This document shows positions 1 to 64,000 of a stretch of 64,000 nt of DNA, piece after piece (the stretch's first letter is position 1; each line of letters starts with the position of its first letter). Both the position numbers and the translations under genes were made by a program. The notes under the pieces were generated by a model. It was not told the DNA's origin and made no database searches. It saw nothing but the letters and a program-made list of their open reading frames with translations. This DNA is from Actinotignum schaalii FB123-CNA-2 (GTDB lineage Bacteria; Actinomycetota; Actinomycetes; Actinomycetales; Actinomycetaceae), in NCBI RefSeq assembly GCF_000411135.1, contig NZ_KE150262.1:842824-906823 (forward strand). The letters run 5' to 3'.

Positions 1-79
1 TTCGAACCCGGTAGCTAAGGTTGTTTGCGCTGATGGTACTGCACTCGGTGGGGTGTGGGAGAGTAGGTTGCTGCCGCCA
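1..79 (+). rRNA. 5S ribosomal RNA, 3' part
   Basis: The first ~79 bases match the 3' two thirds of bacterial 5S rRNA: the TTCGAACCCGG-GCTAAG block, the GATGGTACTGCA block and the GTGGGAGAGTAGG block, ending in the terminal stem strand GCCGCCA. The 5' part lies outside the window, so an rRNA operon very likely ends here. Confidence 0.93.
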
Positions 80-90
80 TGTTTTTTAGA

Positions 91-132
91 GTGTGTGGGG
101 TGTTGCCTGTTTGTGGGTGGCACCCCACACAC
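91..132 (+). terminator. Hairpin after 5S rRNA
   Basis: A perfect 12-bp inverted repeat (GTGTGTGGGGTG at 91-102, complement at 121-132) lies directly behind 5S rRNA. The T-run is weak. It probably terminates or processes the rRNA operon transcript. Confidence 0.7.
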
Positions 133-326
133 ATTTAACCCGACGCGTTGGTGAATAACTCGTGCAGTGCTTGCATAATCTAGACGGAGTCAAGCACTTT
201 GACTTAAAGTAGTTTAAGAAAGTCACGTAGTTGTGACTTTCGTCGGTTCCACCGCGTAAATGGGAACTAAACGTGGTGACCGATATTACGGTCAAGCAAG
301 GAGCTTGACCGGAGGAAGGCTACGCC

Positions 327-2770
327 GTGTTGAAAATTAGAAAACGCGCAGCGGCTGTCACAGTCACGCTATTGCGAAAATAACACCGCGCCGGCGAAGC
401 GGATTATTTTCAGTCCGGACGCCGATAAGACAATCTCGTTCCCGCAGCACTCAAGCAGTTTATTTGCTCTATGCGCCGCTGCCGATATCCAATTGCCAGA
501 AAACGGCATCGATACCAGCAAGGCTACAACGATGATGGCAATGTTCAACGGTGCGGCAAAGGCGAATCCGAACGTAGCTAACTGGGATACTCGAAACGTC
601 ACCGATATTGAACAGCATGTTTCTCCATGCAACGAGCGCCGATCCGGATGTCTCTAGGTGGAACACCGGAAGAGTCACGGACATGCACTCGATGTTCAAA
701 GGCGCTACCTCGGCTAATCCAGCCGTAACTACGTGGGACACTTCTAACGTCACCAATATGAGTGACATGTTCTACCAGGCCACACATGCAAATCCCGATG
801 TGACTGCGTGGAAGACTGGGAATGTCACCACAATGGCAAATATGTTTTGGAGTGCAGAATCGGCTACCCCGAACGTTACGAAATGGGATACCAGCAAGGT
901 GACAGACATGAACTCCATGTTTGCTCATGCCAAACAAGCGAACCCTGATGTTTCAAACTGGGATACCGGAAACGTCACCACGATGGCAAGTATGTTCAAG
1001 GGCGCGAAGTCGGCCAACCCGAATGTGGCCAGCTGGGATACCAGCAAGGTCACTGATATGAGTTCGATGTTCGAGAATGCTTCTATGGCTAACCCCGATA
1101 CGTCGACGTGGAAGACGGGGAGTGTCACCACGATGGCGAGTATGTTTGAGTACGCGAGTTCAGCCAATCCAAACGTTGCGGCCTGGGATACCAGCAAGGT
1201 GACGAACATGAGCTCCATATTTGCTCATGCTGCCAAGGCGAATCCCGACGTCTCGAACTGGGATACCGGGAACGTTACCGATATGAGCGGGATGTTCACA
1301 TGGGCTTTTGCGGCCCGCCCGAACGTCACTAATTGGGATACCAGCAACGTTACAAATATGAATAGCATGTTTGCTGTTGCGGTCTCTGCCAATCCAGACG
1401 TCTCAAAGTGGAATACGAGCAAGGTTACCGATATGGACAGCATGTTCAATATGGATAACTCGGCGCTGTTCCTCGATATTACGAACTGGGGCAACCTTCC
1501 TGCCTCAATGAATTCTGTTTTCACTACGGGGTCGCCTGCCACTATTAGACTCGCTGGTAGTCAAGTCAAAGCACTTGCGAAAGGTGAAAATAACTTTAAG
1601 TTTATGAAAGATCATCCTTTCAATATCGTGGAAGAGAGCGAATCTGCTGACGTTCCGCTTCCGCTGAGATCAGAAGCGGTGCTGGGTCAGAACGCTAACG
1701 AACTCTTCAGCATTGCTGACGAGCTTCGCGATGATGCGGTGTACTACGTGCGCCCGAACTTTATGGTTGGAGTCACGGTTGCCCCATTGAGTGTCGTGGA
1801 GGGAAGCCCGGAGCCTAGCCTGGAGCTCACGACCGATCCCGAAGGATTCGCGCCATGTCTGGAAGGCCAACCTGCCCTGACGTACACCACGGAAACTACA
1901 CCCGGTGAATATCCGATTACCCAAGGAACCGTGAAAGTCAAAGCCGAATGTGCGGCGGGGTACGGAATCATATTTAAGGATTCTACGTTGACCGTAACGG
2001 CTCGAGAAGTCACGCCACCTAAGCCGACGCCGCCGGTTCCGGATCCGACTGAGCCTGTTCAGCCGACGCCGACGCCGCCGGTTCCGAATGCTGGCAATAT
2101 GTTCTACGTTTCGAATAACTGGACAGCGACGGTTGCTGAGCATATGTTCTCCTACGGCCGCGCCGGTGACCAGGTGCTCGTCGGGGACTGGGATGGCGAC
2201 GGCGTGGATACCTTTGCGGTGCGCCGCGGAAACATCCTGTACGTCAAGAACTCCGTGCAGGGAGGCCAGGCCGATCACGTCTTCTCCTACGGTCGCGCGA
2301 GCGACGAGATCGTCGTCGGCGATTTCGACGGAGACGGTAAGGATACTTTCGCCGTACGCCGTGGGAATGCATATCATGTCCTCAACTCGCTGCACAGCGG
2401 GGCTGCCGATCAAGTCATCTACTACGGGCGTGCTAATGATGCCGTCTACACCGGTGACTTCGATGGCGACGGCGTGGATACCTTTGCGGTGCGCCGCGGC
2501 AATATGTACTACGTCAAGAACAGTATTGCCTCGGGTGTGGCAGATAGCGTCTTCTCCTACGGGCGGGACGGTGACACCACTCTCCTGGGCGATTTTGATG
2601 GCGACGGCGTGGATACCTTTGCGGTGCGCCGCGGCAATACCATCTACGTGAAGAACTCCCTGACGCCCGGTGCTGCTGATCGGGTTCTGGCCTACGGGCG
2701 GGTTTCTGACACCCTTTACATCGGTGACTGGGATGGGGACGGTATCGATACCCCGGCGGTACGCCGCTAA
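327..2770 (+). pseudogene. BspA-type DUF285-repeat surface protein, frameshifted
   Basis: The longest intact part (608-2770, 720 residues) has about 11 copies of a ~23-residue DUF285/BspA repeat around W(D/N/K)T(S/G)xVTxM, then a beta-rich MBG-like domain (about 370-450), a Pro/Thr linker, and five FG-GAP-like repeats with DxDGDGxDTFAVRRG cores that probably bind calcium. The 5' end is broken. A GTG start at 327 behind GGAGG opens a signal-peptide-like stretch that stops at 381. The N-terminal domain (FPQHSS, QLPENGIDTSK) and a twelfth repeat continue in a second frame from about 334. An extra T near 608 (GATATTGAAC against GATATGAAC in sibling repeats) shifts into the main frame. No LPXTG motif is seen. 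It was probably a secreted adhesin and is now inactive, unless the sequence is wrong at two places. Confidence 0.8.
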
Positions 2771-2812
2771 ATCTCCGTGACGCTCCGGCTGCGTCGTGTC
2801 CTAGCCGGGAAA

Positions 2813-2842
2813 GGGCCCCGCTCCGTTTCGTGAGCGGGGCCC
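2813..2842 (+). terminator. Rho-independent terminator
   Basis: An 11-bp perfect GC-rich stem (2813-2823 with 2832-2842) has an 8-base loop and is followed by GCTTCTAT. It lies about 40 bases after the stop of the surface protein gene. Confidence 0.8.
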
Positions 2843-3041
2843 GCTTCTATGCGCCCAGCCAATCCACGTACATAGCGACAGTTAGTCGGATGCGTCGCCA
2901 GGGCTCAACCTTGCCCTAAGGGTGTGGTACCGTCCGATACATGATTGGCACGCCGCTCCCGGATAGCGATATGCACGCGGGTTGCTCGCGGGGGCTGGCT
3001 GCGCCGTCGTACCCTCAGGTACACGCGAAATGGAGGTAAGA

Positions 3042-4130
3042 ATGAAACGTTGGGGAGCGCTGTGCGCGGTGCTCACACTCGCCCTGAGTGCATGCGGGAC
3101 AACCGTGACAACAGAAGGGAATTCCCCGAAGCAGCCCGGTGCATCAGCGTCGGCAACGCCAGCGACACCGCCCACGCCCACCACCGCGGCGCCCGTGCCC
3201 GATCCGCGTAGCCTCACCGGGATGGCGACCGTCGCCCCGCTCCCCGAACCGCATCCGAGCGTACCTGCCGCGGTCAATCTTCCCGTCACCATCACCGACG
3301 CCAGCGGTGCGAAAATTACCGTGACCGATGCATCGCGGGTTGTCACACTCGATATGTCCGCCGCAATTTCGCAAACGCTTCTCGCCCTCGGGCTGGGCAA
3401 TACCATCGCCGGGCGCACCATCTCCGATACCGAGCCGAGCCTGGCGAGCGTACCGGTCGTCACCGAAAGTGGGCACACCGTCAATGCCGAGGCGGTGCTG
3501 CGCCTCGCACCCACCCTTATTCTTACCGACGGCACCATCCGCGGGGCCGAAGGCGCCCTCGCCCAGCTGGAAGCATCCGGTATTCCGGTGGTGCGCCTCT
3601 CACGCGCAACAAAGTTCGACGACGCGCCCGCACGCGCGGCGGAAGTCGCCCGCGCCGTGGGAGCCGGGCAGGCCGGCGAAGAACTGGCCGCCCAGATCTC
3701 TACATCCATCGCGCAGGCGCGGATCGACGTAGCGCAGCTCGCCCCAGCCGATCCGCTGCGCATGGTCTTCCTCAATATTCGCCCGCAAGCCGGACTTTTC
3801 ATGCTGCTCGGCAGCGAATCGGGCGCCAGCGATGTGATCGATGCGATAGGTGGGCGTGATATGGCCGGGGAAGCGGGAGTCACCCAGGCCAGGCCCGCCA
3901 GCCAGGAAGCGCTCCTCGTAGCTAACCCGGAAATTATTATCGTTATGACCAACGGGTTGAGCGCGCTCGGCGGGATCGAGGCGCTCGAAGGGCAGCCCGG
4001 GATCTCGCAAACCGAAGCGGGGAAGAAACAGCGCGTGCTTGCCATTCCCGATAACCTTGCCCTCGGCTTCGGTCCGCAAAGTGGCGATTTGATTCGGGCA
4101 ATGGGCCAAGCGCTCTACACTGCCCAGTAG
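3042..4130 (+). CDS. hmuT: Heme ABC transporter substrate-binding lipoprotein (HmuT-like)
   Basis: Cell-surface lipoprotein that would bind heme, or another iron complex, and hand it to the permease downstream. The start at 3042 is chosen because GGAGGTAAG lies just upstream and the product begins MKRWGALCAV with lipobox LSAC. A Thr/Pro-rich tether follows, then a periplasmic-binding fold: the segment after VVTLDMSAAI, the ALGLGNTIAGRT strand and the APTLILTDGTI region are typical of the heme-binding HmuT branch of the FecB/BtuF family. About 362 residues, the usual length. The permease (7897) and ATPase (9011) of the same family follow, separated by two exporter-type ABC genes. Heme is inferred from the family; other chelates are possible. 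Confidence 0.8.
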   Translation: MKRWGALCAVLTLALSACGTTVTTEGNSPKQPGASASATPATPPTPTTAAPVPDPRSLTGMATVAPLPEPHPSVPAAVNLPVTITDASGAKITVTDASRVVTLDMSAAISQTLLALGLGNTIAGRTISDTEPSLASVPVVTESGHTVNAEAVLRLAPTLILTDGTIRGAEGALAQLEASGIPVVRLSRATKFDDAPARAAEVARAVGAGQAGEELAAQISTSIAQARIDVAQLAPADPLRMVFLNIRPQAGLFMLLGSESGASDVIDAIGGRDMAGEAGVTQARPASQEALLVANPEIIIVMTNGLSALGGIEALEGQPGISQTEAGKKQRVLAIPDNLALGFGPQSGDLIRAMGQALYTAQ

Positions 4131-4140
4131 TGGGAACACC

Positions 4141-4178
4141 CCGACCGGTCATGGGGCATAACGGAGCCCGGCGGTCGG
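4141..4178 (+). other. Intercistronic hairpin
   Basis: A 7-bp inverted repeat (CCGACCG at 4141-4147, CGGTCGG at 4172-4178) lies between the binding-protein gene and the first ABC half-transporter, with no T-run. It could stabilise the hmuT message or partly terminate it. Confidence 0.3.
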
Positions 4179-4256
4179 AACACATCGCCACTAGCGGGAC
4201 AACGCGGGCGGTCAGTATGTCCGCGCGGTAGAAAAGCACGAAAGGATAGTGAGAGG

Positions 4257-5990
4257 ATGACCGTGGCCCAGCGCCCTAGCTCGCGCGGGGCGGATCCTAT
4301 TTCCGCACCCGGGCGCCGCGCCGCACTTATCGCGGCCTTCCTGCGCCTGGCCACCATCGCGGCGATTATTGCCGGTTACGTGACGGCGGCCCATGCCAGC
4401 GCGGGGGTTGTCGGTGTAGCGGGTGGCACGGTGGTGCCGCCTGGCACCGGCACCCTGTGGCTCGCTGCCGGCTTCTTCGTGGTTGCCGGTGCCTGCGCCA
4501 TTGCTGAACGCGTGGGGAGTACCGGTGCAGCTCGCGCGGAAGAACGCCGGCTGCGCGCTCTGCTTCTGGATCGTACTTTTACGCTTGCCCGCACCGGCAC
4601 CCCTACGCCCTATACTGCTGGGCGGCTCCTGCCGCTCCTCACCGATAGCGTCGAGCGGATCACCAACTACCGGCAGGGCTACGTGGGTACTACCATCGGC
4701 GCGCTGCTTGCCCCGTTCCTCACCCTTACCTTTATTGGTGTGGCCATCGACCCGGTCATTGGATTCGGTGTCATGGCGGCACTCCCGCTTATTCCCGCAG
4801 GTATCGGAATTTTCTTCCGTTTCTTCCGCCGCGCCTCCAGCGAATCACGCCGCGCGCGTGACACCCTCGTGGATAGCTACCTCGACGCTATCCGCAATAT
4901 GACCACTATCCGCCTCTTTAACGCTGGGGAACGCGTCGAAGCGGACCTGGCCCGCCGCGGGGAAGCTAACCGGCGCGCCATTATGCGGATGCTGGCCGGT
5001 AACCAAATTGTCATTATTGTTATGGACGGCCTGGTCGGCCTCCTCCTCATCTGCCTCACCGCCGGGCTCACCACCGCCCGCGCCGCGCACCTCGCACCGT
5101 GGCAGGCACTCGCCGTGGCCTTGCTCGCGGTGGTTCTTCTCGAACCGCTTTCGCAGGTGGCCGGATTCTTCTACATTGGCATGGGCGGGCGTGCCGCCCA
5201 AAAAGCCATCACTCGTTACCTTTCCATCGCTCCGCGTATGTTGCACGACGGCGCAGCTGCGGCACCCAGCACCGTTGCGAACGACGGCGCCACCTCGCCC
5301 GCCAGTGCTGCCCCGCTCATCACCGTGAAGAACGCGGCGGTGAATTACGGGCGTGAAGAGGTCCTCACCGAGGTAAACCTGCGCGTGGAGCGCGGGGAGC
5401 GCCTCGCGATTGTGGGGGTGAGCGGAGCCGGGAAATCCACCCTGCTCGCCCTGCTGCGCGGCGCTTTACGCCCGCAGGCCGGGAGTGTGCAGGTAGCCGG
5501 GGCACGGGTGGATGCCGGCGGTGGTGACCTGGCGCAGTTGCGCGCGCGCAGCGCCGTCGTCGCTCAAACAACGTGGATGTTTACCGGAACCATTGCAGAT
5601 AACCTGCGTCTGGCACGCCCGGATGCCACCGCGAAGCAGATGTGGGATGCTCTCGAGCGTGCCCAGGTGGCTGCAGACGTGGCGCGCATGCCGGAGGGGC
5701 TCGATACGTATCTCGGCGAGGATTCCGCGCTGATTTCCGGTGGGCAGGCCCAGCGTATCTCGCTAGCGCGGGCATTTTTGGCCGGCCGTACCCTGCTGCT
5801 CCTTGACGAACCCACCGCGCAGGTCGATGTGGAATCCGAGGACCGGATTTGCGCGGCGCTGGCGGGGCTCGGGCCCGAGTACACGCTCGTTATGGTCACG
5901 CACCGTCCCGCGCTAGCGGCGCTCGCTGATCGGGTGGTGCGGCTCCGCGACGGAATTCTCGAGGAGGTCAGCGATGTCCACGCCGAATAA
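4257..5990 (+). CDS. Exporter-fold ABC half-transporter (CydD/IrtA-like), subunit 1
   Basis: A 577-residue fusion of a six-helix type-1 ABC exporter membrane domain (about 1-340) and an ATPase domain (about 355-570). The ATPase shows Walker A GVSGAGKST, signature ISGGQAQR, Walker B LLLLDEPTAQVD and a switch histidine in VTHRP. It starts at ATG 4257 behind GTGAGAGG and overlaps the next gene by 17 bases, so the two very likely form a heterodimer. Such pairs resemble CydDC, but pairs in iron or siderophore loci (IrtAB, YbtPQ) take up metal chelates although they have the exporter fold. Position between hmuT and hmuUV suggests a role in heme/iron handling; the substrate is not readable from the sequence. 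Confidence 0.75.
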   Translation: MTVAQRPSSRGADPISAPGRRAALIAAFLRLATIAAIIAGYVTAAHASAGVVGVAGGTVVPPGTGTLWLAAGFFVVAGACAIAERVGSTGAARAEERRLRALLLDRTFTLARTGTPTPYTAGRLLPLLTDSVERITNYRQGYVGTTIGALLAPFLTLTFIGVAIDPVIGFGVMAALPLIPAGIGIFFRFFRRASSESRRARDTLVDSYLDAIRNMTTIRLFNAGERVEADLARRGEANRRAIMRMLAGNQIVIIVMDGLVGLLLICLTAGLTTARAAHLAPWQALAVALLAVVLLEPLSQVAGFFYIGMGGRAAQKAITRYLSIAPRMLHDGAAAAPSTVANDGATSPASAAPLITVKNAAVNYGREEVLTEVNLRVERGERLAIVGVSGAGKSTLLALLRGALRPQAGSVQVAGARVDAGGGDLAQLRARSAVVAQTTWMFTGTIADNLRLARPDATAKQMWDALERAQVAADVARMPEGLDTYLGEDSALISGGQAQRISLARAFLAGRTLLLLDEPTAQVDVESEDRICAALAGLGPEYTLVMVTHRPALAALADRVVRLRDGILEEVSDVHAE

Positions 5991-7863
5991 CAGCGCAACG
6001 CCGCGCGGGAATGGTGCGCGTGAGAGCAACGGCGCCGCGCCGGGGCTGCGCACCGTGCTGCGCTGGCTGCTTTCCCTCACCCGCCCCGTTCACGGCCCGC
6101 TCGCGCTCTCCACCCTCTGCCGGGCTGCCGGCCAGGTGGCTGATATCGGGCTTTTCGCGGTGGCGACCTACGGAATGGTGGCGGCCGTGAGCAGTGGCGG
6201 GGGAGCGGGCTTCCTCTGGCTCGTGGCCCTTCTCGCGCTCCTCAAAGCGGGCCTGCGCTATCTCGAACAATTCACCGGGCACTACGTGGCTTTCCGGGCC
6301 CTCGAGCTGCTGCGCACCCGTGTTTTCGCCAGCCTGTGGCCCAAGGCCCCCGGAATTATGGCCCGCTCGCGTTCGGGGGATATGGTTGCCTCGCTCACCC
6401 GCGATATTGACCGTATCGAAGTGGTCTACGCTCATACGGTGGCGCCGGTGGTCTGCGCCTATGTGCTCACCCCCGCCGCGATGCTGGTGGGAGGCGCGGT
6501 GCTCGGCTGGAGCGCGATGGCGCTGCCGGTGGTGGCCACGGCGCTCGCACTTGCGGTTATCCCTTACGCGGGTACCCGGCGCGCGATTGATGCGACGACG
6601 GCGCAACTAGCCGCCCGCGCCGACCTAGCCGCGCATGTGACCGATTCGCTCTACGGCCTCGAAGACGTGCTCGTCTTCGGGCGCACTGCCGACCGCATGG
6701 AGGAAACAGCCGCACTCGGCGCGAAGGTTGCCAGCAGCGGGTCTTTGCCCGCCTGGGTGGCCGGACTGCGCCGCGGGGCCAATATTCTTGCCGCCGGAAT
6801 GAGCGCGGCGTGGATTATCGCGGCGGGCCTGAGCGACCCGACTATCTCCCTGCCGCTCGCTGCGGCTGGCGCGGTGGCGGCACTGCGTGTATGGGAAGGC
6901 CCCCAGGCTCTCGAAGATGCGGCGTCGTCCCTCGATGCTTCGCTCGCGGCCGCGCGGCGCATTTATACCCTCGCGCACGCGCCCCAACCGTGCCCGGACG
7001 GCTCCGGTATCCTCATGCCCGAACGCGGCCTGTCCGTAGAATTCGACGACGTTCGCTACACCTACCCGGAGCGCGAACGCGAGGTGCTGCGCGGGGTGAG
7101 TCTGCGCATTCCTGCCGGCTCCCACACCGTGCTGGCCGGGCGATCCGGCTCGGGCAAATCCACCCTGGTCCATCTAGTGGAACGTTACGATGACCCGACA
7201 TCTGGGACGGTGCGCATCGGTGGGATTCCCACCACGGATCTCAAAGTCGCCTCGCTGCACTCCTGCGTGGTGGGCGTTTCCCAAAAAAGCCAGATCGTGG
7301 CCGGGACGATTGCCGATAACCTGCGCCTGGGAGTCCCGAGCGCCACCGAAGTTGAACTGTGGCGTGCCCTCGCCGTCGCAGGGCTGGAGGGCGATGTGCG
7401 GGCCATGCCGGAGGGCTTAGCGACTCGGGTGGGAGGCGGTACCTCGCACGGCCGACCCACCGGATACGCGCTTTCGGGAGGGCAGGTGCAGCGGCTGTGC
7501 CTGGCCCGTGCGGTGCTCATGCGCCCGGCCGTTCTCATCCTCGATGAATTCGCCGCAGCCCTCAATAGGGAACTCGAAGCCGGGATTCGAGCTAAGCTGC
7601 GCGCCGCACTCCCCGATGCAACCATTATTGAAGTGAGTCACCGCCTTGATGCGGTGCGCGAAGCGGATACCGTGGCCGTGCTTTCGAGCGGGCGCCTGGT
7701 GCTGACCGGCCCACCCGCCGACATCACCGAAGCCCGGGTACGCGCAGCGGTGCGGGAGAACAGCGCCGCGGTCGACGGGGCGGCGCACCGTGAGGTAGCG
7801 GCGGACACTGCCATGCATCCGGGGAATGCGGTGAATAATGCGCCCCGCGCGCCGCGCCATTAG
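5974..7863 (+). CDS. Exporter-fold ABC half-transporter (CydC/IrtB-like), subunit 2
   Basis: A 629-residue partner of the preceding gene with the same architecture: hydrophilic N-terminus, membrane domain to about residue 335, then an ATPase with Walker A GRSGSGKST, signature LSGGQVQR and Walker B VLILDEFAAAL. The start at 5974 lies behind GAGGAGG inside the end of the upstream gene. A low-complexity tail of about 40 residues follows the ATPase. In the Walker B region DEF replaces the usual DEP, and the D-loop region reads AALN instead of SALD. This asymmetry is common in heterodimeric exporters with one degenerate site. Likely works with subunit 1 in heme, siderophore or thiol transport. Confidence 0.72.
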   Translation: MSTPNNSATPRGNGARESNGAAPGLRTVLRWLLSLTRPVHGPLALSTLCRAAGQVADIGLFAVATYGMVAAVSSGGGAGFLWLVALLALLKAGLRYLEQFTGHYVAFRALELLRTRVFASLWPKAPGIMARSRSGDMVASLTRDIDRIEVVYAHTVAPVVCAYVLTPAAMLVGGAVLGWSAMALPVVATALALAVIPYAGTRRAIDATTAQLAARADLAAHVTDSLYGLEDVLVFGRTADRMEETAALGAKVASSGSLPAWVAGLRRGANILAAGMSAAWIIAAGLSDPTISLPLAAAGAVAALRVWEGPQALEDAASSLDASLAAARRIYTLAHAPQPCPDGSGILMPERGLSVEFDDVRYTYPEREREVLRGVSLRIPAGSHTVLAGRSGSGKSTLVHLVERYDDPTSGTVRIGGIPTTDLKVASLHSCVVGVSQKSQIVAGTIADNLRLGVPSATEVELWRALAVAGLEGDVRAMPEGLATRVGGGTSHGRPTGYALSGGQVQRLCLARAVLMRPAVLILDEFAAALNRELEAGIRAKLRAALPDATIIEVSHRLDAVREADTVAVLSSGRLVLTGPPADITEARVRAAVRENSAAVDGAAHREVAADTAMHPGNAVNNAPRAPRH

Positions 7864-7896
7864 CGCTCCGTACAACATTAAGGCAAGATAGACAGG

Positions 7897-9018
7897 ATGA
7901 GTGGACAGCGCGGCAACCAGCGGCACGCGGCCACCGCGCTCGCCGCGGTGGCTAGCGCGCCAGTCATGCCCGCGCTCCCCGCCGGCATTAAAGCACGCCG
8001 CCGCCGGCGTATCTGGACCTTCCTCATCCTCATCGCGCTCCTTGCGCTGGGAATGCTCCTCTCCGCGCACCTGGGCCAATTCCCCGTGACCGTGGGGGAT
8101 GTGGCGCGCGGTATCGCCGCCCGTTTCGGGCTGGCCGCGCCCCCGGAAGATCCCCTTGTTATGGCGGCGCTCTGGAATATTCGCTTTCCCCGTATCTGCC
8201 TAGGAATCCTGGTGGGCGGGGCGCTCGCGGTGGCCGGCGCTGTTATGCAGGCAGTTTTCTCCAATCCTCTGGCTGAACCGGGAATTATCGGGGTCTCGTC
8301 CGGATGCGCTTTCGGGGCCGCTCTCACCATGGTTTTTATTCCCGGGGCGCTGGGTGGGTTATCGGTACCGCTGGGCGCCTTCGTTGCCGGGCTTGTCACC
8401 TCCGCCACCGTCTACCTGCTGGCGCGCTCGCAGGGGCGAGCTGAAACTCTCACCCTGGTGCTCACCGGCATCGCGGTGACCGCGGTGGCTTCCGCGCTTA
8501 CCTCCATCGCCACCTACCTGGCTGATACCAATGCCCGCGAACAAATCGTGTTCTGGCAGATGGGATCGCTGGCCGGGGCTTCCTGGTTCCAGGTGGCCGT
8601 GGTGGGTGCGGTGGTCGGCATCGGTATCCTCGGTGCCCTCGGGCTGGCCGGCCGCCTCGACCTGCTCAGCTTGGGGGAGCGGGAAGCCGGGCACGTGGGC
8701 GTGAACGTCGCGGCTTTGCGGGCCGCCGCTATCGTCCTCACCGCCATCCTGACCGCCGCCGCCGTGTGCTTTGCCGGGGTTATTGGCTTCGTGGGACTTA
8801 TTGTCCCGCACGTGCTGCGCCTCCTCATGGGGCCGATGAACCGCATGCTTATCCCCGCCGCGCTGCTGGGCGGGGCGGTGCTCCTCACCTACGCCGATCT
8901 CGCGGCCCGCACCCTCGTGCCCTTCGCGGAACTCCCCATCGGGATCTTCACTGCCCTGGTGGGTGGCCCCACTTTCTTCATCCTGCTACGCAAGAACCTG
9001 CGAGGTGCCCGTGGTTGA
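7897..9018 (+). CDS. hmuU: Heme/iron ABC transporter permease, FecCD family (HmuU-like)
   Basis: A 373-residue integral membrane permease of the FecCD/BtuC family, which forms a homodimeric channel for heme or Fe-chelates. Visible hallmarks are the RFPRICLGILVGGALAVAGAV segment split by the family motif AVFSNPLAEPGIIGVSSG (about residues 120-140), several Gly/Ala-rich helices, and the GFVGLIVPHVLRLL coupling-helix region (about 295-308) that contacts the ATPase. A cytosolic, Arg-rich N-terminus of about 40 residues precedes the first helix. The ATPase gene overlaps its 3' end. Confidence 0.85.
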   Translation: MSGQRGNQRHAATALAAVASAPVMPALPAGIKARRRRRIWTFLILIALLALGMLLSAHLGQFPVTVGDVARGIAARFGLAAPPEDPLVMAALWNIRFPRICLGILVGGALAVAGAVMQAVFSNPLAEPGIIGVSSGCAFGAALTMVFIPGALGGLSVPLGAFVAGLVTSATVYLLARSQGRAETLTLVLTGIAVTAVASALTSIATYLADTNAREQIVFWQMGSLAGASWFQVAVVGAVVGIGILGALGLAGRLDLLSLGEREAGHVGVNVAALRAAAIVLTAILTAAAVCFAGVIGFVGLIVPHVLRLLMGPMNRMLIPAALLGGAVLLTYADLAARTLVPFAELPIGIFTALVGGPTFFILLRKNLRGARG

Positions 9019-9829
9019 TCTCTTCTCCGCCGCGGGTGGGCCGGCCGGGGCACTCGTGGCCGAGCATCTCAGCTTCGCCTACGGTACCCACCGGGTTCTC
9101 CACGACGTCAGCATCACCGCCCAGCCCGGGCGGGTTCTCGGGGTGCTCGGCCCCAATGGCACCGGCAAATCCACCCTGCTGTCGCTCCTCGCCGGCGATC
9201 TTTCCCCCACCTGCGGGCAGGTGCGCATCGGCGACACCTCCGTTTCCTCCCTTTCCTGGCGGGAATTGGCGCGCATGCGTGCCGTTATGCCCCAAAACTC
9301 CACTTTCCCCTTCGCCTACCTGGTGCGCGACCTGGTAGCCATGGGCCTCGGATCCGGGAACGGGGCCGGCACCGGGGGAACAGCGGCCGACGCTATTATT
9401 GACGCCGCTCTGCGCGTCGCCGATGTGACCCACCTCCAGGATCGCGACGTCACCCGCCTCTCGGGCGGCGAGCAGGCCCGGGTCACCTTCGCGCGGGTGC
9501 TCGCCCAGCGCGCCGGGGTGGTGCTCCTCGATGAGCCGACCGCCGCTCTCGATATTTCCCACCAGCAGCGCCTCCTCGAGCTGTGCCGGTGCCTGGCGGC
9601 CGGCGGGCATACCGTCGTCGCCGTGCTGCACGATATCCAGCTGGCCGGCGCGCTCTGCGATGACGTGGTGTTGCTGCGCCACGGCCGGGTGGAGGCGGCT
9701 GGCACTCCGCGCCAGGTACTCAGCTCGGAGCTACTGACCCGGGTCTACGAATGGCCGATACGAGTGGAGACTCTGCGGGATGGGACCATCGTCGTCGTTC
9801 CCACCACCGCGACCATGTCCGCAAAGTGA
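9011..9829 (+). CDS. hmuV: Heme/iron ABC transporter ATPase (HmuV-like)
   Basis: Cytosolic ATPase that powers the HmuU-type permease. It shows Walker A GPNGTGKST, a Q-loop in VMPQNSTF, signature LSGGEQAR, Walker B VVLLDEPTAALD, and the switch histidine in VLHDIQ. GTG 9011 is chosen as start; it overlaps the permease stop by 8 bases (VDLFSAAG follows), the usual coupling in these operons. An upstream in-frame ATG at 8963 would lie deep inside the permease gene. About 272 residues, normal for the family. Its stop codon lies within the operator of the following ilvD gene. Confidence 0.85.
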   Translation: MVDLFSAAGGPAGALVAEHLSFAYGTHRVLHDVSITAQPGRVLGVLGPNGTGKSTLLSLLAGDLSPTCGQVRIGDTSVSSLSWRELARMRAVMPQNSTFPFAYLVRDLVAMGLGSGNGAGTGGTAADAIIDAALRVADVTHLQDRDVTRLSGGEQARVTFARVLAQRAGVVLLDEPTAALDISHQQRLLELCRCLAAGGHTVVAVLHDIQLAGALCDDVVLLRHGRVEAAGTPRQVLSSELLTRVYEWPIRVETLRDGTIVVVPTTATMSAK

Positions 9830-9864
9830 GAAGGCAATTCTCACTACGTGGACACGGCTAGACT
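9826..9864 (+). promoter_or_regulatory. ilvD promoter with inverted-repeat operator
   Basis: GTGAGA-N7-TCTCAC at 9826-9844 is a perfect 6+6 palindrome followed by GTGGAC and a -10-like TAGACT at 9859-9864. The same layout precedes leuB at 21340. The operator would overlap the -35, which fits a repressor of branched-chain amino acid genes. Its core resembles the AGTGAGAC core of the LtbR (IclR-type) box of corynebacteria; the regulator here is inferred. Confidence 0.6.
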
Positions 9865-9917
9865 AAAGATCACGGCGGCATCGCCCGCCACCACAACACA
9901 CGATACGAAGGGGAACT

Positions 9918-11762
9918 ATGGCGCAGCTGCGATCGGCAACCTCAACAACAGGCCGGAATATGGCCGGGGCGCGGGCGCTCTGGCGCGCTACCGGGATGGG
10001 CTCGGAAGATTTCGGCAAGCCGATTATTGCCATCGCTAATTCCTTCACCCAATTTGTTCCCGGGCACGTGCACCTCCGTAATGTCGGGAAAATCGTGGCG
10101 GATGTTATCCAGGCAAACGGCGGGGTGGCGCGCGAATTTAATACCATCGCTGTGGATGACGGCATCGCCATGGGCCATGACGGCATGCTCTATTCGCTGC
10201 CCAGCCGCGAAATAATTGCCGACTCCATTGAATATATGTGCAATGCGCATACCGTGGATGCCCTCGTTTGCATTTCGAATTGCGATAAAATCACGCCCGG
10301 CATGCTCATCGCCGCCATGCGCCTGAATATTCCCACAATTTTTGTGTCCGGTGGTCCCATGGAAGCGGGCAAGCCGGTGGAAGGCGTCGTCGACCATAAT
10401 ATTGACCTCATCGACGCGATGGCCCTGGCCGTGGACGATTCCATCACGGACGACGAACTCGCGCGAGTGGAGGAAAACGCCTGCCCCACCTGCGGTTCCT
10501 GCTCGGGAATGTTCACCGCGAATTCCATGAATTGCCTAACCGAAGCGCTGGGCATGTCCCTGCCCGGCAACGGTTCCACCCTTGCCACCGCTACTCGGCG
10601 CCGCCGGCTTTTCGAAGAGGCCGGGAAACGTATCGTTGCGCTCACGAAACGTTTTTATAACGACGACGACGCCAGCGTGCTGCCGCGCAATATTATGACG
10701 AAAGCGGCTTTTACCAATGCCATGTCCATGGATGTGGCCATGGGGGGCTCCACCAATACCGTGCTTCATATTTTGGCCATCGCCCAGGAAGGCCACGTGG
10801 ATTTCACGCTTGCGGATATTGATGCGCTCTCGCGCCGGGTGCCCTGCATGGTTAAGCTCGCCCCGAATTCCACCGAATTCCATATTCAGGACTTCCACCG
10901 CGCCGGCGGGATTCCGGCGCTGCTCGGGGAAATGTACCGGGCGGGGATGCTCGATGATTCGGTGCACTCGGTGCATTCCGATGATCTGAAATCCTGGTTG
11001 GAAACCTGGGATATTCGTGGGGTGGCACCCTCGGAGCAGGCCCGTGATCTTTTCAGTGCCGCGCCGGGGAATGTGCGCACCACCCGCGCATTTTCGCAGG
11101 ACTCCACCTGGGAAAGCCCGGATGTGGACGGGGAACACGGGTGTATTCGCAGCGCAGATCACGCCTATACCGAGGATGGCGGGCTGTGCGTGCTGCGCGG
11201 GAACCTCGCGGAAGACGGTGCGGTTATTAAGACGGCCGGGATTAGCGAAGAGCTTTTCCATTTCGAAGGGCGGGCCCGAGTGGTCGATTCCCAAGAGGCC
11301 GCCGTCGAACTTATTTTATCCAAGGCGGTGGAGCCGGGCGATATTGTGGTGATCCGCTACGAGGGCCCCAAGGGTGGGCCGGGAATGCAAGAAATGCTCT
11401 ATCCCACCTCCTACCTCAAGGGCCTGGGGCTCGGGAAGGTCTGCGGGTTGATTACCGACGGGCGTTTTTCCGGGGGAACTTCGGGTCTGTCCATCGGGCA
11501 CGTTTCCCCCGAGGCTGCCGCAGGCGGCAATATTGCGCTGCTGCGCGAAGGGGATCGTATTATTATCGACGTTCCCACCCGGCTACTTGCCATGGACGTA
11601 TCCGAAGAAGAACTGGCCGAGCGGCGTGCCCAGATGGGGGAGCTGCCCTGGCGTCCCGAGAAGCGGGACCGGCACGTTTCCAAGGCGTTGCGGGCCTACG
11701 CCATGATGACCACCTCGGCGGATCGCGGGGCGGTGCGGGTGGTGGACGGCCGCGTGGACTAA
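9918..11762 (+). CDS. ilvD: Dihydroxy-acid dehydratase
   Basis: Converts 2,3-dihydroxy-isovalerate and -methylvalerate to the 2-oxo acids in valine and isoleucine synthesis. 614 residues, the length of the long bacterial IlvD class. Cys122 in [10 protein letters not shown] and the cluster CPTCGSC (189-195) provide the Fe-S ligands and landmarks of the IlvD/Edd family; [11 protein letters not shown] and the C-terminal [16 protein letters not shown] motif are also present. ATG 9918 lies behind GAAGGGGA. It is separate from ilvBNC and has its own promoter and operator shared in design with leuB. Confidence 0.97.
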
Positions 11763-11861
11763 GGCGCCACGGTGCGCGCCGGGCTGCGGCCAGTGGTCAC
11801 GCCCGGCGCCTCCACGATGCCGCGTTCACACGAGCCCCGGCGCGGTATTCGTTACTATTCG

Positions 11862-13163
11862 TTACTCGTCGAAGGCAGGGCTGAGCTCGTGGGGTGGCTC
11901 CATAAGCCAGTGCCGGTCCGTGATCATGCGCGCGGCGGCAACCCCCGCACCCACCGCGCAAATCACCAGAACCACATTCGTGAGCGCGCCGGCGGCCTGG
12001 GCAATCTGCCCGGCATTAATGGCGTGCAGGCCGCGGAAAAATACCACTCCGGGAATCATGACGACGACGGCTGGTACGCTCAGGGACACCCGGGAAAAAC
12101 GGGTGCGGCGAGTGAGCAGATGGGCGAGCACCCCGGCGCCCAGGGCCGCGAGGAAAACCGCGGCCACATTATAGAAACCGGCATCCTGGGCGCTGAGGCG
12201 CGCGGCATTGACAATCGCGCCGATAGCGCCGGCCAGCAGCGCCGCACCTTGCTCCGCGGTAAAGAGCATGGCGAAACCGTAGGAGGCCACGAAGGTTGCG
12301 GCGCCGCGCGCCAAGGCCAACCACGGTTCGGGGATCACGTAAGCAGCGTGCGGGGCAATATCAGTATCGAAAAGGACAGTGACCACCCACACCGCCATCC
12401 CGGCGGCCAGCATGAGCATGGTGACATAGGCCCCGCGGGTCAGGCCGGCGGAAAAATCAGCGCGAATAGTATCGAGCATCGCGGTGACCAGTGGAAAACC
12501 GGGAATGAGGAAGAGGAGGGCGGAAACCACCCCGGCCTCGTGCACCACCGCGATATGCCACGCGGCTTCAGCCACCCCCACCGTGGCGAGATACAGCACC
12601 GCAGCTAGCGCTCCTACCAGGAACCAAATCCCGAAGTGGTTCACGAGGCGGCGAGCTAACCAGCCGCGCGCCGCCTGCCCCGCGCTCGCCGCGAAGAAAA
12701 CCGCGGAGCATTCCACCACCCCGCCTCGGTTGAGGAAACAGAAACAGGCGCAGGCAAGCCCGGATACCAGGGCGAGTAACCAGGCCGGGTAGGTGCGGGC
12801 CCGCGCTATTGCATCGTCGAGGGTGCTTGTGACCCGCGCGGGAGTCGAGCCGTCCGGGAGGGCATCAATGGCCGTAATAAGCGCGTCGATACGGGCGGCG
12901 TTTACCCCGAGGGCGCGCTGTTCCCCGGTGAGAGTGCACACATCCCCGTAGCCGTAGCAGGTGAGCGTGATTTCGGTGAAGGATACCGCGGCGTGGGTCG
13001 TGCGGATTCCCAGGGCGTGTGCGGTGCGTTCCATCGAGTGTTTGACCCGGTAGGCGGAGGCACCGCTCGCCAGGAGTAGCAATCCGGCGCGCAGTACCGC
13101 CCGCGCGGCATAGCGCAGATGGCTGGGTTGCTGCGGCGCAGGGGGCCGGTGTGAAAACGTCAC
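11862..13163 (-). CDS. thrE: Threonine/serine exporter, ThrE family
   Basis: Membrane protein of the ThrE family (DUF1212 plus DUF3815 halves). The N-terminal soluble part contains the family stretch LLLASGASAYRVKHSME, then a periplasmic or cytosolic Cys-containing segment, and about ten hydrophobic helices, including FLIPGFPLVTAMLD and VVMIPGVVFFRGLHAI, which are the two characteristic P-G loops of the family. It would export threonine or serine. I choose GTG 13163; an ATG at 13289 would extend it across the ilvB leader and add sequence unlike the family. About 433 residues. It is divergent from the ilvBNC leader and convergent with ilvD. Confidence 0.8.
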   Translation of the reverse strand: MTFSHRPPAPQQPSHLRYAARAVLRAGLLLLASGASAYRVKHSMERTAHALGIRTTHAAVSFTEITLTCYGYGDVCTLTGEQRALGVNAARIDALITAIDALPDGSTPARVTSTLDDAIARARTYPAWLLALVSGLACACFCFLNRGGVVECSAVFFAASAGQAARGWLARRLVNHFGIWFLVGALAAVLYLATVGVAEAAWHIAVVHEAGVVSALLFLIPGFPLVTAMLDTIRADFSAGLTRGAYVTMLMLAAGMAVWVVTVLFDTDIAPHAAYVIPEPWLALARGAATFVASYGFAMLFTAEQGAALLAGAIGAIVNAARLSAQDAGFYNVAAVFLAALGAGVLAHLLTRRTRFSRVSLSVPAVVVMIPGVVFFRGLHAINAGQIAQAAGALTNVVLVICAVGAGVAAARMITDRHWLMEPPHELSPAFDE

Positions 13164-13287
13164 GCGTCCAGGGTACGCTTCCCGAAAAACTCCGGAAAAC
13201 TGTCCGAACAATGAAACCGAAATCCACGATGTGAGACAGATTGATCTTTTTAGCGTTCGCGGACCGCGCTCCGGTAGTCTGAAAGGC

Positions 13288-13323
13288 ATGGCTCAGATTC
13301 TTCTTATTATCGTAGTGAGGTAG
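13288..13323 (+). CDS. Branched-chain amino acid leader peptide of ilvBNC
   Basis: An 11-codon [14 protein letters not shown], behind GAAAGG. Seven consecutive codons are Ile, Leu, Leu, Ile, Ile, Val, Val, exactly the end products of the pathway downstream. It would sense charged Ile/Leu/Val tRNAs by ribosome stalling. The stop codon abuts the attenuator hairpins. Confidence 0.9.
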
Positions 13324-13368
13324 CGCGCACCACCGGTTGCGCGCTCCCCTCACGTGAGGGGATTTTTT
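13315..13368 (+). promoter_or_regulatory. Transcription attenuator of ilvBNC
   Basis: Terminator: CCCCTC and GAGGGG (13346-13361) followed by six T (13363-13368). Upstream hairpin: GCGCGCA (13323-13329) with TGCGCGC (13338-13344). Alternative: GTGAGG (13315-13320, last leader codons) can pair with CCTCAC (13348-13353), extending the upstream hairpin and destroying the terminator. A ribosome stalled on the Ile/Leu codons leaves GTGAGG free, so transcription reads through; a ribosome at the stop codon masks it, so the terminator forms. Confidence 0.85.
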
Positions 13369-13457
13369 ATGCGCTAACCACCACAGCTAGCCACCCCGCT
13401 CGGCACTCCAGGAGAACAGGCCCGAAGAACCAGGTGAATCAGGTTGAAGGAGGAACC

Positions 13458-15290
13458 ATGGCCGCATCCGAGATGAATGCATCCGCGATGGGCGCGTCGG
13501 CCGCGTCTCACCGGGACCAGCCCGGTGAGATCCGCGAAAAAATGGACGGCGCCCGCGCCATTGTCCGCACCCTAGCGGAACTCGGTGTGGATGTCGTCTT
13601 CGGGCTGCCCGGCGGAGCTATTTTGCCCACCTATGACCCGATGTACGATAGCGATTCGCCGCGCCATATCCTGGTGCGCCACGAACAGGGTGGGGGCCAC
13701 GCGGCCGAAGGCTATGCGCTGGCAACCGGGCGCGTGGGTGTTGTGATGGCCACCTCCGGGCCGGGGGCAACGAACCTCGTCACCCCGCTGCTGGATGCCA
13801 ATATGGATTCCGTCCCGCTGGTGGCGATCACCGGGCAGGTGGGGGCCGCGGCCATCGGAACCGACGCTTTCCAGGAAGCCGATATCGTGGGTGCCACCAT
13901 GCCCATGGTCAAGCATTCTTTCCTCGTGACCGACGCCGCTGATATTCCGGCCCGCCTGGCAGAAGCTTTTTACCTCGCGGCGAGCGGGCGCCCCGGCCCC
14001 GTCCTCGTGGATATCGCGAAATCCGCCCAGAACCAAGAAACAGAATTTGTGTGGCCCCCGCGCCTGGACCTACCCGGATACCGCCCGGCCGGCGAACCGG
14101 ATCCCGCTGCCGTCCGCGAGGCGGCCCAACTTATCGCCACCGCGAGCCGCCCCGTGCTCTACGTGGGAGGCGGGGCCGTGCGCGCCCGGGTCTCCCGCGA
14201 GGTCACCGAACTGAGCGATCTCACCGGTGCCCCGGTGGTCACCACCCTGCCGGCTCGCGGCACCGTACCCGATTCCCACCCCCACAACCTGGGGATGCCG
14301 GGCATGCACGGTACTGTTCCCGCGGTGGGCGCCCTCCAGCGCAGCGATCTCATCGTGGCGCTCGGGGCGCGTTTCGATGATCGCGTTACCGGGGCGCTTG
14401 ACGGTTTCGCGCCGCGGGCAAAAGTTATCCACCTCGATATTGACCCGGCGGAAGTCTCCAAGAACCGCACCGCGGACGTGGCCATTATCGGTGATTTGGC
14501 GCAGTCCGTTCCCGCCCTCCTCGAGGCGGTGCGCGCGGCTCGCGAACAGTACGGGGAAGCGAATCTGGAACCGTGGTGGGGGTACCTCAACCGCCTGCGG
14601 GATACCTATCCGGCCGGCTACACCCCCACGGAGGACGGCCTTGTTTCCCCTCAGTATGTGATCGAGCGTCTGGGCGCCGTGGCGGGCAGTGAGGACACCA
14701 TCTGGGTGACCGGGGTGGGGCAGCACCAAATGTGGGCCTCGCAATTCCTCCATTTCGAGCACCCGCACCGCTGGCTTTCCTCCGGGGGCGCGGGCACCAT
14801 GGGCTACGGGATCCCGGCCGGTATGGGCGCGAAAGTGGGTCAGCCCGAGCGCACCGTGTGGGTGATTGACGGCGACGGCTCCTTCCAGATGACCAATCAG
14901 GAACTGGCCACCTGCCGCCTCAATAACATCAATATCAAAGTGGCCGTTATTAATAACTCCTCGCTGGGGATGGTGCGCCAGTGGCAGACCCTTTTCTACG
15001 ACGGGCGCTATTCTTTCACCGATCTGGAAACTGGGAACAACACCCGCCGTATCCCCGATTTCGTCAAACTTGCCGAAGCCTATGATTGCGCGGCCTGGCG
15101 CGTGGAGAAGAAGGACGACGTCGACACTGCCATCCAGCGCGCTATGGAGATCAATGATCGGCCCGTCGTTATCGACTTCATTACCTCCCCGGATGCGGAG
15201 GTGTGGCCGATGGTCGCCGCCGGGGTATCCAATGATGAGATTATGTACGCCAAGGGGCTGCGCCCCGAAGTGGATGAGAACTTCGCGTGA
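13458..15290 (+). CDS. ilvB: Acetolactate synthase large (catalytic) subunit
   Basis: ThDP-dependent condensation of two pyruvates, or pyruvate and 2-oxobutyrate, the first common step of branched-chain amino acid synthesis. Landmarks: [11 protein letters not shown], the catalytic glutamate in [22 protein letters not shown], and the ThDP-binding [12 protein letters not shown]...NN region near residues 475-505. ATG 13458 is chosen because AAGGAGG lies 4 bases upstream; the extended ORF from 13434 lacks such a site. 610 residues. First gene of ilvBNC, controlled by the upstream attenuator. Confidence 0.97.
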
Positions 15291-15336
15291 GTAGCGCACT
15301 GTCGCCGCTCGAGCCGCCACGAAAGGAAGGATAACA

Positions 15337-15900
15337 ATGCCGCAGCGCCACACGCTCTCCGTACTGGTGGAGAATAAACCCGGAGTGCTCACGCGGGTGG
15401 CCGGGCTCTTCGCCCGCCGCGCGTTCAATATTCATTCGCTCGCCGTGGGAGAAACGGAAAACCCGGCGCTCTCGCGTATCACCGTGGTGGTCGACGCCGC
15501 GGTACAACCCCTCGAGCAGGTGGCCAAACAGCTCAATAAGCTGGTCAATGTCATCAAAATCGTGGAATTAGACAGTGAGGAAGCGGTGCTGCGCCGCCTC
15601 GTCCTCATTAAAGTTGGCGCTGATGATACAACCCGTTCCCACGTGGTGCAGGTCGTGGACCTTTTCCGCGCCCACGTGGTCGATATGGTGCCGGATGCCG
15701 TGACCATTGAAGCCACCGGATCCGACCGCAAGATCGGAGCCCTGCTCACCGCCCTGGAGCCCTACGGGATCCGGGAAATTGTGCAGTCGGGAACCGTGGC
15801 GCTCGGGCGCGGAGCGCATTCGCTTTCCGAACGGGTCACCGCCGATATGGCGGGAGACCCCGGGGACTTCCCGGAGGCGCTCGCCCGCGGGCGCATCTAG
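15337..15900 (+). CDS. ilvN: Acetolactate synthase small (regulatory) subunit
   Basis: Regulatory partner of IlvB, conferring feedback inhibition by valine. The N-terminal ACT domain begins HTLSVLVENKPGVLTRVAGLFARR, read in two parts: HTLSVLVENKPG and VLTRVAGLFARR. The second domain holds the IVQSGTVALGRG motif near residue 148. 187 residues, slightly longer than the usual ~165 owing to a C-terminal tail. AAGGAAGG precedes ATG 15337, 46 bases after ilvB. Confidence 0.95.
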   Translation: MPQRHTLSVLVENKPGVLTRVAGLFARRAFNIHSLAVGETENPALSRITVVVDAAVQPLEQVAKQLNKLVNVIKIVELDSEEAVLRRLVLIKVGADDTTRSHVVQVVDLFRAHVVDMVPDAVTIEATGSDRKIGALLTALEPYGIREIVQSGTVALGRGAHSLSERVTADMAGDPGDFPEALARGRI

Positions 15901-15925
15901 CCGCAGTGGCGCGCGGCGAAGATAA

Positions 15926-17074
<1,149 letters not shown>

Positions 17075-17122
17075 GCGCAGCATTGCCGTTCCCAGGTGGG
17101 GCGGCTAGGATGAGCGCCAGTT

Positions 17123-17164
17123 AACCGGCCCGCTCGCGGCAAGGTACCGCGGGTGGGCCGGTTT
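17123..17164 (+). terminator. Terminator after ilvC
   Basis: AACCGGCCC (17123-17131) pairs with GGGCCGGTT (17155-17163), enclosing a second GC stem and followed by a short T-rich tail. It likely ends the ilvBNC transcript. Confidence 0.65.
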
Positions 17165-17199
17165 GTACGAGCTGAGTTCTACTGTGAGAAAGGCCGCAG

Positions 17200-18015
17200 A
17201 TGCGTCGTCGTTCCGCTTTTGCTTTCCTCGGGGTACTGGCCTTCGGCCTTGCCGCCTGCACCGATACGTCCGATGCACCGGGGGTGAAACCTACCGTGGC
17301 CGCGACCACCGATAGTACGACGGCGCCCAGCGGGCCCACCGCCAGCGCGACTCCTAGCGCGAGTAAAGAGCCCGCTCATCTGGTGCCTATCCAACGCGGA
17401 GCCAATGTGGTCACGGAGAAAATTCCCGCGCCTCTCGATCAATGGGGTGGTATTTCTATCGGGGCTGATGGTGTGGCCGGAAGCGTCAATGAAGGCAAGC
17501 CGGTGGTGCGGGTGTATTCCGATTATTGGTGCCCCTGGTGCAATGACCTGGTACGCGACCACGGTGAAGAACTCATCCAGATGGCCAAGGACGGGAAAAT
17601 CACGCTGGTCTACCACCCGAATATGCGCTTCGAGGAATCGCCCTACAGTGTCAAGGGGGAGCAGGCCGAAGTGTGGTTCGCGGTCAACGCCCCGGATAAA
17701 TACCTTGATTTCCACGAGCTGCTCTACAAAGAAGGCTCCATCCCGGTGGTGAAACACGCGGACCGCGCCGAACGCCAGCAGCCCGACCCGGCCTTGATTG
17801 AACAATTTGCTACTCGGGTGGGTCTTGACGCCGCGCAGCTGGAGAGCCTGCGTGCCACGCTGGCCGCGGATGAGTACCTTCCCCTTCTCAAGCAACTACG
17901 CGAGCAATTCCTCGCCGACGGCATGAAGTACATTCCCGCCGTTGTTATTGACGAGAAGCTGGTGAGCGATCCGAATAACGGCAACCTGGACCAGTTCCTC
18001 GCGCCCTTGAAGTAG
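17200..18015 (+). CDS. DsbA-like thioredoxin-fold lipoprotein
   Basis: A 271-residue exported lipoprotein: signal peptide with lipobox LAAC at about 17-20, then a Thr/Ser/Ala tether and a thioredoxin_4/DsbA-family domain. The active site CPWC is in YSDYWCPWCNDL, followed by YHPNMRF and a C-terminal segment with the conserved cis-Pro in KYIPAVVID. Expected to form or isomerise disulfides in secreted proteins on the outer face of the membrane, as in other Actinobacteria with MdbA/DsbA-like proteins. Its own promoter is likely in the 36 bases after the ilvC terminator. Confidence 0.85.
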   Translation: MRRRSAFAFLGVLAFGLAACTDTSDAPGVKPTVAATTDSTTAPSGPTASATPSASKEPAHLVPIQRGANVVTEKIPAPLDQWGGISIGADGVAGSVNEGKPVVRVYSDYWCPWCNDLVRDHGEELIQMAKDGKITLVYHPNMRFEESPYSVKGEQAEVWFAVNAPDKYLDFHELLYKEGSIPVVKHADRAERQQPDPALIEQFATRVGLDAAQLESLRATLAADEYLPLLKQLREQFLADGMKYIPAVVIDEKLVSDPNNGNLDQFLAPLK

Positions 18016-18153
18016 GTGGTGGCGGTAGCGCGTGGCGGTGGCTGGTTGTGGCGCGTGGCAGCGACTGGTTGCGGCCCGCAGGGGTGACCGGTTGTAGCTC
18101 GCGGGGCACGGAGTGCGAAAAAACTGTCGCAGGGGCGTGGCACAATAGAGGCC

Positions 18154-18420
18154 ATGAAAGCCATTATGACTGTGACCGGGGTGGATCGCACCGGGATTAT
18201 CGCGGCCGTTTCCGCTGAACTTGCTCGCCTCGGGGTGAATATTATCAACGTCACCCAAACCCTCATGGATGAGTACTTCACTATGATCCTCGAAGTTGCG
18301 CTTCCGGAGGGTAGCTCCATTACCCAGGTGCAGCAGGCCATGGCGGAACTGGGCGGCGCGGAAGCGCTGGAAATCCACGTGCAGGCGGATTCGATTTTCC
18401 GCGCCATGCATCGCGTCTAG
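18154..18420 (+). CDS. ACT-domain protein (UPF0237)
   Basis: An 88-residue single ACT domain beginning MKAIMTVTGVDRTGIIAAVS, with NIINVTQTLMDEYFTM in the second strand-helix, matching the UPF0237 family that is normally found directly upstream of the PFL-like (DUF711) protein, as here. The function of the pair is unresolved; ACT domains usually bind amino acids. A degenerate tandem repeat lies just upstream (18020-18110). Confidence 0.9.
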   Translation: MKAIMTVTGVDRTGIIAAVSAELARLGVNIINVTQTLMDEYFTMILEVALPEGSSITQVQQAMAELGGAEALEIHVQADSIFRAMHRV

Positions 18421-18547
18421 CCCGGTCTGGTGGATAGGCTGGCCCGGTGCGTAAAACTGGCCGGCGCACCGGAACAGGCACAGCGATATGCACTGGAACA
18501 GACACGGCAACGTGCACGGGAACTCGCACAGGAACGGGAGAATACCT

Positions 18548-19915
18548 ATGTATGCCAGCAGTGAGCCCACTGCCCAAAACATTCTGGAAACCCTCGCGAT
18601 GATCCGCGAGGACCGCCTCGATATCCGTACCGTCACCATGGGGATTTCCCTGCTGGACTGCGCGGATTCGGATGGCGAGCGCGCTCGCGAACGGGCCCGC
18701 GCCCGCATTATGGAGCGGGCCGCGCGCCTGGTGCCGGTAGCGCGGCAGATCGAAGCGGAACTGGGTATCCCCATTATTAATAAGCGCATTTCCGTGACCC
18801 CGATTGCTTTAGTGGCCGCGGCAAGCGGGGAAAAGGACCTTACCCCGTGGGCGGTGATGCTTGATGAATGCGCCCGGGAAATCGGCGTGGATTTCGTGGG
18901 CGGGTTTTCCGCCCTGGTGGAAAAGGGCATGACGCGCGCGGATGAGGCGCTCATCGATTCCATTCCTGCCGCGCTGGCCGCCACCTCGGTGGTGTGCTCC
19001 TCCGTCAATATCGGAACCTCACGCGCCGGAATTAATATGAGCGCGGTTGGGCGCATGGGGGAAACCATTTGTGAGCTTGCCGCCCGCACGGAAAAGGGCT
19101 CCGGGGCTGCTCGGCTGGTCGTTTTTGCTAACTCGGTGGGGGATAACCCCTTTATGGCCGGGGCTTTCCACGGGGTAGAAATGCCCGATTGTGTGGTTTC
19201 CGTGGGGGTATCCGGGCCGGGTGTTATTACCCGGGCAATTACGGCGGCAGCAGGGGCATCCTTCGATGAACTCGCGGAAGAAATCAAGCGCAGCGCTTTC
19301 AAAATCACCCGCATGGGCGAACTGGTCGGGCAGCTTGCCGCGCAGCGCCTCGGGGTGCCTTTCGGGGTTGTTGACCTCTCTTTGGCTCCCACCCCGGAAG
19401 TCGGCGATTCGGTGGCACGCGCCCTGGAAGCCATGGGCCTGGAACGCGTGGGAGCCCACGGCACCACGGCGGCCCTCGCGCTTCTCAATGATGCGGTGAA
19501 GAAAGGCGGGCTCATGGCCTGCTCGCACGTGGGCGGCCTCTCCGGGTCCTTCATCCCCGTCTCCGAAGATGAAGGCATGATCGAAGCGGCGCGGCTCGGC
19601 GCTATTAGCCTGGCCAAACTCGAAGCCATGACCGCTATTTGCTCGGTGGGCCTTGACATGATCGCGGTGCCCGGGGATACCCCGGCCGCCACCATCGCCG
19701 GCATGATCGCAGACGAAGCTGCCATCGGCATCATGAACTCCAAGACCACCGCCGTGCGAGTCATCCCCGCTACGGGCTTGAGCGAAGGCGATACCGTGGA
19801 ATTCGGCGGCCTGCTTGGCAGCGCTCCCGTGATGCCGGTAAGCCCGTACTCCAGCGCGGCATTCATTGGCCGCGGGGGTACTATCCCGGCGCCCGTGCAC
19901 GCTTTCAAGAATTAG
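18548..19915 (+). CDS. PFL family protein (DUF711 / UPF0210)
   Basis: A 455-residue cytosolic protein distantly related to pyruvate formate-lyase folds but without a glycyl-radical motif. Family markers: the start [10 protein letters not shown], the [14 protein letters not shown] segment, [14 protein letters not shown], and the Gly-rich C-terminal [19 protein letters not shown] 18548 is chosen because the family starts here; the extra 20 codons from 18488 come from repetitive low-complexity DNA. Always paired with the small ACT protein upstream; biochemical role unknown. Confidence 0.88.
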
Positions 19916-19972
19916 GCGCGAGGCGAGGAACGGTTAGCGAGTCAGCTTAGCGGGAGTCGTTAGCAAGCGAGG

Positions 19973-21154
19973 TTAGCGGGCGCGGATAATCGCCGCGATG
20001 CCCTGCCCGCCGCCGATGCACAGTGTCACAAGGGAGTGCTCGATTCCGCGTTCGCGCTGATTGAGGAGAGCACGCAGTGAAATAATCGCTCCCGAAGCCC
20101 CCACCGGGTGGCCCAGCGCAATCGCCCCGCCCAGCGGATTGACGATCTCCGGATCCAGCTCCGCATCGCGAATCACCGCAATGGCCTGGGAGGCAAAAGC
20201 CTCATTGAGTTCCACCCAGCCAATATCCGCCCGGCTCAGGCCGGTACGCTCAAGCACCTTCTCAATAGCAAAGCGCGGGGCGTAGCCCATGTACTCCGGT
20301 TCCACCCCGACGGTTGCCACATCCACCAGCTCGCCCAGAATATCCACACCCGCCGCAATCGCATCTTCTTCCCGCATGAGGACGAGCATGGCGGCGCCGT
20401 CGTTAATCCCGGAAGAATTACCGGCCGTCACGGTGCCGTGCGCGGCAAAAACAGGGGGGAGGTGGCTGAGCGTTTCAGCCGTCACGCCCGCGCGCGGATA
20501 TTCTTCTGCAGCGACGACGCGCTCAGTGGGTTCCCCGGCGTCAATCGTGAAAGGAACACGCTCCTTATCAAAAGCGTCGGCGGTGATGGCGGCCTGGGCA
20601 CGGGCCTGGGACTGGGCCGCAAAAGCGTCCTGCTCGGCGCGGGAAATACCGAATTTCTCCGCGACCCGCTCCGCTGTCCAGCCCATGGGCCGGCCCGAGA
20701 ACGGATCAGAAATCAGCGAAAATGTGCCGTCCACGTGCTTCGGCCCGTTGAGGTGACCGGCGCGGGAAAAATCCATGACCGGCTGGCGCGTCATATTCTC
20801 AGCACCGCCCGCCATGACGATGCGCGCATCCCCGGAACGCAAGGCGCTGGCTGCGCTCGCGAGGGCTTGCACCCCGGAGCCGCACACCCGATTGACAGTG
20901 AGGGCAGTGGAGGAGGCCCGCGCTCCGGCGGCCAGGGCGATCCGGCGGGAAATATAGGCATCGGCACCGGTCTGGCCCACGCAGCCCACCACGAAATCAT
21001 CCACATCCGCCATGGGGATACCCGCGCGCTCGGCGGCCGCGCGCGCCGCCGCCGCACCCAATTCGTGCGCGGGAGTATTCGCGTAGTAGCCGCGGAACTT
21101 CCCCGTGGGAATGCGAGCGCCGCTGACAATGACGATAGGTGAATCGAACGCCAT
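19973..21154 (-). CDS. Acetyl-CoA acetyltransferase (thiolase)
   Basis: 393-residue thiolase II: nucleophile Cys91 in NRVCGSGVQA, the GGAENMT segment, GLS-type substrate loop, catalytic histidine in ALGHPVGASGA and second cysteine in LCIGGGQG near the C-terminus. GGGAGG lies upstream of ATG 21154. Condensation of two acetyl-CoA to acetoacetyl-CoA would feed the mevalonate pathway, whose later steps are encoded at 53909-58096; a role in fatty-acid breakdown is the alternative. Divergent from leuB. Confidence 0.92.
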   Translation of the reverse strand: MAFDSPIVIVSGARIPTGKFRGYYANTPAHELGAAAARAAAERAGIPMADVDDFVVGCVGQTGADAYISRRIALAAGARASSTALTVNRVCGSGVQALASAASALRSGDARIVMAGGAENMTRQPVMDFSRAGHLNGPKHVDGTFSLISDPFSGRPMGWTAERVAEKFGISRAEQDAFAAQSQARAQAAITADAFDKERVPFTIDAGEPTERVVAAEEYPRAGVTAETLSHLPPVFAAHGTVTAGNSSGINDGAAMLVLMREEDAIAAGVDILGELVDVATVGVEPEYMGYAPRFAIEKVLERTGLSRADIGWVELNEAFASQAIAVIRDAELDPEIVNPLGGAIALGHPVGASGAIISLRALLNQRERGIEHSLVTLCIGGGQGIAAIIRAR

Positions 21155-21339
21155 AACCTTGCCTCCCGAGATTCAAGAATTCAATTCTACGAGGAGAGGC
21201 GCGCCGGCTCCAGGAGAGGTACCTAACCCCGGCCTAAGTGCAGCCTGAGCTTTGCGCCTCCGTTCTGTACCTACGTTCCCGCCGCGCGGGTCTCAACGCT
21301 GCCCCGCTGCTTCGTCCCACCCGCCGAGCATTCCGAAAA

Positions 21340-21389
21340 GTGAGACGAATAGTCTCACCAAGTGGACGGATCTCGTATACTCACCCGTA
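21340..21389 (+). promoter_or_regulatory. leuB promoter with inverted-repeat operator, probably leaderless
   Basis: GTGAGA-N7-TCTCAC at 21340-21358, then GTGGAC, then -10 TATACT at 21376-21381. The -10 ends 7 bases before the ATG at 21389, so transcription probably starts at the A of the start codon. The operator covers the -35 region. The ilvD promoter has the same palindrome and spacing. Confidence 0.65.
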
Positions 21390-22459
21390 TGCGCGCCTCT
21401 ATTAATCTCGCTGTTATTGCCGGAGATGGCATCGGTCCGGAAATTGTGCCCGAAGGTCTGAAAGTGCTACGCGCTGCGCTGGGAGAAAGCGGCACGGAGC
21501 TGAGCGTGACACCCTATAGCATCGGGGCGCAGCGCTATGTGGATACCGGAGAAACTCTCAGTGATGCCGATCTGGAAGCCTTGGCCGGGCATGACGCGCT
21601 GCTGCTCGGCGCTATTGGAGATCCGCGGGTGCCCGCCGGAATCCTGGAGCGTGAGATTCTGCTGCGGCTGCGCTTCGCCTTCGACCACTACGTTAATTTG
21701 CGGCCCAGTGTGCTCTATCCCGGGGTTCCCACCCCGCTAGCGGTACCGGGAGATATTGACCTGGTGGTGGTGCGCGAGGGAACCGAAGGTCTGTACTCGG
21801 GCAACGGGGGCAGTGTTCACCGCGGCATGCCTACCGAAGTGGCAACCGAAGTATCTGTAAACACCGCTCACGGAACTGAGCGTTTGGTGCGCTACGCCTT
21901 TGAGTTGGCAGCATCCCGGCCTCGCCGCCACCTCACCCTCGTCCATAAAACCAATGTGCTCGTGCACGCGGGTGGGTTGTGGCAGCGCACCGTGAACCGC
22001 CTGGCCGCGGAGTACCCGAGCGTAAACGTTGATTACTGCAATGTGGATGCCGCCACGATTTACCTGGTGACCGACCCGCAGCGTTTCGATGTCATCGTGA
22101 CAGATAACCTCTTTGGCGATATTCTGACCGACGAAGCCGGGGCGGTAAGCGGAGGCGTGGGGCTTGCGGCGTCGGGCAATATTAATCCGGAAGGAGACTT
22201 CCCCTCCATGTTCGAACCGATCCACGGTTCAGCGCCGGATATTGCGGGGACCGGGAAAGCAGATCCGACGGCAACAATCGCCTCCGCGGCGCTCATGCTG
22301 CGCCACCTCGGGCTCGCTGAGCCGGCCGCGCGTATTGAGGCGGCCATCAGGGCAGATATGGAAGCGCGCGCCGCGGCCGCGGCAACCGGAACGCCGCTGC
22401 GCCGCACAACCACCCAGATCGGTGATGCTATTCTCGCCGCTATGGAAGATAACCGTTAA
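21389..22459 (+). CDS. leuB: 3-isopropylmalate dehydrogenase
   Basis: NAD-dependent oxidative decarboxylation of 3-isopropylmalate in leucine synthesis. 356 residues from ATG 21389 ([20 protein letters not shown]). The short actinobacterial type: [28 protein letters not shown] with the catalytic lysine, [13 protein letters not shown] metal-binding aspartates, and [16 protein letters not shown]. No ribosome-binding site is seen, in agreement with a leaderless message. ilvE follows after 30 bases. Confidence 0.95.
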
Positions 22460-22489
22460 GGATCACCACGAAGAAAGAAGGACTCAGGT

Positions 22490-23632
22490 ATGAGCGTTCC
22501 GAGCACTCCGGAAGAACTGGAAGCTGCCGCTACCACCCCCGCGCCCGCGGATGGCCTCGCCGGCCGGTTCGTTGTTCACCCGAATGAACACCCGGCCACC
22601 GAAGAGGAGATTAGCCAGGTGCTGGCCGGCCCCGGTTTCGGCCGCTACTTCACTGACCATATGGCCCGGGCAACGTGGACCGCGGAAGAGGGCTGGCATA
22701 ACCATGCCATCGTGCCCTACGGCCCGCTCAGCCTGGACCCGGCCGGCGCGGTACTTCACTACGGCCAGGAAGTTTTTGAAGGTTTGAAAGCCTACCGGCA
22801 TGCGGACGGTTCGCTGTGGCTGTTCCGACCCACCTACAACGGGGCGCGCCTGAACTTCTCCGGGCATCGCTTGGCGATTCCGGAACTGCCCGTGGATGAT
22901 TTTGTGGCCTCGCTGGTGAACCTGGTGCGCCAGGATCGGCGCTGGGTGCCGGGCGCGGAGGGGGAATCGCTCTACCTGCGGCCCTTCATTTTCGCCTCGG
23001 AGGCTTTCCTCGGGGTGCGTGCGGCTGCCGCGTACGAGTACATCGTGCTCGCGTCGCCAGCCGGGGCGTATTTCCCCAATGGTTTCCAGCCCATCAAGGT
23101 GTGGGTGGAGCCCGATTACCATCGCGCCGGCCCCGGAGGTATGGGCGCGGCGAAAACTGGCGGGAACTACGCGGCCTCGCTGCTGCCCAAGGTCACCGCA
23201 AGTGCGGCCGGGTACGATGAGGTTCTTTTCCTTGACGCCGCAACCGCCACGAACCTTGATGAACTGGGCGGGATGAACGTCTTTGTGGTGTACGCGGACG
23301 GCAGCGTGGCCACCCCGAAACTCACCGGCAATATCTTGCCCGGGAATACCCGTTCGTGCATTATGCAGCTGCTGCGCCGCGCCGGGGTTGAGGTGCGCGA
23401 AGATACTCTCGCTTTGCGTGATGTGGTGAGCGGTATTCAGGACGGGAACGTGGCAGAAATGTTCGCCTGCGGGACCGCGGCCGTTGTGACCGCTATCGGC
23501 CAGCTCACCGGGGAGGACTTCAGCGTTGAGCTGCCCACCCACACCGTGGCCCAGCGGATTTACGAGGAGCTCACCGGCATCCAAAACGGTACCCGCGAAG
23601 ATCCCTTTGGCTGGATGTACCGGATCGCCTAG
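22490..23632 (+). CDS. ilvE: Branched-chain amino acid aminotransferase
   Basis: PLP enzyme making leucine, isoleucine and valine from the 2-oxo acids; fold-type IV, BCAT II subclass, 380 residues. Landmarks: YGQEVFEGLKAYR, RPFIFASEAFLGV, the PLP lysine region KTGGNYAASLLPK (about 222-234), and the ELGGMNVFVV and GTAAVVTAIG segments. Probably co-transcribed with leuB and thus under the same operator. Confidence 0.95.
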   Translation: MSVPSTPEELEAAATTPAPADGLAGRFVVHPNEHPATEEEISQVLAGPGFGRYFTDHMARATWTAEEGWHNHAIVPYGPLSLDPAGAVLHYGQEVFEGLKAYRHADGSLWLFRPTYNGARLNFSGHRLAIPELPVDDFVASLVNLVRQDRRWVPGAEGESLYLRPFIFASEAFLGVRAAAAYEYIVLASPAGAYFPNGFQPIKVWVEPDYHRAGPGGMGAAKTGGNYAASLLPKVTASAAGYDEVLFLDAATATNLDELGGMNVFVVYADGSVATPKLTGNILPGNTRSCIMQLLRRAGVEVREDTLALRDVVSGIQDGNVAEMFACGTAAVVTAIGQLTGEDFSVELPTHTVAQRIYEELTGIQNGTREDPFGWMYRIA

Positions 23633-23690
23633 CGGGGTTGGGCGGCGTTACGCGCGCGGCGCTGGGGTGAGCGACGCCCGCGGGTTTGGG

Positions 23691-24698
23691 CTAGTTCGTT
23701 TTGTGCGTCTGGGCTCGATACTGGCGCGGCGGCGGGACGAGGAAACATCCGGCACCAGCGGCTACCGTCACGGTGAGCGGAGTGGGGAAGAGGTCTTCGC
23801 CATCGACCGCCGGAATAAGGTCGGGCATCTCCAGGCGAACACTGTTTACCTGGATTTGAGTGACGATATCTTGCAGTTTGGAGAAATCTCCGGTGTAGAT
23901 ATTGCGGAGGTTGCGAGCCGCGGTGCGGCGCGATACCGGGCTGACGACGGTAAGTGCCAGCTTGCCGTCACGCGGATCCGCGTGCGAGCACATTCGGATC
24001 CCGCCTCCGTAACTGCTGGTATTGCCAACCGCGCACAGGGTAGCTTCTAGGGTGAAGGGTTCGCCGCCGTCGATGCTCAAGGTGAGTGGGGCGGTGCGCA
24101 TGGCTGCTACTTCGGCAAGAACCGCGAGGAAATAGGCGGCCGAACCTCCTGGCCACCGGATCTGCTTCGCCCGCGCGTTAATGCGGGTATCGATACCCGC
24201 GGCGAGGATTGAGGCGAAATAGCGGCGCTCGGGTTGGGAAACACCGTTTACTTCGCGGGTGGCTAGGCCAAGGTCTGTCATCACGGTATACCCGGATGCG
24301 ATGACCCGGGCCGCTGCGCGCACATCGAGGGGAATACCCAGGCCGCGCGCAATATCGTTCCCGGTTCCTCCCGCGACTAAGCCGAGCGGCTTGCCGGTAC
24401 CGGCCTGCTCCTGCACGATGAGATTCGCCAGTCCGTCCCCACCGCAGGTCACCAGGGCATCAATGTCTGGATCGGCCAGTGCTGCCCTGGCGTTCTTACG
24501 AGTTTCCGCGACGGTGGTGGCGTAGTTTCCTACCACATCAACGCCATGTTTGAGCAGCTCGGCTGTGATATGGGCAGCTAGAGAAGTGGCGCGGCCCTTT
24601 CCCGCGGTCGGGTTGGTGAGAAGAACGACGCGGCGGATCTGGCGCCGCCCCTCCGGATAGCCGTTGTGCTGGTGCTGTTGCGCCGCAGAATCTGACAT
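23691..24698 (-). CDS. Diacylglycerol kinase family lipid kinase
   Basis: A 335-residue DgkB/YegS-type kinase. Nucleotide-binding motifs are NPTAGKGRA, CGGDGLANLIVQ and GGTGNDIARGLG; C-terminal part is the beta-sandwich domain with DGEDLFPTPLTV. ATG 24698 is chosen (MSDSAAQQ) because GAGGG lies about 12 bases upstream; the ORF can extend to 24779. Expected to phosphorylate diacylglycerol or a related lipid at the membrane. Divergent from the aldo/keto reductase gene. Confidence 0.88.
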   Translation of the reverse strand: MSDSAAQQHQHNGYPEGRRQIRRVVLLTNPTAGKGRATSLAAHITAELLKHGVDVVGNYATTVAETRKNARAALADPDIDALVTCGGDGLANLIVQEQAGTGKPLGLVAGGTGNDIARGLGIPLDVRAAARVIASGYTVMTDLGLATREVNGVSQPERRYFASILAAGIDTRINARAKQIRWPGGSAAYFLAVLAEVAAMRTAPLTLSIDGGEPFTLEATLCAVGNTSSYGGGIRMCSHADPRDGKLALTVVSPVSRRTAARNLRNIYTGDFSKLQDIVTQIQVNSVRLEMPDLIPAVDGEDLFPTPLTVTVAAGAGCFLVPPPRQYRAQTHKTN

Positions 24699-24857
24699 AG
24701 TGGCAAGCCCTCTTTCCCTCGGTGGTGGTGGCGCGCTCCGAGCCTCATAATTCCCTGCCGGGGCCGCGCCCGAAAACACCGCTCACAGGTGAGCACTGTT
24801 CCCTCATCGTAACCGAGCTACGGAACGGGCGCGCTCGGTGTCCGCTAGGCTGGCGGT

Positions 24858-25847
24858 ATGGCAATGACGTATCGCTCGGTAGGGAAGTCGGGCCTGATGG
24901 TGTCCGCCGTCGGCATCGGTGGTAATAATTTTGGCCGCGCCCATACGCAAACCGAAACACAAGAAGGCACGGATGCGGTTGTGCGCGCGGCGCTCGAAGA
25001 AGGAATCACCACCTTTGATCTTGCCGACGTGTACGGCAAAGAGCCGGGGCTTTCGGAAACCATGTTCGGAAAGGCGCTGCGGGAAGTGGGGGAGCGGGCC
25101 CGCGACGTCGTCGTTATAACAAAATTTGGTATGGATATGCAGGGGCGTAACGGCGCTGATTACGGGGCGCGCGGTTCACGGCGCTACGTGACGCGGGCCT
25201 TGGAGGCATCCTTGCGGCGGCTCGGCGTGGAGGCGATTGACCTGTATTTTTATCACACGCCGGATGGGGTGACGCCGCCCGAGGAGACGCTCGGGGCGCT
25301 TTCGGACGCGGTGCGGGCGGGTAAAATTCGGTATTACGCGACGTCGAACCATGCCGGGTGGCAGCTTGCTGACGCTTCGCATTTGGCGGCTGTTCGGGGG
25401 TTTGTGGGCCCGATTGCTACCGAGTCGCATTACAACTTGATTGACCGACGCGCGGAACTCGAGGTGGTGCCGGCGGCGCAGCGCTTTGGCCTGGGGATCT
25501 TCCCGTACTTCCCGTTGGCGAACGGATTGCTGACGGGCAAGTATCGGCGGGGTGAGGCGCCGCAGGGTTCGCGGATTGCGCACTCTAAGGCGGCGTTGCT
25601 CGAATCCACGGACTGGGATCAGATCGAGGATTTTGTTGCGTTTGCGCAGGCGCGCGGCTTGACGCCGGTGCAGGTGGCGATGTCGTGGTTGGCCTCGCGG
25701 CCGTGCGTGGCATCCGTTATTGCCGGTGCGACGACGCCGCAGCAAGTCCGCCAGAATGCAGCCTCCCTGGTGTGGGAGCCGAGCAGCGCGGACTTAACTG
25801 AGCTCGACGCAATCTTCCCGCCGCCGGAGAAAGTGGCGTTGTTCTAG
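24858..25847 (+). CDS. Aldo/keto reductase
   Basis: NAD(P)H-dependent oxidoreductase of the AKR TIM-barrel family, 329 residues. Tetrad residues are visible: Asp in FDLADVYGK, Tyr of the same motif, Lys in VITKFG, and a His in LYFYHTPDGV. C-terminal cofactor motif is SVIAGATTPQQVRQN. A -10-like TAGGCT lies 11 bases before ATG 24858, suggesting leaderless transcription. Physiological substrate unknown; closest in look to the YghZ/Tas-type general reductases. Confidence 0.9.
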   Translation: MAMTYRSVGKSGLMVSAVGIGGNNFGRAHTQTETQEGTDAVVRAALEEGITTFDLADVYGKEPGLSETMFGKALREVGERARDVVVITKFGMDMQGRNGADYGARGSRRYVTRALEASLRRLGVEAIDLYFYHTPDGVTPPEETLGALSDAVRAGKIRYYATSNHAGWQLADASHLAAVRGFVGPIATESHYNLIDRRAELEVVPAAQRFGLGIFPYFPLANGLLTGKYRRGEAPQGSRIAHSKAALLESTDWDQIEDFVAFAQARGLTPVQVAMSWLASRPCVASVIAGATTPQQVRQNAASLVWEPSSADLTELDAIFPPPEKVALF

Positions 25848-25892
25848 GGCTTGTGGGGGTGGCCGTCGGGCTTGGAAGATTGACAGAAGTTC

Positions 25893-26173
25893 TCATGTGT
25901 GTTGGTTTTCCAGGTTCGCCTCCATCGACTAGGCTCGTAGCGAGCGGTTTTCCACGCTAAGGCGTGGGTAGGTCAAGGTTTGATGCATTGCCTAGGTGGG
26001 CCGTTTTCCCCGTGTAAGCGGGGGTAACAGTGTTTGCTGGCCTATAATTCTTTCCCTTGCGTCGAAATATGCAGACGCGAGAAAAGATATTATATGGACA
26101 TGTTTGATGCTTTTACACCTGATAATCATCTGGTAGTCTTGTTGTATCTCAAAGGAGAGAAAGCATGGAAAAG
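25893..26173 (+). pseudogene. Relic of a second cas control region (cas6e start, CreR cassette, cas8e start)
   Basis: This block aligns over its whole length with the intact divergent region at 35140-35424. It keeps the 5' end of a cas6e gene (its start CAT has become CAG), the -10-like GACTAGGCT, both degenerate repeats, the spacer, the cas8e promoter, AAGGAGA and ATGGAAAAG of cas8e. Similarity stops at 26173, where IS sequence starts. It differs from the intact copy at many positions, so it is an old paralogue rather than a recent duplication. Confidence 0.85.
25941..26031 (+). ncRNA. CreR-like degenerate mini-CRISPR, relic copy
   Basis: Degenerate repeat 1 (to 25975) has a 6-bp stem CCACGC/GCGTGG; the spacer is 25976-26002 (27 nt); repeat 2 is 26003-26031. 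The spacer begins AGGTTTGATGCATTG. The relic promoter at 26100 reads ATGTTTGATGCTTTT, preceded by GAC. Positions 1, 3-11, 13 and 14 match. Expression is unknown and its target gene is gone. Confidence 0.6.
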
Positions 26174-26540
26174 TGAAGTGATCCAGGTTTCTTCCTTTTG
26201 AGTAGATAAGGACATCTGGATTATGTCGAAGAAATTTGATCAGGAAACTAAGAACCGTGTTATCCGCCTTGTTGAGAAGCGGATCCTCGCCGAGGGGATA
26301 TCTTTACAAGATGCGTGCAGGGTCGTAGCGTCCAAACATGACGTTTCCTGGCATACGGCCCGCCGATGGGTTCAGCAAGCCCGTAAGAACGGGCCGGTTA
26401 GGCGGGCGGAAGAAGACGTGCTCGCAGAGAACATGCGGTTGCGCCGGGAGAACCAGGAACTCCGCGACGTTAATGAACTCCTGAAAGCCGCGTCGGCCTT
26501 TTTTGCGTGTCAAGCAGGCCACCCACATCAGACATTGTGA
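26174..26540 (+). mobile_element. IS3-family insertion sequence remnant (OrfA only)
   Basis: Insertion begins at TGAAGTGATCC directly after the third codon of the relic cas8e. OrfA (26223-26540, 105 residues) has the IS3 OrfA HTH (NRVIRLVEKR, HTARRWVQQARK) and the leucine zipper ending LLKAASAFFA. No OrfB with the DDE domain follows and no right end is recognisable, so the element is truncated and immobile. Confidence 0.75.
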
Positions 26541-26663
26541 GTGACGGCCAGGAAGATCCTCACGCTAGAAGTCTCCGGTGAGTTGGGGACCACATTCACT
26601 GTTGAATTTCCGTCACATTGCTGGGACTTGAACATTCGGGGTTTCCCACGCAAGACTCGGATC

Positions 26664-26870
26664 ATGAGTAACCGTGATAAGCGCGAAAAACAACGTTTGC
26701 ATCGAAGCGCAGACACGGCCGAAGCTAAAATGAAACGTTTAGAACAGCGGCGCGAAAAAGGACTCGCAGCTAAAGATGCCGAGATCGTGAGGCTGGAAAA
26801 GGCAGGTGAGGTGTTAGCGAGAGCTGTTGTCTCTGCTTATCTCTTCTCCGAAAAACACGGAAATGGTTAG
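26664..26870 (+). CDS. Hypothetical small charged coiled-coil protein
   Basis: A 68-residue ORF (MSNRDKREKQRLHRS...), rich in Lys, Arg and Glu, predicted helical or coiled coil. The frame is open upstream to 26541, but that part has no coding look. No family recognised. It lies between the IS remnant and the distal end of the CRISPR array; it may be debris of another mobile element. Confidence 0.35.
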   Translation: MSNRDKREKQRLHRSADTAEAKMKRLEQRREKGLAAKDAEIVRLEKAGEVLARAVVSAYLFSEKHGNG

Positions 26871-26965
26871 TCGGGTCGGTCAGTGTCATGGTGATATTGC
26901 GATGCATGGTGGTGACAATCGCGGAGCTCTTCCATCGGTGACTCGCCAAATGCTGGTGTGGCCAT

Positions 26966-29900
26966 AGGATTGCCCCCGCTCGCGCGGGGAAGAGATAGTC
27001 TGCTCCGGCTTGGCCTCAACAACCTTGGAATTACCCCCGCTCGCGCGGGGAAGAGCGCAAGATTGACCCTCACTTTAACATGACCGCGGAATTACCCCCG
27101 CTCGCGCGGGGAAGAGCAGAGACCACCATTTGCCCCATCGACCCTTCAGGAATTACCCCCGCTCGCGCGGGGAAGAGCGCCGACCGAACTGCCCGCCACT
27201 GTGGACACGGGAATTACCCCCGCTCGCGCGGGGAAGAGAATACCCGGGGCAAGCACCTCCACATTTTCAGGGAATTACCCCCGCTCGCGCGGGGAAGAGT
27301 CAACAGCGCAGCGTTCAATATTGCGCAGCTTGGAATTACCCCTGCTCGCGCGGGGAAGAGACCAGATCCAGGCCCTTCTTTTGCGAAAGCGGGGAATTAC
27401 CCCCGCTCGCGCGGGGAAGAGGAACTTGGTGTCAGGGGAGGGTATCCATGCGTGGAATTACCCCCGCTCGCGCGGGGAAGAGACGCCATGACGACGGAAC
27501 GCAGGCGACACCGCGGAATTACCCCCGCTCGCGCGGGGAAGAGTCCTACCCTCGGCCCTGTCGTAGGTAAGGTTAGGAATTACCCCCGCTCGCGCGGGGA
27601 AGAGAATACGCCACCACACAACTAGCCGCCCCGGTAGGAATTACCCCCGCTCGCGCGGGGAAGAGGGCGCTCCTCCTCCCCTCTGGGGAGTGAAGAGGGA
27701 ATTACCCCCGCTCGCGCGGGGAAGAGCTTTTATTGAAAATAATAAAAGCAGCGATGCTGGAATTACCCCCGCTCGCGCGGGGAAGAGAGCCATTTCTGAT
27801 TATGGCCATTTTCGGCGAGGGAATTACCCCCGCTCGCGCGGGGAAGAGCCTCAAACTCCACCGCGAGATCATCCGGGGCGGGAATTACCCCCGCTCGCGC
27901 GGGGAAGAGTTTGTAAAGGTCGTGGTAGAAGTCCCAGTCAGGGAATTACCCCCGCTCGCGCGGGGAAGAGTTTCCCCCTTTTTTCTTTCTCTTTAAATGG
28001 TTGGAATTACCCCCGCTCGCGCGGGGAAGAGAAGAGCAGCACCGGCGGGCTAATGCCCGGCTTAGAATTACCCCCGCTCGCGCGGGGAAGAGAAGAGCAG
28101 CACCGGCGGGCTAATGCCCGGCTTAGAATTACCCCCGCTCGCGCGGGGAAGAGTTCAGCCCCCGCGGGAACATACGCGCTCAAGTGGAATTACCCCCGCT
28201 CGCGCGGGGAAGAGTTTGTAAAGGTCGTGGTAGAAGTCCCAGTCAGGGAATTACCCCCGCTCGCGCGGGGAAGAGTTTCCCCCTTTTTTCTTTCTCTTTA
28301 AATGGTTGGAATTACCCCCGCTCGCGCGGGGAAGAGAAGAGCAGCACCGGCGGGCTAATGCCCGGCTTAGAATTACCCCCGCTCGCGCGGGGAAGAGTTC
28401 AGCCCCCGCGGGAACATACGCGCTCAAGTGGAATTACCCCCGCTCGCGCGGGGAAGAGTCTTTGAGCCCAGCGGCTTGGGCTTCTGCTTGGGAATTACCC
28501 CCGCTCGCGCGGGGAAGAGTATTGCGCGGAAGATCATGAAACCATTTTCGAGGAATTACCCCCGCTCGCGCGGGGAAGAGCCGCTCCGGGGTGCGGGTAT
28601 ATTGAATTTCACGGAATTACCCCCGCTCGCGCGGGGAAGAGCTGCGCATTCCGCTCCGGCTCCGACCGCCCTCGGAATTACCCCCGCTCGCGCGGGGAAG
28701 AGCGGCAAGGGTTGCCGAATCGGTGCGCAGCGTGGGAATTACCCCCGCTCGCGCGGGGAAGAGTGACGGTCGCGCTCCAATGCGCGCGGGTCGATGGAAT
28801 TACCCCCGCTCGCGCGGGGAAGAGATCAGCAACGCGGGGGCGATTAGTAGGGCTGTGGAATTACCCCCGCTCGCGCGGGGAAGAGGACGGGACCCTTTCC
28901 CTTTCCCTGGAAGCAAAGGAATTACCCCCGCTCGCGCGGGGAAGAGGGGCTTTCAGGGCTTCTTTATATTCCTTGAGGGGAATTACCCCCGCTCGCGCGG
29001 GGAAGAGTAGGCTAGGCGCTGCGCATGAAACATGAGCGCGGAATTACCCCCGCTCGCGCGGGGAAGAGTACCCGTGATCTAGCAGCAGCGATTAGCGCAT
29101 AGAATTACCCCCGCTCGCGCGGGGAAGAGGGCAGGCCGTGGCATATTCCTTGAAGCTAAGCGGAATTACCCCCGCTCGCGCGGGGAAGAGTGTGGGGGTC
29201 ATGGACGGCTGAACGGCATAATGGAATTACCCCCGCTCGCGCGGGGAAGAGAGCACCCGAAAATCAGGAACACCCTCGAACTTGGAATTACCCCCGCTCG
29301 CGCGGGGAAGAGTCGGTCCGGTTTGCTACGGCGCAGGTGGCGCGGGGAATTACCCCCGCTCGCGCGGGGAAGAGGGGACTACTACTACAGCGACGTGTAC
29401 CCCAGCGGAATTACCCCCGCTCGCGCGGGGAAGAGCATAGCTGGCTGCTTGCTGGATTTGCCACTGTGGAATTACCCCCGCTCGCGCGGGGAAGAGTCCC
29501 GCGTATCACGAGCTTTTGGATTCAAACCGGAATTACCCCCGCTCGCGCGGGGAAGAGACCCACACCCAAAATCTCTGCGAGCTCTGAGCGGAATTACCCC
29601 CGCTCGCGCGGGGAAGAGTATCCCGCAATGAATACAATGAGCTGGCTACCGGAATTACCCCCGCTCGCGCGGGGAAGAGAATGCCTGGAAGATGATGAAG
29701 AGATGACGGCAGGAATTACCCCCGCTCGCGCGGGGAAGAGCGGCTTTCATGCTCGGTAGCTTGGGTTTCGGGGGAATTACCCCCGCTCGCGCGGGGAAGA
29801 GTGAACAAGCGTGGTGGAAAGAAACTAAAGCCCGGAATTACCCCCGCTCGCGCGGGGAAGAGCAAAGCTCTGAAAGGAAAGAGAAAATGGCACGGGAATT

Positions 29901-30228
29901 ACCCCCGCTCGCGCGGGGAAGAGACGCGGCGCAGGTTTCGATCTGCGCCGTATTCGGAATTACCCCCGCTCGCGCGGGGAAGAGGATTTCCGCGCTAGGC
30001 TCTTGCAGCATCAGCTGGAATTACCCCCGCTCGCGCGGGGAAGAGTTGATCAGCCCGCTAGCCCGAGGGTCAAGGCTGGAATTACCCCCGCTCGCGCGGG
30101 GAAGAGCGATTTCTTTGCGGATGCCGGAGAAACTACCGGGAATTACCCCCGCTCGCGCGGGGAAGAGGCTTTGCCACGACGAGCGTATCCGTGCCAAAGG
30201 GAATTACCCCCGCTCGCGCGGGGAAGAG
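26966..30228 (-). CRISPR. Type I-E CRISPR array, 54 repeats / 53 spacers
   Basis: Repeats are 29 bp, reading on the minus strand CTCTTCCCCGCGCGAG then CGGGGGTAATTCC, the I-E type with a CCCCGC/GCGGGG stem. The unit is 61 bp; spacers are 32 nt, with one of 33 (29313-29345). Start positions run 26966, 27027, and so on to 29284, then 29346 to 30200. The array reads leftward from a leader next to cas2. The most distal repeat (26966-26994) carries three changes, as expected for the old end. The repeat at 27332 has one change. Base 29 is C in most copies and T in some (28064, 28125, 29101). Confidence 0.99.
27910..28429 (-). repeat. Tandemly duplicated spacer block in the array
   Basis: A four-spacer block at 28215-28429 recurs at 27910-28185 in the same order. 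In the latter its third spacer is doubled (28032-28063 and 28093-28124). The spacers are identical between copies. This is recombination between repeats, not new acquisition. Confidence 0.95.
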
Positions 30229-30360
30229 ATTGCCTGACCTGGTTGTTTATCGGCGGCGGACCCGGAAATCGCAATGGAACAGAGTTCCAGATTTGCGGCT
30301 CGCCGGGAGATACGCCGATTCGCCGAGCGTAACAACCACGTTAGTTCCCACCTCTTAAAT
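30229..30360 (-). promoter_or_regulatory. CRISPR leader
   Basis: The 132 bases between the newest repeat and the cas2 stop codon. Reading toward the array it starts AT-rich (AAGCTAAATTTAAGAGG) and should hold the array promoter and integration signals. No exact promoter can be assigned by eye. Confidence 0.6.
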
Positions 30361-30840
30361 TTAGCTTATTCCGGCATGCCTATCTTCATCGGACACAGGC
30401 TCGTGCCCCCGATTATCCCGTTTGGCTATAGTGACCGTGCGCTTGCGAACCCGGCTCCTCCGTTCGCGATGAATCGGCGCATTGCTAACCGAATCAGGAG
30501 AGCTGAGCGAAGCACCTGGCAGATCGACATCATCCGGTTCCACACCAACTGCGTCCTCCGCACCCGTCCCGATAACCAGCATGCCATCCAGATCAAGGAC
30601 AGGACGACTGCCACTTCCCGTGCTGCGTAGCGCGAAGCCTTGCTCACGGGCGGCGTCGTTATAAATAAGAGTGAGACTGCCGGAACCAGCGGCGGATACC
30701 GCGCGTTCCCACAAATTGTCCCGCACCCGCGCGGAAACAACGCCCACGTACAATCCGGTGGTGACCTCGGAAAGAAACCTGCTCAAGTATCCGCGCAGGT
30801 GATCTGGGATGGCGACCGCATTAACAACAACGAACAACAC
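30361..30840 (-). CDS. cas2: CRISPR-associated endonuclease Cas2e with C-terminal extension
   Basis: Structural partner of Cas1 in spacer acquisition. The core matches I-E Cas2: LFVVVNAVAIPDHLRGYLS, LYVGVVSARVRDNLWE, EQGFALRSTG and VLDLDGMLVIG (to about residue 95). A further ~65 residues, Ser/Arg-rich at the end, follow; standard Cas2e is about 95-115 residues. No DnaQ exonuclease motif is seen in the extension. Start GTG 30840 or TTG 30837 follows AAGGAGG that overlaps the cas1 stop; the longer ORF from 30879 overlaps cas1 without an RBS. Confidence 0.9.
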   Translation of the reverse strand: MLFVVVNAVAIPDHLRGYLSRFLSEVTTGLYVGVVSARVRDNLWERAVSAAGSGSLTLIYNDAAREQGFALRSTGSGSRPVLDLDGMLVIGTGAEDAVGVEPDDVDLPGASLSSPDSVSNAPIHRERRSRVRKRTVTIAKRDNRGHEPVSDEDRHAGIS

Positions 30841-30847
30841 AGCCTCC

Positions 30848-31792
30848 TTATCCGTATTGGATGTGGCCGGAAACTTCAACGTTATTACCGGAGATGAGTC
30901 GGTCGTCGTCGCGCGCGGGGAGGAAAGGCTGGAGGATGTCCATGATGGTGGCGAGCATATCGGGAAGAATGCGGTGGTCTACGATAGCTCTCCGCACCGC
31001 TTTGCGGACAGCCGTCATGGGGTCTTCTTCACGCGCGGCCGCGAACACCAGAGGAATCGTCACGCTCGGTTTGAACAGATCCGCGAGGTCAAAAAGTAAG
31101 GAGCGCGCGTCGCCGCGGTGAATAATCCCCAGTGCCGGGTTGATCCCCAGTGCCGCGCACACGGAAGCTGCGCACCCGTAGAGTATTGAATTCGCCAAGT
31201 TCAGGCCGGCATTGACCGGGTCGTCCGAGGAAGTATCACGCGTGAAACTCCCGGTTCCATATTTTGCTGCCATCGTGCGGTAGGTATTGCGCATGAGCTG
31301 CCCCTCCAGCCCGCGCATGGTGGCAATAGAACTACCAGGCGCATTCTCCACCCCCAGCTGCTTTTTGTAGAGCACCAGCGCGGCTTCGCGCTGCCGGGCT
31401 TCATTACTCACCAGCCGGGCTTGTGCAATGGCCCATCGTGCGCTCGAGGTGAGCGGCGTGGCGTGGGTATACAGGGGCACGCCTCCTCCGCCGGTGATAA
31501 GAACGGTGGTTCCGGCGCGGGCACAGGAGGTCAGCGCTGCGCTAGAAATTGAGGTTCCGGGGCCCAAGGTAAGCACTGCTAACCCGGCTACGGGGAGTTG
31601 GATCGCCCGGGCACGGGTGCCTTCCAAGGATCCATTCTTTCCTTCCCGGCCGGCATCGTAGGCCACTACGCCCGTGCGCGATTGGCGGATTTGCACGTAT
31701 TCGAGGTAGAGGAAGGAGATCCGGTCCTCAAGGCGCACCTGCTCGCTCGCCTTGATAGTGCGGAAGGCCAGAGCCTCATCTGAGTAAGCCAT
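30848..31792 (-). CDS. cas1: CRISPR-associated integrase Cas1e
   Basis: Integrates new spacers at the leader end. 314 residues. Metal ligands by alignment with the I-E family: Glu163 (MRGLEGQ), His225 (GIIHRGDA) and Asp238 (DLADLFKP). N-terminal beta domain begins with RISFLYLEYVQIRQ. The gene starts 2 bases after cas3 and its stop overlaps the cas2 Shine-Dalgarno, so cas6e-cas3-cas1-cas2 form one leftward operon. Confidence 0.97.
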   Translation of the reverse strand: MAYSDEALAFRTIKASEQVRLEDRISFLYLEYVQIRQSRTGVVAYDAGREGKNGSLEGTRARAIQLPVAGLAVLTLGPGTSISSAALTSCARAGTTVLITGGGGVPLYTHATPLTSSARWAIAQARLVSNEARQREAALVLYKKQLGVENAPGSSIATMRGLEGQLMRNTYRTMAAKYGTGSFTRDTSSDDPVNAGLNLANSILYGCAASVCAALGINPALGIIHRGDARSLLFDLADLFKPSVTIPLVFAAAREEDPMTAVRKAVRRAIVDHRILPDMLATIMDILQPFLPARDDDRLISGNNVEVSGHIQYG

Positions 31793-31794
31793 GT

Positions 31795-34491
31795 TTACTC
31801 CTTCCCGGTGGCGGGCTGTGCCGGTGCGCCCGAGCAGTGGGGATCCGGAATGCTACCCGGCACAACGAGCCCGATGAGCGGGTCGTAATGAGCTGCGCCG
31901 TCGTTTAAAACGTGGTACCGGCAGAGTAGCGACGGCGCATTTTCAAGCGATGTCGCATCCGTAAACAGTGTTTTCGCACGACCCGTAACCGTGACCGGAA
32001 CGGACGCACGCAAAGCGCGGCGTATGCCTTCACGGTCACTGCCGCGCAGCTTCCCCAAATCTTCAGGGTCCCCGGTCCACGCGCCGGGGATAATATCCGG
32101 ATCGCCGCATACAATCAGGCGGGTGGTTTCAACTTCAATGAGCCTGGTTGAGCGCTCGTCCCCGAGGTTTTTATCACGCTGCGTCATGGCGGTGAAAGAT
32201 TGCACCTGGGAGCTTTTGCTCAGGCAATATTTCATATCGTACGTAGCGTTCCGGGCGCGGATTGCCGCCAGTGATTTCTTCGCGAATTCATTGAGTTCAT
32301 CGGGTTTATCTTCCTCGATATCCGCCAGCAGCAGGGTGCCAGTATCTACAAATTCCTGGCAATCCTCCGGGATTCGGATGTTGTTGTGTTCTTTGAGCCA
32401 TTTCTCCACGCGTGCAAGTTCGCTGGCTAGGTACGGTAGCTGTTCCCCTTCGGTGCCATTAATAGCGACGACGGACACTCGCGGCCCGCTCAGTCCCGGC
32501 ACTCGGGTGGCGCGGTTCGGATCGGCGGAACGCCACAGGCGCCCGGCACGCTGAATGAGGGACGCCGCCGGGCATAGCTCGGTGCGAAGCAGGTCGAGGT
32601 CAATATCTAGGGAGGCTTCGATTGCTTGGGTTCCGATAACCGTGAGCGCCGCGCCCGTGCTACCCGATCCGATTTCGTGTTCGAGGAGTTCAGCGTTACG
32701 ACGGCGATGCTCAGCTGTCATGCGGGAATGGAGGATAACAACGTTGCCCTCGGCGGCGAGGGCTCGGGTGAGTTCCTGGGCACGCGCAACTGTATTGCAC
32801 ATGACTCCGATGCGGGCCTGGGGGTAACGCCGCCGCTGGTCACGCACCCAATCGCGGTGCGAACTAACGAGCTTGCAATACTTTTCGGTACTGCGGTCAA
32901 TAGTGAGGGTACGGGGCGGGCCGTCGGGGCGAATACTCCGCAGCTGGGTTCCGGTGGTATCCAGGTTTTCCAGGAGGGGGAAGTGCGCTTCGCCTTGCGG
33001 GGGTTGGCCCGTATACGCCTCGAGGTAGGTGGCGCGTTGAGCGGAGGCGAGGGTGGCGGAAAGGAAGGTGACCCGGGTGTTCGTGGCGCGCAGCCAGAGC
33101 AGAAGGTTGCTGAGGAGACCGCTCTGGTACTGATCGAGGGTATGGACTTCGTCCACAACAACGTGGGCATTGGCCAGGGCGAGGAGCCGCAGGTGTGTCC
33201 ATTTTGCTGGTAGGGCACCCAGGAGTGCCTGGTCCACTGTGCCGACGCAGACGGGTGCCAGAAGGCGGGAGCTTCCGGAGCGAACGAAGTCGGTGGGGAA
33301 AAGGCCGGCTGTGCTAGCGCCGTGTTCCGCGGAGGTGGTGCTGGCTTTGCCCGGGGCTTCGCTGCGATCATTCCCCATGGTGACCGGTTGATTATAAAAA
33401 TCTTCGGTGGAGGCGAGGGAATGCGCGAGCGAAGCCACATTGGGAGTACCTGCGTAGTAGCGCTGGATGCGCCGCATGAGCGCATTCGAGGTGGCTTGGG
33501 TGGGAAGCAGGAAAATAAGGCGTTCGTTCGCGGTGGCGTGCCGGAGTAGAGCCGCTTCGGTTTTGCCGACGCCGGTGGCCGCCATAACATTCCACAGTCC
33601 ACCCCCTACCCGGGTGGCTTCTTCCTGGAGCGGGCGAGGCGTACGGTTGCCGAGGATTGCCCGTTGGCTTTGCTCTGCGGATTCCCAGCCGTGGTACACC
33701 CCGACGGTTTCTTCGATGCGGGCACGGGCGCGGGCGCGGCACGCGGTAATCCACCCGTCTGGATCATCAAGGGTGAGTTTTCCGGCCGCGAGGAGTTCCT
33801 GCTGAGCGGCCACCCATTCGGTTCCCGAAGCAATGCGGTCGGCCAGCACGGTGAGGCCGGAGAGCAAGATTGTTGCGGTTGGGGAAAGCTCGGCCGGAAG
33901 ATCAGCCCGGGTTATTCCGATGCCTTCTTCCAAGCAGGTGAGGAGATCGTCGGCCAGGGCAAGCCAGCCGGTGCTTTCAATATCTTCGAAAAGGTAGTTA
34001 GTCTCCTGCTTGCTCCAGGATGGGGCCTCGAAATGACCATGATGGCCGAGCGCCGGCAGATATTTCCATGACGTTACTGCATATGCATCGGGAATGATCG
34101 CCTTCCGATGCAGTAGCAGCGCTGACATTTTCTGGTGGTGGCGGATATCGGGAGCGTAATCCTCGCAGAAGTTTCGAGACCACGTGGAAATGTCACCAAG
34201 TTGCGGTTCTTTAGTACGGAGTGCGGCCCGAATCTCATCCCACTGCGGTCCCTTTTGGGTTTGCTGATACTGGAATACTGGGCAGGCTTTTCCAATGTCA
34301 TGCGATCCGGCCACCCATTCCACTACTTCCCGTTTCCCGGCAGCTCCGAGCACTTCACGCAGACCTGGCCGTAACCAAACCTCGTAGAGCACGCCGGCAG
34401 TGGTTGCGGTATCCAGCAAGTGGGCGAGAAGTGGGTAGGACGTTTCCGTACCGCGCTGCTTTGCCCATACGTTGGGGTGTGTGCGCATCAC
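31795..34491 (-). CDS. cas3: CRISPR-associated helicase-nuclease Cas3
   Basis: 898 residues: HD nuclease domain (His24, His64-Asp65 in AGSHDIGKA, HH near 118-119 and 150-151) followed by an SF2 helicase with Walker A GVGKT at 307-311, DEVH box at 446-449, SATLA motif, and the QRAGRLWR motif VI, then a C-terminal domain. It unwinds and degrades DNA marked by Cascade. Start ATG 34491 overlaps the cas6e stop by 4 bases, an uncommon cas6e-cas3 coupling for type I-E. Confidence 0.97.
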   Translation of the reverse strand: MMRTHPNVWAKQRGTETSYPLLAHLLDTATTAGVLYEVWLRPGLREVLGAAGKREVVEWVAGSHDIGKACPVFQYQQTQKGPQWDEIRAALRTKEPQLGDISTWSRNFCEDYAPDIRHHQKMSALLLHRKAIIPDAYAVTSWKYLPALGHHGHFEAPSWSKQETNYLFEDIESTGWLALADDLLTCLEEGIGITRADLPAELSPTATILLSGLTVLADRIASGTEWVAAQQELLAAGKLTLDDPDGWITACRARARARIEETVGVYHGWESAEQSQRAILGNRTPRPLQEEATRVGGGLWNVMAATGVGKTEAALLRHATANERLIFLLPTQATSNALMRRIQRYYAGTPNVASLAHSLASTEDFYNQPVTMGNDRSEAPGKASTTSAEHGASTAGLFPTDFVRSGSSRLLAPVCVGTVDQALLGALPAKWTHLRLLALANAHVVVDEVHTLDQYQSGLLSNLLLWLRATNTRVTFLSATLASAQRATYLEAYTGQPPQGEAHFPLLENLDTTGTQLRSIRPDGPPRTLTIDRSTEKYCKLVSSHRDWVRDQRRRYPQARIGVMCNTVARAQELTRALAAEGNVVILHSRMTAEHRRRNAELLEHEIGSGSTGAALTVIGTQAIEASLDIDLDLLRTELCPAASLIQRAGRLWRSADPNRATRVPGLSGPRVSVVAINGTEGEQLPYLASELARVEKWLKEHNNIRIPEDCQEFVDTGTLLLADIEEDKPDELNEFAKKSLAAIRARNATYDMKYCLSKSSQVQSFTAMTQRDKNLGDERSTRLIEVETTRLIVCGDPDIIPGAWTGDPEDLGKLRGSDREGIRRALRASVPVTVTGRAKTLFTDATSLENAPSLLCRYHVLNDGAAHYDPLIGLVVPGSIPDPHCSGAPAQPATGKE

Positions 34492-35162
34492 GATAGTGCC
34501 TGGACGGAGAGGAGTCCGCAGCCGTAGCTTTTTGCACGCCCTACCCCGTTGGTTTGTGCTGTGAGTAGTGCTGCGCCGTCGCCCACGGTTGCAGCTCCGT
34601 CGATTGTATCGACCTGGACGGCTCGTTTATTTTCCCCGGAAACGGTGGTCAGAACTTCGCGCCGCGAATTAATGATCTCTATATTCGTTAGCGCCGGGCT
34701 TAGTTTTGCACTCAGCCATTCAGAGAGGCTTGGAACTCCGGGAATGGGTTCTTCCCCGTCGAGCGGAATCGACCGAGTTCCCCCGGTGCCAATGCGTTGA
34801 ATCGCATTGATAGCGATCCGGAACGAAACTGGAGTTCCAGTTGGGAGTTCCTTGAGTTCAACCTCTTTCATCGCGGCCTCGTGGGGGAGGTTGAGTTGCG
34901 GCACCGGCTCGCGTGATTGGATAAGGAAGAATGGAGCATCTCCGGGAACGTGATCCAAGCGGAAAAGAATCCCCATCTCCGCTCGGGGGTGTTCCGCGCC
35001 GGTCTGTGGGAAGAGCGCCATGATCGCGCGGTGGCGTACTTGTGGGTCTTTTAGTGTCCATCCGCGCTCTGGCTTGTGCAGGGCAACGCGTGAGAGGAGT
35101 GTGTGCACCGGTACTTTTGTTAGGAAGATCGGTTGAGGTTCCGATGTGTGTTGATCTGCCAT
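34488..35162 (-). CDS. cas6e: pre-crRNA endoribonuclease Cas6e (CasE)
   Basis: Cuts at the base of the repeat hairpin and stays in Cascade. 224 residues. Family marks: FLTKVPVHTLL, VRHRAIMALFP with the likely catalytic His44, GILFRLD, FFLIQSREP and the Gly-rich loop GVGRAKSYGCGLLSV near the C-terminus. Unusually it is not in the Cascade operon but heads the divergent cas3-cas1-cas2 operon. Its start codon is close to the CreR-like cassette, so its own promoter must lie within or beside that cassette. Confidence 0.95.
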   Translation of the reverse strand: MADQHTSEPQPIFLTKVPVHTLLSRVALHKPERGWTLKDPQVRHRAIMALFPQTGAEHPRAEMGILFRLDHVPGDAPFFLIQSREPVPQLNLPHEAAMKEVELKELPTGTPVSFRIAINAIQRIGTGGTRSIPLDGEEPIPGVPSLSEWLSAKLSPALTNIEIINSRREVLTTVSGENKRAVQVDTIDGAATVGDGAALLTAQTNGVGRAKSYGCGLLSVQALS

Positions 35163-35178
35163 ATTCGTCTCCGTCGAC

Positions 35179-35278
35179 TAGGCTCTTAGCGAGCGGTTTC
35201 CACGGCTAGCGTGGGTATTTCAGGGTCTAATGGATTGCCTAGATAGGCCGCTTTCCCCGCGTGAGCGGGGGTAACAGC
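35179..35278 (+). ncRNA. CreR-type cas-regulating guide RNA (degenerate repeat-spacer-repeat)
   Basis: Between the divergent cas operons. Repeat 1 (about 35195-35222) matches the array repeat at 21 of 26 aligned positions with one gap and keeps the hairpin as CCACG/CGTGG, a compensated change. Repeat 2 is 35250-35278, with CCCCGC and GCGGGG intact. The 27-nt spacer (35223-35249) begins GGGTCTAATGGATTG. A -10-like TAGGCT at 35179-35184 would start transcription near 35191. The spacer matches the cas8e promoter at 35349 (14 of first 15). The RNA should be processed by Cas6e and loaded in Cascade to repress cas8e. Confidence 0.75.
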
Positions 35279-35348
35279 GTTTTCGAGGCTGGGTTTCTCC
35301 CCTTATCTTGAGTTTCATATTAGTGGGGAGAACCGTAAATGTAAAGAC

Positions 35349-35390
35349 GGGTCAAATGGATTGACAAGCGCCTTCTTCTCTTGTTAGTCT
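35349..35390 (+). promoter_or_regulatory. cas8e promoter and CreR target
   Basis: -35 TTGACA (35361-35366), 18-base spacer, -10 TAGTCT (35385-35390). The CreR-matching protospacer starts at 35349 (GGGTCAAATGGATTG), preceded by GAC at 35346-35348, and runs into the -35. A bound Cascade would block RNA polymerase. Shine-Dalgarno AAAGGAGAGG follows before ATG 35416. Confidence 0.75.
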
Positions 35391-35415
35391 CATTCCATCT
35401 CAAAGGAGAGGAAGC

Positions 35416-37038
35416 ATGGAAAAGATCAATGCTTTGACGGACATTCCGTTACTGGTTACGCCACGCGGGCGCTTGACAGTTCGTGATGCGCTTCTCGATG
35501 CTCATATTCTAAAAGAGCCCTCCGACAAAAAAATGGGCCGCGAACCGGTGGTTCTGGATAAGACCGTCCCGGGCTATGTGTATGGTGCAGAGTTGCGACT
35601 ATTAGCGGCGGTCGTTGCCGTGGTTTTAAGGCAGTCCAATCACACCCACCGGGATCCATTCCGGATCGACTGGGAACGCATTCTCTCGGAGGGGCTTGAA
35701 CCCGAGGCGATTGACAAAGCTATTGAAATACTCGCACCGGGGTCCTTGTTATTCGATGACCAGCAGCCATTTATGCAACGGCCGGCGGAGCCGATGCGCA
35801 ATGCGAAAGATAATGAGCGCAAGCTCGGAAAAGGGGAGCTGCGGCTCAAGAAGCTGCTACCTTCCATGATCTCCGATCAAGGTGAAGAATTCTGGAGTCT
35901 GCTAACACAGCGCGACACCCTTTCCCTGGAAGATGCGGCGCTTTATCTTCTCGCTTATCACTGCTATTCGCCGGCTGGAAATAACTCTTATGCTGGCCAA
36001 AAAGCTGAAATGGGAAGTCCTGGTTTCCATTTTGTCGGCGTAGGCATGACGGCTACCGAACTAATTTGGGAAGGCCCGTCGCTTCTTCATACGCTTTTAG
36101 CGATGATCCCTCGCTCGTGGGTAGAAGGTGATGGCTTGCCATCATGGGCAGATCGAACCGGATCTCGGGGTGGGACTGATCATCCACTATGGCGGGCTAC
36201 CTGGTCATCCAATAGTGCTGCCTGCTACTGGGAGGATAACGAGCTCGCCGGTGTGCGCATCGGTGGCGTTCCACTGGCGTGGGTTCCCCCAGAAGCGGGA
36301 GCAACGAAAGAGAGCCGAAAAGCTTACTGGGTTGAGCGCGATCAGAGCGATCCCTTCTACCTGTATTTGCCTAATAAGTCCGGCGAGTTAAAGGCTCAGC
36401 GGATGGACGTAGGGAGGGATGCGACGGATCTTGCGGTGGAATGGGCCGCACGCGGCAGACTGGCACAAGTGGCCGAAGCGCATGATCGCATTGTTTCCTC
36501 CTCTGGCTGTCGGTTGATATTCATCCGCCATTACATCGAAGGGACAGCTTCTTCTCCAGTCATCCGTTCCTCGCGGGTTGATGTGGCAGATCCGCAGCTA
36601 TGGGCTTTCGGGCTATCTGATCGAGCACAGGGCCAAGTTCGGCGCCATGCAGAGTTCATCCAGGCTCTGCACTATTGCGTGATCCAACCTTTCCGACGCG
36701 CACGCGGGGCGGCCTCCGTTACCCCTAACGGTTTGCCCACTGTTCTTGACTCACTTGAAAACTATCGGGATTCGGCATCGGATATTTTCTGGCGTGCAAT
36801 CACCCGTTCCTATGAAGATTTCCTTTCTCAAGTGACAACCGCTGAGCGGCGTCCTGAGGAAATCCGTGCGGCTCGCGGCGGGGCTGCCCAGGTTGCGCTC
36901 GGAGCTTTCGAAGAGGCAATCGCGCCCTATCGGGGTCAAGATCCGGCGCTCTTCGCGGCAGTTTATTCGAATGTTGCTCGTCATATTCGGGCTGTCACAA
37001 AACAATTTGATGTTCCCACGGCTTACGAGGAGAAATAA
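35416..37038 (+). CDS. cas8e: Cascade large subunit Cas8e (Cse1/CasA)
   Basis: Recognises the PAM and recruits Cas3. 540 residues, family-typical. Recognisable parts: the N-terminal INALTDIPLLVTPRG, LRLLAAVVAVVLRQ, DDQQPFMQRP, LLAYHCYSPAGNNSYAG, and the C-terminal four-helix bundle. First gene of the rightward operon; cse2 starts 3 bases after its stop. An excellent Shine-Dalgarno precedes ATG 35416. The promoter overlaps the CreR target. Confidence 0.96.
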   Translation: MEKINALTDIPLLVTPRGRLTVRDALLDAHILKEPSDKKMGREPVVLDKTVPGYVYGAELRLLAAVVAVVLRQSNHTHRDPFRIDWERILSEGLEPEAIDKAIEILAPGSLLFDDQQPFMQRPAEPMRNAKDNERKLGKGELRLKKLLPSMISDQGEEFWSLLTQRDTLSLEDAALYLLAYHCYSPAGNNSYAGQKAEMGSPGFHFVGVGMTATELIWEGPSLLHTLLAMIPRSWVEGDGLPSWADRTGSRGGTDHPLWRATWSSNSAACYWEDNELAGVRIGGVPLAWVPPEAGATKESRKAYWVERDQSDPFYLYLPNKSGELKAQRMDVGRDATDLAVEWAARGRLAQVAEAHDRIVSSSGCRLIFIRHYIEGTASSPVIRSSRVDVADPQLWAFGLSDRAQGQVRRHAEFIQALHYCVIQPFRRARGAASVTPNGLPTVLDSLENYRDSASDIFWRAITRSYEDFLSQVTTAERRPEEIRAARGGAAQVALGAFEEAIAPYRGQDPALFAAVYSNVARHIRAVTKQFDVPTAYEEK

Positions 37039-37040
37039 CA

Positions 37041-37670
37041 ATGGCGCAGATAGATACCCCGCAACGGGAGCCTTGGAAAGCGTTACTGTACGAAATCTTG
37101 CAACGGCGTAAAGATCCTGACTATCGCACTGCGCGTGCCGCAATTCGGCAAGGAGCAACACCGTTCACTCAAATGCGCGCTTATCCCTATGTCCTGCCCG
37201 CAGTGCCAGAAGATGCACGCCCCGAGCAACGTAATGCCTTGCTGCGGGTAGCAGCCCTGGCCGCGGAATATGACCGGGTGCCTCATTCCAGTGAGGGTAA
37301 GCGCCGCAACAGTTTGGGACGGTGGGCATATCGAGTAGCAATCGCTGAGGGGAAAAACGGGCGTGCACAATCCGTGTCACCAGATAATCCAGGAATGATT
37401 GCCGCGCGTCTGGCGTACCTGCATACCCAAGATATGGAAGAAGCGGCCCGATCCATCAAACGAATTTTTGAGGTGGCCTCAACGATTCCGGGTCCAGTTC
37501 CTCCCGTCAATTATTTCGATATTGCCGACACCCTGATGCGATGGGGTAATGGCGTTTCACCAGAATCCCAATACGTGCGCATGCGAGTAATAGAGGAATT
37601 CTATTCCGCACCTCAACTTGTGGTTTCGGATCAACTTGAAACCCTTCCTGCCAAAACTTCTGAAAACTAA
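37041..37670 (+). CDS. cse2: Cascade small subunit Cse2 (CasB)
   Basis: Small subunit that holds the displaced strand in Cascade. 209 residues, helical and Arg-rich as usual: TARAAIRQGATP near the N-terminus, RRNSLGRWAYRVA mid-protein, and the C-terminal NYFDIADTLMRWG motif typical of Cse2. Tightly packed between cas8e and cas7e. Confidence 0.93.
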   Translation: MAQIDTPQREPWKALLYEILQRRKDPDYRTARAAIRQGATPFTQMRAYPYVLPAVPEDARPEQRNALLRVAALAAEYDRVPHSSEGKRRNSLGRWAYRVAIAEGKNGRAQSVSPDNPGMIAARLAYLHTQDMEEAARSIKRIFEVASTIPGPVPPVNYFDIADTLMRWGNGVSPESQYVRMRVIEEFYSAPQLVVSDQLETLPAKTSEN

Positions 37671-37693
37671 AACCATAACCGAGAGGACCAATC

Positions 37694-38803
37694 ATGTACC
37701 GTCATCTAACCCTGCATTTCCTTACTCCGATCAGCTACTCGAATCTCAACCGCGACGATTCAGGAACCCCCAAGCGCCTCATGGAGGGCGGCGTTCTCCG
37801 CGCCATGCATTCCTCGCAGGCAATTAAACGCGGTGCACGCGTTGCTTACGAAAACTCCAGCCTTGACGTTTCGGTGCGTTCTGGCAAACTCGAGGAAGTT
37901 ATTCGCGACGCCGCACTCAAGCTTTCCCCCGATCTGGACCCGAAGAAAACCCTGACAAAGGCTCGTGCTCTCGTCGGTCAATTCACCAAGAAGCAGGCGA
38001 AAGCCGATGCTGATGATGGTGCGGGAGCTGCTGAAGCGGATCGTTCAATCTGGTTGAGTGGGGAAGAGATTCAGGTTGCAGCGCAGGTTGTGGCCGGCGA
38101 AGTCGATCCTGATACCGAGTTCGTGCTTAACGGATGCACCGGTTCCCTCGCCATTGCCGCTTTCGGTCGCATGTTCGCGGCGAAGCCTGAGAAAGGTACA
38201 GAAGCGGCGCTGAGCGTATCTCCTGCGGTGACCACCCACGCCGCCACTATTGGTACTGACTATTTCTCCACCGTTGATGATATTCGGGAGCAGGAAAAGT
38301 TCAGCGGGAAAGAATCCCGTAGCGGGGCCACCTACCTTGGAGTTAGTCAATTTACCAGCGGTATTTTCTACCGCACGGTGACCATTGATCGTGAACAGCT
38401 CCAAGCTAGCTGGACCGCTTTTGGCAAGCCGGAGGCGGAGAAAAACCTGCGTGAGATGATTACCGCTCTTATTTACGGCCAACCACGTGGCAAAGAGCAT
38501 TCAACGGCGCCCTACACGCAGCCCGTCGTTCTCCTCGCTGAAGAGCAGCGTTACCGCTGTGCTTACAGCTTTGAAACGCCGGTGAAGACCAGCTCCCAAG
38601 GTGGATACCTCGAGCCATCGGTGCAAGCCCTGCGGGACCAATTCCATGCTGCTCGCCGTTTCGATCCTGATAACTTCGGGAAGGCGCTGGCACTCACGGG
38701 AACGTTCCCCCAGTTAGAAGAGCTGTTTGGGGTGGAACCCACCTCGAAGGACGGCCTCGTTGATACGGTCGTAGCGTGGATCTTGGGCGGCCAGAATGAG
38801 TAA
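37694..38803 (+). CDS. cas7e: Cascade backbone subunit Cas7e (CasC)
   Basis: Six copies line the crRNA. 369 residues: N-terminal LHFLTPISYSNLNRDDSGTP, the GGVLRAMHSSQAIKRGAR region, GCTGSLAIAAFGRMFA, and the fold continuing to FPQLEELFGVEP. GAGAGGACC precedes ATG 37694. cas5e overlaps its 3' end by 8 bases. Confidence 0.96.
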   Translation: MYRHLTLHFLTPISYSNLNRDDSGTPKRLMEGGVLRAMHSSQAIKRGARVAYENSSLDVSVRSGKLEEVIRDAALKLSPDLDPKKTLTKARALVGQFTKKQAKADADDGAGAAEADRSIWLSGEEIQVAAQVVAGEVDPDTEFVLNGCTGSLAIAAFGRMFAAKPEKGTEAALSVSPAVTTHAATIGTDYFSTVDDIREQEKFSGKESRSGATYLGVSQFTSGIFYRTVTIDREQLQASWTAFGKPEAEKNLREMITALIYGQPRGKEHSTAPYTQPVVLLAEEQRYRCAYSFETPVKTSSQGGYLEPSVQALRDQFHAARRFDPDNFGKALALTGTFPQLEELFGVEPTSKDGLVDTVVAWILGGQNE

Positions 38804-39521
38804 TCCAACATTCCTGCGTCTGGCGGGCCCCCTGCAATCCTGGGCGGGGCCGCGAGTGACGGGGAACGTGGTCAACTCGGAGCCTCGGCCTACCCGGTCC
38901 GGTCTCCTTGGGCTCCTCGCGGGCGCTTTAGGTGCTCCGCGTGAACAATGGCCAGAGTGGCTGGAAGGTGCTGATTTTACTGTACGGGTTGATCGTCCCG
39001 GCTGTTTCATCAATGAATTCCAGACCATTAATCCCCGTGCTACCAAAAGCGGCCTCCGCAATGACGAGCTTGAGTTCCGAACACGCCAGTTGTGGATCCG
39101 GAAACAAAGTGATTCCGATAAAAACCTGGCTTTCACCCCGGATCAGCAAAACTCGAACGCGGTCATCCGCCGCACCTACCTGGCCGGAGCAGAGTTTCTT
39201 GTGCGAGTCACCTGCCCGGGACATCAGGAGGAGGTGGACGCCGCGCTGCGCAGTCCTGCTTTCGTTACCTACTTGGGGAAGAAAGCCTTTGCGCCGTCGT
39301 TCCCGTTCTATCTGGGACGCGGCGAGGATGACATGCTCAACCGGATCCCGGTGTGTGACCCGTCTTTCGAGAAACCGAAAAAACAGGTGTGGACCTATTC
39401 GCGGGCTCCACATATGCCCGATAGCGGGCCGGGGGCATTGCCCGGCACCGCGAGCATGGTCGACGTGGTGAGTGACCGAGGCGAGTGGATGAACCGAGTG
39501 GCCGCGCTACTCGATCGCTAA
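38796..39521 (+). CDS. cas5e: Cascade subunit Cas5e (CasD)
   Basis: Holds the 5' handle of the crRNA. 241 residues; N-terminal FLRLAGPLQSWAGP and the PTRSGLLGLLAGALG motif are hallmarks, followed by FVTYLGKKAFAPSFPFYLG. Last gene of the rightward operon; a strong hairpin follows. cas6e is absent from this side, unlike most I-E operons, where it follows cas5e. Confidence 0.96.
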   Translation: MSNPTFLRLAGPLQSWAGPRVTGNVVNSEPRPTRSGLLGLLAGALGAPREQWPEWLEGADFTVRVDRPGCFINEFQTINPRATKSGLRNDELEFRTRQLWIRKQSDSDKNLAFTPDQQNSNAVIRRTYLAGAEFLVRVTCPGHQEEVDAALRSPAFVTYLGKKAFAPSFPFYLGRGEDDMLNRIPVCDPSFEKPKKQVWTYSRAPHMPDSGPGALPGTASMVDVVSDRGEWMNRVAALLDR

Positions 39522-39538
39522 CGCCCGCACATAGCCGA

Positions 39539-39580
39539 CGCCCCGGGAAAGACACGCAGAAGAGTGTGCTTCCCGGGGCG
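39539..39580. terminator. Bidirectional hairpin between convergent genes
   Basis: CGCCCCGGGAA (39539-39549) pairs perfectly with TTCCCGGGGCG (39570-39580), with a shorter inner stem. It separates cas5e from the convergent binding-protein gene. There is no long T-run. Confidence 0.6.
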
Positions 39581-39631
39581 CGGTGCGGACAGCATCAGCC
39601 CCGACGTGGGGCGCGGCAGCCCGCGAGGCTG

Positions 39632-40672
39632 CTACTTCGCAGCTTTCTCAATAAGCGGCGTCAGCTTATCCAAGGCCCACAGCTGCGCGGCCGGGGTGCC
39701 CAGTGAGAACGCATTGGAGAGGTCACCGTCCACCACGAAGGCGTGGCCGGCAGCAACCGCCGGGACCTTCTGCCAGGTGGCGTCGTCGGTAATCTGCGCG
39801 GTATCAATGAAAATCGGGAACGCCGCAATAAGGTCCGCGTCAATAGCATCGAGCTGCTCGGCGGAAAGCTGCACGGCAAAACCACTATCGGCGGTGGCCA
39901 GCTCCTGAACCTTCGGGTTCTGCACGAAGCCCAGCTTCGTCATGAACTCCAGGCGAGTATCACCCTTCAGGTAAGCGCCCCAACCCTCAGAGGTCTTGGT
40001 CGCCACCGTCACAGACTTTCCCTTCCAATCGGGGTGCGCGGCAGTGACCTCGGAGAACTTCTTCTCCACCGCATCCAGCTGCGCCGCGGCTGCCTTCGGC
40101 TTACCCAGCGCCGCACCGATCATGGTGACCTGGTCCTTGGTGGAGGTCAGCCAATTATCCGCGCCCTCCGGCAGCGAGACCGTCGTCGCGATCTGGGAAA
40201 GCTTATCGTGGCGTTCCTTATCGCCCGACGTCTTCACATCGAGAATAAGATCCGGCTTGAGCGCCGCGATCTTCTCATAGGAAAGCTCCATGGTGCCCAG
40301 AATCTCCGGGGCCTTCTCATAGGATTCGCTCACCCACGGGCCAACGCCATTACCACCGAAAGCCAGCCAGTCGGCCGCGCCCACCGGCTGCACGCCCAGC
40401 GAGAGCGCCACTTCGGCATCGCCCCAGCCCAGAGCGACCACGCGCTGCGGGGCTTCCTTGACGGTAACGGGACCGAACTTCGTGTCAATCGTCGCGGGGA
40501 ACACGGCCTCGGTTGCGGCGCTCCCGTCCGCTGCGGAGCTTGTCGCCGCGGAGGAGGAGGCAGTGGACGCCGAGGAATTGGCAGAATCATTACTCTTCTG
40601 AGAACCGCATCCGGCAAAAGCCAGGCAAGCCACCAGGACGGTGCCTGCCCACGCGGTCAGGGACTTCTTCAT
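39632..40672 (-). CDS. Iron-siderophore ABC transporter substrate-binding lipoprotein
   Basis: FecB/FepB-family binding protein, 346 residues from ATG 40672, which has GAAAGGAAG in front. Lipobox FAGC, then a Ser/Ala-rich tether. The binding fold starts with DTKFGPVTVKEAPQRVVALGWGD and includes ALKPDLILDVKTSG and KVPAVAAGHAFVVDGD. It is divergent from two permeases and an ATPase of the matching family. Substrate is probably a ferric siderophore; the exact chelate cannot be read from sequence. Confidence 0.88.
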   Translation of the reverse strand: MKKSLTAWAGTVLVACLAFAGCGSQKSNDSANSSASTASSSAATSSAADGSAATEAVFPATIDTKFGPVTVKEAPQRVVALGWGDAEVALSLGVQPVGAADWLAFGGNGVGPWVSESYEKAPEILGTMELSYEKIAALKPDLILDVKTSGDKERHDKLSQIATTVSLPEGADNWLTSTKDQVTMIGAALGKPKAAAAQLDAVEKKFSEVTAAHPDWKGKSVTVATKTSEGWGAYLKGDTRLEFMTKLGFVQNPKVQELATADSGFAVQLSAEQLDAIDADLIAAFPIFIDTAQITDDATWQKVPAVAAGHAFVVDGDLSNAFSLGTPAAQLWALDKLTPLIEKAAK

Positions 40673-40785
40673 AACTTCCTTTCGTGGATGCCGCACTCGC
40701 GGCCGAACACACCTGCGGCTGCGGTGGTCGTGTGGTTGTCACTGAAACCACAGATGCCCTATTAGGATACGCTGGCGTTGTTTAA

Positions 40786-40804
40786 TTGGGGTAGCCTGTT
40801 CTCG
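40786..40804. promoter_or_regulatory. Possible DtxR/IdeR iron box in the divergent promoter
   Basis: TTGGGGTAGCCTGTTCTCG agrees with the DtxR consensus at 12 of 19 positions. It covers a -10-like TAGCCT at 40792-40797, ten bases before the ATG of the first permease. A weaker second site starts at 40762. Iron-dependent repression is inferred from this and from the gene content. Confidence 0.35.
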
Positions 40805-40806
40805 TT

Positions 40807-41943
40807 ATGAACAGCACTGTCCACCACCGTTTTTCGGTACGACGCCGCGCCTGTCCCGCCCCCGCGCATTCCGAAGACAACCGGAACCCCGGCATGGCTC
40901 CCGCCGCGGCTGACCACGCCGTTCGCCGTGCCCCCGGCCGCGCCATCGCGCGCCGGCGCTCCGCGGCTCTTATCGCCGGGGTGATCGCTGTTCTTGTACT
41001 GGCCATTCTCTCCATCTGCATCGGCGCCCGCCCCATTTCCCCGGGAACACTGTTTACTATTCTTTCCGGTGCAGACCGCGATTCCATGGACGCGCAAGCA
41101 GTGCTTACTTTGCGCCCGCCGCGCACCATCGCAGCTATTGCCATCGGCGCAGCCCTCGGGGTTGCGGGCGCTCTTATCCAGGCGATTTCCCGCAATCCGC
41201 TGGCTGAGCCGGGGATCCTCGGGGTTTCGGCCGGCGCCGGTTTTGCGGTCACCCTCGCCATCGCGCTCGGGGGCATCAGCCGGCCGAGCATGTACATGTG
41301 GTGGGCGGTGGTAGGTGCACTCGCGGCTACCGCAGCGGTTCTCCTTATCGGATCGCACCGTGGGGGTCGTGCGGATCCGGTTCGTCTCATCCTGGCCGGG
41401 GTGGCGCTTTCTGCTGTGCTCAACGGCACCGTGGGGGTGCTACGCCTCGCTGACCCGCGCACCTTCAACGAAATCCTCGTCTGGACGGCCGGCACGTTGG
41501 AAAACCGCCCCTGGGAGGTGATTCTGCCGGTCCTCCCGCTTCTCGCTCTCGGGCTCATCGTGGCCGCCGCACTCACCCCGGCTCTCAATATCATCGCCCT
41601 CGGTGACGATACCGCCCGCGCCCTCGGCGCGAACGTCACCGCGATCCGCCTGGCCGGTATTGCGGCGATGACGCTCCTCACCGGCGGGGCGGTTGCTATT
41701 GCCGGCCCCATCTCTTTCATCGGGCTCATGGCACCGCACGCCATCCGTTCCTTTGCTGGCGCGGATCAACGATGGGTCGTGGGACTGTCCGCGATCTGGG
41801 CGCCAGCCCTGCTCCTGGCCTCGGATATCCTCGCGCGCATTATCCTCCCCAGCGGTGAACTTCCCGTCTCCGTGGTGAGCGCTTTCCTGGGTGCCCCGGT
41901 TCTTATCTCCCTCGTCCGCCGGCGAAAGGCTTTCGCGCTATGA
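40807..41943 (+). CDS. Iron-siderophore ABC permease 1 (FecCD family)
   Basis: 378 residues with a positively charged N-terminus and about nine to ten helices. Family motifs: LRPPRTIAAIAIGAALGVAG, read as LRPPRTIAAI and GAALGVAG; AISRNPLAEPGILGVSAGAG; and GPISFIGLMAPHAIR for ATPase contact. The start at ATG 40807 lacks a Shine-Dalgarno and lies at the expected transcription start. The second permease overlaps by 4 bases. Acts with the second permease as a heterodimer. Confidence 0.92.
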   Translation: MNSTVHHRFSVRRRACPAPAHSEDNRNPGMAPAAADHAVRRAPGRAIARRRSAALIAGVIAVLVLAILSICIGARPISPGTLFTILSGADRDSMDAQAVLTLRPPRTIAAIAIGAALGVAGALIQAISRNPLAEPGILGVSAGAGFAVTLAIALGGISRPSMYMWWAVVGALAATAAVLLIGSHRGGRADPVRLILAGVALSAVLNGTVGVLRLADPRTFNEILVWTAGTLENRPWEVILPVLPLLALGLIVAAALTPALNIIALGDDTARALGANVTAIRLAGIAAMTLLTGGAVAIAGPISFIGLMAPHAIRSFAGADQRWVVGLSAIWAPALLLASDILARIILPSGELPVSVVSAFLGAPVLISLVRRRKAFAL

Positions 41944-43085
41944 GTATGTTGCCGCAGCCTGCGGCGCTCAAGTCCACAGCCGCGTATTCCGCCGCGCCGT
42001 ATACGAGTGCCGCGCCCCAGTCCGCTCCCGAAGCGCCAGTAACCGCCCGGTCCCGGCGTTCTCGCTACTCCGCTATACGACGCCGCCGCCGTTCCCGCCT
42101 GGTTGCGGCTGTGGTGAGTCTCGCCCTGGTGGTCGGCGGCCTCGGCGCCCTGCTCCTCGGGGACTTACCCCTGAGCCTGGGCGAGGTGGCCGCCTGCTTC
42201 ACCCCGGATTCGATACGCGCGGTTGCCGCAGGTGAGGGGGATTTTGCGGCCCAGGTGGTTCTGACGTGGCGCCTGCCACGGATCCTCGCCGCCGTGGTTT
42301 TCGGGGCAGCGCTCGGGCTGTCGGGTGCACTCTTCCAAATTCTCACCCGTAACCCGCTCGGTTCGCCGGATATTATCGGCTTCAATGCTGGTGCCTATAC
42401 CGGCGTTATTCTCACCCGGACATTCCTCGTGGGCGGAGCCCTTGCCGTGAGTATGGGCGCGCTGGCAGGTGGCGTCGTCGTCGGAATAATTATTTATGTG
42501 CTGGCCTACCGGCATGGCGTGTCCGGATTCCGTCTCATTATTGTGGGGATTGGTATGACGGCGATGCTCAGCGCGGTGAATACCTGGCTGCTGTTGCGGG
42601 CTTCGGATGAGGTGGCGCTGAGCCTTGCGGTGTGGGGCGCGGGAACGCTCGGGCAGGCCTCGTGGGCGAATGTGGGGCCGGCGGTGGGAATTCTTGGGTG
42701 CCTGGTGCCGTTGGTGGTCTGTTGCGTGCGGCCGTTGCGGCAACTGGAATTGGGCGACGCCGCCGCAGCTGCGCACGGCTTGCCGGTCGAGAGGGCTCGC
42801 CGGGGGATCATCGCGGTCGGTATCGCTTTGACATGTGTGGTGACGGCGGCGGCCGGACCTATTGCTTTTGTGGCCTTGGCTGCTCCGCAGGTGGGGCGGG
42901 TGACGGCCGGGCGACGCGGAATTTCGCTCGTGCATAGCGCGTTGGCGGGTTCCTCGATTTTGTTCCTGGCTGATCTGTTTGCGCAATTTGCGCTAGCTCG
43001 GCCGGTTCCGGTGGGTGCGATTACCACGGTGGTCGGTGGCCTCTACGTGCTGGTTGTGGTGATATCGCAACGGAAGGGGCGATAA
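41940..43085 (+). CDS. Iron-siderophore ABC permease 2 (FecCD family)
   Basis: 381 residues, FepG-like partner. Motifs: WRLPRILAAVVFGAALGLSG split around RILAAVVFGAALGLSG, LTRNPLGSPDIIGFNAGAYTG, and GPIAFVALAAPQVGR. An N-terminal extension of about 45 polar residues precedes the first helix. ATGA overlap with permease 1 and a 2-base gap to the ATPase gene show a single operon. Confidence 0.92.
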   Translation: MSMLPQPAALKSTAAYSAAPYTSAAPQSAPEAPVTARSRRSRYSAIRRRRRSRLVAAVVSLALVVGGLGALLLGDLPLSLGEVAACFTPDSIRAVAAGEGDFAAQVVLTWRLPRILAAVVFGAALGLSGALFQILTRNPLGSPDIIGFNAGAYTGVILTRTFLVGGALAVSMGALAGGVVVGIIIYVLAYRHGVSGFRLIIVGIGMTAMLSAVNTWLLLRASDEVALSLAVWGAGTLGQASWANVGPAVGILGCLVPLVVCCVRPLRQLELGDAAAAAHGLPVERARRGIIAVGIALTCVVTAAAGPIAFVALAAPQVGRVTAGRRGISLVHSALAGSSILFLADLFAQFALARPVPVGAITTVVGGLYVLVVVISQRKGR

Positions 43086-43087
43086 AT

Positions 43088-43912
43088 ATGCGCGAGAACG
43101 TAAATGTGTATGTCGGTGCTTCTGCCGGTGTGGCGCGGCTGCGCGGGGAGAATCTGTGTCTCGGTTACGGCGATGTGGCGGTGGCGCGGGATTTGAATGT
43201 GGTGATTCCGGATGGTTCGTTCACGGTTATTGTGGGGGCGAACGGGTGCGGGAAGTCCACGCTGCTGCGCGGTTTGGCGCGGTTGCTTTCGCCGGCGCGC
43301 GGCCGGGTGCTGCTGGATGGACGGGATATCGCGGCCTTGGGTTCGCGGGATTTCGCGCGGGAACTGGCGTTGTTGCCGCAGTCGCCGCATATTCCGGAGG
43401 GGATTACGGTTGCCGAGCTGGTGGGCCGGGGGCGCTATCCGCACCAGGGTTTGTTTGCGCGGCCTTCGGTGCGTGATGAGGAGGCGGTTGCTCGGGCTTT
43501 GGCTGCCACGGGAACCACGGATTTCGCCGACGCGCTGCTGGGGGAGCTCTCGGGTGGGGAGCGCCAGCGAGTGTGGGTGGCGATGGTTCTGGCTCAAGAT
43601 ACACCGATTATTTTTTTGGACGAGCCGACGACGTATTTAGATATCGCCTACCAGATTGAGCTTCTGGACTTGTGTGCTCGCCTGAATCGGGAGGGGCGGA
43701 CTTTGGTTGCGGTTCTGCATGATTTGAATCAGGCGGCGCGTTATGCCACCCATGTCATCGCGATGAAGGATGGGCGTATTGCCCTTTCGGGTTCTGCTGC
43801 TGAGGTTTTCACTCCCGAAAATATTGCGGAGATTTATGGGCTGGCCGCTGTGGTTATCCCGGATCCGGTGACGGGCACCCCGATGGTTGTGCCGGTTTCG
43901 GCAGGGATTTAG
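43088..43912 (+). CDS. Iron-siderophore ABC transporter ATPase
   Basis: 274-residue FepC-type ATPase: Walker A GANGCGKST, Q-loop LLPQSPHIPEG, signature LSGGERQR, Walker B IIFLDEPTTYLD and the switch histidine in VLHDLNQA, all typical of siderophore importers. The last gene of the operon; it ends 3 bases inside the convergent YggS-like gene, whose stop it overlaps. Confidence 0.93.
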   Translation: MRENVNVYVGASAGVARLRGENLCLGYGDVAVARDLNVVIPDGSFTVIVGANGCGKSTLLRGLARLLSPARGRVLLDGRDIAALGSRDFARELALLPQSPHIPEGITVAELVGRGRYPHQGLFARPSVRDEEAVARALAATGTTDFADALLGELSGGERQRVWVAMVLAQDTPIIFLDEPTTYLDIAYQIELLDLCARLNREGRTLVAVLHDLNQAARYATHVIAMKDGRIALSGSAAEVFTPENIAEIYGLAAVVIPDPVTGTPMVVPVSAGI

Positions 43913-44769
43913 GCTGCGGGCCGGGGTCCGAAGATGGCGCTGCCGACGCGTACTTGGGTGGAACCTTCAGCCACGGCGATACCCATATCGTGGGTCATGC
44001 CCATGGAGAGTTCTCGCACGGTGGGGTGCTCGCCTTGGAGCTTGTCCCGCAGATCGCGCACGAGGGCGAAAGAGTGGGCGATGTCCCGCACATCAGTGGT
44101 ATTGGCTCCGATCGTCATGAGACCGTCTACCCGCAGATGGGGGAGTTGCGCAATCTGGCCCACAAGTTCTTCTACCCGCTCCGGGTCGGCCCCGTATTGG
44201 CTGGTCGCTCCGGAGGAATTGACTTGCACGTAAATAGAGAAGGGACCGCGGGCGTGGCCTTCTTCGCGCAGGCGGCCCTGGAGCCGGTTGAGGCGCTGGG
44301 CTAATTTGAGACTGTCCACCGTTTCGATGCAATCGGCCAGTTCGAGGGCCCGCCCGGCTTTATTGGATTGCACGTGGCCGATGACATGGGTCCAGTGGGG
44401 CGGGTTTCCGGCACTGGACGGGGCGATACCGTTGCCTTCCCAGGTGCTGGCGTCGTGGATGAGGCGTGCCGATGATTCCACATCCGTTCCGGGTATTGCG
44501 AGTTGGGCTTCTACCTCCTGGAGTTGTTGGATGAAATTCTGGCCCATGAGGCGGGAGCCGGCGGCGAGGGCGGCGCGGATGGCGGTGATGGGCTGGTGTT
44601 TCACCACGATTTGGAGCCGAGCGGTGCCCAGCGGTATTCCTGCAGCTTCTTCCGCTCCACGCAGGGCGTCACGCACCAGGTTGATGCGCCCGGGGATCTC
44701 CTCCGCGGTCGGGGTAACGCCGGAAAGTTCAGCAAGGCGAGCAAGCTTGTCATGCTCCGTATATGTCAT
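43909..44769 (-). CDS. YggS/PROSC-family pyridoxal phosphate-binding protein
   Basis: Single-domain alanine-racemase-fold protein that controls PLP homeostasis. 286 residues from ATG 44769 (MTYTEHDKLARL). The likely PLP lysine is in VVKHQPITAIRAA, followed by the family stretch MGQNFIQQL (usually GENYVQE), HVIGHVQSNKAGRAL, VNSSGATSQYGAD and LSMGMTHDMGIAV, ending VRVGSAIFG. The longer ORF from 44871 runs through probable promoter sequence. Substitutions in the GENY motif are unusual but conservative. Confidence 0.88.
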   Translation of the reverse strand: MTYTEHDKLARLAELSGVTPTAEEIPGRINLVRDALRGAEEAAGIPLGTARLQIVVKHQPITAIRAALAAGSRLMGQNFIQQLQEVEAQLAIPGTDVESSARLIHDASTWEGNGIAPSSAGNPPHWTHVIGHVQSNKAGRALELADCIETVDSLKLAQRLNRLQGRLREEGHARGPFSIYVQVNSSGATSQYGADPERVEELVGQIAQLPHLRVDGLMTIGANTTDVRDIAHSFALVRDLRDKLQGEHPTVRELSMGMTHDMGIAVAEGSTQVRVGSAIFGPRPAA

Positions 44770-44925
44770 GGTTTGTGTCAACTCCACAGGTATCGGGTAT
44801 CCGCCGCTGTTTATAGTAGGTCTCTGTGCCGCGAACTGGTGACATGGTCTCAGAACTGGCGCATTGTTCACCGAATTCGCATATATCTCATTACCGGGGT
44901 AGCGGTGGCAGGTGCAGTAGCTGCC

Positions 44926-47697
44926 TCATAGTTCTCCCACGCTAATAATGTCGAGGATGGCGTGCCCGGCAGTATCGCTTGCCTCAAGGTCCACGACTGC
45001 CCAGAATCCCCAGGAGTTGTCACCTGCGCCGTCGTCAAAAACTTGACGCACTAACCAGGCGCGCAGGCGCCCGGTTGCAGAAGTCAGGTTGTCCATAACG
45101 CTATCCACGTGCTCCGCAGGGACGCCGGCGGTGATGAAATCGGCTCGGTCGGGGTGTTCCAGCATGGTGACGAGTTGGGCGGAACGCGCTTCGGGCCCGA
45201 TGCCGATTTCCTGGTAGGAATCGAAATAGGCGTCGGTAGCATCCATCCAGGTGTCGCCATCCCAGACCGGCCCGCCCACCCAGAGCGGGATGCCATCCCC
45301 GCGGGCCACTCCGGCTCCGTCATCCAGGGCCGCGCGATCAAGCCAGTCGAGATTTTCGTGTGCCACGGCTTCCACGAAGCGGAAAAGCGCATTGCGGATG
45401 GAGACCCGCAGTGCGTGTGGGCTGCGCGAGAGCGTGACCTTGCCATCCTCATCCGCCCCGAAAGCGCGCTCGCGGGCGCCACCTGTGCTGCTGTCAAGAT
45501 TGGCGATCTCCGTGGCGGTGATACGGCCATCGCGCAGGGCTTCCCATTCGTCCAGCAAACTGGAATCCACCGAGCGCACCAGGCCTCCCAGCCAGTTGGT
45601 CATGTCTTCAAGATCTGGGGTGCGAGCTTCCAGGGGAACGGTTTGGCGCAGCGCTTTGTAGGTATCTGTTAGATAACGCAGTAGGGTTCCTTCGGAACGG
45701 GCCAGGTCATAGCGGGAAATAAACTCAGAGAAGGTGATCGCGTTTTCGATCATTTCCCGCACGATGGACTTGGGGGAGAGCTGGAAATCATCCACCCAGG
45801 GGTTGGTCTGCCGGTAGATTTGAAGCGCCGCGCCGAGTTCTTCCGCGAGCGGTTGCGGCCAGGTTATTTTATCTGCTTCGGCCATGCGTTCGTCATAGCC
45901 GATGCCCGCGGCTTTCATGCGCCCGATGGCGCGCCCACGCGCTGCGCGTTCCTGCGCGTACAGAACCTGCATGGGGTTATCCTGAACCGCCTCGATAACC
46001 GAAATAACATCGAGGGCGTACTCCGGACTATCCGGGTCAAGGATATCCAGCGCGGCCAGCGCGAAGGGTGCCAGCGGCTGGTTCAAGGAGAAATCATAGG
46101 GAACTTCACGCGTGTATTCGATGGGGGAGTGCCCTGGATGCTCGGCCAGCCATTGCGGAGTGTGGTGGATGATCACCCCGGCGCGCTCCAGAGACATATA
46201 AATGCGGGTGGCTTGGCGAATCAATTGATTGGACGCTGTGCGCGGTTCGTGATTATCCGTGAGTAACGTGGTGATGGCCGCCACGTTATCCCCCGGGCGT
46301 TGGAACAAATTGAGCATGAGCGAGTGGGAGACTCGCATCTGGGACGTAAGAGTTTCCGGAGCGGCACCCTTGAGATACTCAAAAGTTTTTTCCGACCACA
46401 GCACCGTATTTTCCGGGGGTTTCTTCTTTTGAATGCGACGCTGCTTGACCGGATCATCCCCGGCGCGGGCCACCAGCCGCGCATTTTCAATTTCAAATTC
46501 GGGTGCTTGCACGATCACATCACCCTTAGTATCGAATCCGGCCCGCCCGGCCCGGCCCGCGATCTGGTGGAATTCACGCGCGCTCAGGTGGCGACTGCGT
46601 TGGCCATCAAATTTAGCCAGCCCGGTCATCACAACAGTGCGAATAGGCACGTTAATGCCGACCCCGAGGGTATCTGTACCGGAAATAACCGGAAGCAGGC
46701 CCGCCTGTGCCAGTTTTTCCACGAGCCGCCGGTAGCGGGGGAGAAGGCCCGCGTGGTGCACGCCAATACCGGAACGGAGCAGCTTGGAGAGAATTTTCCC
46801 GAAACCGGGGCCGAAGGAAAAATCCCCGAGGGCTTCGTGGATGCGGGCTTTCTGTTCCTTGGAAACGAGGGCGTGGGTGAGGAGGGCTTGGGCCTGAGCC
46901 ACCGCTTCTCGCTGAGAAAAATGCACCACATATACAGGCGCCCGATGCGTGGAGGTGAGTTCCAGGAGGAGTTCGCCGAGCGGCTGATAGGAATAGGAGA
47001 AGGACAGCGGTACCGGCCGTTCTGCGTTACTCATGAGTTCGACGGCGCGCCCGGTGCGCTTCTCAAGATCCTCCGCCAGCCAGGTGGTATCCCCCAGGGT
47101 GGCGGAGAGGAGTACTTGCTGTGTGTGGGTGAGTTCCAGAAGTGGAACTTGCCAGGCCCAACCGCGCTGCGGATCGGAGTAGTAGTGGAATTCATCCTGG
47201 ACCAGCGCGCCGATATCCGCCGCCGCACCATCACGCAAACTGAGGTTCGCCACGATTTCCGCGGTGGCGCACACCACGGGAGCGCCGGCATTAATGGTGG
47301 AATCCCCGGTCACCATCCCCACGTTATCCGCACCGAAAACATTGATGAGCTCGAAAAACTTCTCTGATACTAAAGCTTTGAGAGGCGCGGTGTAATACGC
47401 GGTTTTTCCGCGCGCGAGCCCGCAGAAAATGGCGGTGAGTGCGATGAGTGATTTCCCCGAGCCGGTGGGCGTGGAAACAATCATATGAGCATCATCAATA
47501 GCGGCGAGCAGCGCTTCTTCCTGATGGGGGTAAAGCGGCCGCCCGGTGCTTTCCGCCCACTGGGTGAAAGCCTCATAAAGCGCATCATCAGGCGGGTTGA
47601 GCCCATACTTATCCTCCAGAAGGTCCAGGGCAACATTGAGTTGTGGACGAGGGCGCAGCGCCGCGGCCCCGGGCTGATCTGACTGTTGTGAACTCAT
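44926..47697 (-). CDS. Ski2-like DEAD/DEAH-box RNA helicase with DUF3516
   Basis: 923 residues. Helicase core: Q-region YPHQEEAL, Walker A TPTGSGKSL, motif II in VQDEFHYY, SATLGDT (motif III), and HQIAGRAGRAG (motif VI). The rest is the C-terminal DUF3516 region of the actinobacterial family. The motif II reads DEFH rather than DEVH. Probable role in RNA processing or decay in the cytosol. ATG 47697 begins MSSQQSDQPG; its 5' flank is the CRISPR relic. Confidence 0.9.
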   Translation of the reverse strand: MSSQQSDQPGAAALRPRPQLNVALDLLEDKYGLNPPDDALYEAFTQWAESTGRPLYPHQEEALLAAIDDAHMIVSTPTGSGKSLIALTAIFCGLARGKTAYYTAPLKALVSEKFFELINVFGADNVGMVTGDSTINAGAPVVCATAEIVANLSLRDGAAADIGALVQDEFHYYSDPQRGWAWQVPLLELTHTQQVLLSATLGDTTWLAEDLEKRTGRAVELMSNAERPVPLSFSYSYQPLGELLLELTSTHRAPVYVVHFSQREAVAQAQALLTHALVSKEQKARIHEALGDFSFGPGFGKILSKLLRSGIGVHHAGLLPRYRRLVEKLAQAGLLPVISGTDTLGVGINVPIRTVVMTGLAKFDGQRSRHLSAREFHQIAGRAGRAGFDTKGDVIVQAPEFEIENARLVARAGDDPVKQRRIQKKKPPENTVLWSEKTFEYLKGAAPETLTSQMRVSHSLMLNLFQRPGDNVAAITTLLTDNHEPRTASNQLIRQATRIYMSLERAGVIIHHTPQWLAEHPGHSPIEYTREVPYDFSLNQPLAPFALAALDILDPDSPEYALDVISVIEAVQDNPMQVLYAQERAARGRAIGRMKAAGIGYDERMAEADKITWPQPLAEELGAALQIYRQTNPWVDDFQLSPKSIVREMIENAITFSEFISRYDLARSEGTLLRYLTDTYKALRQTVPLEARTPDLEDMTNWLGGLVRSVDSSLLDEWEALRDGRITATEIANLDSSTGGARERAFGADEDGKVTLSRSPHALRVSIRNALFRFVEAVAHENLDWLDRAALDDGAGVARGDGIPLWVGGPVWDGDTWMDATDAYFDSYQEIGIGPEARSAQLVTMLEHPDRADFITAGVPAEHVDSVMDNLTSATGRLRAWLVRQVFDDGAGDNSWGFWAVVDLEASDTAGHAILDIISVGEL

Positions 47698-47825
47698 GAC
47701 TTAAGGGTGCCACACTCCTACGACATAAAAATTTGCCGGAACTGATGGCGAGGTGTGCGTCCAGTAAATTCTGGGGAAAGATAGCAATGTGACCGCGTTC
47801 GAATCTTTCCTGTACAGACGGGACT

Positions 47826-47980
47826 CGCGCGCTGTATCTGCTGCGGGTACCGGCAGTCTCACTCTTATGTACGACGCCGCCGCTCGTGAGCAAGGCTTCG
47901 CTTTGCGCAGCACGGGAACCGGCAGTCGCCCTGTTGTTGATTTGGATGGCATGCTGGTTATTGGTATGGGTGTGAAGGAT
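47826..47980 (+). pseudogene. cas2e gene fragment
   Basis: Codes for AVSAAGTGSLTLMYDAAARE and QGFALRSTGTGSRPV, then VDLDGMLVIGMG, nearly identical to residues about 35-90 of the intact Cas2 (30361-30840). The N-terminal part is missing or scrambled (VGVVSARVRDNLWE is lost), and the C-terminal extension is replaced by a CRISPR repeat. It is the last piece of another cas operon. Confidence 0.85.
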
Positions 47981-47986
47981 GCGGCT

Positions 47987-48138
47987 CTCTTCCCCGCACG
48001 AGCGGGGGTAATTCCCGCGGGGCAGGCGGTCACCGTCACCAAGCTGGTCTCTTCCCTGCGCGAGCGAGGGTCGTGCCGGGCGGGTCCTAGAGGGATACCA
48101 CGGCAACAGCTCTTCCCTGCGCGAGCGAGGGTGGTGCA
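47987..48138 (+). CRISPR. Decayed CRISPR array, three repeats and two spacers
   Basis: Repeats at 47987-48015 (28 of 29 identical to the main array), 48049-48077 and 48110-48138; spacers of 33 and 32 nt. The last two repeats share changes (CCCT for CCCC; GAGGG for GGGGG), so they descend from a separate array. Orientation follows the cas2 fragment with no leader left, so the array is probably silent. Confidence 0.9.
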
Positions 48139-48398
48139 GGGGCGTGGAAGCGGGGGTGTGATGTCGCGCCGGGCAAGTGCCCATAGACCCTTAATCTCCG
48201 GGTTAAGGGTTGCCGCAATCGCGCGGGATACCGTTGGTAGGACGGCGAAAAGCGCGGTATCTCGCGCCTATGCGGTAGTTGGGAAGGTGGTGTGAGGGAG
48301 GAAACAGCCTCAGGCAGGCTTCTGAACTTGCGCTGGGTGGGAACCCTGGGTAAAGTATCTATTCGTCGCCGCGGGCGGCGAACATAAAAGAATAACGA

Positions 48399-48471
<73 letters not shown>

Positions 48472-48477
48472 CAATCC

Positions 48478-48506
48478 GCTCCGCAGCTTCGGCTGCGGAG
48501 CTTTTT
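48478..48506 (+). terminator. Terminator of tRNA-Lys
   Basis: GCTCCGCAGC with loop TTCG and GCTGCGGAGC, followed by TTTTT: a perfect 10-bp stem and tetraloop 7 bases after the tRNA. Confidence 0.95.
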
Positions 48507-48700
48507 CATGCCAAAATTGGCTACGGGCACATTCTACCCGGGGTACAATACTCCGTCTACCTCCATCCAATGCATCTGAGCAGGCCGTGTTAGAAGCCTG
48601 TTCCTGCTACGCGCAGGGCGAAATTGCGGATCTACCCGATAACCATCTAAGCGACACCTGTCGCGTTATTCTTGAGGGTGGACTCAGTGGAGGAGTATTG

Positions 48701-49141
48701 ATGAGTGACTGTCCCTATTTCCGGATTTCTAAGAGTGGCTTGATTGCGCTCGCGGGCGGGGTGTGGTGCCTGGCGGGAGTGAATGTCGCGCGCATCGGAG
48801 TGGAGAGTTTTGCGGATTCTACCGTGGGTGCGCCGTGGATCTGCCTGCTGCCCCCGCTCGTTTTTGCCGCCTTTGGGGCAATGTTTACCAAAGTTGCCGG
48901 GAAGCATATCCGGCGCATTCGCTCCCATCCCCGGCCAGCGCGACCCTTGTGGCATTTCTTCGACCTGCGCTCCTACCTTGTTATGGCCATCATGATGGGT
49001 GGCGGAATTGGCCTGCGCATCAGCGGAGTGCTGCCCGACTCCTTCATTGCCTTTTTCTACACCGGATTGGGGGCTGCCCTGGCCGCCGCGGGACTGCTGT
49101 TCTTCGGTGCTTTCATTCGCGATGTTCGCCGCGGTCAGTGA
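48701..49141 (+). CDS. Hypothetical membrane protein
   Basis: 146 residues with four hydrophobic segments (about 15-35, 42-65, 88-108, 115-135) and a basic loop HIRRIRSHPRPARP. GGAGGAG lies 6 bases before ATG 48701. The frame is open further upstream across the tRNA, which cannot be coding. No family recognised; possibly an actinobacterial small membrane protein of unknown role. Confidence 0.7.
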   Translation: MSDCPYFRISKSGLIALAGGVWCLAGVNVARIGVESFADSTVGAPWICLLPPLVFAAFGAMFTKVAGKHIRRIRSHPRPARPLWHFFDLRSYLVMAIMMGGGIGLRISGVLPDSFIAFFYTGLGAALAAAGLLFFGAFIRDVRRGQ

Positions 49142-49203
49142 TGTGCGGTGCGATGATCGCTGTGCCATACATTCGCAGGCTTGCGATATCTACGCTCTCC
49201 AAA

Positions 49204-49224
49204 GCTGAGTGCTATTGACTCAAC
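49204..49224. promoter_or_regulatory. HAIR-like element (HspR operator) upstream of hsp20
   Basis: GCTGAGT-N7-ACTCAAC matches the HAIR consensus CTTGAGT-N7-ACTCAAG at 11 of 14 fixed positions, with correct spacing. It overlaps a second inverted repeat CTCAA-N6-TTGAG (49219-49234). HspR control of hsp20 genes is known in other Actinobacteria. Confidence 0.6.
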
Positions 49225-49367
49225 TACTATTGAGCCTAGAGTGAACAATTACATATGAGCGGAACAAAGATAAGCCTGTGGGGGTTGGGATTGATGTCAG
49301 GGCGATAGGCCCGGGCGCCGAAAGGCGCGCGGCGTCGTCGTTCATAGAAGTGAAAGAAGGATTGACC

Positions 49368-49829
49368 ATGGCATACGATATTGATCGCACGGTGTCTAAC
49401 GCGGTGGACCGGTTCCTCAGCCCCTTTGATGGATTTTTTGCCGTTCCCACTCGGATGGTGAACGGGCGGCGTTCCGATCTGGAGGATCTTGCGCTGCAAT
49501 ACCGTTCGCAGCTCAAGCAAACTGAAGATGGCTACGAAGTCCTCTTCGATGTTCCCGGTTTCGCTGCGGAAGATATTGACCTCAACGTTTACCCGGATCA
49601 CATTACCCTCAAGGCTTCGCAGGAAGAAGAAATCGAGGGCGGTACGCGCACGCGGTCCGTCTCCCGCAGCCTGGGCTTCGAGCAGGCGGTGGATACCACC
49701 ACGGTGGATGCAAATCTCAGCGATGGCGTGCTCACTGTCACGGTGAAGACCACCGCGGGCTCGCAGGGTCGCAAGGTTCAGATTGGTTCGGGCAAGCGCA
49801 CCACGGAAACTGACTCCGCTGAGAAGTAA
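49368..49829 (+). CDS. hsp20: Hsp20 / alpha-crystallin small heat-shock protein
   Basis: ATP-independent holdase chaperone. 153 residues: N-terminal arm to about 45, then the alpha-crystallin domain with YEVLFDVPGFAAEDIDLNVY and the closing ANLSDGVLTVTV motif (A-x-x-x-n-GVL) near 125-136. AAAGAAGG lies before ATG 49368; the upstream in-frame start at 49278 has no such site. Likely heat-induced via HspR. A terminator follows. Confidence 0.93.
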   Translation: MAYDIDRTVSNAVDRFLSPFDGFFAVPTRMVNGRRSDLEDLALQYRSQLKQTEDGYEVLFDVPGFAAEDIDLNVYPDHITLKASQEEEIEGGTRTRSVSRSLGFEQAVDTTTVDANLSDGVLTVTVKTTAGSQGRKVQIGSGKRTTETDSAEK

Positions 49830-49844
49830 ACCAATTTAATAGTG

Positions 49845-49884
49845 AAGCGGGGCTCCTCTCAATAGAGAAGGGCCCCGCTTTTAT
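49845..49884 (+). terminator. Terminator after hsp20
   Basis: AAGCGGGGC (49845-49853) pairs with GCCCCGCTT (49872-49880), followed by a short T-rich run. It may also serve the convergent lipoprotein gene. Confidence 0.8.
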
Positions 49885-49896
49885 ACGCGCACAGTA

Positions 49897-50328
49897 TTAC
49901 TTCGGCGCGCACTCGCTCTTTTGCCCGCGCGCCATGAGCTCGGCTTCCGGCGTGCCTTCGCGCACGTAGGTGGCACCGGCATTCGGGGTGGCCTCATCGG
50001 CCAGCGTGATACTCTTCCCGTCCTCAGCGAAATGCGCTACCGAAGTTCCGATCTTCTTACCATCAACATCCTTCCAGGTGACGAGGTTGTTAGCGGGTTC
50101 GAAAGTACCGGTCATCACTTGGGATTCCCCGCCGTTGCAATCCACCACCTTGGAGATCAGCTCGCGTCCGTCCACGCTCACCACATACATCGACGCCCCC
50201 GCCTGCCGCATAAAACTCCCGGCCTCGGTCGTCTCAGCGGCATCGCATCCGCCTAGCAGGAGCGCCCCCGCTCCCGCCAGAAACAGCGCCGCTGCGCTCG
50301 CCGTCGTCTTGCGCATCATATCGCGCAT
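49897..50328 (-). CDS. Hypothetical lipoprotein
   Basis: About 143 residues from ATG 50328 (MRDMMRKTTASAAALF), which has GTGAGG in front; an in-frame start at 50442 would add a basic tail that would block the signal peptide. Lipobox LLGGC. The mature part is small and beta-rich with two cysteines (VVDCNGGES, KSECAPK) that could pair. No family recognised. Confidence 0.7.
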   Translation of the reverse strand: MRDMMRKTTASAAALFLAGAGALLLGGCDAAETTEAGSFMRQAGASMYVVSVDGRELISKVVDCNGGESQVMTGTFEPANNLVTWKDVDGKKIGTSVAHFAEDGKSITLADEATPNAGATYVREGTPEAELMARGQKSECAPK

Positions 50329-50480
50329 GTCACGCCTCACTTCCTGTACGTTCCGGAAACGGTTCCGAATCTTCTTCCCTACTTTAGCCGCGGTACGACG
50401 CCGCCGCCCGGCCCGCCCACTCGTTTCCACGCCGCGGCTCACGTTTGCCTGTCGGTCGCCACCGCGGTGCTCCGGTTTTG

Positions 50481-52052
50481 CTAGAGCACCAGTACCGCCG
50501 GCACCAGGAAAATCTTCACCACTATCGAGAAAGCGAAGAGCGTTGCGTAGGCATTATCGATGCGCTCGTCGCCCACCCGAGAGGTAGCCGCGTCCAGGAC
50601 TGCCGGCTGGCCCAGGAAACCGGCGATAGCCCCGGCGGTGCGGGGCGCGGAAAGCCGGAGCACCCAGGCGCCCGCTACCAGCAGTGCCGCGCAGGAGACC
50701 AGTGTGATCACGCAGACCGTCACCGCAGCGCCCACCGCTTGCGGAGAAAGCACAATCTGCGCGAAGCCGGGCCCGGCCGTCAGTCCCAGGGCAGCTAAAA
50801 ACAGGGTGAGTCCCAGTTGGCGCATCGTCAGATTGGCCGCCTCCGGCATGGCCCATACAAAAGGCCCGGTGCGCCGCGCCGCGCCCAAGAACATCCCCGC
50901 GATCAGCGGGCCGGCTGCGGTGCCCAGCTGGAATACCTGGCCGCCGGGCAGCGGGAAGGTCACGAAACCGAGGAGCAACCCGGCCACCATCCCCACCGAT
51001 AGGCTCAGCACGTCGATCTCCGAGATGGAACGTTCGGAATCCCCAAAAAGATCCGCGATGGCATCCCAGCGTTCGCGCGGGGCCACCACGGTCACCCGGT
51101 CACCCGGCTCCAGGATGAAATCATCGCGGGCCAGCAGCTCCAGATCCCCGCGCCGCACCCGGGTCACCACCGCGCCGTATTTGGCGGGCAGGTTGAGTTC
51201 CCCGATGGAACGCGCCGCCACATCCGGGTTGGAAACCACCAGGCGGTTGAAATCCACGTGGCTGCGATCATCGGCCAGATGGTCACTTCGCAAGTGTCCG
51301 AGGTGCGCGGCGGCCGCCTCCACATCCGCAGCTAGACCAACAACAACGACGTCGTCCCCTACCTCGAGATCCTCACCGGGCAGGGCCACCCGCACTCGCT
51401 CGCCGCGTCGCAAGTAGGATACCCGCACCCGCCCGTCGGCCCATTCGGGGATATCGCGCAGGTTCATGGGGTGTTCCACGGTGATGGTGCGTGGATCAAG
51501 CAGGGTTCCGGCCAACGAAGGAGTATCGCGCAGTCCCGGCCAAGATCGACCCACGATGAGGGAAACCAGGATAATGCCGATAATGACCGCCAGAGGATAC
51601 CCGAAGGCATATCCGATAGCGGGCTGTGTGGAACCGTCCGTGAGTCGGGTGGCGGTGGCAAGGGCCGGTGCCGCCGTCGTCGCACCCGTGAAAAGACCCG
51701 CCAAAAACGGCCGTTCGATACCGAAAAGCAACCCCATCATCAGGGCGGTGCCCGCGGCGAGGAAAACCGCAACCACAGAAGCTACAAGCAGGGAAAGATT
51801 GCGCCGCAGCTGCGCGAAAAAGGCCGCGCCCGAAGCGATGCCCACGGTGTAGACGAAAAGCGCGAGCCCGAGGGACTGCACCACGTCCATACCCGCCCCG
51901 AGTTCGGGGAAGCGCGCGGACATGGCCAAGCCCACAAAGAGGGCGCCGGCCGCGCCGATACGTATCCGGCCCAGCGGAATCGCACCGAGAATGGAGCCGA
52001 GGGCCACCACAACGAAAATTGTTAGTAACGGGGAAGAGTCAAGGATCGCCAC
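50481..52052 (-). CDS. AspT/YidE-type (AAE family) transporter with TrkA-C domains
   Basis: 523 residues: an N-terminal Asp-Al_Ex membrane domain (about 1-165; LGLALFVYTVGIASGAAFF), two cytosolic RCK/TrkA_C domains (about 190-340; VALPGEDLEVGDDVVVVG and FILEPGDRVTVVAPRE), and a second membrane domain carrying FLGAARRTGPFVWAMP. This is the architecture of aspartate:alanine exchanger relatives and YidE. Substrate unknown; probably a small anion or amino acid exchange at the membrane. Confidence 0.85.
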   Translation of the reverse strand: MAILDSSPLLTIFVVVALGSILGAIPLGRIRIGAAGALFVGLAMSARFPELGAGMDVVQSLGLALFVYTVGIASGAAFFAQLRRNLSLLVASVVAVFLAAGTALMMGLLFGIERPFLAGLFTGATTAAPALATATRLTDGSTQPAIGYAFGYPLAVIIGIILVSLIVGRSWPGLRDTPSLAGTLLDPRTITVEHPMNLRDIPEWADGRVRVSYLRRGERVRVALPGEDLEVGDDVVVVGLAADVEAAAAHLGHLRSDHLADDRSHVDFNRLVVSNPDVAARSIGELNLPAKYGAVVTRVRRGDLELLARDDFILEPGDRVTVVAPRERWDAIADLFGDSERSISEIDVLSLSVGMVAGLLLGFVTFPLPGGQVFQLGTAAGPLIAGMFLGAARRTGPFVWAMPEAANLTMRQLGLTLFLAALGLTAGPGFAQIVLSPQAVGAAVTVCVITLVSCAALLVAGAWVLRLSAPRTAGAIAGFLGQPAVLDAATSRVGDERIDNAYATLFAFSIVVKIFLVPAVLVL

Positions 52053-52083
52053 GTCATAAGACTAGCCGGGGTAGAGTAAGAGT

Positions 52084-53007
52084 GTGTCTGATCCCATTGT
52101 TACTCTTGCAACGAGCAAAGACTTACCGAAGCTCGACGTTGACGAGGCCGGTCTGCCCGATGCCCTGCGTGAGCGCCATATCGAACCGCGCATCGTAGCG
52201 TGGAACGATCCCGATTACGACTGGAACGACGCCGGAGTTGTCGTTGTCCGCTCAGTTCGTGATTACGGGCGCGATCCGCAGGCCTTCATTTCGTGGGCCC
52301 GCTCCGTTCCGCGGATTCTCAACCACGCCGATATTATGGCGTGGAATTCGGATAAGCATTACCTGCGGGAATTGGAAGCGGCAGGTTTGCCGACCATTCC
52401 CACTACCTGGCTGGAACCGGAGGAAAACCTCACGAAACACCAGGTCCATACCCGTTTCCCGGCGCACGGTGATTTCGTGGTCAAGCCCGCGGTGTCCTCG
52501 GGTGGGCGCGGTACGGGGCGCTACACCGCCACCGATCCGGCTTCGCGCTCCCAGGCGATCCTGCACGCGCAGCACGAGCTTGCGAAGGGCCGCAGCGTGA
52601 TGGTGCAGCGCTACCTGGAGAATATTGACCGCACCGGTGAGGTCTCACTGATCTTCCTCAACGGCCTGGCTTCCTACCGGGTGGAAAAGGCTCCGCTGCT
52701 CCACCCGCGTTTCCGCAGCGCGGATCAAATCCAGGAAGAAGTCGTGTCTGTTTCAGAGGCGCGCGAATCGGAATGGCGTTGGGGTGAGCGGGTGCGCAAC
52801 GTGCTGCACGGGCTCATCCGCGAGCACACCGGGCGTGACCACCTGCTGCTCTTCAACCGTGTGGACATCGTGCCGGCCGCGCCGGGGGATCCGAACGAGT
52901 TTTACGTCATGGAGATTTCCCTGATCGACGGCTCGCTCTATCTCTCGTTGGATGAGAGTCACCTCAACCGTTTCGCGGACGCGATTGCGGTGCGGACAGC
53001 CTGGTAG
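52084..53007 (+). CDS. ATP-grasp (RimK/glutathione-synthetase-like) ligase
   Basis: 307 residues with an N-terminal pre-ATP-grasp part and an ATP-grasp fold from about 95: KHYLRELEAAGLPTIPTTWL, FVVKPAVSSGGRGT (ATP loop), MVQRYLENIDRTGEVSLIF and a metal-binding end in FYVMEISLIDGSLYL. A typical member would carry an extra conserved Asn after the Glu; here EIS is seen. GTG 52084 lies close to a -10-like TAGAGT, so the message is probably leaderless. Substrate unknown. Confidence 0.85.
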   Translation: MSDPIVTLATSKDLPKLDVDEAGLPDALRERHIEPRIVAWNDPDYDWNDAGVVVVRSVRDYGRDPQAFISWARSVPRILNHADIMAWNSDKHYLRELEAAGLPTIPTTWLEPEENLTKHQVHTRFPAHGDFVVKPAVSSGGRGTGRYTATDPASRSQAILHAQHELAKGRSVMVQRYLENIDRTGEVSLIFLNGLASYRVEKAPLLHPRFRSADQIQEEVVSVSEARESEWRWGERVRNVLHGLIREHTGRDHLLLFNRVDIVPAAPGDPNEFYVMEISLIDGSLYLSLDESHLNRFADAIAVRTAW

Positions 53008-53201
53008 TTCGGTCACGGGCGGCGCGGTTGTAGCACGACGGCGCAGCTTTCGCTCCCGCGAATAAACGCGACTGAGGTACGACGGCGCAGCCGGGCGGCG
53101 CGCCGATCTAGCTCACAACGTGGCCGCTATCACCGCCGCTGAATTGTGTTTGCGCGCGGTGACCGGCTATAGTTGTTTATCGGCGTTCTTTCGCCGAAAT
53201 G

Positions 53202-53274
53202 GTGGCCATAGCTCAGCTGGCAGAGCACCTGGTTGTGGTCCAGGAGGTCGCGGGTTCAAGCCCCGTTGGCCACC
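53202..53274 (+). tRNA. tRNA-His(GTG)
   Basis: Acceptor GTGGCCA/TGGCCAC, D-arm AGCTCAGCTGGCAGAGC, anticodon GTG in TGGTTGTGGTCCA, T-arm GGTTCAAGCC, discriminator C. A G at 53201 can supply the G-1 typical of tRNA-His. Confidence 0.97.
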
Positions 53275-53284
53275 CCAGAGTTCA

Positions 53285-53328
53285 GGCTCGTTTTGAATGT
53301 TTGGAAGCAAGCAGGCGAAACGAGCCTG
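53285..53328 (+). other. Hairpin after tRNA-His
   Basis: CAGGCTCGTTT (53285-53295) pairs with AAACGAGCCTG (53318-53328), an 11-bp stem with a long loop. No T-run follows, so termination here would need Rho or would be partial. Confidence 0.45.
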
Positions 53329-53437
53329 AGTTGTATCGCTGGTAGGGGATGGCAGTGCCGGCCTATGCCGGCCTATAGCCCGCAATGCCGTTTCTGGCGG
53401 CTACCTGTAAGCCCTATCTGCGCAGAGAGGAGCCCTC

Positions 53438-53662
53438 GTGGCGAAGCGCAAAAAGAAAGATCGCGGCGGCGTACTGACCTGGGTGGGAATCCTCGCTATC
53501 GCGCTCGCGAGCATCGCGGATTTTGTGCTGTTCTTCTTCGATAATGGTTCCCGCTATATCCTCTACACCCTCCCGCTGTGGTTCCTTGGCATCGGGTGTT
53601 TCGCCTGGCTGGGGCGAGGTGAGGAGCGCAGCGGAAAATCGCCTAATAAGCGGGGTCGGTGA
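53438..53662 (+). CDS. Hypothetical two-helix membrane protein
   Basis: 74 residues: basic start MAKRKKKDRGG, a hydrophobic helix (about 13-32), a second (about 40-58), and a basic tail. GTG 53438 lies behind AGAGAGGAGCC. Such small proteins are common in Actinobacteria; function unknown. Confidence 0.7.
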   Translation: MAKRKKKDRGGVLTWVGILAIALASIADFVLFFFDNGSRYILYTLPLWFLGIGCFAWLGRGEERSGKSPNKRGR

Positions 53663-53828
53663 AGGTTGCGGCTCCCGGCTGTGCCCCTCGTATCTGGTGA
53701 ACCATTTCGCCGGCGGCGTGAATTTCCTGCGCGGCAGATCGCCTGTTCGGCAAGCTCAACGCGCTCGGCATAACGTGGCGCGCGCTATCCTCACCGTCAC
53801 GCCACCAAATTCTCGGTACCATAGGGGA

Positions 53829-53876
53829 ATGACCAGCGCGGAGCCGTGCCCCGCGCAGCAGGGCAAGTACAGGTAG
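53829..53876 (+). CDS. Possible leader ORF of the mevalonate operon
   Basis: A 15-codon ORF (MTSAEPCPAQQGKYR) that begins 8 bases after a -10-like TACCAT and is followed by a GGCCG-CTCG-CGGCC hairpin (53877-53890) and the AAGGAG of mvk. It could be a leaderless upstream ORF; there is no amino acid bias, so chance is possible. Confidence 0.3.
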   Translation: MTSAEPCPAQQGKYR

Positions 53877-53908
53877 GCCGCTCGCGGCCGTGACAAGGAG
53901 CCGCACAG

Positions 53909-54889
53909 TTGAGCCAATCGCAATCCTTCGCGTTCGATACCCAAACCCGTATCCCCAAGGTACGCATCGGGGTCGGTCGCGCGCACGGCAAGGCGATCCT
54001 ATTCGGCGAACATGCCGTGGTTTACGGGGCCCCGGCAATTTCTCTCCCTGTTCATGTGCTTCCCGTTATCGCCAATGCCACCATCACCACTGGCGAATCC
54101 ACGATTAGTTCCGAGCTTTATCGCGGTCCGGCCGCCTCCGCCCCGGAGCGCCTGAGTCCCGTGGTCGCCGCTATTGATGCCGGGCTCGATTTCGTGGCCC
54201 CGGGCAGCTCCGCCCACGTCACGATTTATTCCGATATTCCTTATGAGCGCGGACTCGGCTCCTCGGCCGCGGTCGCTGCCGCGATTGTTTCGGCCATTGC
54301 CGACGCCGCGGGGGTGCGCCTCTCGCCCGCCGAGCGTTTCCTCCTCATCCAGGTAGCCGAACGGGTGGCCCACGGGCGCCCCTCCGGGATGGATGCCCAC
54401 GGCGTCGTCGCCGATACTGTTATTAAATTCCAGCGGCCGGACGTCACTCCGCTCATCGTGGCGCGCCCCCTCCACGTGGTGATCGGTGATTCTGGAGTGC
54501 CCGGCGCCACCCGGCAAGCCGTCGGCTCGGTGCGGGAGCTGCGCGAACAGTTCCCGGCGAAAGTGGAGACCCTGGTCGCGCGCCTGGCCGGATACGCGGC
54601 GGACGCGGAAATGCAGCTCGCGACGGGGGATTGGGCGAGCATGGGTGAGAATATGTGGCGCGCCCACGCGACCCTCGCGCAACTGGGAGTCTCCTCCCCG
54701 GAACTCGATACTCTCGTAAACGCTGCTCACAGTGCCGGGGCGCTCGGTGCAAAGATGACCGGCGGCGGGATTGGCGGGTGCGTCATCGCCCTGGCAGAGA
54801 ACAGTGCTCACGCGAAAGACATCGCCGCGGCCCTGAGCGCAGCGGGCGCGGCAAACGCCTGGTCCACCTGGGTGGAGGCCAGCAAATGA
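53909..54889 (+). CDS. mvaK1: Mevalonate kinase
   Basis: Phosphorylates mevalonate, the first of the four steps encoded here. 326 residues, GHMP kinase: GRAHGKAILFGEHAVVYGAPA at the N-terminus (read GKAILFGEHAVVYG), ATP-loop IPYERGLGSSAAVAAAI, HGRPSGMDAHG, and KMTGGGIGGCVIAL near 285. TTG 53909 is the best start: AAGGAG lies 9 bases upstream and the product has the normal length. ATGA overlap with mvaD shows translational coupling. Confidence 0.94.
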   Translation: MSQSQSFAFDTQTRIPKVRIGVGRAHGKAILFGEHAVVYGAPAISLPVHVLPVIANATITTGESTISSELYRGPAASAPERLSPVVAAIDAGLDFVAPGSSAHVTIYSDIPYERGLGSSAAVAAAIVSAIADAAGVRLSPAERFLLIQVAERVAHGRPSGMDAHGVVADTVIKFQRPDVTPLIVARPLHVVIGDSGVPGATRQAVGSVRELREQFPAKVETLVARLAGYAADAEMQLATGDWASMGENMWRAHATLAQLGVSSPELDTLVNAAHSAGALGAKMTGGGIGGCVIALAENSAHAKDIAAALSAAGAANAWSTWVEASK

Positions 54890-55860
54890 GCACCGCGCGC
54901 GCCCACCCGAATATCGCCCTCATCAAATATTGGGGGAAAGCGGATGACGAACTCATGCTTCCCGCCGCACCTTCCGTTTCCCTCACCCTCGATATTTTTC
55001 CGACGACGACGACAGCCCGGCTCGCCCCCACCGCCCAGCGTGACCGACTCATTCTCAACGGCCGCGAAGCGAGCGACAAGGCGCTTAGCCGGGTAGAGCG
55101 GGTGCTCAATGTTATCCGCGAACAGGCCGGGCGCAGCGAAAAACTGCTGGTCATCAGCGATAATGAAGCACCGACGGGAGCCGGAATGGCCTCCTCGGCT
55201 TCCGGATTCGCGGCCCTGGCGCTCGCGGCCGCCACGGAATACGGGATGGATGTGAACACCGCTCACCTCTCTCGCCTTGCTCGGCGCGGTTCGGGATCGG
55301 CTTCGCGTTCGGTTATTAGCGGGGTGGCGCTTTGGCATGCCGGAACGGATGAAGAATCGTTTGCTGAAGAAATCCCGGCCCCGCCGCTGGCCATGGTCTC
55401 GGTGGTACTCAACACTGCTCACAAGAAAATTACTTCCCGGGAAGCGATGGTCACCACCCGCGCTACCTCGCCGTACTACCGCGGCTGGGTGGAATCCACT
55501 CGCGATATGGCCGCGCAGATGGTGGAAGCTTGTAAGGCGGGGGATATGCGGTGCATCGGTGAGCTTACCGAGCTCTCCGCGCTGCGTATGCACGCCTTGA
55601 TTATGAGCTCCGAACCGCCCATTCATTACCTGACGTCCGTGTCCTGGCGCGTTTTTGAGCTGGCCCGCACCCTGCGCGGCGTGGGAATGGATGTGTATGC
55701 CACCGCGGATGCCGGCCCGAATGTAGTGCTCCTGACCCGCCCCGAGCTGGCCGCTGAAGTGGCACGCCACGCCGAAGCCCTCGGCAAAGTAAGCATTGCT
55801 CACGCGGGGAACGGTGCTTACCTTGTAGCGGAACCGGAGTCTCACCGGGAGGTGCTGTGA
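54886..55860 (+). CDS. mvaD: Diphosphomevalonate decarboxylase
   Basis: Makes isopentenyl diphosphate from diphosphomevalonate. 324 residues from ATG 54886: HPNIALIKYWGKAD (the family signature), PSVSLTLD, the ATP-loop PTGAGMASSASGFAALA, and SGSASRSVISGVALW. ADAGPNVVLLTRPE contains the catalytic aspartate region. It overlaps both neighbours by 4 bases. In most bacteria the gene order mvk-mvaD-pmk is the same. Confidence 0.95.
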   Translation: MSTARAHPNIALIKYWGKADDELMLPAAPSVSLTLDIFPTTTTARLAPTAQRDRLILNGREASDKALSRVERVLNVIREQAGRSEKLLVISDNEAPTGAGMASSASGFAALALAAATEYGMDVNTAHLSRLARRGSGSASRSVISGVALWHAGTDEESFAEEIPAPPLAMVSVVLNTAHKKITSREAMVTTRATSPYYRGWVESTRDMAAQMVEACKAGDMRCIGELTELSALRMHALIMSSEPPIHYLTSVSWRVFELARTLRGVGMDVYATADAGPNVVLLTRPELAAEVARHAEALGKVSIAHAGNGAYLVAEPESHREVL

Positions 55861-56960
55861 GCGAAGCAGATAGCTTGAGCGGAGCAGATACAGAGCAGGC
55901 CTCCGCGCGCATCCACGCTAATGCGCCGGGCAAGCTCTACATCGCGGGGGAGTACGCCGTGGTGGAAGCCGGCCGGCCGGCGATTCTTATCGCGGTGAAC
56001 CGTTTTATTGACGTGGTCCTCACCCCTGCGGAAGGCTCCGGCCTGGTGCGTTCGCACGGCAACGGTTTCGCACCGCTCTACTGGCGCCACGAAAATGCAC
56101 TTCCCGTTTTTGATGATATTGGCTCCGATTACGCTGCCAATGCCATCCGCACCGTGGAAGCGCTGCGCAGCGAACGCGGCCTGGAGGCCCGCCACTACAA
56201 CCTCGATATCACCTCCGGCCTGGTGGAAGAGGACGGCCGTAAATACGGCCTGGGTTCTTCGGCCGCGGTGACGGTGGCCATCGTGGATGTGCTCAATCGT
56301 TTTTACGATCTCAAACTCACCCTGGAGGAACGCTACAAGATCGCGCTGCTTTCCGTTTTGGAGCGGGCCCCGCGGGCTTCGGGCGGTGATATTGCTGCTT
56401 CCACCTACCGCGGCTGGGTTTACTACCGCTCCCCGGACCGCGCGGGCCTGAGTGAATACGCGCGCAGCCACAGCGTGACCGAGACCCTGAGTGCCCCGGC
56501 TTGGGAGCCATGGGCGGTGGAATCATTGCCCGCTCCCGCCCGCGAAGAACTTCTGGTTGGGTGGACCGGCCTGCCCGCCTCCACCGAGCACCTGGTTTCC
56601 GGGGTGCAGGCCCGCTCGCGCGGCGCTTATTTCCCCGGTTTCCTGGACGAATACGAGGACGTGGTGGAACGCCTGGCCACCCAATTGCGCACTGGGGGCC
56701 GCATCGGCGCAGAGCTCACCGCCGCGCGCCGGCTCCTGCGCCAGCTGGGCGCCAGCTCGGGTATCACCATCGAAACCGAGCGCCTGACTCATTTATGCGA
56801 CGTCGCCGCCGGGCTGGGGGGAGCTGCTAAATCATCCGGAGCTGGCGGGGGTGACTGCGGGATTGCCCTGGTGGGAAGCGATGTGGATAAAGATGCCGTG
56901 TATCGGGGGTGGCGTGCGGGCGGCGTCGAACCGCTGAACCTGGCGGTGGTGGAAGGATGA
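55857..56960 (+). CDS. mvaK2: Phosphomevalonate kinase
   Basis: Second phosphorylation of mevalonate. 367 residues from GTG 55857: NAPGKLYIAGEYAVVEAG, the ATP-loop YGLGSSAAVTVAIVD, RAPRASGGDIAASTYRGW, and KSSGAGGGDCGIALV near the C-terminus, all typical of the bacterial (GHMP) type. A 20-residue N-terminal lead precedes the first strand. Confidence 0.94.
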   Translation: MSEADSLSGADTEQASARIHANAPGKLYIAGEYAVVEAGRPAILIAVNRFIDVVLTPAEGSGLVRSHGNGFAPLYWRHENALPVFDDIGSDYAANAIRTVEALRSERGLEARHYNLDITSGLVEEDGRKYGLGSSAAVTVAIVDVLNRFYDLKLTLEERYKIALLSVLERAPRASGGDIAASTYRGWVYYRSPDRAGLSEYARSHSVTETLSAPAWEPWAVESLPAPAREELLVGWTGLPASTEHLVSGVQARSRGAYFPGFLDEYEDVVERLATQLRTGGRIGAELTAARRLLRQLGASSGITIETERLTHLCDVAAGLGGAAKSSGAGGGDCGIALVGSDVDKDAVYRGWRAGGVEPLNLAVVEG

Positions 56961-58096
56961 GCGCGGTGAATGCGGCCGGCGCGGCTGAGGCTAGCGCTTC
57001 GCGCGGTATGGGCGATGGAGCCAGTGCACAGCAGGATACTTCCCGGGCCGCGCGCAAAGATGAGCATGTGGCCCTCGCGCGGGCTCAGGAGATCCGCCGT
57101 AATGATTTTGATTGCGTCGCGCCGGTTCATCACGCGCTTGGCGCGTGCGACGTCGCCGCGGTGGACTTGTCCACGCAGGTCGGGCCCTTCACGTGGCCGG
57201 TGCCTTTCTATATCAACGGCATGACCGGCGGGACGGAAGCGACCGGGCGCATTAACCGAGTGCTGGCGATCGCGGCGCGGGAAGTGGGCGTGCCGATGGC
57301 GAGCGGATCGGCCTCGGTGGCCCTCGATGATCCGGCTACGGCTTCCTCGTTTACTGTGATTCGGGAAGAAAATCCGCGCGGCTTCGTTATGGGCAATATT
57401 GGGGTGGGGCGCAGCGGCGCGGATGCTCGGCGCGTGGTGGAGCTTTTGGACGCGGATGCCCTCCAGCTGCATCTCAATGCCGGGCAAGAAATTGTTATGC
57501 CGGAAGGCGAGCGGGAGTTTTCCGGTTGGCGCGCCTCGGTGGAGGAGATCGTGGCGCAGGCCGGCGTGCCTGTGATCGTCAAAGAAGTGGGATTCGGGAT
57601 TTCGCGGGAAACGCAGCGTGTGCTCGCGGATCTTGGGGTGCAGGTGGTTGATGTCGGGGGAGTGGGCGGTACGGATTTCGCCCGCATTGAAAATTCCCGG
57701 CGGGAAGCAAGTGAATATTCGTATGTGGCGGGTTTCGGGCAATCGGCTGCGCTGTGCCTGCTTGAGGCGGAGGCGGGAAGTGGGCTTGACCTGCTGGCTT
57801 CGGGCGGGGTGCGCACTCCTTTGGACGTTGTCCGTTCGCTTATTTTGGGGGCGCGTGCGGCCGGTGTGGCTCGCCAATTCCTTGAGCTGGCGGTTCAGGG
57901 GGATGAAGCGGCTGTGGCAGGTTTGCGTTCCTGGCGGGATCAGGTGCGCGCGCTGCTGGCGCTGCTCGGGGCGCAGACGGTCAGTGTGGCGCGGCAGTGC
58001 CAGGTGTTTATTACCGGGGAGCTGGCCGAACGGGCCCGGCTGCGCGGTGTCGATCTTGAGGCGTATGCGCGGCGTGGTGCTGCGGCGGATAACTGA
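56957..58096 (+). CDS. fni: Type 2 isopentenyl-diphosphate delta-isomerase
   Basis: FMN-dependent interconversion of IPP and DMAPP. 379 residues from ATG 56957, overlapping mvaK2 by 4 bases. Motifs: INGMTGGTEATGRIN, VPMASGSASVAL, the acid-base stretch LQLHLNAGQEIVMPEGEREF, VIVKEVGFGIS, and the FMN phosphate site DVGGVGGTDFARIE. The N-terminal 25 residues are low complexity. It ends the operon; HMG-CoA synthase and reductase are not in the window. Confidence 0.95.
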   Translation: MSAVNAAGAAEASASRGMGDGASAQQDTSRAARKDEHVALARAQEIRRNDFDCVAPVHHALGACDVAAVDLSTQVGPFTWPVPFYINGMTGGTEATGRINRVLAIAAREVGVPMASGSASVALDDPATASSFTVIREENPRGFVMGNIGVGRSGADARRVVELLDADALQLHLNAGQEIVMPEGEREFSGWRASVEEIVAQAGVPVIVKEVGFGISRETQRVLADLGVQVVDVGGVGGTDFARIENSRREASEYSYVAGFGQSAALCLLEAEAGSGLDLLASGGVRTPLDVVRSLILGARAAGVARQFLELAVQGDEAAVAGLRSWRDQVRALLALLGAQTVSVARQCQVFITGELAERARLRGVDLEAYARRGAAADN

Positions 58097-58229
58097 ATTT
58101 CGTAAATAGTTCGGTGAACGAATCAGACCGCTCATCAATCCTCACACCGGGCCCGAATCCGGATATAGTGGAGCAAAGTGAAGGTGCGGATCCCGGTTCT
58201 GTCTAGGCGTTTGGTTTGGCTGGTTGTGA

Positions 58230-58276
58230 GCCGACGGATCCCGTGTGGAATACCTTGTTTGGGGAGGATGAGGGAC
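58230..58276 (+). pseudogene. 3' remnant of a further copy of the tandem paralogue
   Basis: The bases before the first paralogue (GTGGAATACCTTGTTT and flanks) match the 3' end of that paralogue itself at 58571-58604. So another copy once lay upstream and only its tail remains. Confidence 0.6.
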
Positions 58277-58600
58277 GTGATTACGGGGAAGGAAGCGGTA
58301 CGCCTCGCCGCTGAGCGTCAGCGTAAGTATTACCCGGAATTCACGATTTATTCTCGTGGGTGGTTGGAAGACGACGAATATTATTGTCCTAGTGTCTTCG
58401 TTAAATATCCGTCAAAAGGGCCACCCGGTTTTCTTGTGAACAAGCAGACCGGTGAGGTTGAGGAATTCCATTATCTACCTAATCTTCCTATTGCTGCACG
58501 GTTAAAAGCAATGAAGCGAACTAAGTTTTTATTCCGTAGGGTGATTATCCGACCTCGGCGTTTCCGTCGTATGTGGAATACCTTGTTTAGGAAGGATTAG
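58277..58600 (+). CDS. Tandem paralogue 1 of unknown function
   Basis: 107 residues from GTG 58277, behind GGAGGATGAGGG. One of four adjacent paralogues sharing ITGxEAxxLAAxR, SRGWxEDDxxY, PxFLVNKQTGEVExxHY and PIAARLKAMKxTK. Mixed alpha/beta, no signal or membrane segment; the tail RRMWNTLFRKD is basic. The N-terminal helix plus a VDKKTGEV-like strand recalls small YrhB/Imm35-type immunity proteins, but this is only a resemblance. GC is clearly lower than in the mevalonate operon. Confidence 0.7.
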   Translation: MITGKEAVRLAAERQRKYYPEFTIYSRGWLEDDEYYCPSVFVKYPSKGPPGFLVNKQTGEVEEFHYLPNLPIAARLKAMKRTKFLFRRVIIRPRRFRRMWNTLFRKD

Positions 58601-58604
58601 GGAA

Positions 58605-58904
58605 GTGATTACGGGGGAGGAAGCGGAACGTCTCGCTGCTGAGCGCCTGCATGAACTCTGTCCAAAAGATAATGTCATTTCTCGTGGGTGGGCTGAAGAT
58701 GGTGAGTCTTATGCTCCGATGCTATCGTTGGGGCGTGATTTGAAGGGGTCGCCAAGCTTTTTTGTGAATAAAAAGACTGGTGAGACTGAAGAATTCCATT
58801 ATCGCCCTAACAGTCCTATTGCGGCGCGGTTGAAGGCAATGAAGCGGACGAAGCACTTGTCTCCTAAGGTGATTATTCGCCCTCAATCGGGTCGGGAGGG
58901 ATGA
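58605..58904 (+). CDS. Tandem paralogue 2 of unknown function
   Basis: 99 residues from GTG 58605, 4 bases after the previous stop. Starts MITGEEAERLAAERLHEL like copy 3. Copy-specific parts: CPKDNVISRGWAEDGESY and the loop LSLGRDLKGSPSF; the shared FFVNKKTGETEEFHY is kept. The end HLSPKVIIRPQSGREG resembles copy 3. No membrane segment or catalytic motif seen. Confidence 0.7.
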   Translation: MITGEEAERLAAERLHELCPKDNVISRGWAEDGESYAPMLSLGRDLKGSPSFFVNKKTGETEEFHYRPNSPIAARLKAMKRTKHLSPKVIIRPQSGREG

Positions 58905-58908
58905 GAGC

Positions 58909-59208
58909 GTGATTACGGGGGAGGAAGCGGAACGTCTCGCCGCTGAGCGTCTGCATGAACTTTATCCGAAATGTACGATTACTTCTCGTGGATGGGGCGA
59001 AGACGACGAGTTTTATGCGCCAATGCTATCCAAAGGCCGCATATCGAAGGGACAGCCAAATTTTCTCGTAGATAAACAGACTGGTGCGGTTGAGCAATTT
59101 CAATATTGGCCCGATAGTCCTATCACAGCCCGGCTGCGTGCAATGGACTGGATTAAGCATTTGGTTCCTAGGGTGATTATTCACCCTCAATCGGGTCGGG
59201 AGGGATGA
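58909..59208 (+). CDS. Tandem paralogue 3 of unknown function
   Basis: 99 residues from GTG 58909. N-terminus and C-terminus are almost the same as copy 2, also at DNA level (GATTACGGGGGAGGAAGCGG and the CAATCGGGTCGGGAGGGATG tail), while the middle (SKGRISKGQPNFLVDKQTGA, VEQFQYWPDS) has diverged. This pattern fits duplication followed by divergence or exchange of the central surface. Confidence 0.7.
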   Translation: MITGEEAERLAAERLHELYPKCTITSRGWGEDDEFYAPMLSKGRISKGQPNFLVDKQTGAVEQFQYWPDSPITARLRAMDWIKHLVPRVIIHPQSGREG

Positions 59209-59212
59209 GAGC

Positions 59213-59521
59213 GTGATTACGGGGGAGGAAGCGGTTTATCTCGCGGCAAAGCGTCTGCATGAGTTTTACCCGAAAGATACAATCACTTCCCGCGGGTGGG
59301 CAGAAGATGACAAATATTATAACCCGATGCTATCAAGGGGCAGGATAGCGAAGGGCGAACCACGATTTCTTGTGAACAAGCAGACCGGCGAGGTTGAGAA
59401 AATCCATTACCGTCCTAATCTTCCTATTGCTGCACGGTTAAAAGCAATGAAAGTCACTAAGTATTTGTCCCCCAAGGTGATTATTCGCCCTTACCGGTTA
59501 CCCGGAGGGAGCGAAGATTAA
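59213..59521 (+). CDS. Tandem paralogue 4 of unknown function
   Basis: 102 residues from GTG 59213. Closest in the middle to copy 1 (FLVNKQTGEVEKIHYRPNLP), with the variable loop SRGRIAKGEPR and a unique end YRLPGGSED. Last of the array; the XRE regulator gene starts about 80 bases on. Confidence 0.7.
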   Translation: MITGEEAVYLAAKRLHEFYPKDTITSRGWAEDDKYYNPMLSRGRIAKGEPRFLVNKQTGEVEKIHYRPNLPIAARLKAMKVTKYLSPKVIIRPYRLPGGSED

Positions 59522-59602
59522 AGTGTTTCGGATCCCTACGGGGAGCATGACTGGTTGTAATATTTGGATCTGGTAGACACCACATCAACAAGGAGATCTA
59601 CG

Positions 59603-59944
59603 ATGGCGTTGGAGAATGATTACACCTTGGCGGTAGGCCAGCAGGTGAAAAAATATCGCACTCACCAGGGACTTACGCGCGAAGCACTTGCGGCAATGGC
59701 GCAGCTTCCGCTCGATGCCGTAGTGAAGCTTGAATCTGGGATGGGTGATGTTGATGGGGCTGTTCTTTATCAGCTCTCGGTCGCTCTCGACGTGAGCATT
59801 GAAGGCCTTCTTTCGCTCGCTGATGTCAGTGACAAGGTAAGCTATGCCACTTGTTCCGGGATGGACAAGTCGGATGCGGAGAACATGCGGGACGCTGCGC
59901 TCGGCTATTTTGCCGATCTTGAATTGGTGTCAAGCGCAAGTTAG
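59603..59944 (+). CDS. XRE-family helix-turn-helix regulator
   Basis: 113 residues from ATG 59603, with AAGGAG in front. An HTH_3 domain (about 6-65): VGQQVKKYRTHQGLTREALA, MAQLPLDAVVKLESGMGDVD and the dimer part YQLSVALDVSIEGLLSLAD. A short acidic C-terminal domain with one cysteine follows. It could regulate the paralogues upstream or the ATPase downstream; no target site is obvious. Confidence 0.85.
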   Translation: MALENDYTLAVGQQVKKYRTHQGLTREALAAMAQLPLDAVVKLESGMGDVDGAVLYQLSVALDVSIEGLLSLADVSDKVSYATCSGMDKSDAENMRDAALGYFADLELVSSAS

Positions 59945-60036
59945 ATCTGCACGACTCGGGAAATGACTCGCCTTCCTAAGATGTATAAGAAGTAGAAGAT
60001 GTAAAAGATAGTAAAGGCTGAGATGGGCGGATAGAC

Positions 60037-61113
60037 ATGGCGGGTAATCCATTCAAGCCAACGGCGGGTGCGACACCTCCTGTTTTGGTTGGTCGGGAGA
60101 GCCTCATTCAAGAGTTCGAGGACTCCTTGGCTGATGGCCCTGGTGCTCCTGCCCGGCTATCGCTCGTAACAGGAAATAGGGGCGTGGGGAAAACGGCGCT
60201 CCTGAATGCGTTTCGGGACAAAGCAAGAGCTCACGGTTGGCAAACAATCGACGAAACAGCCGAAGCCGGTTTTATCGAACGCATCGCCAACCAGCTGGTC
60301 TCCAAGCGCCGGCAAATAACCGGGGTCAGTCTTCCCGGAGGCCTATCAGTAGAGCTGAGCGAAGCTCGGCAGGCCCTGGACTTTCGGACAATCCTGACGA
60401 GGGAGCTCGAGAAACCCTTCTTTAGAAAAGGACTGCTCATAACGCTTGACGAAACTCAGGCCGGCAGCATCGAAGAGCTTCGCACCCTGGGCACAACGAT
60501 GCAGCATATGATCCGCGAAAATCGCGATATTGCGCTGGTTATGGCTGGCCTGCCATCCGTTTTACCCATTCTGCACCGGGACAAGGTCATTTCCTTCTTC
60601 CGCAGGGCGACTCCGATGCAGCTCAAGGACGTTTCATTAGAGCTCGTCGCCGATTCTTTCAGACAGGTTTTTGACAGCAACAAACGTGAGGTTGCTGATG
60701 AGGCTATCGAGCTCATGGCGGAGGCGACTCGCGGATACCCGTACATGATTCAACTCGTCGGCTACCAAACTTGGCAGCAGGCTCGGGATAGTGCGGCTAT
60801 TACGTGCGAGCACGCTAAAGAAGGCGCAGCGGCAGCGCTGCGGCGGCTGGGGAATACCGTCCACGGCCTGGAGCTTGACGGCCTATCCAATGTTGATAGA
60901 ACATTTTTGCTTGCCATGGCTCAAGATAGCGGAGCGTCTTCTGTGCGCGACATTGCTGAAAGACTAGGCAAAGACAGCAACTACGTGGGCACCTACCGAG
61001 CCCGTTTGATTGAAGCTGGCGTCATTACTCAAGCGGGCTACGGGAAGGTTGATTTCGCTATCCCGTATATGCGTGAATGGCTCAAAGGCCACGAGTCGCT
61101 GAGTTTCCTCTAA
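60037..61113 (+). CDS. AAA ATPase with C-terminal winged helix (Orc1/Cdc6-like ATP-binding protein)
   Basis: 358 residues. AAA_16-type module: VGRESLIQEFE, Walker A GNRGVGKTAL (about 46-55), Walker B LLITLDETQAG, sensor-like VMAGLPSVL, and an arginine-rich box FFRRATPM. A winged helix (about 290-350; SSVRDIAERLGKDSNYVGTYRARL) ends the protein. Family members are often in mobile or defence islands as stand-alone ATPases. It follows the XRE gene by 92 bases. Role unknown. Confidence 0.8.
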   Translation: MAGNPFKPTAGATPPVLVGRESLIQEFEDSLADGPGAPARLSLVTGNRGVGKTALLNAFRDKARAHGWQTIDETAEAGFIERIANQLVSKRRQITGVSLPGGLSVELSEARQALDFRTILTRELEKPFFRKGLLITLDETQAGSIEELRTLGTTMQHMIRENRDIALVMAGLPSVLPILHRDKVISFFRRATPMQLKDVSLELVADSFRQVFDSNKREVADEAIELMAEATRGYPYMIQLVGYQTWQQARDSAAITCEHAKEGAAAALRRLGNTVHGLELDGLSNVDRTFLLAMAQDSGASSVRDIAERLGKDSNYVGTYRARLIEAGVITQAGYGKVDFAIPYMREWLKGHESLSFL

Positions 61114-61293
61114 CCACTTCTTGGCGCCTCGCTCGTTCAGAGCGACGCCGCACCGCAGTCGTACCTGACCTGCCCCAATAACCCCACTCCCGCACCGCCT
61201 TATGAGATGTCCCACAGGGATGGTTCTTTCCTCAACTGGATTTCTGCGCGATGAGCGCCTAACGTAAACCCCATGGCGAACAGGACCACTCAG

Positions 61294-61368
61294 ATGCACA
61301 CCGCGATGCGCGGTGCCTGCGTGCGTACCTGCATGTGCCCCATGTGTTGCATGTGTTGCTGTCGCTAG
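61294..61368 (+). CDS. Cys/Met-rich leader peptide
   Basis: 24 codons ending CVRTCMCPMCCMCCCR: eight Cys and five Met in total, with the last seven residues before Arg almost all Cys. It precedes an amino acid ABC transporter. Polycysteine upstream ORFs acting as cysteine-responsive attenuators are known in mycobacteria. This one should sense Cys-tRNA (or Met) by ribosome stalling. Confidence 0.8.
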   Translation: MHTAMRGACVRTCMCPMCCMCCCR

Positions 61369-61483
61369 TTCGCCAGCGGAACCCGAAAAGTTAGTTGCCC
61401 CATACTGAAGACCGGGCATTTTCGGATAAGCCAGCGCGGACAAGCGGTACCCCGGTGTTCAATTCCCGGGGACTAACACAAAT

Positions 61484-61549
61484 GTGGATAATGCGATGTC
61501 CGCGGTGGCACGGCCTTGCGTTTCGTTCCCAAAATCCCGCATTATCCAC
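61484..61549 (+). promoter_or_regulatory. Long inverted repeat in the transporter leader
   Basis: GTGGATAATGCG (61484-61495) pairs perfectly with CGCATTATCCAC (61538-61549). It lies between the Cys-rich leader ORF and the start of the binding-protein gene. A further pair, CCGAAAA (61383-61389) with TTTTCGG (61419-61425), follows the leader ORF. These may be the alternative structures of an attenuator or of translational control. Confidence 0.55.
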
Positions 61550-61579
61550 GGTCAACCCAACACCAAGTAAGGAAGAACC

Positions 61580-62503
61580 GTGGCAATTGCACAAACCTCA
61601 CGTATTCGTCGTCGCGTCCTGGGCGGGCTGTCCGCCCTGGCGGCGCTCACCATGGCCCTTACCGGGTGCTCCAGCCCGGATCTATCCGGCTCGGGTGACT
61701 CCGCCCCCGGTACCGCCGCGGGTACCGGGGCCGGTGCGGAGAGCGCCACCGTGGGGGCCCGCACCCCCGAACAGATCAAAGAAGCCGGCTCGATTCGCAT
61801 CGGCACCTTCGCGGACAAGGCACCTTTTGGCTCGCTGGTCGGGAAAAACACCTACGAAGGCTACGACATAGTTTACGGTGAGCGCCTCGGCAAAGACCTG
61901 GGTGTCAAGGTCGAGTGGGTCCCGGTGGATGCCTCCTCGCGCGTGGAATTCCTCAAGTCCGGAAAAGTCGATATTATTCTCGCGAACTTCACGGTGACTC
62001 CCGAACGCGCCGCGCAGGTGGACTTCGCCAATCCCTACATGAAGGTCTCCTTCGGTGCCGTTTCCAGCGCGAAGGAGCCGGTGCGTTCCGAAGCGGAACT
62101 CGCGAATAAAAATATTATTATCGTCAAGGGCACCAGCCAGGATGCGTGGATTACCGCCAACCACCCGGAATGGAAGGTGACTAAGTACGAGCAGTACACC
62201 GAGGCCACCAATGCCCTTACCGACGGACGCGGGGACGTGTGGATCACCGACAACACCGAAGCCCTCGCCTTCACCGAACAGAACAAGGATTTCGTGACCG
62301 GAATTGCTTCCTTCGGGGAAGAGTCCACCATCGCTGCCGCCGTGCAGCAGGGGAATACCGAGCTGCGCGACTGGATCAATAACAACCTCGTGGATCTCGG
62401 CAAGGAGAACTTCTTCCACAAGGACTTCGAGCAGACCCTCGCCCCGGTCTACGGCACCGCGATCTCTCCCGATGAACTCGTCATCGAGGGAGGGGCTCGC
62501 TAA
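61580..62503 (+). CDS. Polar amino acid (probably cyst(e)ine) ABC transporter binding lipoprotein
   Basis: SBP_bac_3 family, 307 residues from GTG 61580 behind AAGGAAG. Lipobox LTGC, then a Gly/Ala/Ser tether. The fold reads SIRIGTFADKAPFGSLVGKN, GYDIVYGERLGKDLGVKVEW, VDIILANFTVTPERAAQVDF and NPYMKVSFGAV; the FTVTPERAxxVDF stretch and layout recall cysteine-binding proteins such as CjaA. The Cys-rich leader supports cyst(e)ine as substrate; methionine or another polar amino acid is possible. Confidence 0.8.
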   Translation: MAIAQTSRIRRRVLGGLSALAALTMALTGCSSPDLSGSGDSAPGTAAGTGAGAESATVGARTPEQIKEAGSIRIGTFADKAPFGSLVGKNTYEGYDIVYGERLGKDLGVKVEWVPVDASSRVEFLKSGKVDIILANFTVTPERAAQVDFANPYMKVSFGAVSSAKEPVRSEAELANKNIIIVKGTSQDAWITANHPEWKVTKYEQYTEATNALTDGRGDVWITDNTEALAFTEQNKDFVTGIASFGEESTIAAAVQQGNTELRDWINNNLVDLGKENFFHKDFEQTLAPVYGTAISPDELVIEGGAR

Positions 62504-62522
62504 CAGTTCCCTCCTCCCTCAC

Positions 62523-62627
62523 GCGCGGGCCGCCCGGCACCAAAAAACGCCGGCCCCAAGAAAAGCCGCCCGAATCGGCTTCCATAAAAGCCGCCCGGCC
62601 TCAGCTAACCGCCCGGGCGGCCCGCGC
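62523..62627 (+). other. Intercistronic long stem between binding protein and permease
   Basis: GCGCGGGCCGCCCGG (62523-62537) and its exact complement (62613-62627), 15 bp, enclose smaller GCCGCCCG repeats. It probably protects the upstream message and lowers permease output, as often in ABC operons. Confidence 0.55.
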
Positions 62628-62660
62628 CGGGAGAGAGCGAATCTCACGCGAGGAGACTCC

Positions 62661-63320
62661 ATGGATCTATCAGTACTGAGCGAAGCGTGGCCCCTGTACT
62701 TGCAGGCCATGCTCGTCACGTTCCGCATCGGCGCCATTGGCGTGGCCGCCTCCCTCCTCCTCGGCTGGGTGTGCGCGGCGCTCGCGCATTTCCGGGTGCC
62801 TATTGCGCGCCAGCTCGTGGCCATCTACATCGAGCTCTCGCGCAATACCCCGCTTCTTGTCCAGCTTTTCTTCCTCTATTTCGGCCTCCCGAAAATCGGC
62901 CTCACCCTCACCGGGGAAACCTGCGCGATTATCGGGCTGACGTTCCTGGGCGGCTCCTACATGGCCGAAGCTTTCCGCTCCGGCTTGGACTCGGTGCCGC
63001 GCATCCAGCGCGAATCCGCCCTCGCCCTCGGGCTCACCCGCCGCCAGGCCCTCACCCGGGTCCTGCTTCCGCAGGCCGTGGCCGTGGCGATGCCGGCACT
63101 CACCGCGAATATTATTTTCCTCATCAAGGAGACCTCGGTGGTGTACGTGGTTGCCGTTCCGGACCTCATGTACCTGGCCCGCGAACATATGGGCCTGCAA
63201 TCCACCACGCAGGAAGCACTGCTCCTCCTCACGGTGTGCTACACGATTATTCTGCTCCCCATCGCCCTCGGGGCGCGCTGGCTGGAAGGGAGGATGCGCC
63301 GCTATGCTGCCGTTCGCTAA
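62661..63320 (+). CDS. Polar amino acid ABC permease 1 (HisM family)
   Basis: 219 residues from ATG 62661, which follows CGAGGAGACTCC; the longer ORF from 62304 runs back through the stem and the previous gene. Five helices and the EAA loop near 128-150 (FRSGLDSVPRIQRESALALG). The early IELSRNTPLLVQLFFLYFGL stretch is characteristic of the His/Glu/Gln-type permeases. Forms a heterodimer with the next gene. Confidence 0.92.
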   Translation: MDLSVLSEAWPLYLQAMLVTFRIGAIGVAASLLLGWVCAALAHFRVPIARQLVAIYIELSRNTPLLVQLFFLYFGLPKIGLTLTGETCAIIGLTFLGGSYMAEAFRSGLDSVPRIQRESALALGLTRRQALTRVLLPQAVAVAMPALTANIIFLIKETSVVYVVAVPDLMYLAREHMGLQSTTQEALLLLTVCYTIILLPIALGARWLEGRMRRYAAVR

Positions 63321-64000
63321 CGTCACCCTCGCTTCCGTATCCGCATATGTTACGACGACGCACGGCGCGCTCGCGTCCCTGCCCGCTCGCTTCACCTCCG
63401 CACCCGCGCCCACCATTCCGACTAGCGGCGGGGAAGGCTGGCGCCCACTCCTCGACCCGGAGAACCTCTCCCTCCTTTTCCAAGGGCTGTGGGTCTCGGT
63501 GCGCATCGCCCTCATCGCGATGGCGCTGTCCCTCGTGTTCGGAACCCTCCTGGGCCTGGTTATGGACGTGCGCTCGCGTCTGGTCCGTTTCCTCACCCGC
63601 GCCTACGTGGAGGTGCTGCGCATCATCCCGCAGGTGGTGCTCCTCTTCATCGTCTATTTCGATTCCACCCGTACCTTCCACCTCGATATGTCCGGCGAGC
63701 TCGCCGCGATTATCGTTTTCACCCTGTGGGGTACGGCGGAGATGGGGGACCTGGTGCGCGGCGCCATTGCCGCCGTACCCGCCCACCAATACGAATCGGC
63801 CCGCGCGCTCGGGCTGTCCACCCGCCAGCTCCAGCGCCACGTGATTCTCCCGCAGGCCATCCGCCAGCTCATCCCCCTCACCGTCAATCTCACAACCCGC
63901 ATGATTAAAACGACGGCGCTTGTTTCCCTTATCGGCGTCATCGAAATCCTCAAAGTTGCCCAGTCGATTATCGACCGGGAACGCTTCGAGTACCCGGATG
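63304..64000 (+). CDS. Polar amino acid ABC permease 2, partial
   Basis: Starts at ATG 63304 inside permease 1 (17-base overlap) and runs off the window, 232 codons visible. An unusually long N-terminal region (about 60 residues) with a hydrophobic stretch precedes the usual core: LFQGLWVSVRIALIAMALSL, YVEVLRIIPQVVLLFIVYF and the EAA loop region VRGAIAAVPAHQYESARALG. The ATPase gene is expected just beyond the window. Confidence 0.88.
   Translation, partial: MLPFANVTLASVSAYVTTTHGALASLPARFTSAPAPTIPTSGGEGWRPLLDPENLSLLFQGLWVSVRIALIAMALSLVFGTLLGLVMDVRSRLVRFLTRAYVEVLRIIPQVVLLFIVYFDSTRTFHLDMSGELAAIIVFTLWGTAEMGDLVRGAIAAVPAHQYESARALGLSTRQLQRHVILPQAIRQLIPLTVNLTTRMIKTTALVSLIGVIEILKVAQSIIDRERFEYPD

Follow-up and report, generated by a model that had tools for sequence, protein, structure and literature searches.

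The type I-E locus and its cassette

The window, which is the whole 64,000-nucleotide stretch of the Actinotignum schaalii FB123-CNA-2 genome analysed here, carries a complete type I-E CRISPR-Cas gene set (cas8e, cse2, cas7, cas5, cas6e, cas3, cas1 and cas2) arranged as two divergent operons, with cas8e-cse2-cas7-cas5 on the + strand and cas6e-cas3-cas1-cas2 on the - strand. The cas8e gene shares 97% identity with its A. schaalii AS1054 counterpart. A small repeat-spacer-repeat cassette lies between cas6e and cas8e, and the principal features around it are as follows.

26966-30228, - strand: CRISPR array of 54 repeats and 53 spacers, a candidate source of competing crRNAs, used below in the PAM test
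34488-35162, - strand: cas6e, followed by cas3 (31795-34491), cas1e (30848-31792) and cas2e (30361-30879)
35416-37038, + strand: cas8e (cse1), with its ATG at 35416, followed by cse2, cas7e and cas5e (37041-39521)

Elsewhere in the window there is an orphan mini-array of three degenerate repeats with a spacing of 61-62 (47987-48141, + strand), close to a tRNA at 48399.

The first-pass annotation of this DNA had proposed a degenerate repeat-spacer-repeat unit of the CreR type on the + strand between the cas operons, and we find it at 35194-35278 with all coordinates and letters correct. Its parts are these.

35179-35184, + strand: putative creR -10 (TAGGCT), 9 bp upstream of repeat 1
35194-35222, + strand: degenerate repeat 1 (psiR1), with a hairpin at 35200-35214 and the 8-nt handle GTATTTCA at 35215-35222
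35223-35249, + strand: creR spacer GGGTCTAATGGATTGCCTAGATAGGCC, 27 nt, with the match to the cas8e promoter at positions 1-15 (35223-35237)
35250-35278, + strand: repeat 2 (psiR2) CCCCGCGTGAGCGGGG, near to the array repeat, with one mismatch to the array core
35292-35334, no strand assigned: inverted repeat between cassette and target, a candidate terminator or operator (fold z -2.4)

The psiR1 stem reads CCACG/CGTGG where the array repeat has CCCCG/CGGGG, so that one pair is compensated, as had been claimed. Comparison of 13 distinct psiR1 hairpins shows that the hairpin is preserved across genera through compensatory changes, and hairpin and handle are both conserved among the creR copies. 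The creR spacer is 27 nt long, as against 32 nt for the array spacers. The TAGGCT -10 is kept in nearly all Actinotignum copies, including distal ones that have no cas6e beside them, and the creR promoter call is a weak one because its -35 is not clear. The inverted repeat at 35292-35334 recurs in relatives; no T run was found at it and no creR terminator was found, and an Rfam search at the cassette returned no known RNA family. The cassette resembles a crRNA gene, has degenerate CRISPR repeats, and adjoins cas genes outside the array, all of which are marks by which CreR genes are recognised.

The cas8e promoter target and its PAM

The site that the spacer matches lies just upstream of cas8e, where the following features are found.

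35346-35348, + strand: PAM GAC (consensus NAC), with NAC at all matched targets and at 17 of 22 array protospacers
35349-35363, + strand: CreR target GGGTCAAATGGATTG, protospacer positions 1-15, with GAC directly upstream
35361-35390, + strand: cas8e promoter, with -35 TTGACA at 35361-35366, an 18-bp gap, and -10 TAGTCT at 35385-35390
35402-35411, + strand: cas8e RBS, the promoter being 26 bp upstream of cas8e
35317-35345, - strand: predicted cas6e-cas3-cas1-cas2 promoter (TTTACA-17-TAATAT), whose -35 abuts the PAM

The letters bear out a match of 14 in 15 at 35349 with a sole mismatch at position 6, and also the earlier statement that the match runs into the -35 box, since the target ends at 35363 and TTGACA occupies 35361-35366. 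The cas8e promoter is absent from the list of an automatic promoter scan because its -10 is weak. Five Actinotignum copies (six if a decayed A. timonense copy is counted) have their -35 at target positions 13-18; in four g6 genomes it is at positions 14-20, and in a few it falls elsewhere.

All of the matched targets are preceded by NAC, as GAC, AAC or TAC. As an independent test of this PAM, we matched 188 spacers from the arrays against a prophage contig of the Actinotignum relative G003 and kept protospacers with up to five mismatches; NAC precedes 17 of these 22 protospacers and is thus the same PAM as that of the creR targets. Four spacers from the window's own array match this contig perfectly. 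A phage collection searched with the array gave no match, and the PAM was taken from the relative's prophage instead. The creR spacer is therefore partially complementary to a cas promoter beside a PAM that array protospacers support, a further mark of CreR. The prophage-like contig (C2 of G003, L099/L100) is matched by spacers of all five Actinotignum genomes, and the first spacer of the G003 array matches it with one mismatch; this is apparent self-targeting, and an anti-CRISPR may therefore be present in that genome.

A guide of this architecture might instead belong to a CreTA or CrePA addiction module, in which it represses a toxin and not cas genes. The two degenerate repeats and the seed pairing at positions 1-5 and 7-11 are indeed CreA-like (PMC8501985, PMC9458426). 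However, the promoter is only 26 bp from cas8e and its RBS at 35402-35411, leaving no space for a toxin gene, no toxin ORF was found between the promoter (35361-35390) and cas8e, and the target lies directly upstream of cas8e in other genera too. We regard an addiction module as highly improbable, and favor cas8e itself as the gene controlled.

Guide-promoter pairing among relatives

Position 1 of the spacer is set by the 8-nt handle and was not fitted, and the space searched was the 193 bp downstream. The analytic expectation for a 14/15 match in these 193 bp is approximately 8e-6, and none of 20,000 shuffled spacers reached 14/15. A rule-based finder, requiring a hairpin and the handle GTANNTCN and then taking the best downstream match, yielded 13 distinct spacer/promoter pairs, six from Actinotignum (including the window's second copy, described below) and seven from other genera of the family. 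The unit is present in five of the six genomes searched within Actinotignum and in at least eight genomes from other genera of the family, where it is always upstream of cas8e.

In each of the 13 pairs the spacer fits its own promoter best, at 11-13 of 13 positions. Own-partner matches total 170 of 195, in a permutation matrix that also takes in two non-matching cassettes, as compared to a permuted maximum of 150 (none of 200,000 permutations was as good) and to a shuffled-spacer mean of 120.8 (sd 2.9). Between the window's proximal unit and the distal unit of G002, eight of 15 positions differ and all eight are changed in guide and promoter alike, while the window's own proximal and distal units differ in both spacer and promoter at positions 1, 5, 7 and 11. 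As judged from these aligned pairs, guide and promoter have coevolved in five or more genera, and permutation and covariation together indicate that the spacer-promoter pairing is maintained by selection. The spacer and target of the proximal cassette are identical in three Actinotignum genomes.

These data bear on whether the cassette is merely a dead mini-array with decayed repeats, a chance or fossil match and no present function. Its repeats are degenerate and its spacer short, and the A. timonense proximal and window distal copies are visibly decaying. Nonetheless, the pairing survives many coordinated substitutions in several genera, the psiR1 stem is held by compensation, and the proximal spacer and target are unchanged among those three genomes, such that we consider a defunct array very unlikely and a functional guide the better reading.

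Among the 21 family genomes with this Cas8e, no recognisable cassette was found in L035, L042-L045 and L047, and the cassette of L048 matches weakly. Searching the whole order with the cas8e protein turned up no relatives beyond the family, and when 30 cas6e loci from across the order were scanned for hairpin pairs within 1.5 kb flanks, which may miss the site, there was no convincing cassette; its one match was rejected as a GC-rich artefact. The spacer is just 15-20 nt in several relatives. In L036, L037, L039 and L040, which belong to another genus, it is only about 15 nt and corresponds to the matched part alone, and would give a much shortened Cascade.

Mismatches at positions 6 and 12

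Type I-E Cascade flips out every sixth base of its crRNA, leaving it unpaired (PMC5904413), and positions 6 and 12 of type I-B CreA are freely mutable (PMC8501985). The first-pass annotation had taken the single mismatch in the window as a base that Cascade does not read, and the wider set agrees: there are 15 mismatches at positions 1-13 of the 13 pairs, and 13 of them are at position 6 (eight) or position 12 (five). The binomial probability for this concentration, 2e-9, overstates independence, as the Actinotignum copies share ancestry. Mismatch at position 6 is also seen in L034, L038, L041 and L046, from three other genera, where it is C/T as opposed to T/A or C/A.

The same pattern addresses the proposal that what look like guide and target are in fact two operators, similar 15-mers bound by a conventional repressor or activator protein. 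They are 126 bp apart, and repeated sites are common for DNA-binding proteins, but operators should stay alike among paralogues, whereas these 15-mers differ strongly and yet change in step; moreover, the matched stretch starts directly after the handle on the guide side and directly after a NAC PAM on the target side, and it passes over positions 6 and 12. An operator pair is hardly credible on this evidence, and crRNA-like pairing accounts for it well.

Paralogous units

A repeat search identified a second paralogous unit in the window at 25874-26173, 9.25 kb away with the array in between, which the first-pass annotation had missed.

25947-26031, + strand: distal cassette, with psiR1 at 25947-25975, spacer AGGTTTGATGCATTG at 25976-26002 and psiR2 at 26003-26031
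26097-26117, + strand: distal target, with PAM GAC at 26097-26099, ATGTTTGATGCTTTT at 26100-26114 and -35 TTTACA at 26112-26117
26223-26540, + strand: IS3 OrfA-like ORF (105 aa) that follows the distal target and has no OrfB

The window's distal pair matches at 12 of 15 positions, with mismatches at 2, 12 and 15, as compared to 14/15 in G002 and 13/15 in A. timonense, so that in these three lineages the distal guide and its promoter still match although their sequences have changed independently. A remnant of the cas8e start, ATGGAAAAGTGA, is present at 26165, upstream of the OrfA-like ORF. This ORF is single-copy and, again without OrfB, intact in three Actinotignum lineages; judging by its dN/dS of 0.14-0.31, the gene is under purifying selection. 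A 68-aa charged ORF at 26664-26870, after the distal cassette, is likewise intact in three Actinotignum lineages (dN/dS <0.35). One rather unlikely scenario is that CreR units have multiplied and been re-aimed, with Cascade restraining a domesticated transposase-derived DNA-binding protein that would be released when CRISPR fails; alternatively, the distal unit may represent the slow decay of a former cas unit.

The proximal cassette of A. timonense has lost its spacer, suggesting that the circuit is dispensable there. The third unit of this species adjoins a separate cas6e-cas3 set (L051:4725-9579), which has its own 26-spacer array and an adjacent XRE/ImmA-like pair; no Cascade genes were found in that set, and at the other A. 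timonense locus the cas8e cassette has no cas6e next to it. We considered the XRE and ImmA-like genes that follow the third copy as regulated targets, but they are probably mere neighbours, because close XRE homologues in the window genome and in G003 sit where the cassette search found no copy.

A model for control of the cas operons

We propose, with a probability of about 0.9, that the cassette is a creR gene whose processed guide places Cascade on the cas8e promoter and represses it without cutting. The predicted creR transcript would be cut by Cas6e within both degenerate repeats, giving a crRNA-like RNA that consists of the handle GUAUUUCA and the spacer GGGUCUAAUGGAUUG... Type I-E Cascade loaded with this RNA would recognise the GAC PAM at 35346-35348 and pair with the site at 35349 through positions 1-5 and 7-15; lying across the -35 box of cas8e, it would presumably block RNA polymerase at this promoter. 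In E. coli type I-E, 5 bp of seed plus a PAM suffice to bind Cascade, whereas interference and priming require more than 18 bp (PMC5904413). The poor homology beyond position 15 that had been noted earlier is confirmed, and this pairing is likely too short for Cas3 cutting or priming; self-killing would not be expected because pairing stops at about position 15, below the >18 bp required in E. coli. The cas8e promoter would be freed by a fall in Cascade, by a rise in competing crRNA, or by an anti-CRISPR. From published CreR work (Liu et al. 2023, as cited in PMC13131331 and PMC12737573) we infer a cassette-driven repression that is relieved by crRNA competition or loss of Cascade, and through which the CRISPR complex very probably turns down its own expression.

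Of the earlier interpretation, the crRNA-like pairing stands, resting on own-partner matches, mismatches at 6 and 12, the NAC PAM and psiR1 compensation, but control may not be limited to cas8e. Since the predicted cas6e promoter starts at the PAM, the same Cascade may damp both operons, and the cassette may thus also control the divergent cas6e-cas3-cas1-cas2 operon. This would extend the cas8e model and does not compete with it. One Cascade would sit between divergent -35 boxes, and in favor of this the window's minus-strand promoter (TTTACA-17-TAATAT; p 0.007 against shuffles in a consensus scan) has sigma-70-like counterparts abutting the PAM in most relatives with an adjacent cas6e, for example TTGATT-17-TACTTT or TAGATT (three g6 genomes) and TTGCGA-17-TATTCT (L038), and has decayed in the three distal copies, where an OrfA gene takes the place of cas6e. 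However, these are consensus scans, by which the promoter is weak or absent in L039, L041 and L046, and a near-intact minus-strand promoter is present in an A. sanguinis copy with no cas6e seen beside it. We judge the odds of truly bidirectional repression to be even.

Relation to known systems and significance

CreR RNAs repress cas promoters through partial complementarity and are reported for types I-B, I-E and V-A (Liu et al. 2023, Cell Host Microbe 31:1481, as cited in PMC13131331, PMC12737573 and PMC12948488). The first-pass annotation was thus right that CreR is known from type I-B and some other systems, with the correction that type I-E is already among those reported, according to PMC13131331. 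As CreR is described in these citing papers, the Actinotignum locus resembles it in having a gene for a crRNA-like RNA among the cas genes, partial cas-promoter complementarity and a predicted reliance on the system's own effector. It differs from those descriptions in its occurrence in Actinotignum and related genera, in the several paralogous copies per genome, in the visible coevolution of guide and target, and in the predicted placement of the Actinotignum target, with a divergent -35 box on either side. The locus has every feature of CreR that can be tested on sequence and lacks the toxin of CreTA, and we regard it as a well-supported further case of CreR in type I-E, where such RNAs are, from the same citations, already known.

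CreA of CreTA (PMC8501985, PMC9458426) is similar in having two degenerate repeats, psiR1 being the more diverged, and in pairing through positions 1-5 and 7-11 with positions 6 and 12 free, but CreA represses a toxin RNA, whereas here cas8e is the proposed object of repression and no toxin was found. SpyCas9 autorepression is relieved by anti-CRISPRs (Workman et al. 2024, as cited in PMC13131331); from that account, the likeness lies in an effector that represses its own expression and is derepressed on inhibition, although SpyCas9 is a type II system with Cas9 and unrelated parts.

The long maintenance by selection of a CRISPR system's self-control can be seen here from DNA comparison alone, in a guide and a promoter that move together. 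The bases that do not covary are those that Cascade does not read, leaving an evolutionary footprint of natural Cascade pairing and offering a straightforward way to find CreR genes. The paralogous units raise the question of whether CreR units can be copied and aimed at non-cas genes. Finally, these findings advise caution, in that deletion of cas genes or flooding with crRNA would alter cas expression in these bacteria.
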